DNA of 38,438 nucleotides, from NCBI GenBank assembly GCA_022841505.1, contig JALHRK010000017.1, positions 1-38,438 on the forward strand, given 5' to 3'. Position numbers and translations under genes: made by a program. The notes under the pieces are model-generated. The model ran no database searches. It was not told where the DNA came from and was given only the letters and a program-made list of their open reading frames with translations. Below, piece by piece: positions 1 to 38,438 of the stretch (the first letter of the stretch is position 1; each line of letters begins with the position of its first letter). The stretch is from Saprospiraceae bacterium (GTDB lineage: Bacteria > Bacteroidota > Bacteroidia > Chitinophagales > Saprospiraceae).

Positions 1-181
1 TCGCGAAAAATTGCCTTCAATTCAGCCGTTTATTATCTTCACTGTCCATAATAACGACAGGTGTTCCAAAACCATGAAAGAAAAAGAGGATACACAGGTC
101 TCTTGCAGGCGCCTAACTCCGCGAAACTCAGTGTAAATCAATTTAAATCAGGTTAAAGCCGCGCTAAAACAACTCCCTACC

Positions 182-538
182 ATGATTCCGGACATTAACA
201 CATACTATTTAAATCAAACAGAACCAACCCAAAGTTGCCTCATCGCTTTGCGCAATATTATTCTTCGGCAAGACCCCAATATTACGGAAACGCAGAAGTA
301 TGGAATGCCCTGTTTTTGCTATAAAAAAAAGATATGCTGCTATTTATGGACGGATAAAAAAACGGATCACCCTTATCTCCTGATGGTAGAAGGGAAACAT
401 TTGGTTCACCCGGAATTAAAAGCAGGCAACCGCGCCAGGATGAAAATTTTTAGCGTTGATCCGAACAAAGATTTACCCGTAAAAACGATTGAAGCTATTT
501 TGCAAGAATCATTGGACTTGTACCGGACGGGAATATAG
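182..538 (+). CDS. DUF1801 (YdhG-like) domain protein
   Basis: A 118-residue cytosolic protein without signal peptide or membrane segment. It fits the small DUF1801 family, whose fold resembles frataxin/CyaY and whose biochemical role is not established. Visible family features are the N-terminal helix ending in a run like LRNIILRQDPNITE, followed by the core motif KYGMPCFCYKKKICCYLW, where the family usually has a GxPxF..G...Y pattern, and a C-terminal helix after the VKTIEAIL segment. The length matches the family (about 110-140 residues). The ATG follows directly on a CTACC stretch with no obvious Shine-Dalgarno, which is common in Bacteroidota. It stands alone, pointing away from the leftward genes that follow. 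Seen: the motifs; inferred: family membership. No specific function is proposed. Confidence 0.75.
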   Translation: MIPDINTYYLNQTEPTQSCLIALRNIILRQDPNITETQKYGMPCFCYKKKICCYLWTDKKTDHPYLLMVEGKHLVHPELKAGNRARMKIFSVDPNKDLPVKTIEAILQESLDLYRTGI

Positions 539-669
539 AGCGCTTGGTTGTCAACAAAGCAAGTATGTAGAAAAATATGCGTAGCTGAACCTCAGCGGTA
601 GCGGGAATGACAAAACGATGATGCGTTATGCACTGCCAACGCTCGGCAGTAGCGCGGTTGCACACCCCC

Positions 670-1764
670 CTAAAGTTTAATCCGCTTCCCACTCTTTGCA
701 CTCCGCTTCGCTGCGTCCAAAATCTCCATCACAGTCACGTTCAAAGGTAATGCCGACAGGTCGTTATCATTGAGCGGGATTTCTTTTCGAACCACTGCTT
801 TAAAAAACGAAAACGGATCCTGAAACGGCGGTTTTCGCTCCGGAAGCGTGACCTCGGTTGCTTTATTTTTCTCCTGGAAGCGGTAACTCAGGTTGTTCCG
901 GTCTTTGGCAGTAATGAGGCCGCTGCGGCAGTAGATTTCCATATCTTTTCGGGAAAACGGCCAGTTCCAGGAAGCCTGGATAATCGTTTGCGATTCGGCA
1001 TAGGTGAGCACGATGGTGGCTTCGTCGTCCACCTTGGGGTAGATATCGGGTTTGATTTGCTGGGTGACCGCCATTACCGACATCGGTTTTTGGCCGTTCA
1101 TCAGCCAGGTAGACAGGTCGGCGCCGTAGCAGCCAAAATCGGTGAGCGCGCCCGCGCCGTTTTGGATGGGGTCGGTGAGCCAGTCCAAAAATTCTTTGTT
1201 CACGCCGATCTCTTTCGGGCCTTGATGCCCGTCGTGCACCACAATTTTTCGTATCGGCCCGATGGCGGAAGAATCCTGCATCAACTGCCGGGCGTGGTGC
1301 ACCGTAGGGTACCAGGTTGTTTCGTAATTCGTAAGCAGGAAAATGCCGTGCCGGTTGGCCAATTGCTCCATTTTCCGGGCGTGTTTCAGGCTTACCGCCA
1401 GGGGTTTTTCCACCATTACGTGGATCCCTTTGGGTGCGCAGATTTCCACCACTCCCAGGTGTTCGTAAATGGAATTAAAGGCCGCTACTGCTTCCGGTTT
1501 TTCCGCTGCGATCAGTTCCTCCAGGGTTTTGTAAATCCTGTTTTTAGGATAGTTGTACTGGTCGGCATAGCGCTCGGCCAATTCCCGATTAGGTTCTACA
1601 ATGCCTGTGATTTCAATGTCCCCGTTTTTGACGCTGTTGAAAATCCAGTGGACGTGGGTGTGGGTGAGGCCGGCTACGCCAATGCGGAGGGGTTGTTTGT
1701 TTTGGGCAAGAAGGGAGGAGCTTAGCATGGTTAAGCTCAGCATAGCAACTAAACGCGGTATCAT
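670..1764 (-). CDS. Exported Gfo/Idh/MocA-family oxidoreductase
   Basis: A 364-residue NAD(P)-dependent sugar-type oxidoreductase of the Gfo/Idh/MocA fold. The N-terminal Rossmann domain starts at RIGVAGLTHTHVHW, a loop in which the classical GxGxxG is relaxed; the signature EKPLAV follows about residue 125, and the C-terminal domain has the DFGCYGADLSTWL block that normally lines the substrate pocket. The start was set at the second in-frame ATG because it gives a normal signal peptide (MIPRLVAMLSL...LLAQ); the longer version starting at 1785 would overlap the upstream gene by 20 bases and bury the signal. With this start, one base separates it from the stop of the upstream lipoprotein gene, so the two are probably cotranscribed and translationally coupled. 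Export suggests action in the periplasm on glycans or glycosides; the substrate cannot be read from sequence. Confidence 0.85.
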   Translation of the reverse strand: MIPRLVAMLSLTMLSSSLLAQNKQPLRIGVAGLTHTHVHWIFNSVKNGDIEITGIVEPNRELAERYADQYNYPKNRIYKTLEELIAAEKPEAVAAFNSIYEHLGVVEICAPKGIHVMVEKPLAVSLKHARKMEQLANRHGIFLLTNYETTWYPTVHHARQLMQDSSAIGPIRKIVVHDGHQGPKEIGVNKEFLDWLTDPIQNGAGALTDFGCYGADLSTWLMNGQKPMSVMAVTQQIKPDIYPKVDDEATIVLTYAESQTIIQASWNWPFSRKDMEIYCRSGLITAKDRNNLSYRFQEKNKATEVTLPERKPPFQDPFSFFKAVVRKEIPLNDNDLSALPLNVTVMEILDAAKRSAKSGKRIKL

Positions 1765-1765
1765 A

Positions 1766-2245
1766 TTACTCAATTTTAATTCCATAAATATGGTTGTCCA
1801 GTTCCTCCTCCAGCATCATTAAATGGAGCAATGCGCCGTCACACAAGAGCGTATCCGTTTCATTTTGAATGATGAGGAATCGTTCAACGTTACTACAGGC
1901 TTGTTTCCGTTGTTCGAGATTACCCAGCGTAGTGTTGCGCAAGATGCCAACCTGAAGCGCTTCTTTTCCGTTCAACTTTACCGTGACCATTTTTTTATCC
2001 GCGTCGAATTCAATTGCTCCGTCTGGTTTTTTCGTCAATTTGTTTTTATCGCCGTTGCTAGTCATTGAATAAATTTCAGGGTTTAGACTAAACGCATTTG
2101 ATGGACCGGCATCTATGGATTTTAATACATATTGAATCGTCACAGGATCGGAGGTCAAATTGTAAATATAGAGCCCGTTGTAGAAAGAACAACCCGATAA
2201 GAGGTAAAGCAGTGCAACAACTGCAATGGCTCTATTTTTTTTCAT
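1766..2245 (-). CDS. Small lipoprotein of unknown function
   Basis: A 159-residue protein with a lipoprotein signal: two lysines, a hydrophobic stretch and the lipobox LLSGC at about residues 15-19, predicting an acylated Cys anchored in the inner or outer membrane. The mature part looks all-beta (YNGLYIYNLTSDPVTIQYVL), with a charged hairpin KKPDGAIEFDADKKMVTVKL and a C-terminal segment containing two further cysteines (KQACSNVERFLI and LLCDGALL) that could form a disulfide in the periplasm. No known family was recognised. It is the first gene of a two-gene unit with the downstream exported oxidoreductase (one-base gap), so a helper or anchoring role for that enzyme is possible but not shown. 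Confidence 0.7.
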   Translation of the reverse strand: MKKNRAIAVVALLYLLSGCSFYNGLYIYNLTSDPVTIQYVLKSIDAGPSNAFSLNPEIYSMTSNGDKNKLTKKPDGAIEFDADKKMVTVKLNGKEALQVGILRNTTLGNLEQRKQACSNVERFLIIQNETDTLLCDGALLHLMMLEEELDNHIYGIKIE

Positions 2246-2266
2246 TTTTGTTGAAATTTCATCTGC

Positions 2267-2297
2267 TAAAAGTACTTACCTTCTTTTAACTATCCAA
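2267..2297 (-). promoter_or_regulatory. Probable promoter of the lipoprotein-oxidoreductase unit
   Basis: On the minus strand TACTTTTA lies about 20 bases upstream of the lipoprotein start, close to the Bacteroidota -7 consensus TAnnTTTG (last base differs). A TTG at 2295-2297 lies 20 bases further upstream, the spacing expected for the -33 element. Confidence 0.45.
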
Positions 2298-2325
2298 GTT
2301 GATTGCTGCACGCTGTAAATATAAA

Positions 2326-2351
2326 AAGCGCAAGGCTGAAACCTTGCGCTT
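2326..2351 (-). terminator. Rho-independent terminator
   Basis: A perfect 10-bp stem (AAGCGCAAGG / CCTTGCGCTT) with a six-base loop. On the minus strand it is followed by a short T run (CTTTTTAT). It lies 30 bases after the stop codon of the gene at 2381-3211, so it ends the two-gene leftward operon that starts at 3839. Confidence 0.85.
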
Positions 2352-2380
2352 AGGAGTAAAGTATGAATGCCAGCCGGAAC

Positions 2381-3211
2381 TTATTTCCAACTCAGCCGAT
2401 CAATCATCATCCGCACTTCCCCTTTCTGGAGCGTGGTTGCTGCTTCCGTCTGCCGAATCAATTGGTTGCTGTCTTTTCCGGGATGGACTTTTTTGAAATA
2501 ATCGTTAAACCAGGGCGCTAAGTATTCCTTCATATCGGTGTACACGTCAATCGTTGCCACATGGTAAGGCATTTCGGCGCCGAATGGGAACTCCATATCA
2601 AAGAGGATCCAGGCTTTCATGTTCCCGTCCTTTATTCTTGCTGCGTGCACAGGCCTCCAGATGTCTTTTTCCACTTTTATGTGGTCGGCGCGGGTAGCTC
2701 CTGCCGGGGAAGAGAAATAATTAAAAACCACAATTTTGCCTTTTTGCCAATCGTCCGAAAAAACGCCGTCCGCTTTAGACCAGACCTCTTCTTTCACTAA
2801 AGTTCGGATTTGGTCGGTGCGTTTAACGAGGTCAATTTCTTCCTTCGTCAGCAGAGATTGCCAGTTACTGCCCGAGGTCCCTTCGTAATAGCGGGCGAGT
2901 TGGTCACTTCCTCTTAATACGTTACTTGCCACGTAATTGTACTCACAGTTGGCGCCGTAAGGCGATGCGATCCTTGCCAGGCCCCAATCGTACAAATTCC
3001 CTGCCTTTTGTGAAGCAGCGTGGAGCTTTTTGAAAGCTTGTTCCATTTTCAGGTATTCGGCTTCTTTGTCGGGCGCTACTTTCATGTAGGCATAAACGAT
3101 GTACAGGGTGGTATCTGCGCTTTGAGCGCCGGCGTTGGTGGAAAGCAGGAAGCAAAATCCTGCCAGGGCCAGGGCTTTGATCGCCCGGCCCAATAAATTG
3201 GTGTTGTTCAT
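2381..3211 (-). CDS. Secreted protein of unknown function, NIPSNAP/ABM-like halves
   Basis: A 276-residue protein with a Sec signal peptide (about residues 1-29, ending STNAGAQ). The mature chain appears to hold two similar alpha/beta halves: TLYIVYAYMKVAPDKEAEYL near residue 35 and KIVVFNYFSSPAG...DHIKVEKDIWRPVHAARI near residue 165. Both look like the strand-helix pattern of ferredoxin-fold dimeric barrels (NIPSNAP, ABM, EthD), but no diagnostic motif was seen, so this is inference. The C-terminus ends in a basic WK without a sorting domain. It follows the gene at 3231-3839 with a 19-base gap and is followed by a strong terminator, so the two form an operon. The operon has the same regulatory dyad as the neighbouring response regulator gene. 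Confidence 0.7.
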   Translation of the reverse strand: MNNTNLLGRAIKALALAGFCFLLSTNAGAQSADTTLYIVYAYMKVAPDKEAEYLKMEQAFKKLHAASQKAGNLYDWGLARIASPYGANCEYNYVASNVLRGSDQLARYYEGTSGSNWQSLLTKEEIDLVKRTDQIRTLVKEEVWSKADGVFSDDWQKGKIVVFNYFSSPAGATRADHIKVEKDIWRPVHAARIKDGNMKAWILFDMEFPFGAEMPYHVATIDVYTDMKEYLAPWFNDYFKKVHPGKDSNQLIRQTEAATTLQKGEVRMMIDRLSWK

Positions 3212-3230
3212 TGTGTATTGAATTTTATGT

Positions 3231-3839
3231 TTAGAAAGTGGTATTCACCGAAAAATTAACGAAAGGCTTATTCCGCTTGCCGGCAATCTTTGCCAGGCGC
3301 TTCATTTTGTAGTACATTATTTGGGCAACTCCCACTAAGTAATCTTTGCGCGGGCCGGTGAAAATGAAGGTCTGCTTGTGGTTCAGGAAATCGCCGTGCA
3401 GTAGGCGGCACTTTGGCGTGGCGCTGTACAAGGCAGCCAACCGAACAGAATTGGTGCCGAAGATCAACTGCGGCGTGCCGTACGCCCACAAAGCATAAGC
3501 CACGCACAACCAGACGAAAAAATTGAGCCGGGATTTCTTGCGAATATCCGGGGTCATCCAGAAACAGCACATTTCGGTGTGTGCAGCTGCGTTTTGCACC
3601 TGTTGATACAGGGCATCGCGGTGTGCGTCTCCTGCAAAAACCTCCAGGGTGCGCAGGGTTGTTCCAGCGCCGAGGATGAATCCGCCGACCATTTTTTCCT
3701 GATAATAAATGGCAAAAACCTGGTTGGTTTCGTAGTAGTCGCGGTTCACGTTGAAGCCGGAACACTGAAAATAACTGCTTGCAAAAACATCAATTTCAGC
3801 GGAGTTTTGGATTTGTGTGAATTTTGGAAAGTGTAGCAT
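3231..3839 (-). CDS. Unknown protein, possibly acyltransferase (GNAT)-like
   Basis: A 202-residue cytosolic protein. The frame is open upstream to 3917, but the start was placed at the ATG giving MLHFPKFTQIQ because the dyad and -7 box (3883-3930) lie upstream of it and the longer N-terminus is low in plausible structure. The segment NQVFAIYYQEKMVGGFILG (about 40-58) looks like the strand turn of GNAT acyltransferases, where VxAiyxxxkivGG is common, and RLNFFVWLCVAYALWAYGTPQLIFGTNS resembles the helix and strand after the acyl-CoA loop. The CoA-binding Q/RxxGxG/A loop was not found, so activity is uncertain. First gene of an operon with the secreted protein at 2381-3211; probably controlled by the response regulator encoded 1.3 kb upstream. 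Function unknown. Confidence 0.65.
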   Translation of the reverse strand: MLHFPKFTQIQNSAEIDVFASSYFQCSGFNVNRDYYETNQVFAIYYQEKMVGGFILGAGTTLRTLEVFAGDAHRDALYQQVQNAAAHTEMCCFWMTPDIRKKSRLNFFVWLCVAYALWAYGTPQLIFGTNSVRLAALYSATPKCRLLHGDFLNHKQTFIFTGPRKDYLVGVAQIMYYKMKRLAKIAGKRNKPFVNFSVNTTF

Positions 3840-3882
3840 GATCTCGTTATTTTGTAAGGATTTAATTTTCTTATTGACCTTA

Positions 3883-3930
3883 CAAAGGTGCGATGGGCAG
3901 GGCAGCAGCGCATCCACATGTTGATGTGGA
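3883..3930 (-). promoter_or_regulatory. Operator-promoter shared with the response regulator gene
   Basis: On the minus strand the dyad TCCACATCAACATGTGG (3914-3930) is followed after exactly 23 bases by CACCTTTG (3883-3890), one mismatch from the TAnnTTTG -7 element. The same 17-mer and the same 23-base spacing occur at 5902-5949 before the response regulator gene. No TTG is present at -33; the dyad would be centred near -42, the classical position of an activator touching RNA polymerase. Transcription would start about 40 bases before the ATG at 3839. Confidence 0.75.
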
Positions 3931-3993
3931 AGGGGTGTGGGAGTTCGGGCTGGAGCCCAAATAATAAAATACGCGAGGCGGAACTTCGACTTA

Positions 3994-4038
3994 CTTCGAC
4001 TTCGCTCAGTACAAGTCGCTCAGTACAAGTCGCTCAGT
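3994..4038. repeat. GACTTCGCTCA repeat with 14-bp tandem copies
   Basis: CTTCGACTTCGCTCAGT (3994-4010) merges into a 14-bp tandem repeat, TCGCTCAGTACAAG at 4002-4015 and 4016-4029 and a partial third copy to 4038. The same 17-mer occurs inverted at 20821-20837, so this is a dispersed intergenic element. The rest of the interval 3931-4113 shows no gene. Confidence 0.7.
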
Positions 4039-4113
4039 TACCGTCGTCGCGCCAGCAAGGGATTAATAAATTTAAGGCGGCCTAAAGACCGCGAAACGAA
4101 GCACGCCTTACCC

Positions 4114-5331
4114 TTAGGCAAATCGTTGAATCTGAACGACAATCAGGAAGCCATTGGAAGTGTCTATATGGAAAGCAGCACCAATCTGCTCAGCCCGCAT
4201 ACGCATGTTGGATAAGCCCAGCCCCGTAGTTTTGTAGTCTTTTTGCTTTACTTCACCGTTGTCGTGGATGCTCATTTCTAAGCCGTTGCTGCCAAACTTC
4301 TGGAGTTTAACGGCGACCTTATTGGCATTGGAATGTTTGGCAATATTGGTCAGTGCTTCTTTGTAGATGAGGTATAGATTCTGCCGGATATGGGCGGGCA
4401 TATTTTTTGTCAAAGCCAATTGGTCAATTTGCAAATCAAACGCGATGTCTTTGGGCGTGAGGGTTTCTTCGGCGTGCTCGCGCATGCGGTCGAGCAGGTT
4501 TTCGAGCTTGTCCTTGCGGGCGTCAATTGCCCAAACGGTGTCCCGCATGTGCGACATGGCGGTGCGGCTCAACTCGCTGATGCGTTTGAGCTTGGGCTTG
4601 TTTTTTTCCTCAGCGTTCAATTCCAGGATTTCTGATTGCATGGCCAATCCTGAAAGAATTGTGCCCACATCGTCGTGCAGGTCGCTGGAAATTTTCACCC
4701 GCATGCGCTCGATTTTCAAAACCTGTTGCAAACGATACCTGAAAACGCCATAGACGATCCCTGAAATGGCCAGCGCGCAAAGTGCATAAAACCACCCCGT
4801 GCGCCACCAGGGCGGCGGCAGGTAAAAGGATAATTTTCTGGCATCTGCTTCCGGCATCCAGACGCCGTCGGCATTGGTGGCCAGCAACTCCAGGGTATAC
4901 GCGCCCGGCTGCAATTTGGAAAACCGGACAAACCCCGGGTTTTTCGATTCAATCCATGCCGTATCCTGCCCGACCAACCGGTAACGGAACCGGATGGATT
5001 CGGGGTCGTTGTATTCCAGCGCCAGAAAATTAAAGGAAAGGGTATTCTGGTGATAATGGAGCATAGGCAATTGATCCATCCAGCGCACATTTTCCGGGGT
5101 AGGATAATGGACATCGTTGATGTTGATGTTTTCAAAAACAATGGGTGGAAAAGTCGCCTGGTTTTTAATGGAATCCGGGTGAAAAACATTCAACCCATTG
5201 GGGCCGCCCAGCCAAATTTCGCCATTGGAAGCCCGCAGCCAGGCCCGCTGATTAAATTCCTGCCCCTGCAAACCATCCGCTTGCGAAAACCGGTGCCCTT
5301 GCTGTTCACTTCCAATGCCCTGTAGATCCGC
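4114..5331 (-). pseudogene. Sensor histidine kinase missing its propeller sensor
   Basis: The back half of a two-component kinase of the Reg_prop/Y_Y_Y type, whose full members are about 1,000 residues with two periplasmic beta-propellers. What remains, in order: the tail of the last propeller blade (FSQADGLQGQEFNQRAW, GEIWLGGPNGLNVFHP), a Y_Y_Y domain ending LELLATNADGVWMPE, one membrane helix (TGWFYALCALAISGIVYGVF), a HisKA_3 domain with the phospho-acceptor SSDLHDDVGTILS, and an ATPase domain with N box, HDNG and GLGLSNMRMRAEQIG. The reading frame opens at 5331 inside the response regulator gene, in another frame, and has no ATG before residue 65 of the remnant; the first usable start is a TTG at 5271. 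About 600-700 N-terminal residues are therefore absent. A deletion or a misassembly joined it to the regulator. The catalytic core is intact and could still act if translated by coupling. Confidence 0.8.
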
Positions 5332-5897
5332 TTAATATAGTCCCGAACGGTGTCTAAGAAAATATTGAGTTTGTCTGCGATCATTTTGTAACTCAGCCCG
5401 TCCACAATGCCCTGCACAATTTCTTTTTGCCGGGGCGATAATACTTCGCCTTCCCGTTGGGCTTTGGGGTTAAAATGCAGTGCGATTTTTCTGGCGATGG
5501 TGGGGGACATGTAGGAACCGCCGCGGAAAACGGTGAAAATCGCGTCGCGGATGGTCACCAGCGATGTTCGTTTGGTGATGTAGGAACAGGCGCCTGCACA
5601 GAGGGCATCAAAAATTTTATCGTCTTCCTCAAAGGTGGTCAACATCACAATATCGGTGTCCGGGTATTTCTGACGGATGTGGTAAATGCCCTGGATACCC
5701 GAAATTCCGGGCAGCCCAATATCGAGCAACAACACGTTGATGGCCGGGCGGGCACTGTCCTTAACGGCAGCCAGAAACTCCTCCATGCTTTTGGAGATGA
5801 GGGTAATTTCAAAAGCCGGGCTTTCCCCCAGAAACTGTTCCAGGCTTTCCCGAATGACCGGGTCGTCTTCAACGATGGCGATTTTGATGTTTTCCAT
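5190..5897 (-). CDS. NarL/FixJ-family response regulator with aberrant C-terminal tail
   Basis: A 235-residue regulator. Residues 1-125 are a receiver domain: acidic pocket VEDD, phospho-acceptor Asp59 in LLLDIGLPG, Thr87/88 in MLTTFEE and Lys109 in YITKR. Residues 150-200 are a LuxR-type helix-turn-helix (LSPRQKEIVQGIVDGLSYKM, then DTVRDYIKRIYRALEVNSK). The start MENIKIAIVEDD is canonical; the upstream extension to 5960 is rejected because it runs through the promoter. After Lys200 the protein continues for about 35 residues that are an out-of-frame reading of the kinase gene (residues corresponding to FSQADGLQGQEF in the kinase frame), ending at 5190. The native end is thus lost, although the DNA-binding helices are complete. 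It overlaps the kinase remnant by 140 bases and probably binds the dyads at 5933-5949 and 3914-3930. Confidence 0.85.
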   Translation of the reverse strand: MENIKIAIVEDDPVIRESLEQFLGESPAFEITLISKSMEEFLAAVKDSARPAINVLLLDIGLPGISGIQGIYHIRQKYPDTDIVMLTTFEEDDKIFDALCAGACSYITKRTSLVTIRDAIFTVFRGGSYMSPTIARKIALHFNPKAQREGEVLSPRQKEIVQGIVDGLSYKMIADKLNIFLDTVRDYIKRIYRALEVNSKGTGFRKRMVCRGRNLISGPGCGLPMAKFGWAAPMG

Positions 5898-5901
5898 GCA
5901 A

Positions 5902-5949
5902 CAAAGGTAACTGGTGTTGGATGGGAAAACGACCACATGTTGATGTGGA
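5902..5949 (-). promoter_or_regulatory. Operator-promoter of the response regulator gene
   Basis: On the minus strand the dyad TCCACATCAACATGTGG (5933-5949) is followed by 23 bases and TACCTTTG (5902-5909), a perfect TAnnTTTG -7 element. It matches the site at 3883-3930 in motif and spacing. The -7 box ends only four bases before the ATG at 5897, so the transcript would be leaderless or nearly so. The dyad also lies about 50 bases upstream of the divergent TonB receptor start at 5999 and could influence it. Confidence 0.75.
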
Positions 5950-5998
5950 GGCGCACACACATTGCAACAAAATCCTATCTTGCCTGCAAAAAATTGGT

Positions 5999-8437
5999 AT
6001 GAAAATAACCTGCGGCCCGATATTCCTCTTTTTGCTTTGGATGACCCCGCTCCTGCTCCCGGCTCAGGAAACGCCCCGCTTGCTGAAGAACCGCGAGGTC
6101 AATTTTCGGGGTGTCGTGAAGTCTAAAGACGAAAAACAGCCGCTCACCGGCGCCAATGTGCTCGTTCGCGAAACCAAAGAAGGCGCTTACACCGACATCA
6201 ACGGTTTTTTTAGTTTTCGCCTGCCGCAAGGCAATTATACCTTCGTCGTCAGCTACATCGGGTATGAAAGCGCGAAATTTCAATTATCACTGGTCAAAGA
6301 CACCGTGCAATTGCTTTACCTGGAGCCGTTAACCAATTTTCTGGAAGAAATTGAAGTCAGCGGAGCGGCGCAGGACCGCAATATTGCGACGCCCAACCTT
6401 GGCGCTGCGCGGCTTAGTTCCACGACCATCAAAGCACTGCCGTCCCTGTTGGGCGAAGCCGACGTACTCAAGGGATTGCAATTGCTGCCCGGAGTCACCT
6501 CGGTTGGAGAAGGGGCAACCGGCCTGAATGTACGCGGGGGCAATATTGACCAGAACCTCATCCTGATGGACGATATTCCTGTGTTTTATTCCAGCCACCT
6601 GCTTGGTTTTTTTTCCGTTTTTAACCCGGATGTCTTGCGCGACGTCACGTTTTACCGGGGCGGCATTCCGGCGGTTTATGGCGGCAGAACGGCTTCGGTA
6701 CTGGATATCCGGCTGAGAGACCCGGCAATGGACAAATGGCAGTACCAGGGCGGCATCGGATTGATTTCCAGTCGCTTTATGGCAGAAGGGCCGGTGGTGC
6801 CGGACAAACTTTCTGTGTTCGTGGCGGCACGAGGTTCCGCACCCAACTATATTTTCAAAGTTTTGCCGGATCCGTCACTCCGGGAGATTGACGCCAATTT
6901 TTACGAATTCACGACCAAACTCCGCTACCGCTTCAGCGATTACGACCAATTGGCGTTCACAGCGTTTTTCAGCGAAGACGCCTTTCGCATCCCCGGCGAT
7001 TCGCTCACCGCGCTGGAAGTCAACGCCACCTCTACCCTGTTCACCTGGCGCAATTTGGGTGCGAGCGGCCGGTGGAATCATTTTTTTAACGACGAATTGT
7101 CCTTCCAGGTGGCCGGCGCTGTGGGGGCCTACCAACCCGGTTTTTCCATCCCGGACGAAGCCTACGCAGCTAAATTTACTTCCGGCGTAGAGCAGCGCTA
7201 TGTGAAAGCGAGCCTGAAACAGTTCAATGCGAAACACAATGCGGAACTGGGTGTCATGATCTCCGGCTACCGCATCCAACCCGGCGATTTACAGCCCGAT
7301 TCGGATATTTCAGCCATCAATGCCAAGATCCTGCCACCGGAACGCTCAACTGAAGCGGCGGCTTTTGTCAACGACGAATGGACCATTTCCAACAACATCA
7401 GCGTCATGGCCGGGCTGCGCTATTCTTGGTACAGCTTCAACGGCCCGGGGCGCGTGTTTCAATACGAGCCGGGGGTACCCCGCGAGTTATCGGGCATCAG
7501 CGATACGGTTTTTTACAACAAAGGCGACCGGATCAGCACGTACAGCGGATTTGAACCCCGCTTAGCCATCAAAATCAGCACCGGTCCTTCCAGCTCGGTC
7601 AAATTCGGCTATAACCGCGTGATTCAATACCTGCAATTGGTGTCGAATACCACCTCTGCGCTACCCACAGATCGCTGGAAAAGCAGCGACCCCTACACCA
7701 AGCCCCAAATTGCCGACCAGGTATCGGCGGGCATTTTTCGGAATTTTAAAAACAACGAATACGAAGCAGGGGTGGAGGGCTATTATAAATTGGTGGAAAA
7801 CATGCCCGACTACCGCAGCGGCGTGAGCCTGTTGTTACTGGAAGCGCCCGAAACGGCTATTTTGCAGGGCAAAGGCCGGGCTTACGGCGTCGAATTATTG
7901 GTGCGCAAAACCAAAGGCCGGCTCACCGGATGGCTCAGCTATACGTGGTCAAATACGCAATTGCGCATCGAAAGTCCGTATGAAGAAGACCAGGCTTTCA
8001 GCGGCAAATATTATCCCGCGAATTTTGACCGCCCGCATGTTGGCAATTTTTCGGCGACTTACCGGCAGAACCGGCGCGTCACTTTTTCAGCCAATTTTAC
8101 CTTCAGCGCAGGCCGCCCGGTAACGTTTCCGGAAAGCAAATATACGGTGGACGGGGTCTTCATTCCCAATTACATCAACCGCAACGAAGACCGAACGCCG
8201 TCGTATCACCGACTCGATCTGGGGATGAAAATTGATCCGGATCCGCGCAATACCAAACCCTGGAAAAGCTACTGGAGCTTCTCCCTTTACAATGTTTATG
8301 CACGCCGTAATCCGTATTCCCTGTTTTTTAGAACGAAAAACAACACGGCCTACCGGGCGCTGAACAAGGTGGAAGCTTACCGTTTAGCTACCATTGGCAC
8401 CATCGTGCCGGCAATTACCTACGAATTCAAATTTTAA
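5999..8437 (+). CDS. TonB-dependent outer membrane receptor
   Basis: An 812-residue outer membrane receptor. The start was set at the ATG giving MKITCGPIFLFLL...LPAQ, a clean signal peptide; the frame is open upstream to 5921, but that part crosses the regulatory dyad. Residues about 37-115 form a carboxypeptidase-regulatory-like domain (GVVKSKDEKQPLTGANVLV, then FSFRLPQGNYTFVVSYIGY). The plug follows, with LPSLLGEADVLKGLQLLPG, GLNVRGGNIDQNLILMDDI and GGRTASVLDIRL. The remainder is the beta-barrel, ending in the aromatic YEFKF expected for insertion into the outer membrane. The next gene, 19 bases downstream, encodes a DUF4249 lipoprotein. This receptor type and DUF4249 proteins are regularly found together in Bacteroidota, where they are thought to take up a still undefined ligand. 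No TonB box was recognised. Confidence 0.9.
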   Translation: MKITCGPIFLFLLWMTPLLLPAQETPRLLKNREVNFRGVVKSKDEKQPLTGANVLVRETKEGAYTDINGFFSFRLPQGNYTFVVSYIGYESAKFQLSLVKDTVQLLYLEPLTNFLEEIEVSGAAQDRNIATPNLGAARLSSTTIKALPSLLGEADVLKGLQLLPGVTSVGEGATGLNVRGGNIDQNLILMDDIPVFYSSHLLGFFSVFNPDVLRDVTFYRGGIPAVYGGRTASVLDIRLRDPAMDKWQYQGGIGLISSRFMAEGPVVPDKLSVFVAARGSAPNYIFKVLPDPSLREIDANFYEFTTKLRYRFSDYDQLAFTAFFSEDAFRIPGDSLTALEVNATSTLFTWRNLGASGRWNHFFNDELSFQVAGAVGAYQPGFSIPDEAYAAKFTSGVEQRYVKASLKQFNAKHNAELGVMISGYRIQPGDLQPDSDISAINAKILPPERSTEAAAFVNDEWTISNNISVMAGLRYSWYSFNGPGRVFQYEPGVPRELSGISDTVFYNKGDRISTYSGFEPRLAIKISTGPSSSVKFGYNRVIQYLQLVSNTTSALPTDRWKSSDPYTKPQIADQVSAGIFRNFKNNEYEAGVEGYYKLVENMPDYRSGVSLLLLEAPETAILQGKGRAYGVELLVRKTKGRLTGWLSYTWSNTQLRIESPYEEDQAFSGKYYPANFDRPHVGNFSATYRQNRRVTFSANFTFSAGRPVTFPESKYTVDGVFIPNYINRNEDRTPSYHRLDLGMKIDPDPRNTKPWKSYWSFSLYNVYARRNPYSLFFRTKNNTAYRALNKVEAYRLATIGTIVPAITYEFKF

Positions 8438-8456
8438 TTGAAAAAAGCCAAAATTC

Positions 8457-9524
8457 ATGAAATATACTTGTGTTCTTCTTCTGACAATCGCCCTTTTTGC
8501 CGGCCTGACTGCTTGCATAGACCAGATAGATACCGGTACAGAAGACATCGTGCCAAAATTAGTGGTGGACGGCCAGATTACCAACCTGCCAGGCCCTTAC
8601 CGCGTGAAACTTGGGCAAAGCGAACCTTACGACAATGCTTCCATAACCCGTGCCGTCGCCAATGCAACCGTATACGTGGTGGACGACCTGGGCAACCGGT
8701 ACGACCTCACCGAAGGAACACGGGGAACTTACCTCACGGACTCGCTCAGTTTTCAGGGCGAACCTGGCCGGACTTACACCCTGCACATTCGGACGGATAC
8801 AGGAAAAGAATACCAGTCGCAGCCCCAGTTGCTGCAGGATTCCCCGCCCATTGACACCATTTTTAGCCGATATGTGGAAGAAATTACCGCCAATGGCGTT
8901 ACCAAAGACTATTTTGAAGTTTATTTAAAATCGCAGGATGTTGCGGGGGAAAAGAACTTCTATCGCTGGAAATGGACACATTATGAGTCGCTGACCTATT
9001 GCAAGCAGACATTTGCCCCCGATACTGAAAACGGCGTCAATTACCGCCTTTACAGTTTTTGTTGTGAACCTTGCTGGAGAATTGAGCGCTGCAACAACTG
9101 CATTGACTTAGCCAACGACCAGTACACCGATGGCAATGTGCTCGAACGCCTGATCACGACGATTCCCTACGACTCAAAAGATGATTATTTTATGGTCATC
9201 GAGCAGTACGCCCTGTCGGAAAAAGCTTACCGGTTCTGGAACAGCGTGGTAAGCCAAACGAACAATACCGGTGGGATTTTTGACAACCCGCCTGCTTCTA
9301 TCCCGGGAAATATTTCTAATGTAAACGACCCGCAAGAACTGGTACTCGGCCTTTTTACAGCGTCCGGGGTCTCCCGGAAAAGCGTATATTTGAAACGCGA
9401 TTACGTGCCGAAACCACCGCCGCCGGACAACAGCGGAGTCGGCGTTCAGATTCTGCTCTCGCCTTTGTGCGAGCCATGCCGGGAAGGGATTGTGCGAACG
9501 GGGGTTAAGCCACCGGGATGGTAA
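8457..9524 (+). CDS. DUF4249 lipoprotein
   Basis: A 355-residue lipoprotein with lipobox LTAC (Cys20) after the signal MKYTCVLLLTIALFAG. The N-terminal part resembles a beta-sandwich (KLVVDGQITNLPGPYRVKL, ANATVYVVDDLGNRYDL, GRTYTLHIRTDTGKEY), as in DUF4249 proteins. The middle holds a cysteine-rich block, SFCCEPCWRIERCNNCIDLA, around residues 201-220, and two further cysteines near the C-terminus (LCEPCREG); such clustered cysteines in an exported protein suggest disulfides or metal binding. It lies 19 bases after the TonB receptor stop and is almost certainly in the same operon, acting as its surface-side or periplasmic partner. The ligand is unknown. Confidence 0.85.
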   Translation: MKYTCVLLLTIALFAGLTACIDQIDTGTEDIVPKLVVDGQITNLPGPYRVKLGQSEPYDNASITRAVANATVYVVDDLGNRYDLTEGTRGTYLTDSLSFQGEPGRTYTLHIRTDTGKEYQSQPQLLQDSPPIDTIFSRYVEEITANGVTKDYFEVYLKSQDVAGEKNFYRWKWTHYESLTYCKQTFAPDTENGVNYRLYSFCCEPCWRIERCNNCIDLANDQYTDGNVLERLITTIPYDSKDDYFMVIEQYALSEKAYRFWNSVVSQTNNTGGIFDNPPASIPGNISNVNDPQELVLGLFTASGVSRKSVYLKRDYVPKPPPPDNSGVGVQILLSPLCEPCREGIVRTGVKPPGW

Positions 9525-9596
9525 TTTGTTACTGGTTAATGGTCTGTTCCTACATCTCCAAATTACCAAATCTTCAAATCTTCAAATCCTCTACTC

Positions 9597-10532
9597 ATGC
9601 CGCCAAAGCTTTCCGTTGTTGTAACGGTCTACAATGAAGCATCCAATATCCATCCGCTGATGGAACGCATCACCCAGGCCCTGGAAGGAATAGATTATGA
9701 AATCCTGTATGTGGACGACGGCTCTACCGACGACACGCTCAAGGAATTGTACAGCATCACGCACCCCCGGCTCCGCGTGGTGGAATTTCGCAAAAACTAT
9801 GGTCAGAGCTTAGCGCTGATGGCCGGAATAGACTACGCCCGGGGAGAATACATCGCCACCCTCGACGGCGACCTTCAAAACGATCCTTCCGATATTCCAG
9901 CCATGCTGGCTCTGGCGGAAAGCGGCAATTGGGACCTCGTTGCCGGGGAGCGCGTCAACCGCCAGGATGGGTTTGTGCTGCGCAAGGTGCCCAGCCGCAT
10001 TGCCAATTTTATCATCCGGAACGCTGCCGGCGTGAACCTGCGCGACTACGGTTGCGCACTTCGGGTTTTTCGCGGTGACCTGGCGAAAGAAATGGGCCTT
10101 TACGGCGAATTGCACCGCTTCATTCCGGTGCTGGCACACCTCGAAGGCGCCCGCATTACCCAAATCCCTGTGAAGCACCACGCCCGGCAGTTCGGACAAT
10201 CTAAATATGGATTGGGCCGCACCTTCAAGGTCATGAGCGACCTGCTGCTGATGTTGTTTTTTAAGCGCTACATGCAAAAGCCCATGCACCTGTTCGGGAA
10301 TGTGGGCGTACTGCTGTTCGGCGCGGGCGCGCTCATCAATTTGTACCTAATCATTTTGAAAATATTGGGGCATGACATTTGGGGCAAACCCCTGATGATT
10401 CTGGGACTGATGCTGATCATCGCAGGCATTCAGCTGGTCACCGTCGGCATCGTCATCGAAATCCAAATGCGCACCTACTTTGAATCGCAGCAGAAGCGGC
10501 CGTATAAGGTTCGGAAAGTGACTGAAGGATAG
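9597..10532 (+). CDS. Family 2 glycosyltransferase, GtrB/DPM1-like, with two membrane helices
   Basis: A 311-residue GT2 enzyme. The GT-A domain is complete: LSVVVTVYNEASNI at the nucleotide-binding strand, YVDDGSTDDT, and the metal-binding DGD at residues 90-92 (ATLDGDLQNDPSDI), followed by acceptor-side motifs DYGCALRVFR and ELHRFIPVLAHLEG. Two hydrophobic helices (about 231-256 and 268-292) close the protein, as in GtrB-type polyisoprenyl-phosphate glycosyltransferases that make undecaprenyl-phosphate-linked sugars on the cytosolic face of the inner membrane. Length is typical. It begins 72 bases after the DUF4249 gene, and the spacer holds an eight-base tandem (CAAATCTT copies near 9563-9585). 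The sugar is not predictable from sequence. Confidence 0.88.
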   Translation: MPPKLSVVVTVYNEASNIHPLMERITQALEGIDYEILYVDDGSTDDTLKELYSITHPRLRVVEFRKNYGQSLALMAGIDYARGEYIATLDGDLQNDPSDIPAMLALAESGNWDLVAGERVNRQDGFVLRKVPSRIANFIIRNAAGVNLRDYGCALRVFRGDLAKEMGLYGELHRFIPVLAHLEGARITQIPVKHHARQFGQSKYGLGRTFKVMSDLLLMLFFKRYMQKPMHLFGNVGVLLFGAGALINLYLIILKILGHDIWGKPLMILGLMLIIAGIQLVTVGIVIEIQMRTYFESQQKRPYKVRKVTEG

Positions 10533-10544
10533 AGGGCGCCTCGT

Positions 10545-10572
10545 AAGGTGCAAAAGGCAAGGTGCAAAAGGC
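10545..10572. repeat. Heptamer-based tandem repeat, 14 bp x 2
   Basis: AAGGTGCAAAAGGC occurs twice in direct succession. Read on the minus strand it is a run of heptamers each opening with TTG (TTGCACC, TTGCCTT, TTGCACC), related to the TTGTCCC array at 10646-10673 and the TTGCC units near 15652. Confidence 0.75.
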
Positions 10573-10588
10573 AAATATTTTGGGAACT

Positions 10589-10628
10589 TTCAAATTGATC
10601 AGAAAATCACAAAAACAATCAATTTGAA
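10589..10628. repeat. Perfect 11-bp inverted repeat before the NRAMP-like gene
   Basis: TTCAAATTGAT (10589-10599) and its exact complement ATCAATTTGAA (10618-10628) flank an 18-base A-rich loop. It lies 56 bases after the glycosyltransferase stop and 68 bases before the transporter start. It is AT-rich and has no T run, so an operator or mRNA hairpin is more likely than a terminator. Confidence 0.6.
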
Positions 10629-10645
10629 GGATAATCTAACCTAAA

Positions 10646-10673
10646 TTGCCCCTTGTCCCTTGTCCCTTGTCCC
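10646..10673. repeat. TTGTCCC heptamer array
   Basis: TTGCCCC followed by three exact copies of TTGTCCC and then a T run. It lies just upstream of the transporter start and could affect its leader length by slippage. Confidence 0.8.
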
Positions 10674-10696
10674 TTTTTTACTCTAAACACCCACCC

Positions 10697-12001
10697 ATGT
10701 CCAAACGCATCACCTTCTCACAAGGCTTGTCCGGCGCCCTGCTTTGGTCGGTTATTTCGGCAGCATTTATCGGCCCGGGCACCGTGACCACCGCGTCAAA
10801 AGCCGGGGCTGGTTACCAATTGCAATTGCTTTGGGCGCTGGCTTTTTCTACAGTCGCCACCATCCTCCTTCAGGAAGCAGCGGCGCGCATCGCCATTGGT
10901 TCGGGTAAAAGCCTGGGACAGATCCTTGCGGAAAAATACAGCAACGGCCCAGGCCGCCGCATCTGCGTCATCCTGTTTGTCGCGGTGGCCACCGGTTGTG
11001 CAGCTTATCAGGCCGGGAACATCCTCGGAGCGGTTGCAGGGCTGGAGGTTTTGAGCAGCGTACCGCGCCGGTGGTTGACGCTACTGGTTGGAATCCTTTG
11101 CGTGGCCTTGCTTTGGAGCGGAAAATTCCGGGTCATCGCACGCTTGCTGGGCCTGGTGGTTTTACTGATGGGCATTGCCTTCATTGCCGTAGCCATGCAA
11201 ACGGATTTTTCGGCAAGCGATTATGCAAAAGCGATGCTGCCAACCCTGCCCAAAGGTTCGTTGTTGCTGGTGATCGGGCTAATTGGCACCACGATTGTCC
11301 CTTACAACCTCTTTTTAGCATCCGGCATCGGGCGGGGGCAGCAACTCGGCGAAATGCGCTGGGGCATTGCCATTGCGGTTACACTCGGCGGCATTATCTC
11401 TATGGCCATTTTGGTGGCAGGTACTTTTTCAACCGCTGATTTTACGTTCTCTTCGCTGTCGGCAACGTTGGGTGCGCAGCTGGGCAATTGGGCATCGGCT
11501 TTGTTTGCGTTTGGCCTGTTTGCAGCGGGCGCCAGTTCTGCCATTACGGCTCCGTTGGCTGCAGCGCTTGCCGGACAAAGCCTGCTGGGCGAGGGCAACC
11601 CCGGCTGGCAGGGCAATGGCCACTGGTTTCGCGCTACCTGGGGCCTCGTACTGGCCACGGGATTGCTGTTCGGCATGCTGGAAGTGCGGCCCATTCCCAT
11701 CATCATTGCCGCCCAGGCCATCAATGGCTTGTTGTTGCCGGTTGTTGCGGCGTTTTTGCTGCTTGCGGTGAACGACCGCAAGTTGTTGCCGCTTGCTTAT
11801 CGCAATAAGCCCTGGTATAACGCAGCGCTGTTGGCGATTACCGGCATCGTTTTTTGTCTGGGGATGAACCAAATCTGGAGCGCATTGAAAAACCTCATCC
11901 CTTCTATTAATACAGATTCGGCGGGAGTCTGGATTTTTAATATTGTGGTGACGGGGGTGGCACTGGGTATATTAGGTTGGAAGCTTTCCTGGCGGAAGTA
12001 A
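10697..12001 (+). CDS. NRAMP-fold transporter with non-canonical metal site
   Basis: A 434-residue inner membrane protein with about 11 hydrophobic helices. The start was placed at the ATG giving MSKRITFSQGLSG; the upstream extension to 10646 only translates the TTGTCCC repeats. The N-terminal helix FIGPGTVTTASKAGAGYQLQ aligns with NRAMP helix 1 so that GPGT (residues 26-29) takes the place of the metal-binding DPGN motif. In helix 6, TTIVPYNLFLASG (about 198-210) takes the place of the MPHN motif, with Val201 for Met and Tyr203 for His. The Asp, Asn and Met that coordinate Mn/Fe in characterised NRAMPs are thus absent. The rest of helix 1b and LLQEAAARI is well conserved. It belongs to an NRAMP-related branch whose substrate cannot be assumed to be manganese or iron. 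It appears monocistronic. Confidence 0.85.
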   Translation: MSKRITFSQGLSGALLWSVISAAFIGPGTVTTASKAGAGYQLQLLWALAFSTVATILLQEAAARIAIGSGKSLGQILAEKYSNGPGRRICVILFVAVATGCAAYQAGNILGAVAGLEVLSSVPRRWLTLLVGILCVALLWSGKFRVIARLLGLVVLLMGIAFIAVAMQTDFSASDYAKAMLPTLPKGSLLLVIGLIGTTIVPYNLFLASGIGRGQQLGEMRWGIAIAVTLGGIISMAILVAGTFSTADFTFSSLSATLGAQLGNWASALFAFGLFAAGASSAITAPLAAALAGQSLLGEGNPGWQGNGHWFRATWGLVLATGLLFGMLEVRPIPIIIAAQAINGLLLPVVAAFLLLAVNDRKLLPLAYRNKPWYNAALLAITGIVFCLGMNQIWSALKNLIPSINTDSAGVWIFNIVVTGVALGILGWKLSWRK

Positions 12002-12016
12002 ATGGTTTTTTGTTAC

Positions 12017-12087
12017 AAAATCACATTTTACTGTGATTTTTCTTGGTTTATTAAAAAACAAAACCTATTTTTGCCTCGAAAATCACA
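12017..12087 (+). promoter_or_regulatory. hip operon promoter and HipB operator
   Basis: The inverted repeat AAAATCACA-N6-TGTGATTTT (12017-12040) lies just upstream of a -33 TTG (12043-12045), 20 bases before the perfect -7 element TATTTTTG (12066-12073). A third copy of the half-site AAAATCACA (12079-12087) sits between the -7 box and the HipB start at 12093. Half-sites bracketing the promoter fit autorepression by the HTH protein encoded next. Confidence 0.8.
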
Positions 12088-12092
12088 TTATA

Positions 12093-12305
12093 ATGTTAAT
12101 TGAACTACTTGGGGAAACCATAAAAAACAGAAGAAAAGAGCTGGGAATCACTCAGCCACACTTAGCCGAATTAGCAAAAGTGAGTACCAACACTTTATAC
12201 AAGCTGGAGCGGGGACAAGGCAATCCGTCGTTCGAGGTGCTGAACAAATTGGCAGAGGTGTTGGGCATGGAAATTACGATGGAAGTAAAAAACCTGTCCC
12301 GGTGA
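12093..12305 (+). CDS. hipB: HipB-like XRE-family repressor of a HipBST module
   Basis: A 70-residue DNA-binding protein with one Cro/XRE helix-turn-helix: IKNRRKELGITQPHLAELA, then VSTNTLYKLERGQGNPSFEV and LNKLAEVLGMEITME. The start was set at the ATG after the promoter; the 20 extra upstream codons run through the -7 box and operator. Its length matches short HipB proteins without a long tail. It is the first gene of three (hipB, hipS-like, hipT-like), all on the plus strand with gaps of 22 bases and then a 4-base overlap. Its expected role is to repress the operon at the AAAATCACA sites and help hold the kinase inactive, by analogy with E. coli HipBST. Confidence 0.85.
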   Translation: MLIELLGETIKNRRKELGITQPHLAELAKVSTNTLYKLERGQGNPSFEVLNKLAEVLGMEITMEVKNLSR

Positions 12306-12327
12306 TTTCGGGAACAATATAGAATAG

Positions 12328-12657
12328 ATGAGGGCAATGGAAATATACCGCAACGGTACTTTAGCCGGAACGCTGACAGAAGAAAACCGTCAGCATTATG
12401 TGTTCAGGTATGACGATCATTATTTTAATGATGTGCATAAACCGGCGATCAGTTTAACGCTTCCCAAATCTCAAAAGGAATATGCCAGCGAATTCTTGTT
12501 CCCATTCTTCTTTAACATGCTCAGCGAAGGGGTAAACCGAAAACTGCAAAGCAGACAATTGCGGATTGATGAAGCAGACCATTTTGGGTTACTTATGGCA
12601 ACAGCACAATACGATGCCATAGGGGCAGTAACCGTAAAACCCATAACCGCGAAATGA
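12328..12657 (+). CDS. hipS: HipS-like protein (detached HipA N-terminal subdomain 1)
   Basis: A 109-residue protein equal to the N-terminal subdomain of HipA (HipA_N/Couple_hipA): EIYRNGTLAGTLTEENRQHY, then FRYDDHYFND and a block PAISLTLPKSQKEYASEF ending FFNMLSEGVNRKLQSRQLRI. In the HipBST system of pathogenic E. coli this small protein, not HipB, neutralises the kinase; the same gene order here (B, S, T) supports the same job. A second in-frame ATG three codons in (12337) is an alternative start. The stop codon overlaps the start of the kinase gene as ATGA, so the two are translationally coupled. Confidence 0.85.
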   Translation: MRAMEIYRNGTLAGTLTEENRQHYVFRYDDHYFNDVHKPAISLTLPKSQKEYASEFLFPFFFNMLSEGVNRKLQSRQLRIDEADHFGLLMATAQYDAIGAVTVKPITAK

Positions 12658-13658
12658 ACCTGGATGAATTGAAATATTGTCCCGGAACTTTAGCTGAGGG
12701 GTTTAATACCTACAGCCAAAGTTGTTTGCGGAATATGTTTAATGGTAAAAAGGTGAGTCATGTTTTGCCATACCAGTACCCCATGCAAAGCGAAGAGATT
12801 GCGGAGCAATTTATCGGAAACCGCAAACGCATATCTATTTCGGGCGTGCAGGAAAAATTGAGTTTTCTGCTTGAAAAAAACCAATTGCGCCTGACAAACG
12901 AGGGAGAGCAGGGAACGTATATACTGAAACCTATTCCAGGAGATTTGAAAAAAGTTGACCAGGTTCCGGCAAATGAGCACCTGACCATGCAAATCGCAAA
13001 ACAGGTATACAAAATAAGCACAGCTGAAAATGCCTTGATATTTTTTAAGAATGGCGCCCCTGCATACCTCACCAAACGATTTGATGTAAAAAAAGAAGGC
13101 GGAAAATGGGGCGAGGAAGATTTTGCAACCTTGGCCGGAAAAACACAAGACAATGCAACCGCCAATTTTAAATACGAATACAGCTATGAAGAAGCTGGAA
13201 TGCTGATACAGCAATACGTTCCGGCCTGGAGAGTAGAAATTGAGAAATATTTTTCCTTGGTGGTATTCAACTACTTATACTCAAATGGCGATGCGCACCT
13301 GAAAAATTTTTCGTTGCTGGAATCCTCCAGAGGAGATTATTTGTTAAGCCCGGCTTATGATTTGCTCAATACAAAACTGCACGTGGACGATACAGATTTT
13401 GCATTAGATAAAGGGTTATTTTCGGATGGCTTTAAAAGCGAGTCCTTCAAAAAGAACGGACATCCATCCAAAAATGATTTTACTGAATTGGGCAAAAGAA
13501 TAGGCGTAGCCGAAACCAGGATTGAAAAACTGCTGGCTCCATTTTTAGAAAAGCAACCCTTTATGGAAACTTTGGTAAGCCGTTCGTTTTTGAGTGACGC
13601 AAACAAGCGGGAGTATTTGTTGATGTACAACACCAAACGAAATTATTTACTTGACTGA
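12654..13658 (+). CDS. hipT: HipT-like Ser/Thr kinase toxin
   Basis: A 334-residue HipA-type kinase lacking the N-terminal subdomain, which is supplied by the preceding gene. Key residues: the flexible glycine-rich loop ISISGVQEK, with serines 61 and 63 matching the autophosphorylated SIS motif of E. coli HipT; ATP-binding lysine 92 in YILKP; catalytic Asp213 in SNGDAHLKNFS; metal-binding Asp236 in AYDLLNT. The catalytic and metal aspartates are 23 residues apart, as in HipT. The N-terminal segment has two cysteines (KYCPGTL and QSCLRN). By analogy it would phosphorylate an aminoacyl-tRNA synthetase (TrpS for E. coli HipT, GltX for HipA) to arrest growth; the target here is unknown. It converges on the cytochrome gene with a single base between the stop codons. 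Confidence 0.88.
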   Translation: MNLDELKYCPGTLAEGFNTYSQSCLRNMFNGKKVSHVLPYQYPMQSEEIAEQFIGNRKRISISGVQEKLSFLLEKNQLRLTNEGEQGTYILKPIPGDLKKVDQVPANEHLTMQIAKQVYKISTAENALIFFKNGAPAYLTKRFDVKKEGGKWGEEDFATLAGKTQDNATANFKYEYSYEEAGMLIQQYVPAWRVEIEKYFSLVVFNYLYSNGDAHLKNFSLLESSRGDYLLSPAYDLLNTKLHVDDTDFALDKGLFSDGFKSESFKKNGHPSKNDFTELGKRIGVAETRIEKLLAPFLEKQPFMETLVSRSFLSDANKREYLLMYNTKRNYLLD

Positions 13659-13659
13659 T

Positions 13660-15054
13660 TTACATCGTCTTCAAATACTCAATCACAGCCTTCCGTTCCT
13701 CCTTGCTGAGCTTATCGCCAAAATAATGCCCCTGATTGCTATATCCAGGCAAGGTGGTATCAAACGTCCAATCGCCTTTGGGTTTCTCCGGGCGTTCGTA
13801 GCGCCAGCCCACTTTTTCATAATCATATTCAGCGCTTTCACCCGTGCGGCTCCAGTAAACCGGGCGCTGCGGACTGTTGAGTAAGTCTTCGAGGGTGGGC
13901 ACGGAACCATTGTGCAGGTAAGGAGCAGTAATCCAGATGCCATCGAGCGGCGGAGCTATATAGCCGCTGTCGGGCACAAACCACGAGCGCGGTTCTGATT
14001 GCGCAAACCAGCTGCTGTTGTACCATGCCACGATGCCTGACTGCATGCCATAAGTGGCATAGAGTGGGTCGGTTTTTACCAAATCTAAAGAAACTAATTT
14101 ATTGGGATAGGTCTCTTCCGCGCCATACGTACCGTGGCAACCACTACAATGTTCAGTAAATAAAGCTTCACCTTTAGCGGCCAGTGGCGCGTCAATTTCT
14201 TTCGAATAGCGGGGTGGTTCCAGCGTTCGCAGCCAGGCTACCACATCGTTGAAGTTGTTGACGGCTTTGCGGGCAGCTGTACTGTCGGGGATGCCCAACA
14301 CGGAAGCCTGGAAAAGCAATTTGGAAAAATCGCCACGCCCAACGCCGGTGTAATACAGGGCATTTTTTTTCTTCACGTGCCAAAGCGGGGGCACATCGGT
14401 GGCAACGGGGTAGTCTGACATCTCAAAATTGGGTTTTTCCTGGTAAGTCAGATCGGAAGGGTTCCGGTGGTTCATGCAGGCTTCCGCCAAACGAAATGCC
14501 GGATTTCCTCCGGGTTGGTTGGTGACAATGTGCGGCGCCATTTCCCGAAAATAGTGCCCGAAATCTTCATAAGCTTCCCATTCTTTGGACTGCTTGGAAT
14601 ACTTTAGGTTCATGCCGGTGTGCATGACCCGCGCTGCCGTCAGCAGGCTTTTGCGGTAATCGGAAAAGCTGTTGCCCATGCCAATGACTATGTTGCCTTC
14701 AAACGAGCTGGCATGGCAGGTAAAGCAGTTGCCATTGACGACTTTGGCCCCGTTCGGAGCGTCGAAAACGTTGAGCATATACTGCGCATTGGCGTTAAGC
14801 CCTTCCCGTTTCAGAATGACATCCGGTTTTTTAAGCATCCGGTTTTTCATGAACTCATACGGAATCCCCGAACCAATGTAGTCGCCGTAAATGAGGTAGG
14901 CCAACCCCGCTTCCGCATTGCCTTCTACGCGCTGGGGCGTCGCAGGCAGCAATTTTGTGCGCCAGGAAGTATTGCCCACCGGCGTCGGTAAGCCCTGGTA
15001 CGTGCTGCAGGCTGCGATGGCCAGCATGGCCGAAAAGATAAGTTGTTTTTTCAT
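13660..15054 (-). CDS. Di-haem c-type cytochrome lipoprotein
   Basis: A 464-residue exported protein with lipobox IAAC (Cys16). It has two haem c attachment motifs, CFTCH at 110-114 and CSGCH at 303-307. The second lies in a class I cytochrome c-like domain (AAKGEALFTEHCSGCHGTY, then APPLDGIWITAPYLHNGSVP, a stretch typical of the C-terminal half of di-haem oxidases and peroxidases with a distal loop before LEDLL). This arrangement is seen in periplasmic di-haem proteins related to cytochrome c peroxidase/MauG and RoxA, but neither family could be fixed by reading. It follows the DUF3299 gene with a 24-base gap and is probably its operon partner. Possible roles are electron transfer or an oxidase in the periplasm. 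Confidence 0.85.
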   Translation of the reverse strand: MKKQLIFSAMLAIAACSTYQGLPTPVGNTSWRTKLLPATPQRVEGNAEAGLAYLIYGDYIGSGIPYEFMKNRMLKKPDVILKREGLNANAQYMLNVFDAPNGAKVVNGNCFTCHASSFEGNIVIGMGNSFSDYRKSLLTAARVMHTGMNLKYSKQSKEWEAYEDFGHYFREMAPHIVTNQPGGNPAFRLAEACMNHRNPSDLTYQEKPNFEMSDYPVATDVPPLWHVKKKNALYYTGVGRGDFSKLLFQASVLGIPDSTAARKAVNNFNDVVAWLRTLEPPRYSKEIDAPLAAKGEALFTEHCSGCHGTYGAEETYPNKLVSLDLVKTDPLYATYGMQSGIVAWYNSSWFAQSEPRSWFVPDSGYIAPPLDGIWITAPYLHNGSVPTLEDLLNSPQRPVYWSRTGESAEYDYEKVGWRYERPEKPKGDWTFDTTLPGYSNQGHYFGDKLSKEERKAVIEYLKTM

Positions 15055-15078
15055 GCTGTCGAAGGCTAAAGCCAGACA

Positions 15079-15528
15079 CTAATTGTTCGCTTTTACAAGT
15101 TCGACCTCGCGCAACCCATAAATCAGGCGATTGATGTCAGTCCCGTTCAGTTCCAGCTTGCCTTTCAGTGTCACCGCTTCTGCCGTGTATTTGATGGGTT
15201 CTTTTGCAAAGACCTCCATCACCGTTTCCGGGCCTGCGCCGCCGCAAAAGAAACACATGCTGTACGGGAATGCCGAAAAGATAAACTCCTTGTGCCCTTT
15301 ATAGCCTTCCACCGGGATGATATACCCCTTGACGGTAACGACTTTTCCTTCCAGCCCTTTAATTTCTTCGCTAAAAACCGGCACGTCCACCTTAAAGCCC
15401 AACATTTCGTCGTACTGCTTTTTATAGGTGAGCTTAGAGAGCGTTTTCCACAGGTTATCCTGCGCAAGAACCTGGCTTCCTGCGCCAGCCAGCATCAGGG
15501 TGAGAGACAGAACAATGATTTTTTTCAT
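15079..15528 (-). CDS. DUF3299-type exported protein
   Basis: A 149-residue periplasmic protein with signal peptide MKKIIVLSLTLMLAGAGSQVLAQ. The mature part is one small beta-rich domain of the DUF3299 type: VVTVKGYIIPVEGYKGHKEF followed by FSAFPYSMCFFCGGAGPETV and AVTLKGKLELNGTDINRLIY. The conserved CFFCGG pair suggests a metal or redox site. In many bacteria DUF3299 proteins sit near ABC-type export or metal genes; here the partner is a di-haem cytochrome 24 bases downstream, and the two share the promoter at 15599-15630. This pairing favours a role in periplasmic redox or metal handling, which is inference. Confidence 0.75.
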   Translation of the reverse strand: MKKIIVLSLTLMLAGAGSQVLAQDNLWKTLSKLTYKKQYDEMLGFKVDVPVFSEEIKGLEGKVVTVKGYIIPVEGYKGHKEFIFSAFPYSMCFFCGGAGPETVMEVFAKEPIKYTAEAVTLKGKLELNGTDINRLIYGLREVELVKANN

Positions 15529-15598
15529 ATCGCTTTTGTGTTGAACAATTTAGACAGTGGATTTTAAACAGGTCACACAATGCTTAAACCTGCAAAAG

Positions 15599-15630
15599 CA
15601 AAGATAGTTGTAAAATAGCTTTTTGCACAA
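15599..15630 (-). promoter_or_regulatory. Promoter of the DUF3299-cytochrome unit
   Basis: On the minus strand TATCTTTG (15599-15606) matches TAnnTTTG perfectly, with a TTG 21 bases upstream (15628-15630) as -33 element. Transcription would begin about 65 bases before the DUF3299 start codon. Confidence 0.65.
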
Positions 15631-15651
15631 CTTGCCCTTACAGCGCATTTT

Positions 15652-15693
15652 TTGCCTTTTGCCCTCCCGCTTGTGCGGGACAAGTTTTGCCCT
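15652..15693. repeat. TTGCC heptamers around a small hairpin
   Basis: TTGCCTT and TTGCCCT adjoin, then a 5-bp hairpin CCCGC-TTGT-GCGGG (15666-15679), then a further TTGCCCT at 15687-15693. The heptamers match those at 10545-10673. It lies just past the stop of the OmpA-family gene, but no T run follows on that strand. Confidence 0.6.
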
Positions 15694-15700
15694 TTAAATC

Positions 15701-17635
15701 TTATTTTCCAACCACCACAAACTCCGTTCTGCGATTCTGCTGCCGACCCTCAGGCGTATCATTTGTGGTAACAGGCTGCGTTTCGCCAAACCCTTTAAAC
15801 CGCAGGCGGGCTGCTGCAATGCCATTTTGAACCAGATAATCATAGACCGCTTTGGCGCGCTGTTCCGACAGGCGCAGGTTGTCGGCATCCGGGCCAACGT
15901 TGTCGGTATGGCCATTGATCTGGATGTTCAGGGTTTTATGGTCGTTCAGTAATTGCTTCAACCGCTCCAGCTCCGTTCTGGACTCTGGTTTCAATTGTGC
16001 GGAACCGCTTTCAAAAAACACATTGCGCAAGGTCACCGGCTTGTTTGCTGAAGTAGCCGTTGCGCCTGCCGGAATTGCAGACAAAGCGATGTTGAGCAAA
16101 AAAGGTTTATCGGCATGGGTCAGCCCGGCCAATTCGAAGTGTTCCGAATAAAAAAGATAATCCGGCAAAGACACATTCATGGCATAAGTTTTTCCACTGG
16201 GCAGGCACACCAGAAACTCCCCTTTTTCATCGGTATTCGAGGCTGTATAGGGTTGCCCGGTTTGCAAATCTGTAACGACCACCAAGGCGCCAGGCAGCGG
16301 CTTTTTCGTTTGTTCGTCAAAAACGGCCGCTTTCGCGTAAGTGACGGGCAAAGGTTGCGCCGCAGGGTAGAGTGGGAAACTGTACAGGTCAACGCCGCCG
16401 ACGCCGTCCGCTTTGTCGCCTGAAAAATAAGCAGTTTGCCCGTCTAAGCTCACTACGAGGGCGCCTTCATTGGCCATCGTATTGATCGGATAACCTAAGT
16501 TTTTCGGTTTCGACCACGCGCCCGCAGCGGTTTTTCTGGAAAAAAACAGGTCGTAGCCCCCCATGCCGGGGTGTCCCTCCGACATAAAATACAAGGTTTG
16601 CCCGTCGGGGTGGATAAAAGGGGAAGCTTCGTTGGCCGAGGTGTTGAGGGAATCGCCGAGGTTGACCGGATCGCCCCAGCGGCCACTTTTTTGGCGCTGA
16701 CTGATCCAGAGGTCTCGGCCCCCTTTTCCACCGGCGCGTTCGCTGGCAAAATACAAGGTCCTGCCATCGGGGGAAAGCGAAGGCTGGGATTCCCAGGCGC
16801 CGGTGTTGACGGGAGCGCCCATGTTTTTGGGCTCCGTCCAGGCGCCATTGCGCCACTCCGAAAAGTAGAGGTCACAACTACCCATCGCGCCCATGCGGTT
16901 GCAGCCCGTGAATATCAGCAGTTTACCATCGGCAGAAATGGCTTGGGCGCCTTCGTTTTGGGGCGTATTGACCGCCTCAATCGGTTCGCCCGCTTGCCAG
17001 GCGCTGTCCGCTAAGCGGCTGATGTAAAGGTCTTCGCGGCCGCCGCTCATAAACGTATAGACCAGCGTACTGCCGTCAGCTGTAAATACCGGCAGCGATT
17101 CGTTGTTGATCGTATTCACTGCGCCCGCAAGAGGTGTTGGCTCGAACGGGACCGGGGTTTTGATTGCTTCTGCAATAAAGCGTGCATTTTTCAGGTATTG
17201 TTTTGCGCGGTTGAGGGTGGGCGAGGATTTGGTTTCTAATTTCAGGTAGCGTTCAAAGTGTTGGGCGGCAGCCTCAAAATCTTCCATTTTCCAGGCGCTC
17301 AGGGCCAATTGGTACCAGGCGCCGGGGCTGTATTCGGGTGGCGCCATTCCCAGCGCTTTTTCGTAAGCCTGCACCGCTTCGGCGTAGCGCTCCAGGTTAT
17401 AATAAATAGCTGCCTGCAACAGTGCGGCGTCTATGAATTTAGGGTCGGCGGCGATGCTCTTCTCCACAACCTCGAGCGCTTTAGGATACTGCACCGCGAT
17501 GTTCAGGGCACGGGCTTCTTGGTAGAGCTTTTGGGCCTTTCGGGAGGTTGTTTCTTCGGTGGTGTAGGTTTGGGAAAGCGCAGCTGTTGTTGACAGCGAG
17601 AACAGGATACAAGCGCAGATTGAATATAATTTCAT
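15701..17635 (-). CDS. PorE-like OmpA-family protein (TPR, PD40 propeller, CRD, OmpA)
   Basis: A 644-residue exported protein; start at the ATG giving MKLYSICACILFSLSTTAALSQ, since the frame upstream to 17800 overlaps radC. Domains in order: tetratricopeptide helices (about 30-155; YPKALEVVEKSIAADPKFID, YAEAVQAYEKALGM), a PD40/WD40-like propeller (about 175-420; repeats such as QPSLSPDGRTLYFASERAGG and SPFIHPDGQTLYFMSEG), a carboxypeptidase-regulatory-like domain (about 425-515) and an OmpA C-terminal peptidoglycan-binding domain (about 535-640; INGHTDNVGPDADNLRLSEQ). This order equals PorE (PG1058) of Porphyromonas gingivalis, a T9SS component anchoring the machinery to peptidoglycan. Bacteroidota genomes hold many paralogues, so a T9SS role here is likely but not certain. 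T9SS cargo genes in the same window fit. Confidence 0.85.
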   Translation of the reverse strand: MKLYSICACILFSLSTTAALSQTYTTEETTSRKAQKLYQEARALNIAVQYPKALEVVEKSIAADPKFIDAALLQAAIYYNLERYAEAVQAYEKALGMAPPEYSPGAWYQLALSAWKMEDFEAAAQHFERYLKLETKSSPTLNRAKQYLKNARFIAEAIKTPVPFEPTPLAGAVNTINNESLPVFTADGSTLVYTFMSGGREDLYISRLADSAWQAGEPIEAVNTPQNEGAQAISADGKLLIFTGCNRMGAMGSCDLYFSEWRNGAWTEPKNMGAPVNTGAWESQPSLSPDGRTLYFASERAGGKGGRDLWISQRQKSGRWGDPVNLGDSLNTSANEASPFIHPDGQTLYFMSEGHPGMGGYDLFFSRKTAAGAWSKPKNLGYPINTMANEGALVVSLDGQTAYFSGDKADGVGGVDLYSFPLYPAAQPLPVTYAKAAVFDEQTKKPLPGALVVVTDLQTGQPYTASNTDEKGEFLVCLPSGKTYAMNVSLPDYLFYSEHFELAGLTHADKPFLLNIALSAIPAGATATSANKPVTLRNVFFESGSAQLKPESRTELERLKQLLNDHKTLNIQINGHTDNVGPDADNLRLSEQRAKAVYDYLVQNGIAAARLRFKGFGETQPVTTNDTPEGRQQNRRTEFVVVGK

Positions 17636-17771
17636 GCCGTAATTTTTTTTGGAACGCCTGCTTCGCCAAGCTTCCAAGCCTTGGTAAAGCTTCGAATAGC
17701 TTAGTGTAAGAACAGTTTGAAGAAGTAAACGTTTCGGAGCAGGAAAGATTTGATAAAGGAGAGGGTTTCCT

Positions 17772-18482
17772 TCATCCCCCCAGCAGACTTTCATCGGCAA
17801 AACTAAAATACCCTTTATCGCCCAGGATCAAGTGATCCAGCACCCCAATGTCAAGGGTTTCGCCGGCGCGGACCAATTTTTTCGTCAGGTCGAGGTCAGC
17901 CGGGCTGGGTTGCAGGTTGCCGGAGGGGTGGTTGTGCCCGAGGATGATGGAAACGGCATTGCCCTCAATGGCACGACGAAACAGGATTTTTGCATCCACC
18001 ACCGTCCCGCTGATTCCACCCGAGCTAACCTGCGTCTTGCCGATGATGCGGTTGGAGCGATTGAGTAACAGGATCCAAAACTCCTCGTGTTCGAGGTCGG
18101 ACAGCACCGAATAAAAAGCCGTGTAAGCATTCTGGCTACAGGTGATCTGGGGTTTTGCCGCAACTTCGGAAACTTGTCGCCGGCGCCCCAACTCCAATGC
18201 GGCAATCACGGAAATTGCTTTGGCTTCGCCCACGCCTTTAAATTTTTTCAGTTCACTGATGCTGCGTTTGCCCAGCTCATTGAGGTTGTTTCCGGTTGCT
18301 GCCAGGATGCGTTGGGCCAGCGCCACCACCGTTTCGTTTCGGGAGCCGGAGCCCAGCACGATGGCCAACAACTCAGCATCGGTAAGGTTTTGCCGTCCTT
18401 TTAGGAGCAATTTTTCGCGGGGGCGGTCTTCTTCTGCCCAGGCTTTAATCGAAAGTGTACTTTCGCTCGGGTAAGTGTGCAT
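17772..18482 (-). CDS. radC: RadC-family JAB1/MPN protein
   Basis: A 236-residue RadC protein. The N-terminal half has a helix-hairpin-helix region (LLLKGRQNLTDAELLAIVLG and GVGEAKAISVIAALELGRR); the C-terminal half is a JAMM metalloprotease-like domain with metal ligands His183 and His185 in GHNHPSG and Asp196 in SPADLDLT, all present. Despite the name, RadC is not an established repair enzyme; family members are linked to natural transformation and DNA metabolism, and the biochemical role is unsettled. It is divergent from rnpA, and its 3' end lies 136 bases before the OmpA-family gene start. The upstream spacer carries the heptamer repeat hairpin. Confidence 0.93.
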   Translation of the reverse strand: MHTYPSESTLSIKAWAEEDRPREKLLLKGRQNLTDAELLAIVLGSGSRNETVVALAQRILAATGNNLNELGKRSISELKKFKGVGEAKAISVIAALELGRRRQVSEVAAKPQITCSQNAYTAFYSVLSDLEHEEFWILLLNRSNRIIGKTQVSSGGISGTVVDAKILFRRAIEGNAVSIILGHNHPSGNLQPSPADLDLTKKLVRAGETLDIGVLDHLILGDKGYFSFADESLLGG

Positions 18483-18571
18483 GTGTTTTGGATCTTAATG
18501 ATCAGATAACTTTATCCCGATTAAGACACAGCACTTGAAAAATTCCATAACTTTCACCCGAGTTTTTTTTA

Positions 18572-18641
18572 ACGGCAGACGGTAGACGGTGGACGATAGA
18601 CGGCCCGTCCACCGTCCACCATCCACCGTCAACCGTCAACC
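18572..18641. repeat. Converging heptamer arrays forming a long hairpin
   Basis: Left arm: ACGGCAG, ACGGTAG, ACGGTGG, ACGATAG, ACGG. Right arm: GTCCACC, GTCCACC, ATCCACC, GTCAACC, GTCAACC. The arms are imperfectly complementary (about 21 of 25 positions around the centre at 18604-18606). The right array ends exactly at the GTG start codon of rnpA, whose first three bases continue the repeat phase (GTC changed to GTG). Confidence 0.85.
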
Positions 18642-19046
18642 GTGCCCGATTTTTCTTTTACAAAAGCAGAAAGACTGTGTAGCCGGAAAGCCATTGAGCG
18701 GCTTTTTTCCGAAGGCCGTTCTTTTGCCAAATACCCGCTCCGTTTAGTGTGGTTGCCATTGGAAGTTGACCCCCAGGCAACTTACCCCGTGCAAGTGGCG
18801 ATGAGCGTGCCCCGGAAGAAATTTAAAAAAGCAGTGAACCGGAACCGCATTCGGAGGCTGATGCGGGAAGCTTATCGGATTAATAAGCACCGCCTCTATC
18901 AGGAGTTGCAGTTAGAGGAAGAGCAATATGCAATCATGCTGATTTACACCGCAGTAGAAGAACTACCGCTCAAACAAATAGAAGATTCCATCCAAAACAT
19001 CATCCGCAGATTCCTGCACCAGCGGTCGGAGAAGCCCGTACGTTAA
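18642..19046 (+). CDS. rnpA: Ribonuclease P protein component
   Basis: A 134-residue basic protein, the protein subunit of RNase P, which matures the 5' ends of tRNAs together with the M1 RNA. The family signature is plain: FTKAERLCSRKAIERLFSEG at the start, then the RNR motif KKAVNRNRIRRLMREAYRIN. The start is a GTG; no ATG lies in frame upstream or before the conserved FTKAERL, so GTG is the only reasonable choice. Usual partners are missing: there is no rpmH upstream and no yidD or yidC downstream. Upstream is only a heptamer repeat hairpin, so translation may depend on that structure. C-terminal residues after the family core are short (RSEKPVR). Confidence 0.95.
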   Translation: MPDFSFTKAERLCSRKAIERLFSEGRSFAKYPLRLVWLPLEVDPQATYPVQVAMSVPRKKFKKAVNRNRIRRLMREAYRINKHRLYQELQLEEEQYAIMLIYTAVEELPLKQIEDSIQNIIRRFLHQRSEKPVR

Positions 19047-19157
19047 AAAAAACATAAAAATTTTTCCTCTATTTATGGTGCAGCATACAATTTTTTCTCA
19101 TCTTAGCACCCGCCCTCATGAACATATCGAGAAACCCATTTATTCACTCAAAAACGT

Positions 19158-19265
19158 ATGGTCATGTTAATCCTTTACATCGCAACGGGGGCATTTATCG
19201 TAGGTGGAGGCCTTATTATGGTTTCCAATGTTTTCGCACCACGCAGCAGAAGCCGCTACTATTAA
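19158..19265 (+). CDS. Possible 35-residue membrane peptide
   Basis: A short frame reading MVMLILYIATGAFIVGGGL..., then IMVSNVFAPRSRSRYY and a TAA. It would make one membrane helix followed by a basic tail, a layout seen in many real small membrane proteins and also reminiscent of the N-terminal helix of NADH dehydrogenase subunit A. The codons look ordinary for this genome. No promoter or ribosome site is convincing, and the overlapping 90-codon frame at 19118-19390 has an implausible composition. It lies 111 bases after rnpA. It could equally be chance; conservation in relatives would decide. Confidence 0.4.
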   Translation: MVMLILYIATGAFIVGGGLIMVSNVFAPRSRSRYY

Positions 19266-19620
19266 GCGCTTGCTGTTTTTTAGAACAAACAAAAACCGGC
19301 ACAAAACGCATCATTCATTCAGGCAACACGCTTTTTAACTCCAGCCTATTTCCGAATTGCCCTTTCCCTATGACGCATCTTTGCCGGTAATCCCAAAACA
19401 CTCCGCACCTTTTTTCCCGGTTTATTATTCAAAAAGTCTGTGAAGAGTAGGTCTCTTCCCGGCAAGCGGTTTGTTGTGCTTGCCTCAAGGGTGCATGCAC
19501 CGTTGGGTATAGGACGATTTTGGCTTGGATATACCAGTTTGCTGGCGTATAGCGGGTCGAGCCTTATTGCTATGGGTAAATTTGACCGCCCGGAGGGGGA
19601 GTTGGCAACCTGGTTTCAGG
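19266..19620. other. Intergenic stretch without recognised gene
   Basis: Between the possible small peptide and the protease gene no supported gene was found on either strand. A 7-bp stem (GGCAAGC / GCTTGCC, 19461-19484, ten-base loop) is the only structure seen; it has no T run. Open frames here have compositions typical of chance. Confidence 0.5.
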
Positions 19621-20712
19621 TTAGTCTTCTTCGCTTTTCCAGATGGCGCCGTATTGTTCCACCAATATGTTGTCGTACTCGTCTGCTTTTTCGAAAAGGT
19701 AGCTGAAGAGTTTAGTTCCGGTTTCAATGTTGAAATACCGGTCGTAAATCAGCAGGGAAATGATCACATCCTGGCCGCGCACGCTGAACGTAAGGCTCTC
19801 TGTTTGATAGTTCTGGCGCAGCAAAAACTCGTACAAAGGCTGTATGTTTTCTTTGGGAAGCATACAGAGGTAGGCGTCGCCGGTGATGAGTCCGGTTTCT
19901 TCGTAGTACAACACGTTGACGCGGGCGCTGCCCTCCTGGATTTCCCAGTTGTTGGGGCCACGCCGGGAAAGCTCTACGTCGTGGCCAGCATTGGCCAACA
20001 TATCTTCTATGGTTTTGGCAATACCGGTGGCTTCGTATGCCTCCACCTGGTTTGGAAGTACAACTTTTGCCCCGCAATGCGCGCAATACCCCTGCTGTGC
20101 GGTGTCTTCAAACACAAGATTTGAGCAGGAATGGCAACGCACGCCAACGCGGCGCCCCGAAGCGGCAAATTCGTCTAATGCCGTTTGAAGGTATTGGACG
20201 GGCAGGGAAAAGCCTACGTTGTCGCCATTTTCAATGATAAAGGTATTCACGCCGATGACTTCGCCTGCCATGTTGACTAAAGGCCCCCCGCTGTTGCCGG
20301 GGTTGAGCGCAGCGTCGTGCTGGTAGTAATTCAGGTTGCCGCTTTGGTACATGACATTGGAAATAATGCCCTGCGTAGCTGCATATTTGAGCCCGAAAGG
20401 GTGCCCGATGGCCACAACAGAATCTCCGGGGTGCACTTCGTTGCCTGCTGCTAAATTGATCGAAGTGCTGATTTCTTCACTATGGGTGGGCATTTCCAAA
20501 AAAGCAAGATCGTGGGTTGGATCCAGATACAACACCCGGCTTAGTTGTTTCTTCAGGCCGTTGACTTTCACAATCACATTGCGGTTATCGCGCACAACGT
20601 GTTCATTGGTCACAATAAGGTTGTATTTTTTTAGATAGAACCCGGTTCCGGTGCTGTAAGGCGTTGCAATCTGTACAACAACCTCGCTATAAGAATTGAT
20701 GATCTTCTTCAT
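19621..20712 (-). CDS. Cytoplasmic trypsin-like serine protease with zinc ribbon and YbjN-like domain
   Basis: A 363-residue protein; start at MKKIINSYSEVVVQI, since the upstream frame to 20883 crosses a repeat element. Residues 1-185 are an HtrA-like trypsin fold with a full triad: His38 (TNEHVVRD), Asp68 (DPTHDLAFLE), Ser141 (NPGNSGGPL). There is no signal peptide and no PDZ domain. A four-cysteine zinc ribbon follows (Cys193, Cys196, Cys210, Cys213). The C-terminal 135 residues (IEDMLANAGHDVELS, NWEIQEGSARVNVLYY, YLCMLPKENIQPLYEFLLRQ) look like the YbjN / type III chaperone-like fold. This combination suggests an intracellular protease or switch acting on a bound partner. Function unknown; the domain calls are confident except the last. 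Confidence 0.82.
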   Translation of the reverse strand: MKKIINSYSEVVVQIATPYSTGTGFYLKKYNLIVTNEHVVRDNRNVIVKVNGLKKQLSRVLYLDPTHDLAFLEMPTHSEEISTSINLAAGNEVHPGDSVVAIGHPFGLKYAATQGIISNVMYQSGNLNYYQHDAALNPGNSGGPLVNMAGEVIGVNTFIIENGDNVGFSLPVQYLQTALDEFAASGRRVGVRCHSCSNLVFEDTAQQGYCAHCGAKVVLPNQVEAYEATGIAKTIEDMLANAGHDVELSRRGPNNWEIQEGSARVNVLYYEETGLITGDAYLCMLPKENIQPLYEFLLRQNYQTESLTFSVRGQDVIISLLIYDRYFNIETGTKLFSYLFEKADEYDNILVEQYGAIWKSEED

Positions 20713-20787
20713 GTAAAAAAATACCCTGTATATAGTTAGTGTCTGGTCTTTTGAGTTCGGTAGCAAGGCATGCAAAGGCCACGTTTT

Positions 20788-20837
20788 GACTTCGCTCAAC
20801 GAGCGGTCATTGAGCTGGAGACTGAGCGAAGTCGAAG
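20788..20837. repeat. Dispersed palindromic element GACTTCGCTCA
   Basis: GACTTCGCTCA (20788-20798) and its complement TGAGCGAAGTC (20823-20833) form an 11-bp stem with a 24-base loop. The right side extends to ACTGAGCGAAGTCGAAG, the exact complement of the 17-mer at 3994-4010. It lies between the protease and the T9SS cargo gene, both leftward. Confidence 0.75.
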
Positions 20838-20883
20838 TCGAGCCGGGCATAACGCAGCTACCGGACTCTAAAGACAGACACAC

Positions 20884-22029
20884 TTATGGACGCACGACCA
20901 CCAAGCGTTTAGTCGCCAATGTTTTACCGCGGTCGTTGACTAAGCTGTAAAGGTAGGCGCCCTTTCTGAGTTGAGAAATATCTACTTTTTCAGTTCGGCT
21001 GCCATTCACATGATAGCGTTTTTTCATCACCTCTTCCCCAAGGACGTTAAATATCCGCAGGGTGTATTCGCCTTTCGGCAAATTGGAAAATTCGAAACGC
21101 ACACTTACAATGGCCGGATTAGGAAAAGCATAAACACTGGGCTTAAGGCCACTGGTGTTCTGGACGTTGGAAACGATTTCTTTGGCCTTGTATTCTACCA
21201 TTTCCGGCGCGGTTTCGGCATCGTTCATGGTCACGATCGCAATAGGCTCTTTGGCTTCATTGCTGAAAAAATTATAAGTCACTGTGGTATCCTTGCCCAA
21301 CTCGGCAATACCTTCTATGCCTGCTAACTGAAGGACGATTTCGGTGATGTCCTGCCAGGGAAAAAACCCAACTTTTATGTCTAAACGCACATCCCGGTAT
21401 TGGGTGCGCTTTTCACGCAGTACGTCGTAGATGCCGCCGGGAATGGTGAGCGTACCCCAGGCGTCAACAATGTCCACGCGATTGTTATTTAGCCTGATCC
21501 GCAACGAGTCCGGCGTAATAGGCAGCAAGTCAAGGATCGCGGAAGGCAGGTCGTCAGCCGAAAAAGCGACCAGCAGCGCACTTTGGGTTTGATTGACATC
21601 GAAGGCATTCATCGGCGCCCGGCGGTATACTTCTGCAGGATTGTAGCGTGTCTGCACCTGCACCCCCTGACCGATCGGATCTGTGCCGCTAATGCCGACC
21701 AATTCGAAGCGGGTGCTGGTGACATTAAAATAGCCTTCGCCATTGTTGCCTAATGACAGCAAAACATCCGCAGACGGGAAAAGACCCGCCGCTGATCCCG
21801 TAGATGCGGCCCGCACAACGTTCTGGCGGGTAAACGGCGACTGAAGGCTTGTGAAGTTCCAGCTCTGCGGACCGCCTGGCCCCGTGATGGCGATGCCACT
21901 GGGCATGTTGTCAATAGCGGTGTACAAGGTATCGCCTACCTCCGGGAACATGGCATTGGTCACCGTAATCTGCGCCTGTAGCATCAGGCCGCAGCAAAGC
22001 ACTGCGATGGAGAGTACAAGTTTTTTCAT
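20884..22029 (-). CDS. Secreted protein with T9SS type A sorting domain
   Basis: A 381-residue exported protein. The start was placed at the second ATG (MKKLVLSIAVLCCGLMLQAQ), which gives a normal signal peptide; MLMKK at 22035 is the alternative. The main body is beta-rich and of no recognised family (ALLVAFSADDLPSAILDLLP, RLDIKVGFFPWQDITEIVLQ). The last 80 residues are a T9SS C-terminal domain: VYAFPNPAIVSVRFEFSNLP, then GEYTLRIFNVLGEEVMKK, DISQLRKGAYLYSL and a final KRLVVVRP. It is therefore carried over the outer membrane and probably attached to the surface or released. It is divergent from the TonB receptor at 22242. Confidence 0.85.
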   Translation of the reverse strand: MKKLVLSIAVLCCGLMLQAQITVTNAMFPEVGDTLYTAIDNMPSGIAITGPGGPQSWNFTSLQSPFTRQNVVRAASTGSAAGLFPSADVLLSLGNNGEGYFNVTSTRFELVGISGTDPIGQGVQVQTRYNPAEVYRRAPMNAFDVNQTQSALLVAFSADDLPSAILDLLPITPDSLRIRLNNNRVDIVDAWGTLTIPGGIYDVLREKRTQYRDVRLDIKVGFFPWQDITEIVLQLAGIEGIAELGKDTTVTYNFFSNEAKEPIAIVTMNDAETAPEMVEYKAKEIVSNVQNTSGLKPSVYAFPNPAIVSVRFEFSNLPKGEYTLRIFNVLGEEVMKKRYHVNGSRTEKVDISQLRKGAYLYSLVNDRGKTLATKRLVVVRP

Positions 22030-22241
22030 TAGCAATGGTATGAGGTGGTAAAGTTAGTCTTTTTTTGGCGTACAAAGCGAACAGAATGATAATGTTGCAG
22101 GATTGAGGTTTAATTGTATGAGCCGGAGGATTTATGTCAAGAAACTGTTAAATATGGTCCGGGACTCAACCTTTCTGTACCCAACCGCTTAATAGGTTGT
22201 CTTTGCAACTATCGCTTAATAAAAACCTGACTTCGCTGGTT

Positions 22242-24686
22242 ATGAAAAAATGCTTACTCTTCCTTGTTGCCACCCTGATGGTTTCCTCCTTGTTCGCACA
22301 ACAACCGCCCTTCTCCATGGGCAATATGCAGCGCGGGCCTTCCACGGTTGGTAAAATCAGTGGCTTGCTGCTGGATTCAATCACCCAGGCGCCTCTTGAA
22401 TTTGCGACCATCGTCCTCACAGACGCCAAAGGCAAAGAATTAGACGGGGTGCTCACCGATGAAAAGGGCGCCTTCCGCTTTCAGGAAGTCAAAACCGGCG
22501 CCTATCAATTGCAGGTTTCCTACCTCGGGTATGGAGCAAAAACTATTTCCCCGGTGACAACCACCCTAGAAAAACCCGACCTTGACCTCGGCAAGCTGTT
22601 TTTGCTTGGAGAAGGGATCCGGTTGGAAGAAGTGGAGGTTGTCGGCCAGGCAGCAACCGTAGAAAATAAAATTGACAAGTTGGTTTACAACGCAGAAAAA
22701 GACATTACGATCGGTGGCGACGCCGGAGATGTGCTGCGTCGGGTGCCGCTGCTGTCCGTTGACCTCGAAGGCAATGTGACGCTGCGCGGGTCTTCCAATA
22801 TTCAGATTTTGATCAACGGCAAGCCATCCACACTGTTCTCCAGCAATGTGGCAGATGCGCTCAAATCCATTCCCGCTGAACAAATCAAAAACGTGGAAGT
22901 GGTGACCACCCCGACTGCCAAATACGACGGCGAAGGCACAGCGGGCATCATCAATATCATCACCAAAAAGAAATCAGTGGAAGGATTCACCGGCTCCACA
23001 AACGTATCCATTGGCACCCGCCAAAACAACGCCAACCTCAACTTGAACCTCACCCGCGGTCGCTTTTCGCTGAACGGCGGTTTGGGCGCCTGGTTTTCCT
23101 GGCCAAGGGATGGTTCTTTTGAATTCCTTCGCCGCGACGACATCAACAATGTCGTGCTGCTGGAACAACGGGGCGCGTCCACCAATGCGACTTTCGGACC
23201 GAATGGCAATATCGGCGCTTCTTACGACATCAATGCCTACAACAGCATCTCTACCTCCGTATCGCTGCGGGGCTTCGGCAACACCCGCGACAATACCATC
23301 AGCGTATTTCCGTTCGGACAAACGGCCTACGACCGCATCAACGATAGCGAAAGCTTCCGGGGCGGCTTCGACTGGTCTACCGACTACCGCAAAACCTTCA
23401 AACAACCAGAACGCGAGTTTTCAATGGCGGTGCAGGTCAGCGCCAACAAAAACTATCAGGATGACGTCATCTTTGAAGAAGACGTCAATGGCCTGATTCT
23501 CCGGGACGCGTTGAACGCAAACGACGGCGACAACGTAGAAACTACCCTGCAACTCGATTACGTACACCCTTTTACGCCGTCCATCAAATTAGAAACCGGC
23601 GGCAAAGGGGTCATGCGCAAAATTGACAGCGATTTCAGCTTTTTTGATAACCTTGCCGATGCGTTCGATCCAAACCAAACGGATATTTTCCACTACGATC
23701 AGGATGTCTACGCCGGGTATGCTTCCTTCAACCTGAAATTAGGCAAAAATTACGGCCTGGTGGCAGGTGCGCGCTACGAACACACGCGCATTGCCGGCAA
23801 TTTTGAAATTGATGGCAATCCTTTTGAAAATGATTACGAAAATGTGTTGCCGAGCATCATCATCAGCCGCAACCTGAAGAATTTTCAATCCATCAAAGCA
23901 AGCTATACACGCCGCATCCAGCGACCGAGCCTGCGCTATGTGAATCCGTTTACCGATGTGAACGACAGCCGCAGTGTCTCTACGGGCAACCCTTACCTGC
24001 TGCCTGAATTGACAGACCAGTTCGAGCTCACGTACAGCGGTTTTGTGAAAGGCATTGTATTAAATACCTCTGTGTTCTACCGCACCACGACCGACATCAT
24101 CGAAGGATTTACCGTGCTGGATCCAAACACCAACGTTTCGACCACTACTTTTCAGAATATTGGCAAAAACAACTCAATCGGTTTAAATTTCTTCTTTTCT
24201 GCAACCATTAAAAAATTCTGGACCCTGCGCGGCAACTTCAACGTCTACACTTACGACGCAGAAAGCACCACGCCGGGCCTCACCCTGAGCAACAGCGCGC
24301 TCCTGTACGGTGGAAACATCAACTCTACGTTTGCTTTCAAAAAAGGCTGGAAGGTGGAAATGTTTGGCTTCTTCCGCGCCAACGAGCAGTCGCTGCAAGG
24401 TACCAACACCAGCTTTTCGATGTTCAACATGGGCGTCATGAAAGATTTTAGCAAAAAACTGAGCGTTGGCGTACGCATTGTAGAGCCCCTGTTCCGGGAC
24501 AAAGAGTTCATCAACGAATTGCAGGGAGACGGCTTCTACCAGCGCACCGTGTCCACCATCGCTTTCCGTTCTGTCGGCATCAGCGTGAATTACCGGTTTG
24601 GCAAGCTTGATTTTAAAGAGCCTGCGCCGCGCCGGAGGGGAGTGAAGAATGATGATTTGAAGAGTGAAGGGGAGAATAATTTTTAA
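22242..24686 (+). CDS. TonB-dependent receptor, PF14905-type outer membrane beta-barrel
   Basis: An 814-residue outer membrane protein. The start is the ATG giving MKKCLLFLVATLMVSSLFAQQ; the frame extends upstream to a TTG at 22197, which is less likely. After a short Met-rich segment (PPFSMGNMQRGP) come a carboxypeptidase-regulatory-like domain (GKISGLLLDSITQAPLEFAT to LQVSYLGYGAK), a plug (DAGDVLRRVPLLSVDLEGNV, IQILINGKPSTLFSSNVADA, AEQIKNVEVVTTPTAKYDGE, GIINIITKKK) and a barrel with the RRIQRPSLRYVNPF and GNPYLLPELTDQFELTY blocks typical of PF14905 proteins. The end is a charged tail (RRRGVKNDDLKSEGE) rather than the classical aromatic end, common in this family. The ligand is unknown. A strong terminator follows. 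Confidence 0.88.
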   Translation: MKKCLLFLVATLMVSSLFAQQPPFSMGNMQRGPSTVGKISGLLLDSITQAPLEFATIVLTDAKGKELDGVLTDEKGAFRFQEVKTGAYQLQVSYLGYGAKTISPVTTTLEKPDLDLGKLFLLGEGIRLEEVEVVGQAATVENKIDKLVYNAEKDITIGGDAGDVLRRVPLLSVDLEGNVTLRGSSNIQILINGKPSTLFSSNVADALKSIPAEQIKNVEVVTTPTAKYDGEGTAGIINIITKKKSVEGFTGSTNVSIGTRQNNANLNLNLTRGRFSLNGGLGAWFSWPRDGSFEFLRRDDINNVVLLEQRGASTNATFGPNGNIGASYDINAYNSISTSVSLRGFGNTRDNTISVFPFGQTAYDRINDSESFRGGFDWSTDYRKTFKQPEREFSMAVQVSANKNYQDDVIFEEDVNGLILRDALNANDGDNVETTLQLDYVHPFTPSIKLETGGKGVMRKIDSDFSFFDNLADAFDPNQTDIFHYDQDVYAGYASFNLKLGKNYGLVAGARYEHTRIAGNFEIDGNPFENDYENVLPSIIISRNLKNFQSIKASYTRRIQRPSLRYVNPFTDVNDSRSVSTGNPYLLPELTDQFELTYSGFVKGIVLNTSVFYRTTTDIIEGFTVLDPNTNVSTTTFQNIGKNNSIGLNFFFSATIKKFWTLRGNFNVYTYDAESTTPGLTLSNSALLYGGNINSTFAFKKGWKVEMFGFFRANEQSLQGTNTSFSMFNMGVMKDFSKKLSVGVRIVEPLFRDKEFINELQGDGFYQRTVSTIAFRSVGISVNYRFGKLDFKEPAPRRRGVKNDDLKSEGENNF

Positions 24687-24705
24687 TCTGGCATTTGGAA
24701 AATGG

Positions 24706-24737
24706 GCGCCCCTTCCTAACCAAATTGGAAGGGGCGC
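24706..24737 (+). terminator. Terminator of the TonB receptor gene
   Basis: An 11-bp GC-rich stem, GCGCCCCTTCC / GGAAGGGGCGC, with a ten-base loop and TCGTGTTTTT after it, 20 bases past the stop codon. Confidence 0.8.
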
Positions 24738-24799
24738 TCGTGTTTTTCAAATATTATTTGCGACTCACTTGGCGCTACTTTGGACCAGGCGTTCGTATT

Positions 24800-24821
24800 C
24801 CGCCGAATCGGAGTTCGGCGG
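24800..24821. repeat. Small hairpin CCGCCGAA / TTCGGCGG
   Basis: An 8-bp perfect stem with a six-base loop, between the terminator and the TIR remnant. No T run on either side, so not called a terminator. Confidence 0.45.
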
Positions 24822-24854
24822 TACAACACAACACTTGCAAAAAAACAAGCTTCC

Positions 24855-25022
24855 TTAAAACCGAATCTCTTGTTGTGAGATGCGGGCATCCACCACCCTG
24901 CGGATTTCCTTAGCAATCTGACTAAATGCCCCCTCCGGATCGTCAAAACTACTGACGGGTTTCAAGTCTTTGGGCGGACCTTGAAGTCGCATAAATTCCA
25001 GATCCGCTACTTTGCTTCTCAT
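24855..25022 (-). pseudogene. C-terminal remnant of a TIR-domain protein
   Basis: A 55-codon frame whose product, MRLQGPPKDLKPVSSFDD followed by EGAFSQIAKEIRRVVDARI, matches the end of bacterial TIR domains, where a PKD.KPVs.w.d.deAf..IAkgIRrv pattern closes the fold. Everything before it, including the catalytic part of a TIR domain, is missing: upstream the frame runs straight into the 3' end of feoB (25076). The segment is therefore probably what remains of a larger TIR gene, of the type used in NAD-depleting antiphage defence, and not a working gene. The similarity is by eye. It could also be an independent small protein, which is less likely. Confidence 0.6.
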
Positions 25023-25075
25023 GGATTCATGTTTAATATTGTTACATCGCAATCCAAAACATTGAATTTTCCGGA

Positions 25076-27211
25076 TCAGTTCAATAGCTGGTACACCACC
25101 AAACTCGCCAAATAAGCCGTCCCTGTCATAAACGCGAACTGGATCAGGGGCCATTTCCAGCTTTTGGTTTCGCGTTTTACGACGGCGAGGGTGCTCATGC
25201 ACATCATGGCGAAGACGTAGAAAATGAGGAGGGAAGCGGCAGTGGCGCGGTTGTAGACCATTTCGCCGTTGCGGGTTTCGGCTTTTAGACGCTCGCGCAG
25301 GTAAGGATAATCTTCGGCCTCCGCGTCGGCTTCGGATTTGCTTTTTAAACCGTAGATGATAGACATGGTGCCCACGAAGACCTCCCGGGCCGCAAAAGAC
25401 GACAGGATGCCGAGGCTCATTTTCCAATCGAACCCCAACGGGCGAAAAGCCGGCTCAATGGCCTTGCCGAGTTGGCCTGCGAAGGAAGCCTCCAATTGGC
25501 GTTCGGCAACGAGGTCTTCGGTCGTTAAACTGTCTGCTGCGATCCTTTGGGCTTCTGCACGCGCCTGCGCTTCAGCAGCCTCCATTTTTCCCGGAAAACC
25601 ATAGCTTGCCAAAGCCCAGAGGATGATGGAGAGGATGAGAATGACCTTGCCCGCTTCGAGCAGAAAGGTTTTGACTTTTTCCCAAACCGTGAAGCCAACA
25701 TTGCGCAACACCGGCAGCCGGTAGGGCGGCAATTCGAGGAGCAAAAAACTGCTTTCGCCGGTTTTCAGGACGAGTTTGAATACCAATGCAGCCGCCAAAG
25801 CGCCGAAAATGCCCAGCAGGTACAAGCCCATAAAAGCGAATGCCTGGTATTCCGGATCGGCAACTACAAAGCCAACCAGCACAATGTAAACAGGCAGTCG
25901 GGCCGAACAGCTGATGAACGGCGTGACCATAATGGTGATCAGGCGTTCCTTCCAGTTGCCGATGGTGCGCGTGCTCATGATGGCCGGAATGGCACAGGCA
26001 CCGCTGGAAATAAGTGCCACTACGCTGCGCCCGTTGAGGCCAAAAAACTGCATGAGCCGGTCGAACAAAAAGGCTGCACGCGCCATATAACCCACTTCTT
26101 CGAGGATGGATATCAGCAAAAACAGGATGGCAATTTGCGGCACAAAAACGATGATGCCCGCCAAACCGGCTAAGATGCCGTCGGTCAGCAAGTCGGTCAG
26201 CCAGCCTGCGGGCAGGGTTGTTTTCAGGGCTTCGCTCAACGCGCCGATGCCCGATTCGATCCAGCCCATGGGCGTTTCGGCCCATTTGAAAATGGACCAG
26301 AATACAAGCAGCATGACGGTCAGGAAAATAATCGGTCCCACAAAACGGTTGGTCAACACCCGATCCAAACTGGCGCTGAAGTTGTCCGTTTTTGTCTCCG
26401 GTGCCCGCAGATTGTTGCGTACGATGGGCGTGAAATGATCGTAGCGGCGCATTGTTTCCTGCACCTGGAGTTGCAGCGATTGAAACCCGGATTCGACAAC
26501 GGCATTTCCAATTACAAATCGTTGATCATCCGACAAAAAAGGCAGCCATTGGTAATGATGCGCCACGAGCAGGGCCTGGTAATCGTTCACCCCGGCCAAG
26601 ACCGATTTTACCACTCCTGCAACTTTTAATTCGACGCTTTGCAGGGGGTGGAATGGTTTTGTTGCCGGAAAAAGGTTGGGTTGGGTCAATAATTCGGACA
26701 ACTTTGTGCGCAGGGTTTCCAACCCTTCCCCACTGCGTCCGCTGATCAGGATCACCGGCGCGCCAAGTTGTCGCTCCAACTGTGCCGTGTTGATCTGGAA
26801 GCCTTCTTCTGCCACCACGTCAGCCATATTCAGGGCCAGCAACAGGGGGATTCCAAGATCTTTGAGTTGGGAAAACAGCAGCAGGTGCTTTTCTAATTTG
26901 GTGGTGTCTGCCACGTAAATGGCCGCATCGGGATAGTTTTTGCTGTTGAGGTCGAGCAGGGTTTGCACGACGATACGCTCGTCCTGAGCATTGGGGTAAA
27001 GGCTGTAAGCGCCGGGAAAATCAATGAGGAGTCCCTGTTTGCCAGCGTCTAACTGCAGGGCGCCAATTTTTTTATCAACGGTGACACCGGGAAAATTGCC
27101 CGTTTTTTGGCGCAAGCCAGTGAGCAGGTTAAACAGGGAAGATTTGCCACTATTGGGGTTTCCAAGCAAGGCAATATTGTATAGGACAGGCTTTTCCGGA
27201 GATTCCTTCAT
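25076..27211 (-). CDS. feoB: Ferrous iron transport protein B
   Basis: A 711-residue inner membrane Fe(II) transporter with a cytosolic GTPase. The start was set at MKESPEKPVLYN because this ATG overlaps the feoA stop as ATGA; the 23-codon longer version would lie within feoA. The G domain shows G1 GNPNSGKSS (17-25), G2 around VTVDKKIG, G3 DFPGAYSL and G4 NMAD; a helical GDI-like spacer follows. The membrane part has two gate motifs, with the cysteine-containing SSGACAIPAIMSTR and SCSARLPVYIV segments and the conserved SFAAREVFVGTMSIIYG. Length is normal, and feoA directly upstream makes the usual pair; no feoC was seen. Confidence 0.96.
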   Translation of the reverse strand: MKESPEKPVLYNIALLGNPNSGKSSLFNLLTGLRQKTGNFPGVTVDKKIGALQLDAGKQGLLIDFPGAYSLYPNAQDERIVVQTLLDLNSKNYPDAAIYVADTTKLEKHLLLFSQLKDLGIPLLLALNMADVVAEEGFQINTAQLERQLGAPVILISGRSGEGLETLRTKLSELLTQPNLFPATKPFHPLQSVELKVAGVVKSVLAGVNDYQALLVAHHYQWLPFLSDDQRFVIGNAVVESGFQSLQLQVQETMRRYDHFTPIVRNNLRAPETKTDNFSASLDRVLTNRFVGPIIFLTVMLLVFWSIFKWAETPMGWIESGIGALSEALKTTLPAGWLTDLLTDGILAGLAGIIVFVPQIAILFLLISILEEVGYMARAAFLFDRLMQFFGLNGRSVVALISSGACAIPAIMSTRTIGNWKERLITIMVTPFISCSARLPVYIVLVGFVVADPEYQAFAFMGLYLLGIFGALAAALVFKLVLKTGESSFLLLELPPYRLPVLRNVGFTVWEKVKTFLLEAGKVILILSIILWALASYGFPGKMEAAEAQARAEAQRIAADSLTTEDLVAERQLEASFAGQLGKAIEPAFRPLGFDWKMSLGILSSFAAREVFVGTMSIIYGLKSKSEADAEAEDYPYLRERLKAETRNGEMVYNRATAASLLIFYVFAMMCMSTLAVVKRETKSWKWPLIQFAFMTGTAYLASLVVYQLLN

Positions 27212-27447
27212 TCGATCACGATACAAGTGGCTTCTTCCTGTCGCAGGGCAAAGGTTTGGCCATCTACTTTCACGTACCAACCACCACCGAGCGGGGCTTT
27301 ACGCACCAATTCCACAAAACTGCCGGGCAAAATGCCAACGGACACGAGTTTGCTGCCTGCAGCGTCATCGCAAAACGCTTTAATAATACCTTTTTGACCT
27401 GCGGGCAGGCTGATGAGTCGCTTGTCAGATAGGAGTGCTGCTGTCAC
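27208..27447 (-). CDS. feoA: Ferrous iron transport protein A
   Basis: A 79-residue SH3-like protein that supports FeoB. The family pattern is visible: LISLPAGQKGIIKAFCDD, then KLVSVGILPGSFVELVRKAP and WYVKVDGQTFALRQEEATCI. The start is a GTG (27447); no in-frame ATG exists before the conserved core. Its TGA overlaps the feoB ATG, so the two are translationally coupled. The upstream dyad at 27468-27482 is a candidate iron-responsive operator. Confidence 0.92.
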   Translation of the reverse strand: MTAALLSDKRLISLPAGQKGIIKAFCDDAAGSKLVSVGILPGSFVELVRKAPLGGGWYVKVDGQTFALRQEEATCIVIE

Positions 27448-27467
27448 AAAGTTGTTTATTTTAACTT

Positions 27468-27482
27468 GTTCTAAATAAGAAC
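27468..27482 (-). promoter_or_regulatory. Candidate operator of feoAB
   Basis: GTTCTAAATAAGAAC is a perfect 5-bp inverted repeat with AT-rich centre, 20 bases upstream of the feoA start. It does not match the classical Fur box closely, so the regulator (Fur- or DtxR-type) is open. Confidence 0.45.
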
Positions 27483-27544
27483 GCGGTGCTAAAGTAATAG
27501 TTTCCGGTAAATCTGGGTAGGAGGAATGTCATATTGGGGTGAAA

Positions 27545-27581
27545 ATACCTAATTATAGGGGCTGATACCTAATGTTAGGTA
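27545..27581 (+). promoter_or_regulatory. Tandem 7-2-7 dyads, probable NarL-family regulator sites
   Basis: TACCTAATGTTAGGTA (27566-27581) is a perfect 7-2-7 inverted repeat; 20 bases upstream the related TACCTAATTATAGG (27546-27559) has one intact half. ATACCTAAT recurs with a 20-base period, two helical turns. The half-site TACCTAA resembles the NarL heptamer TACYYMT. It lies 180 bases before the giant gene at 27761; the rest of 27483-27760 shows no gene. Confidence 0.6.
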
Positions 27582-27760
27582 GTGGTCTAATGAACCTCCC
27601 AGCAGGCTATTTACCGAATCCAAGAAAAAAGCGACCGAATATCAATTAGATGGCCCCGGTTAATCTTTTTTTTGGAAACTTGCAATAACACATAGATTGC
27701 TCATATAGAACCACATAGTCCTCCCACCTGATTTTTAGGATACAAAAAACTGGACCCTTT

Positions 27761-30700
27761 ATGAAAAAGACGGTACTCGCCATACTTGCGTGGAGCATCA
27801 CGCTCTGCGTTTATGCACAAAACAAAATTTACTGGGTAGAAGAAACACCCAATCTTACTAAAGTTAAAAAAGCCGGCCTGAATGGGGCAGCCCCTCAGGA
27901 CGTGCTGGTTTCCGGTATTAAATACCCAAACGGGTTGGATATTGACCCTGCTGGAGGAAAACTGTACTGGTCGGAAGGGTCGGGCGCCATCCGACGCGCC
28001 AACTTGGACGGCAGCGGAACAGAGACCTTGCTGCTTTCCTCCGGCTCAACGGGAAAACTGAAGTTGGACATACCATCCGGCTATATCTATTTTATTGATG
28101 ACGAAACACAACTCCATCGGGTAGACTTGGATGGCGCCAATCCAACCCAACTGACTACGGGGCTGGATCTCCTTACCGGCTGGGACATTGACCCGCTTTC
28201 AGAAAAATTGTACTGGTTTGATATTGGCACGAACAATCTGCTTCGGGCTAATTTAGATGGCTCAACCCAGGAAATTTTGATCAGCGACCCGACCTTGTTT
28301 GTAGGAAGCCTGACTTTAGACCTCAACCAGAGTAAAATTTATATGACCGGGGGAAATGGCGAAATCTTGAGAAGCAACCTGGATGGCTCCCAGTCTGTAG
28401 AGCTCATTCCTGCTGGAGGAGGATGCCCTCAGCAATTGGCTGTTGATGTCCCCAACGGGCATCTCTACTGGACGGATGAATGTTCCTCAAGCATTCACAG
28501 GGCCGACCTGGACGGACAAAACGCCCTTCCACTTATCACCACAGGACTGGCGCTGCCCGGCATCATCAGGCAGGATGCTACCTCCCTATATTGGATAGAT
28601 GCAGGAACCCAGGCGATCAGGCGCGCCAACCTGAACGGCAGCAACGTCGAAACCTTGCTCCAGGCTGAATTTACTGCGCCCGGAGGAGCCGCTTACGACC
28701 CGGTGAATGACAAACTGTACCTGACAGACGCAGCTTTGGGCATCATCCGGCGGTGTAATCCCGACGGTTCAAATTGTGAAGTAGTGATTCCTTACGGATC
28801 AGGGCTAAATAACCCTCGTGGAATTGCGCTCGATATTGCCGATGGGAAAATCTATTGGTCAGAACGCCACAACAGCCCGCTTATTCGCCGGGCAAACCTC
28901 GATGGTTCGAATATGGAAGACCTTGTTACTGAAAATGATGCACCGCTCAAACAGGTCTTTTCGATAGCCCTCGATCCGGTAAACGGAAAAATTTATTGGG
29001 CTGATCTGGGCAATGGACTAACCGATGGACGCATACAACGCGCCGATATGAGTGGCGGGAACGTTGAAACGTTGTTCAGCGGCGACCGCTATGCCGCGCT
29101 GACTTTGGGCGGGGATAAAATGTACTGGTCAATCGTCGGGGCTAACCGCAAATTGCAACGCGCAAACTTAGATGGCTCCAATCCGGAAGACCTTGTTACA
29201 ACAGGTTTTGGCGGCGCTCGCGGTATAGCCATTGATCCCGTAAACCGAAAACTGGTTTGGAATGACCTCGTTTCCGATGAACTAAAACGATGTAATTTGG
29301 ATGGCTCAAACATCGAAACGATTTTGAGCGGGGTACATACGCTCGTCCTGGCCATCGGCACGCAAATCAACGAATCTCTATGCAATGAATGTGCCGCTCA
29401 AGCCGGGTACCTGATCAATAATGCTGCTGTGCCCGGCCTGCTTCCCTGGACCGCAGGAACAGACCTGACCGATGCCAGCACCGGCAATGAGGTGGTTTTT
29501 CAGCCTACCTATTTTGAAACTGGCATCCCTGAGCCTGGCCCTGAATACGATTATGCCCTTTTGTTGATTAATAGAGCTAACCAGAAAATAGTTGCTTACA
29601 ACATAGACAGCGACCCGGATTTCGGCAATTTTGATTTCAGTGTGTTGCCTGGAGGAACATATCAGGTTTACGGGATTTCTTACAGCCATTGTAACCTGCC
29701 GGCCTCGGCGGAGGATTACCTCATAAGCATAGTCGCTGCCGGCCATCCCGACGACCTGGCTATCATTCATGCCGATGCTGTTCCGGGAGGTTCTTTTTGT
29801 ATGGAAATCGTCAACCGGGTCTATACTTACCATACGGCCACCGTTTCTTCCGAACCCCTGCGCATTTTTGGCGATGTGTTGAAATACGATGGCAGTCCCT
29901 TGCAGGATGTGAATGTCATCATCGAGGGCAACGTTTATGTGAATCAACTGAACCAGCCGGATGGATCCTATGAAGTTGAGGATATTCCGTATGGCATACT
30001 CGCGGTCATTTCGGCTGAAAAGGCAATTGAACTGGCGCCGCCACCAATCACGGTCACGATTGCTGATTTAGTGCGTTTGAGAAAATGGATCCTGCAAATA
30101 GAGTCGCCGACATCCGTGTGCGAAGTAGCTGCTTATGATATGAATGGCAGTTCTGCAATTAGTACTTTCGATCAGGTGTTAATGAGCCGGGCCATCAGAG
30201 GAGAGCCGGTGAACCCAAAATGGAATATTTTGCCCGCAGAAGTTTATGCTTCACTCCCGCAGTTGGGTTACGAGGATGAACACATTATTGATCACCTTTC
30301 GGTGGATACGGAGGCCGATTTCATTGCCGTATGGCCCGGCGCTGTTCAAACTTGTAGTACTCCTGTACTTCAACCGGCTTTTGTAACCGTAAGTCCCCAG
30401 GCGCCGGCAACGCCAAGCTGCCTTTGCGACCTGGTTGAAGTGCCAGTTACAGCGAATAATTTTACGGACCTACTTGGGCTGCAACTCAGTATGGAATGGG
30501 ATCCGGCGGCTTTGGAGTTCCAATCGGTCATCCCGGGAGCTAATTTTTTGGACGCTGCTTTCAGCCTTGACCTGGCACAGGTGCGCGCCACCGGACGTCT
30601 CGCATTTGTATGGGTGGATTTTACCTTAGCTACTCATACCTACGGCCCTGACGAAGAGCTTTTTCGATTGGTTTTTCGCGTGGTGGGCACGGGTAATTCC

Positions 30701-33700
30701 GCCATTCGTGTAAGCAATATACCGACTCAGGCATTCGCATTAGATGCGCTTGAGCAACTTTCGCCCTTGCTGCCCCAGGATGCTGTTTTTCAAGGCGCTG
30801 CCTGCGCCGGATCGTCCAATTTGGCCTGTTATGACGATATTCAGGTCAGTTTGGCAAACGATTGCCAGGCGCCCTTAACCATTGCAATGGTCTTGGAAGG
30901 GGATCTGGGATGTCTGACAGCAGCCGATTTTACCATCACCGTGAACGACGCCATTCCGGGCAACGGCAACATCGTTGACGGAGAAGGTACTTTTATTTAT
31001 ACGGTTGCCCCTAGCCCGCTGGCTCTGGCTTTAGGCTTTACGGGGTGCTGGGGATCAGTGACAGCGGAGGATCACAGTCCCCCTGTTGCAATTTGCAGGA
31101 ACAGGACGCTCCAGGCAGCGCCAGATTATACCCTGACAGTGACAGCCGCTCAATTCGACAACGGCTCTACCGATAACTGTGGCATTGCGTCTATGACCCT
31201 GAGTCAGACTGAGTTTAGCGGTTGTTCGATTGCGTACAGCCAGCATGAACTTACCCTTACGGTCACAGATGTTAATGGCTTCACTGCCACCTGTCTGGCA
31301 AACCTGAACATTAATCCGCCACCCAATGACCCGCCTCACAATTACCGCATCCGTTTTCCGGCTGACGTTGCCGCATTGGCCGATTGTGCTGAACTGGAAC
31401 TTCCCCTTGAAATGGATGAAAATTGCGCTTTGCTCGCCATTGCTTATGACGATGAAATGATCCTGCCCACGGGTGGAGAATGCCTGAAAATTTTTCGCCG
31501 CATCCGGGTGATTAACTGGTTGGAGTACGATGGTTTCAGCCCGCCGGTAGTTATCGGTCGCGATGAAAACTGCAACGGCCAACAGGGCGAGCAGGACGTA
31601 TGGCTCATTGTAAGACCCAATGGTCAGGCTTACCTCGATGCCGATGGGGATGAAACCAATAGTTTCCCGGCTGCCGGCGTAAAAGGCAATACCTGCGATG
31701 GGTTGACCAACCCAGCCGGGTATTGGATGCGCACAGCAGACGGCCCGGGCGCCACCCCGCCACGCAACCTGACGAGTGTAGGCTATTGGGAATACCACCA
31801 GGTCATCAATGTGGAAGGTACCGCAGGCCCCACGATTACGATTCCATTCGTTGGCGGTCCATTTTGTGTCAACGACCCGCAGCAGTGCAGCGGCGACGCC
31901 AATTTTTCTTTTTACGTAGAGCACCTTTGCACGCCGAATAATTACCTGATTGAGTTGTTTTTCGATGAAGACAACGACGGAACGGGCGTTGTCCTGCTCG
32001 ACAACAACCTGGTTTTAAGTGGTTCTTTGCCTTATTTTACGGTCAATGCAGCATTCCCGGAAGGGCAGCATGCACTGGAAATCAGGGTAACGAATGGTTG
32101 TGGCGGTGTACGTTCAGAAGTCCTTCTTTTTCAAGTGGTGAGCTGCGGCGTTATTGCGATTGAATGCCCTGCGCCCCTTTCTATTGAACTGACCGGGATC
32201 GTTTGCGAGACACCGATTCCTGATCTCAGTGGCCAAATCAGCCTTACCTGCGGCCAATATGACGTGTACGAACAAACACCGGCAGCGGGGACCGTGGTGG
32301 GGCTTGGCATTCATCCCATTACGGTCACTGTGCACACGGTTGACTATAGTTATAGCGCAACCTGCAGTACGGAATTAACTGTAATTGAAGACATTGACCT
32401 TCCATCGGGCACTTTGTGCCAGAATGCGACGATACCTTTAGGCGCTTCAGGAACGGCAACCCTCGACGGGCAGCAATTGGTTAATCCGAGCGCTTTGAGT
32501 TGCGGCACAACCATTGGTTTGAATCCAAACACAGTCAGTTGCAATGAGGTCACCACCATTCCGGCGCCGCGGCAAAACCATGCCCTGAATTTTGACGGAA
32601 TCAACGAAATGGTCACGTTTGCTTCTCCCATCTCAGGCACGGGCAATTATACCGTCGAAGCCTGGTTTCGCTCGGAAAACATCGGAACTTGCGGCCCTCT
32701 GAACTCCTACAAAAGGGTGTTCGGCTGGTCAACAACTTCCCTTGAATTAGCCGATTGCGGCGGTACGCTCTTAGTTCGGGACGGCAGCACCTGGAAAAGT
32801 ACGAATGTGAACGTTCGGGACAACAACTGGCACCACGCGGCCTGCGTGCGCGAAGGCAACCGCCATATCGTTTATGTGGATGGGCAGAAGGTGCTGGATT
32901 ATCAAAAAACGCCGGCAGTGATATCCAGTGCCGTTTATGTGGGCCGGGGCGCCAACTCAAGTGGTTTTTGGAAAGGACAGATAGATGAGTTCAGGATTTG
33001 GAACGTAGCCCGCTCACACGGAGATATTGTCGCATGGAAAGACAAACCCTTGCCGGCAGGGCCAACAGGACTTGCAGGGTACTGGAATTTTGACGGCGGC
33101 CCGGGCAGCCCGAACGTGGTCAATGCGATCGGTGGCGGAACGGGAACGATGGCGAATATGGAACCCGCGAGCGACTGGGTTGGCGGGGCGCCCTTGAATT
33201 ATACGCCGCCTTTGCCTGTTGATGTCACCTTGACGAGTGGCGTAACGACCGGTAATTGTACCGCTTTTGTGACGGTTACGGATACCGAAGTGCCGGTGCT
33301 AAATTGCCTTTCAAGTTATACGGTGGCGCCAAATACCACCATTTTGCTTCCAAACCTCCTCATCGGCGCACCGGCGGACAATTGTGGGATTGCCTGGACG
33401 GGGTTGAGCAAAGACCGGTTTACCTGTGCAGAAACCGGCGCCCAGAACGTGAAGGTGACGGCCGTTGATCTTTACGGCAACACGGCTAATTGCGTCGTAC
33501 CCGTGCTGGTAGAGGACGGCTTTCAATTTGTTTGTAATGATAAAAACCTGACGCTGGACGTCAGTGGCATAGCCGTTTTGACGACGGCAGATGTCGTAAC
33601 GCTCATGCCTTCTGTCTGCGGCAGCTATTTTCCTTCCTTAAGTCAAAATTTCTTCGATTGTACCAATATTGGCACTAATTTGGTTACAGTAAACATCAGC

Positions 33701-36700
33701 AATGGCCAGAGCTGCCAGGTTACGGTGACGGTCACGGATGCAACGCCGCCTGCGGTGACTTGCCAGAACATCAGCCTGTCGCTTGATGCCAACGGCGATG
33801 CGACCTTGCTGCCAGCGCAAGTACTTTCCGGCGCAACCGATGCCTGCGGTATTGGAAACCTCAGCCTCAGCCGGATCAATTTTAGCTGTGCTGACCTCGG
33901 GAGTCCTACCTTTGTTACCCTTACGGCTACCGACGTCAACGGGAATTGGACTACCTGCACGGCAACGGTTACCGTTGTGGATCCTATTCCGCCAACCCTG
34001 AACTGCCAGGATTTCACGCTCTATCTGAATGCATCAGGGCAAGCTTCCATCGCGCCTTCCCTGGTTTCTTCAACCATCACAGACAACTGCGCGGTGCTGA
34101 GTACAAACCTGAGCCAATCGGTATTCGATTGCACTTTGATTGAGGAGCCGCCGACCAACTATGCCCTGAATTTTTCGGGCGGCCCAAATGCTTACCTCGC
34201 TTTTGCATCTGCCCTGAACGGTTTCGGGAATTTTACGCTTGAAACCTGGTTTAAAGATGAAACCAGCGGCACCACGCCCAGATATCTGGTAAGTTGGCAG
34301 GGGAGTGTGCTGGAACTTGCAGATTTGAACGGCAGCCTTTTTGTGCGTTTTGGCAGCAGCAGCGCTTTGATTCCAGCTCCCCTGCGTAATGGCGCCTGGC
34401 ATCACCTTGCAGTTGTTCGCAATGGCACGAACGTCGCCATTTATCTAAACGGGGTTTCCATCTGGTCGGGCTCCTATAATTTTGCCCTCGGCCCCAATTT
34501 CCAGATTGGACGGCGCTATTCCACGACCAGCACGTCACAAGGCCCATGGATCGGAAAAGTGGACGAAGTGCGTTTCTGGAATACCGCCCGAACGGCTTTG
34601 CAGCTACAAGGGGCAATGAATGTGCCGCTGCAAGGCACGCCGACAGGGCTGATCGGCTACTGGCCGATGAACGACGGTCCGGGTCTGACCATTGCTGCCG
34701 ACGCATCTGTAAACAACAACCACGGCGTTCTTTCCGGAATCATGAATCCGTCTACGGCCTGGGTGAGCGGCGCGCCGCTGCAGCCATCTGCCACAGTGGT
34801 TCCTGTTACCCTGACTGCTATGGATATCGCAGGCAATTCCAGCGCCTGTACGGTTTCCGCAACTATCGTCAGTGGCCCGAATCCCTGTTGTCCGGCGCCG
34901 GTGGCCCAATGTCAAAACATCAGCATTCCGCTGGGGCCTTCGGGCGCCGTAACCATCACAGCGGCACAAGTGGATAACGGCAGCAGCGCCGATTGCGGCA
35001 TCCAGTCCATGAGCGTTTCGCCCAATACCTTTACCTGCGCCAACGCAGGCGTGCAGACCGTTACGCTGACGGTCACCGACAACAATGGCGTTTCAACCAC
35101 TTGTACAGCGCAGGTGACCTTGCTGGGAAAGCCAGATATTCAAACCAGCAGCGCACCCGTTGTTTGCGAAGGAGGGGCTTTTGATCTGGCCACGTTGAAC
35201 ATAGCTGAAAATACCGGGGCATCCTTCGCGCTGAGTTATCATAGCGACACGCCGGCAAATGCGGGGAATGAATTGGTAGCAACGGATGTTTCACCTGTTG
35301 CCACGACTACCTATTACATCCTGGCGACATCAGCCACGACGGGTTGTACCGATGAATTACCTGTTGTGATAACCGTCAACCCAACTCCCAATGACCTCGA
35401 TATTTATTTGTACGATACCCCGGTGATTTGCACCGGAGAAAGCTATTCCTTGTGCAGCATAGGGATTCTTGCCGGCCCGACGAGCGCCTTGAGCGCTTAT
35501 TCCTGGCACAGCGACGAACCGGCTACGCCCGGCAATCAAATCAACGATTGCGACGTCAGTCCGTCCGTCAACCAAACCTATTATGCCCTGCTAACGGACG
35601 GCAACGGCTGCACCGTCACCCGCAGTTTTGACCTGGTGGTGAACACTGGGCCTGATTTATCGGTAAGTGCGCCCGCACCAATTTGTGCTGGCGAAAGCGT
35701 GAACCTGGCTACGCTGACCGTTACAGACGCCAACAACACCAGCGCCGTGTTGACCTACCACAGCGACAGCCCGGCCACTTCGGGCAATCAACTGCCTTCT
35801 ACAACCGTAACGCCTGTAGCCACAACAACCTACAACCTGTTAGCCACCGCAAGCAACGGCTGCAAAGATGAGGCGCCGATCAGCGTGGTCGTAAATGCAA
35901 GTGTGCCGCAAGCGTTTTGTCGAGACATAACGGTGCAATTGGGTAGCGACGGCACGTACACGCTTTCGCCGGAGCAGGTGGACGACGGCAGTTTTGCTAC
36001 CTGCGGGTCGGTGACGCTGTCGGTCAGTCCTAATGTTTTCACTTGCGACAACCTTGGCAATAATACGGTAACCCTGACGGTGATGGCCCCTGGCGGGGTG
36101 ACGGAGAGCTGTACGGCAGAGGTAATTGTGGAGGCAGTCGAACCCCGGCTGTTTGGAACGGCGCTTGGGCCGCAGTTGGGGACGGTTTTTAGTATGGGGA
36201 CGGATGGGAGTGAATTTGATGCGCTGAAGGTTTTTGATATCCCGCCGCAAAGGCCTTATGCTACGCTTGTTATAGGGGGTGATGGCTTTTTGTATGGTAC
36301 AAGTAAAGATGGCGGACGTTTCGAAGGAGGTACTGTATTTCGTCTACAATTAGACGGAACTGGCATTGAGGTGCTTCATTCTTTTAATGGTACTAACGGA
36401 GCTGACCCTTATGCCGGGTTAACCATAGATGCCAACGGCTGGATGTACGGAACTACCTATTCTGGCGGCCTCGCGAACAAAGGTACTGTCTTTCGTCTGC
36501 AAACAGATGGAACTGGATTTGAGGTGCTGCATTCCTTCGATGACATCAATGGCTCTTATCCTTATGCTAGGCTAATCGTTGGCTCAGATGGTTTACTCTA
36601 CGGAACGACCTCTTTTGGCGGCACCGTGGGCAGAGAGAACGTCTTTCGTCTGCAAACAGATGGGACTGGTTTTGAGGTGCTGCATTCTTTTGATGGCGAT

Positions 36701-38438
36701 GGCGCTTATCCTTATACCGGGCTAATCTTTGGCTCCGATGGCTTGCTGTACGGAACAACCATAGGGGGCGGCATTTATAGCTATGGAGTTGTCTATCGCC
36801 TGCAAACAGACGGTACAGACTTCGAGATGCTTCATTCCTTTGACGGTTTAAATGGCGCTAGCCCTCAGTCGGGGTTAACTTTTGGCGCTGACGGCCTACT
36901 GTACGGCACAACGCGAAACGGCGGCGGCGGCAGTTTCGAAGGTACCCTATATCGTTTACAAACAGACGGCACTGGATTTGAGGTGCTGCATTTCTTTGAC
37001 CATACCAATGGAGCTAGCCCTCGGGCGGAGTTGACTTTTGGAGTTGATGGTCGGTTGTACGGCACGACCATAGATGGCGGTAGCTCGAATAGCGGCACAA
37101 TTTATCGTTTACAAACAGACGGCATTGGATTTGAGGTGCTGCATTCCTTTGACGGTATCAATGGCGCTAGCCCTCATTCGGGGGTGACTTTTGGAGTTGA
37201 TGGTCGGTTATACGGCATGACCAGATATGGCGGCGGCAGCATGGATGGCGGCACAATATATCGTTTACAAACAGACGGCACTGGATTTGAATTGCTTAAC
37301 TTTACGAATGGCCACTCTCCTTATGCAGCGTTGATTTCTGGTACTGACGGGTTTTTGTACGGCACAACCGTTCTCAGTGGCAATTTGGACTACGGCACAG
37401 TCTTTCGTGTTCGAAAGGGCGGCACAGACTTCCAGGTACTCCATTCGTTTAATAACGCCAATGGCGCTTATCCTCACGCCGGACTGATCCTTGATATCAA
37501 CGGGTGGTTATACGGAACGACCAATAACGGTGGCAGTTCGGGTAATGGAAGTGTGTTTCGCTTGCAAACGGACGGTACGGGCTTCGAGATACTGCATTCC
37601 TTTGACGACTATACGAATGGTACTTACCCTTATGCCGGGTTAATCTTAAGCCCTGACGGTTGGCTGTATGGCACGACCAGTTCTGGCGGCAGTTATAACA
37701 GAGGCACGGTCTTTCGCTTGCACCCAGATGGCACAGGCTTTGAGGTACTACATGCTTTTGACTACACTTTTAGTACTACTCCTTATGCCGGGCTAACCTT
37801 AGACGCCAGCGGTTGGTTGTATGGCACAACCAGCAGTCGTGGACGTTTCGGGATTGCCGGCGATTCGGGAAAAATTTTTCGCCTGCAAACGGACGGTACG
37901 AACTTTGAGGTACTACATTCCTTTAACTATACGAATGGCGCTAACCCTGAGGGGGGGCTGATTTTAAACGATGGGGGCTGGTTGTATGGTACGACCTCTA
38001 GTGGGGGCAATTTTAGCAGAGGTACCGTGTTTCGCATACAAACTGACGGCACGGATTTCGTGGTGCTCCATTCATTTGATTATTACACGAATGGCGCCTA
38101 CCCATACGCAGGGCTAACCTTTGCAGCAGGCGGGTTCCTTTATGGTAACACCACTTATGGTGGTAATTTCTACTACGGCACCGTGTATCGCCTGCAACTC
38201 GACGGCACGAACTTCGAAGTCATCCGGCATTTCGATGGCACTGATGCTTCCAATTCAAACGCCAGCCTCCTCTACCTCCCCGGCTACGACTGCCCCAACG
38301 GTTTCAACGCGCCCCAGCCGGGCAGCCAGGCTGTGCAGGCAGCCGGAAACCTCGCTTTCTATCCTAATCCCACCACCGGCAAGCTTTACATCCGGATGGG
38401 AGCCGAGGCAGAAAAAACGGCAACCATTGAGGTCTTCA
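27761..38438 (+). CDS. Giant secreted mosaic protein with T9SS sorting domain (3' end outside window)
   Basis: One open frame from ATG 27761 to the window edge (3,559 codons, no stop). The frame was checked at many points. Signal peptide 1-19 (LCVYAQ). Residues about 20-540: twelve YWTD/LDL-receptor-B-type repeats (KIYWSE, RRANLDGSN), enough for two six-bladed propellers. About 700-745: carboxypeptidase-regulatory-like. About 764-818: dockerin-like pair with AAYDMNGSSAISTFDQVL. About 887-990: cohesin-like (GLQLSMEWDPAALEFQSVI). About 1107-2780: HYR-like repeats (VTLTATDVNGNWTTCTATV) with two Laminin_G_3 domains (about 1608-1806, 2136-2341) and Ig/PKD-like repeats (about 2461-2714). About 2765-3497: fourteen GloVer repeats. 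From about 3528: T9SS sorting domain start (FYPNPTTGKLYIRMG). It is predicted to be secreted to the cell surface, as adhesin or glycan-binding scaffold; function unproven. Confidence 0.93.
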   Translation, partial: MKKTVLAILAWSITLCVYAQNKIYWVEETPNLTKVKKAGLNGAAPQDVLVSGIKYPNGLDIDPAGGKLYWSEGSGAIRRANLDGSGTETLLLSSGSTGKLKLDIPSGYIYFIDDETQLHRVDLDGANPTQLTTGLDLLTGWDIDPLSEKLYWFDIGTNNLLRANLDGSTQEILISDPTLFVGSLTLDLNQSKIYMTGGNGEILRSNLDGSQSVELIPAGGGCPQQLAVDVPNGHLYWTDECSSSIHRADLDGQNALPLITTGLALPGIIRQDATSLYWIDAGTQAIRRANLNGSNVETLLQAEFTAPGGAAYDPVNDKLYLTDAALGIIRRCNPDGSNCEVVIPYGSGLNNPRGIALDIADGKIYWSERHNSPLIRRANLDGSNMEDLVTENDAPLKQVFSIALDPVNGKIYWADLGNGLTDGRIQRADMSGGNVETLFSGDRYAALTLGGDKMYWSIVGANRKLQRANLDGSNPEDLVTTGFGGARGIAIDPVNRKLVWNDLVSDELKRCNLDGSNIETILSGVHTLVLAIGTQINESLCNECAAQAGYLINNAAVPGLLPWTAGTDLTDASTGNEVVFQPTYFETGIPEPGPEYDYALLLINRANQKIVAYNIDSDPDFGNFDFSVLPGGTYQVYGISYSHCNLPASAEDYLISIVAAGHPDDLAIIHADAVPGGSFCMEIVNRVYTYHTATVSSEPLRIFGDVLKYDGSPLQDVNVIIEGNVYVNQLNQPDGSYEVEDIPYGILAVISAEKAIELAPPPITVTIADLVRLRKWILQIESPTSVCEVAAYDMNGSSAISTFDQVLMSRAIRGEPVNPKWNILPAEVYASLPQLGYEDEHIIDHLSVDTEADFIAVWPGAVQTCSTPVLQPAFVTVSPQAPATPSCLCDLVEVPVTANNFTDLLGLQLSMEWDPAALEFQSVIPGANFLDAAFSLDLAQVRATGRLAFVWVDFTLATHTYGPDEELFRLVFRVVGTGNSAIRVSNIPTQAFALDALEQLSPLLPQDAVFQGAACAGSSNLACYDDIQVSLANDCQAPLTIAMVLEGDLGCLTAADFTITVNDAIPGNGNIVDGEGTFIYTVAPSPLALALGFTGCWGSVTAEDHSPPVAICRNRTLQAAPDYTLTVTAAQFDNGSTDNCGIASMTLSQTEFSGCSIAYSQHELTLTVTDVNGFTATCLANLNINPPPNDPPHNYRIRFPADVAALADCAELELPLEMDENCALLAIAYDDEMILPTGGECLKIFRRIRVINWLEYDGFSPPVVIGRDENCNGQQGEQDVWLIVRPNGQAYLDADGDETNSFPAAGVKGNTCDGLTNPAGYWMRTADGPGATPPRNLTSVGYWEYHQVINVEGTAGPTITIPFVGGPFCVNDPQQCSGDANFSFYVEHLCTPNNYLIELFFDEDNDGTGVVLLDNNLVLSGSLPYFTVNAAFPEGQHALEIRVTNGCGGVRSEVLLFQVVSCGVIAIECPAPLSIELTGIVCETPIPDLSGQISLTCGQYDVYEQTPAAGTVVGLGIHPITVTVHTVDYSYSATCSTELTVIEDIDLPSGTLCQNATIPLGASGTATLDGQQLVNPSALSCGTTIGLNPNTVSCNEVTTIPAPRQNHALNFDGINEMVTFASPISGTGNYTVEAWFRSENIGTCGPLNSYKRVFGWSTTSLELADCGGTLLVRDGSTWKSTNVNVRDNNWHHAACVREGNRHIVYVDGQKVLDYQKTPAVISSAVYVGRGANSSGFWKGQIDEFRIWNVARSHGDIVAWKDKPLPAGPTGLAGYWNFDGGPGSPNVVNAIGGGTGTMANMEPASDWVGGAPLNYTPPLPVDVTLTSGVTTGNCTAFVTVTDTEVPVLNCLSSYTVAPNTTILLPNLLIGAPADNCGIAWTGLSKDRFTCAETGAQNVKVTAVDLYGNTANCVVPVLVEDGFQFVCNDKNLTLDVSGIAVLTTADVVTLMPSVCGSYFPSLSQNFFDCTNIGTNLVTVNISNGQSCQVTVTVTDATPPAVTCQNISLSLDANGDATLLPAQVLSGATDACGIGNLSLSRINFSCADLGSPTFVTLTATDVNGNWTTCTATVTVVDPIPPTLNCQDFTLYLNASGQASIAPSLVSSTITDNCAVLSTNLSQSVFDCTLIEEPPTNYALNFSGGPNAYLAFASALNGFGNFTLETWFKDETSGTTPRYLVSWQGSVLELADLNGSLFVRFGSSSALIPAPLRNGAWHHLAVVRNGTNVAIYLNGVSIWSGSYNFALGPNFQIGRRYSTTSTSQGPWIGKVDEVRFWNTARTALQLQGAMNVPLQGTPTGLIGYWPMNDGPGLTIAADASVNNNHGVLSGIMNPSTAWVSGAPLQPSATVVPVTLTAMDIAGNSSACTVSATIVSGPNPCCPAPVAQCQNISIPLGPSGAVTITAAQVDNGSSADCGIQSMSVSPNTFTCANAGVQTVTLTVTDNNGVSTTCTAQVTLLGKPDIQTSSAPVVCEGGAFDLATLNIAENTGASFALSYHSDTPANAGNELVATDVSPVATTTYYILATSATTGCTDELPVVITVNPTPNDLDIYLYDTPVICTGESYSLCSIGILAGPTSALSAYSWHSDEPATPGNQINDCDVSPSVNQTYYALLTDGNGCTVTRSFDLVVNTGPDLSVSAPAPICAGESVNLATLTVTDANNTSAVLTYHSDSPATSGNQLPSTTVTPVATTTYNLLATASNGCKDEAPISVVVNASVPQAFCRDITVQLGSDGTYTLSPEQVDDGSFATCGSVTLSVSPNVFTCDNLGNNTVTLTVMAPGGVTESCTAEVIVEAVEPRLFGTALGPQLGTVFSMGTDGSEFDALKVFDIPPQRPYATLVIGGDGFLYGTSKDGGRFEGGTVFRLQLDGTGIEVLHSFNGTNGADPYAGLTIDANGWMYGTTYSGGLANKGTVFRLQTDGTGFEVLHSFDDINGSYPYARLIVGSDGLLYGTTSFGGTVGRENVFRLQTDGTGFEVLHSFDGDGAYPYTGLIFGSDGLLYGTTIGGGIYSYGVVYRLQTDGTDFEMLHSFDGLNGASPQSGLTFGADGLLYGTTRNGGGGSFEGTLYRLQTDGTGFEVLHFFDHTNGASPRAELTFGVDGRLYGTTIDGGSSNSGTIYRLQTDGIGFEVLHSFDGINGASPHSGVTFGVDGRLYGMTRYGGGSMDGGTIYRLQTDGTGFELLNFTNGHSPYAALISGTDGFLYGTTVLSGNLDYGTVFRVRKGGTDFQVLHSFNNANGAYPHAGLILDINGWLYGTTNNGGSSGNGSVFRLQTDGTGFEILHSFDDYTNGTYPYAGLILSPDGWLYGTTSSGGSYNRGTVFRLHPDGTGFEVLHAFDYTFSTTPYAGLTLDASGWLYGTTSSRGRFGIAGDSGKIFRLQTDGTNFEVLHSFNYTNGANPEGGLILNDGGWLYGTTSSGGNFSRGTVFRIQTDGTDFVVLHSFDYYTNGAYPYAGLTFAAGGFLYGNTTYGGNFYYGTVYRLQLDGTNFEVIRHFDGTDASNSNASLLYLPGYDCPNGFNAPQPGSQAVQAAGNLAFYPNPTTGKLYIRMGAEAEKTATIEVF
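36146..38240 (+). repeat. Array of about 14 GloVer (Gloeo_Verruco) repeats
   Basis: Units of about 50 residues (150 bases) within the giant gene, each reading GWLYGTTxxGGxxxxGTVFR, LQTDGTGFEVLHSFDxxNGA and PYAGLTFGxDG. Thirteen full copies and one diverged first copy (LFGTALGPQLGTVFSMGTDG) were counted. Stretches such as CAAACAGACGGCACTGGATT recur almost unchanged, so some copies duplicated recently. Confidence 0.9.

Follow-up and report, generated by a model that had tools for sequence, protein, structure and literature searches.

The dyad CCACAT-N4-ATGTGG, which lies at the same distance from the -7 box of two promoters in a Saprospiraceae genome, is very probably the operator of a NarL-type response regulator and its orthologues, and the regulator would activate both promoters, its own and that of an operon encoding an acyltransferase-like protein and a secreted protein. 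In the genome studied here, this circuit may be partly or wholly lost. The window, that is, the whole stretch of DNA that was analysed, has 38,438 nt (assembly GCA_022841505.1, contig JALHRK010000017.1, positions 1 to 38,438).

The same dyad stands before two promoters in the window

Both sites are on the minus strand. Dyad 1 (TCCACATCAACATGTGG, 3914..3930) precedes the operon of the acyltransferase-like and secreted-protein genes and is 23 nt from the -7 box CACCTTTG (3883..3890); it is conserved in the congener G001 and in two further genomes, G019 and G052. Dyad 2, the same 17-mer TCCACATCAACATGTGG (5933..5949), precedes the NarL-type response regulator gene and is 23 nt from the -7 box TACCTTTG (5902..5909), which lies 4 nt before the regulator ATG. 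The first-pass annotation of this sequence had reported two copies of the 17-mer, with exactly 23 nt of unrelated sequence between each of them and its YACCTTTG box; we confirmed both sites, and the two spacers are identical at 7 of 23 positions. It had also suggested a genome search for the 17-mer with its spacing, and this search recovered two exact copies only in the whole 7.5 Mb genome, each 23 nt from a box, with 12 more places at 3 mismatches. The core CCACAT-N4-ATGTGG likewise has two copies in the genome, both in the window. When the window was shuffled and 3 mismatches were allowed, 2 matches were reached in 1 of 100 shuffles.

The presence of only two copies in the genome would suit a repeat that arose by chance or two copies of a mobile sequence. 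The spacers of such a copy would hardly be unrelated, as they are here, and other genera have kept both sites at the orthologous positions. Conservation refutes this explanation, which we regard as extremely improbable.

The dyad lies at a nearly fixed distance from the -7 box

The excerpt consulted of a study on F. johnsoniae promoters places the -7 element from T at -12 to G at -5, with the consensus TAnnTTTG; probable promoters start 4 or 5 nt past this element, and 87% of the leaders so predicted are longer than 10 nt (PMC6847099). Against this Bacteroidota -7 element, as given in that excerpt, TACCTTTG is an exact match and CACCTTTG is one base off. On the same numbering, with the start inferred from the box, the 16-bp dyad extends from -51 to -36 and has its centre at about -43.5; were the start 5 nt past the box, this would move upstream by one base. 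The centre had earlier been put near -42; that figure needs shifting on the F. johnsoniae numbering.

The triplet right after the dyad was compared among the 86 family sites with a spacing of 23 nt, and was TTG in 22 and TTT in 15 (37 of 86 together). In the window it is ATG and TCG, and a -33 TTG or TTTG was found at neither site. The claim that neither promoter has a -33 TTG is therefore literally right, but it overlooked that a degenerate -33-like element abuts the dyad and that the class often has TTG or TTT there. By its position on the numbering of that excerpt, the triplet is the predicted -33 element, degenerate in the window. The dyad site is not fully symmetrical, because its centre reads CAAN along the direction of transcription in 41 of the 86 sites.

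In front of the regulator gene, the distance from box to ATG is 4 nt in 19 of the 24 dyad-bearing close regulator orthologues, and the regulator starts 4 nt past the box in 15 of the 18 regulator sites in the count of downstream genes described below. Therefore, on the start rule of the F. johnsoniae excerpt, a leaderless mRNA beginning at AUG is predicted for the regulator.

That the regulator activates rather than represses is something that we infer from the dyad position alone. A regulator that binds the dyad could instead block the -33 region, with negative autoregulation as the outcome: the dyad lies directly next to the -33 triplet, which is still TTG or TTT in 37 of 86 sites, so that basal promoters may need no help. 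The near-fixed spacing (86 of 110 matches at 23 nt) fits contact with the polymerase better than blocking, and both sites in the window have a degenerate triplet. Taken together, these points make repression unlikely, and we retain activation as the preferred reading.

An inverted repeat TTTGTAAGG-N18-CCTTACAAA (3851..3886, minus strand) overlaps the -7 box and the leader of the acyltransferase-like gene, and an exact inverted repeat of this kind is present in 8 of 14 acyltransferase-like promoters. We considered an RNA hairpin, but a start 4-5 nt past the box, as in the F. johnsoniae excerpt, would leave most of the 5' arm untranscribed.

Distribution of the dyad across the family

We searched 398 family genomes for the exact dyad CCACAT-N4-ATGTGG followed by a YANNTTTG box at 8-38 nt. 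There were 110 matches, which came from 55 genomes and represent 30 of the 112 genera, with a spacing of 23 nt in 86 matches and 22 nt in 8; the reversed-pattern control gave 3 matches in the same 398 genomes. In this search, as in those for the arms TCACAT and CCCCAT, one dyad may count once per side. A class-wide draw of 227 genomes had no match in any of the 224 outside the family and none in the other two family members, so that the window's own genome alone matched.

The dyad and its spacing are kept before the orthologous 202-aa acyltransferase-like gene in the congener G001 and before orthologues of this gene in G019 and G052, which belong to two further genera. In G019 the dyad is also found before the orthologous regulator at the same locus; in G052 the regulator dyad is on another contig, with the box GAACTTTG. 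The 19 loci of the 202-aa family, 14 of them labelled Saprospiraceae, include one from an isolate, Lewinella cohaerens DSM 23179. The initial proposal of a private regulon holds for the window's genome, which has two sites, but not beyond it, because the motif occurs in 30 of 112 family genera and in several arm sequences. Rather than belonging to this genome alone, the dyad defines a class of promoters that some genera of a single bacterial family share. The original observation is correct, and stronger than a view of a single genome could show.

Genes downstream of the dyad and the linked regulator

To the motif, its spacing and its conservation, computation adds an association with particular genes. 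Downstream genes were counted for spacings 22 and 23 only (94 of the 110 places), taking the longest ORF per site. The gene was a regulator orthologue at 18 sites, acyltransferase-like at 14, the secreted 276-aa gene at 9 and another gene at 43, and the remaining 10 of the 94 had no ORF of at least 60 aa starting within 300 nt, some of them lying at contig ends. At one site (G399:C371) the longest-ORF rule had hidden an intact acyltransferase-like ORF (L197), which raises 14 to 15 when corrected by hand.

Starting from the regulators instead, we examined a sample of 95 with a relaxed box, outside which there are at least 10 further matches. The dyad was found in 24 of the 29 regulators at least 61% identical to that of the window, all with the left arm CCACAT, and in 19 of the other 66; all 95 together gave 43 (form NNNCAT-N4-ATGNNN, 22-24 nt from the relaxed box). 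Within 140 nt upstream of the regulators, the dyad was present in 42 of 95 in the forward direction and in 1 of 95 as the reverse complement, and single-base shuffles of the regulator upstreams gave a mean of 0.0 dyads over 50 rounds. Five of the 29 close orthologues were not scored as having the dyad. By eye, three of these (G052, G162 and G172) have the same layout with a box or an arm outside the search form, and 24 of 29 leaves them out; the other two (G434 and G290) are close orthologues without the dyad layout.

Starting from the acyltransferase-like gene, the exact dyad was found 23 nt from a YAnnTTTG box in 11 of 19 loci and a near dyad in 2, and no dyad was seen in 6 of 19, one of the six being a partial gene match. 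The 11 loci are records already matched by the pattern search, so that only the search route is independent. Among whole genomes the exact site was enriched where such a regulator occurs: it was present in 23 of 29 genomes holding a regulator at least 61% identical to that of the window (the other 6 lacked it) and in 25 of 369 others, a comparison that ignores kinship.

The regulator and its putative target are also neighbours in several relatives. The gene order regulator, 247-261-aa gene, kinase, acyltransferase-like gene was found in G019 (L020/L200), G164 (L137) and G237 (L142/L198), where paired locus names denote a single record each. The 247-261-aa gene between regulator and kinase had no Pfam match in the one case tested. 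In G285 (L145/L199), the second gene of the regulator-kinase-acyltransferase order was not detected. The regulator and the acyltransferase-like gene are divergent in G203 (L165/L206), G256 (L177/L210) and G102 (L178).

The proposal that the regulator activates itself and the operon is thus well supported comparatively, by 18 regulator sites, 14 acyltransferase-like sites and 24 of 29 close orthologues, with activation as such read from position. For the intact relatives, activation by the linked regulator appears to be the best explanation. Counting against it are the 43 sites before other genes and the 10 without such an ORF, the 6 genomes that have a close regulator but no exact site, the less sharp spacing of the TCACAT arms described below, and the atypical recognition helix of the window's own regulator. 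The dyads here and in the genomes without a close orthologue might be read by another, unlinked member of the regulator class, since 25 of 48 site-bearing genomes hold no regulator at least 61% identical to that of the window (21 at 56.5%), and the congener G001 keeps the dyad without a close regulator. Among eight paralogue loci of G000 and G001 that were scanned, a part of all, the helix sequence DTVRDHIKR was present in none of the 5 helices read, and 24 of 29 close orthologues of the linked regulator have the dyad upstream of their own gene. We consider an unlinked reader quite unlikely, and take the linked regulator as the probable reader of the dyad.

Sister arms and the recognition helix

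Dyads with other arms were sought in 229 family genomes. TCACAT-N4-ATGTGA occurs at 25 places in 13 of the 229, with a less sharp spacing (9 at 23, 4 at 22 and 5 at 33 nt; reversed control 2), and two of these places, in G187, are one dyad. CCCCAT-N4-ATGGGG occurs at 42 places in 31 of the 229, 36 of them at spacing 23 (reversed control 1).

We scored the recognition helix against the dyad in 42 of the 43 dyad-bearing regulators, leaving out the window's own. Regulators with a DTVR-D-H or ETVR-D-H helix had C...G as the outer bases in 28 of 28 cases, and where S or T replaces the helix D the dyad ended in A in 11 of 13. The varying helix position presumably aligns with NarL V189. In a tree of the receiver domain only, the helix and dyad traits change 3 times each, giving 2-3 independent pairs. 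Two of these pairs lie on well-supported branches, too few to reach significance; there the dyad changed the same way in 1.6 on average and the other way in none. The test of helix residue against dyad, corrected for relatedness, was not significant. The consulted excerpt of work on this protein family attributes specificity to residues of helix alpha-9 and the preceding loop (PMC3246441). These sequences offer a lead that changes in the recognition helix may track the operator arms, on few independent branches.

The regulator and kinase genes appear damaged in this genome

The NarL-type response regulator gene (5190..5897, minus strand) encodes a receiver domain (PF00072, E 7.7e-20) and a GerE/LuxR-type HTH (PF00196, E 8.3e-11), which places it in the NarL/FixJ type. 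Its recognition helix, unlike that of the orthologues, is not intact and lacks the conserved His: it reads IFLDTVRDYIK for ISxDTVRDHIK, with S changed to F and H to Y. Among the 95 regulators the window copy alone has F...Y at the two helix positions; the others have S, T, G or K...H. It departs from 5 columns that are invariant in the 28 other close orthologues, where the next highest number is 3, and in the receiver-domain tree its end branch is 0.41 against a median of 0.14. From about 5300 downwards its tail is out of frame.

The histidine kinase, encoded between the two dyad sites, is a remnant (4114..5271, minus strand) with Y_Y_Y, HisKA_3 and HATPase_c domains; it lacks the long sensor part that its relatives have at the N-terminus. 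The G019 kinase has 1005 aa, with a Reg_prop match ahead of the Y_Y_Y domain, and compared with G019 the regulator/kinase junction looks as if some 2-3 kb were missing. In the congener G001, whose genome is 84% complete, no close regulator was found while the dyad is kept, and a fusion joins the acyltransferase gene to the secreted-protein gene.

Because the helix and C-terminus of the regulator and the sensor of the kinase are damaged, the circuit may be failing in this genome, and decay of the circuit in this genus would be the simplest reading. Carried to its end, this means that the window dyads are relics, with regulator and kinase broken and the motif unread in this genome. The two helix substitutions, the five departures from invariant columns, the out-of-frame tail, the beheaded kinase and the long end branch all point that way, as does G001, where no close regulator was found and the two operon genes are fused. 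Against it, both dyads and their spacings are perfect, the reading frames of both operon genes are open, as is the remainder of the regulator frame, and the junction may be an assembly fault. We hold it possible, though less likely than not, that the dyads are relics.

Products of the operon

The acyltransferase-like gene (3231..3839, minus strand) encodes 202 aa. Its AlphaFold model (mean pLDDT 86, pTM 0.79) was compared with known folds and showed a GNAT fold nearest FeeM (Foldseek E 9.9e-7; Z 13.7, rmsd 3.0, 163 aligned) and then LasI (Z 12.8, rmsd 3.4, 166 aligned). Ordinary GNAT acetyltransferases gave Z 11-12, mostly over 131-150 residues, and BCP1/BCCIP gave Z 11.5-12.1. The margin of the FeeM/LasI fold is modest, because BCP1/BCCIP align over 172-173 residues. 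With that modest margin, the modelled protein belongs to the fold of the FeeM/AHL synthase group.

Sequence alone does not assign the 202-aa protein clearly to a family. With the Pfam FeeM family, 10 of 17 family members scored below E 1, the best at 1.1e-5, and the window copy scored 15.9 bits (E 0.011), short of the gathering cut-off of 27. Nothing credible was found in the PDB by sequence or by a 17-member profile, and the window copy had no NCBIfam match. The excerpt consulted on FeeM describes a structure like that of the AHL synthases without sequence similarity (PMC9654057). For the modelled enzyme, a lipid-amide product is plausible, and a role of that product as a signal is possible.

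The second gene (2381..3211, minus strand) encodes 276 aa with a signal-peptide-like N-terminus by eye, and orthologues elsewhere have their own dyad promoter. No Pfam, NCBIfam or PDB sequence match was found for this protein, and its fold model was poor (mean pLDDT 65).

Small RNA candidates in sister systems

Ten of the 42 CCCCAT places lie beside a regulator-kinase pair, on the same strand and within about 4 kb downstream of the sister regulator. In 7 of the 9 such loci with enough downstream sequence, a conserved 26-nt core (0-3 mismatches) is followed by a terminator-like hairpin, and none of these seven has a same-strand ORF of at least 80 aa starting within 270 nt. The core was absent at two loci (L302 and L313); an eighth locus with it, L316, has no regulator in the stretch examined. 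In one genus, four CCACAT sites are followed by another conserved, structured stretch, 113-114 nt long, which ends with a terminator-like hairpin and a T-run. Rfam at its gathering thresholds gave no match in 16 loci. GacA, which controls RsmY and RsmZ, is also a NarL-type regulator, and in this respect resembles the sister systems, whose dyad promoters lead into small RNA candidates; the position of its dyad differs from that of the Saprospiraceae dyad.

Proposed mechanism and comparison with known systems

In the scheme that we propose, the kinase would phosphorylate the NarL-type regulator, which as a dimer would bind the 16 bp of the dyad, from about -51 to -36 on the excerpted F. johnsoniae numbering, and touch RNA polymerase beside a weak -33 element. 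It would thereby activate its own promoter, giving positive feedback through a predicted leaderless mRNA, and the promoter of the operon of the acyltransferase-like and secreted proteins. In other genera the same promoter geometry would serve more targets, and sister regulators would use other arm sequences. Binding, phosphorylation, activation and start sites are what we infer from the sequences compared.

One close parallel is the lux box, whose 20-bp repeat has its centre at -42.5 in the excerpts consulted (PMC3376562, PMC4471428). Like LuxR at its class II promoters, the system has a dyad just upstream of the -35/-33 element (here centred at about -43.5 by the inferred start), a GerE-type HTH and a target gene like a GNAT-fold acyl synthase. 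The dyad here, however, has 16 bp and not 20, and sits in a Bacteroidota -7/-33 promoter; the regulator has a phosphoreceiver as its N-terminal domain, and an autoinducer-binding domain was not found in it. The acyltransferase scores higher against the fold of FeeM than against that of LasI, a difference of no more than about 1 Z unit. It shares with FeeM, an N-acyl amino acid synthase, the best fold match and the weak Pfam match in 10 of 17 members; it differs in that the window copy scores 15.9 against the cut-off of 27 and in that it is apparently under two-component control. With the NarL/FixJ family the system has in common the receiver and GerE domains and the partner kinase with HisKA_3. 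It differs in that the promoter geometry stays the same in many genera of one family while the dyad arms can be exchanged, and in its predicted leaderless, self-activated regulator mRNA.

More speculatively, and with considerable doubt, the enzyme might produce an N-acyl amino acid, or a lipid related to it, which is present outside the cell and sensed by the propeller kinase. This would be a quorum-type positive feedback loop in Saprospiraceae, with a lux-box-like promoter under a two-component system and not a LuxR receptor, and with sister systems that have other arms, some driving small RNAs.

In the titles and opening parts of abstracts of the open-licence literature, we found no operators of Saprospiraceae response regulators, although CRP/FNR regulators are covered; judging from these, little seems to have been published on the operators of two-component systems in this family. 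An operator at one fixed distance would make regulons readable directly from genome sequence, and the related regulators with different operator arms form a set for working out a recognition code. The promoter class predicts leaderless, self-activated regulator mRNAs, and it would connect a putative lipid-amide synthase, and in sister systems candidate small RNAs, with a two-component system.

Sequences around the regulator and operon promoters

The TonB-dependent receptor and DUF4249 gene pair (5921-9524) is divergent from the NarL-type regulator, and dyad 2, the CCACAT dyad (CCACAT-N4-ATGTGG) before the regulator, lies within or next to the upstream stretch that the two sides have in common. 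On the receptor side, inspection by eye found that the nearest -7-like sequence was TATCTTGC (5977-5984), which is 28 nt from dyad 2 and off consensus. At the other end of the regulator gene (junction at 5190-5300), the end of its frame is joined to the kinase's last propeller part, reflecting either a real deletion or an assembly fault.

At the promoter of the acyltransferase-like gene, we found an inverted repeat, TTTGTAAGG/CCTTACAAA (3851-3886), that overlaps the -7 box. The repeat was present at the same place before seven further acyltransferase-like genes, with a loop of 13-19 nt across the genes having it, and is possibly a second operator. The congener G001 has an in-frame fusion at this locus (L019:3173-4081), in which the acyltransferase-like gene continues into the end of the gene for the secreted protein.

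Conserved stretches behind the dyads and related dyads

Immediately 3' of the CCACAT dyad promoters of four loci from one genus, a conserved structured stretch of 113-114 nt was found (L122:5883-5996, L123:5883-5996, L130:5154-5267, and L136:3809-3921). Its predicted structure has 32 pairs, three of which show double compensatory changes, and the stretch ends in a terminator-like hairpin; searching Rfam at gathering thresholds gave no matches to this stretch.

The TCACAT dyads, a sister arm sequence, showed a second preferred spacing to the box: at 5 of 25 places, all within two family genomes (G186 and G228), it was 33 nt, which puts the dyad farther upstream by roughly one turn of the helix. 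One CCCCAT dyad with a spacing of 23 nt is present in the window's own genome (L311:2889-2935, contig G000:C157) and is followed, 165 nt downstream, by an ORF of 1531 aa whose start resembles a signal peptide; the counterpart of this dyad in the congener is close to a contig end. At eight loci (L303, L305, L306, L307, L308, L309, L310, and L316), candidate small RNAs about 95-140 nt long were observed 3' of the CCCCAT dyads. They share a terminator-like hairpin and the conserved core CACCTATCAACAAGAAGCGTGTTTAC, and a regulator–kinase pair adjoins the candidate at seven of the loci.
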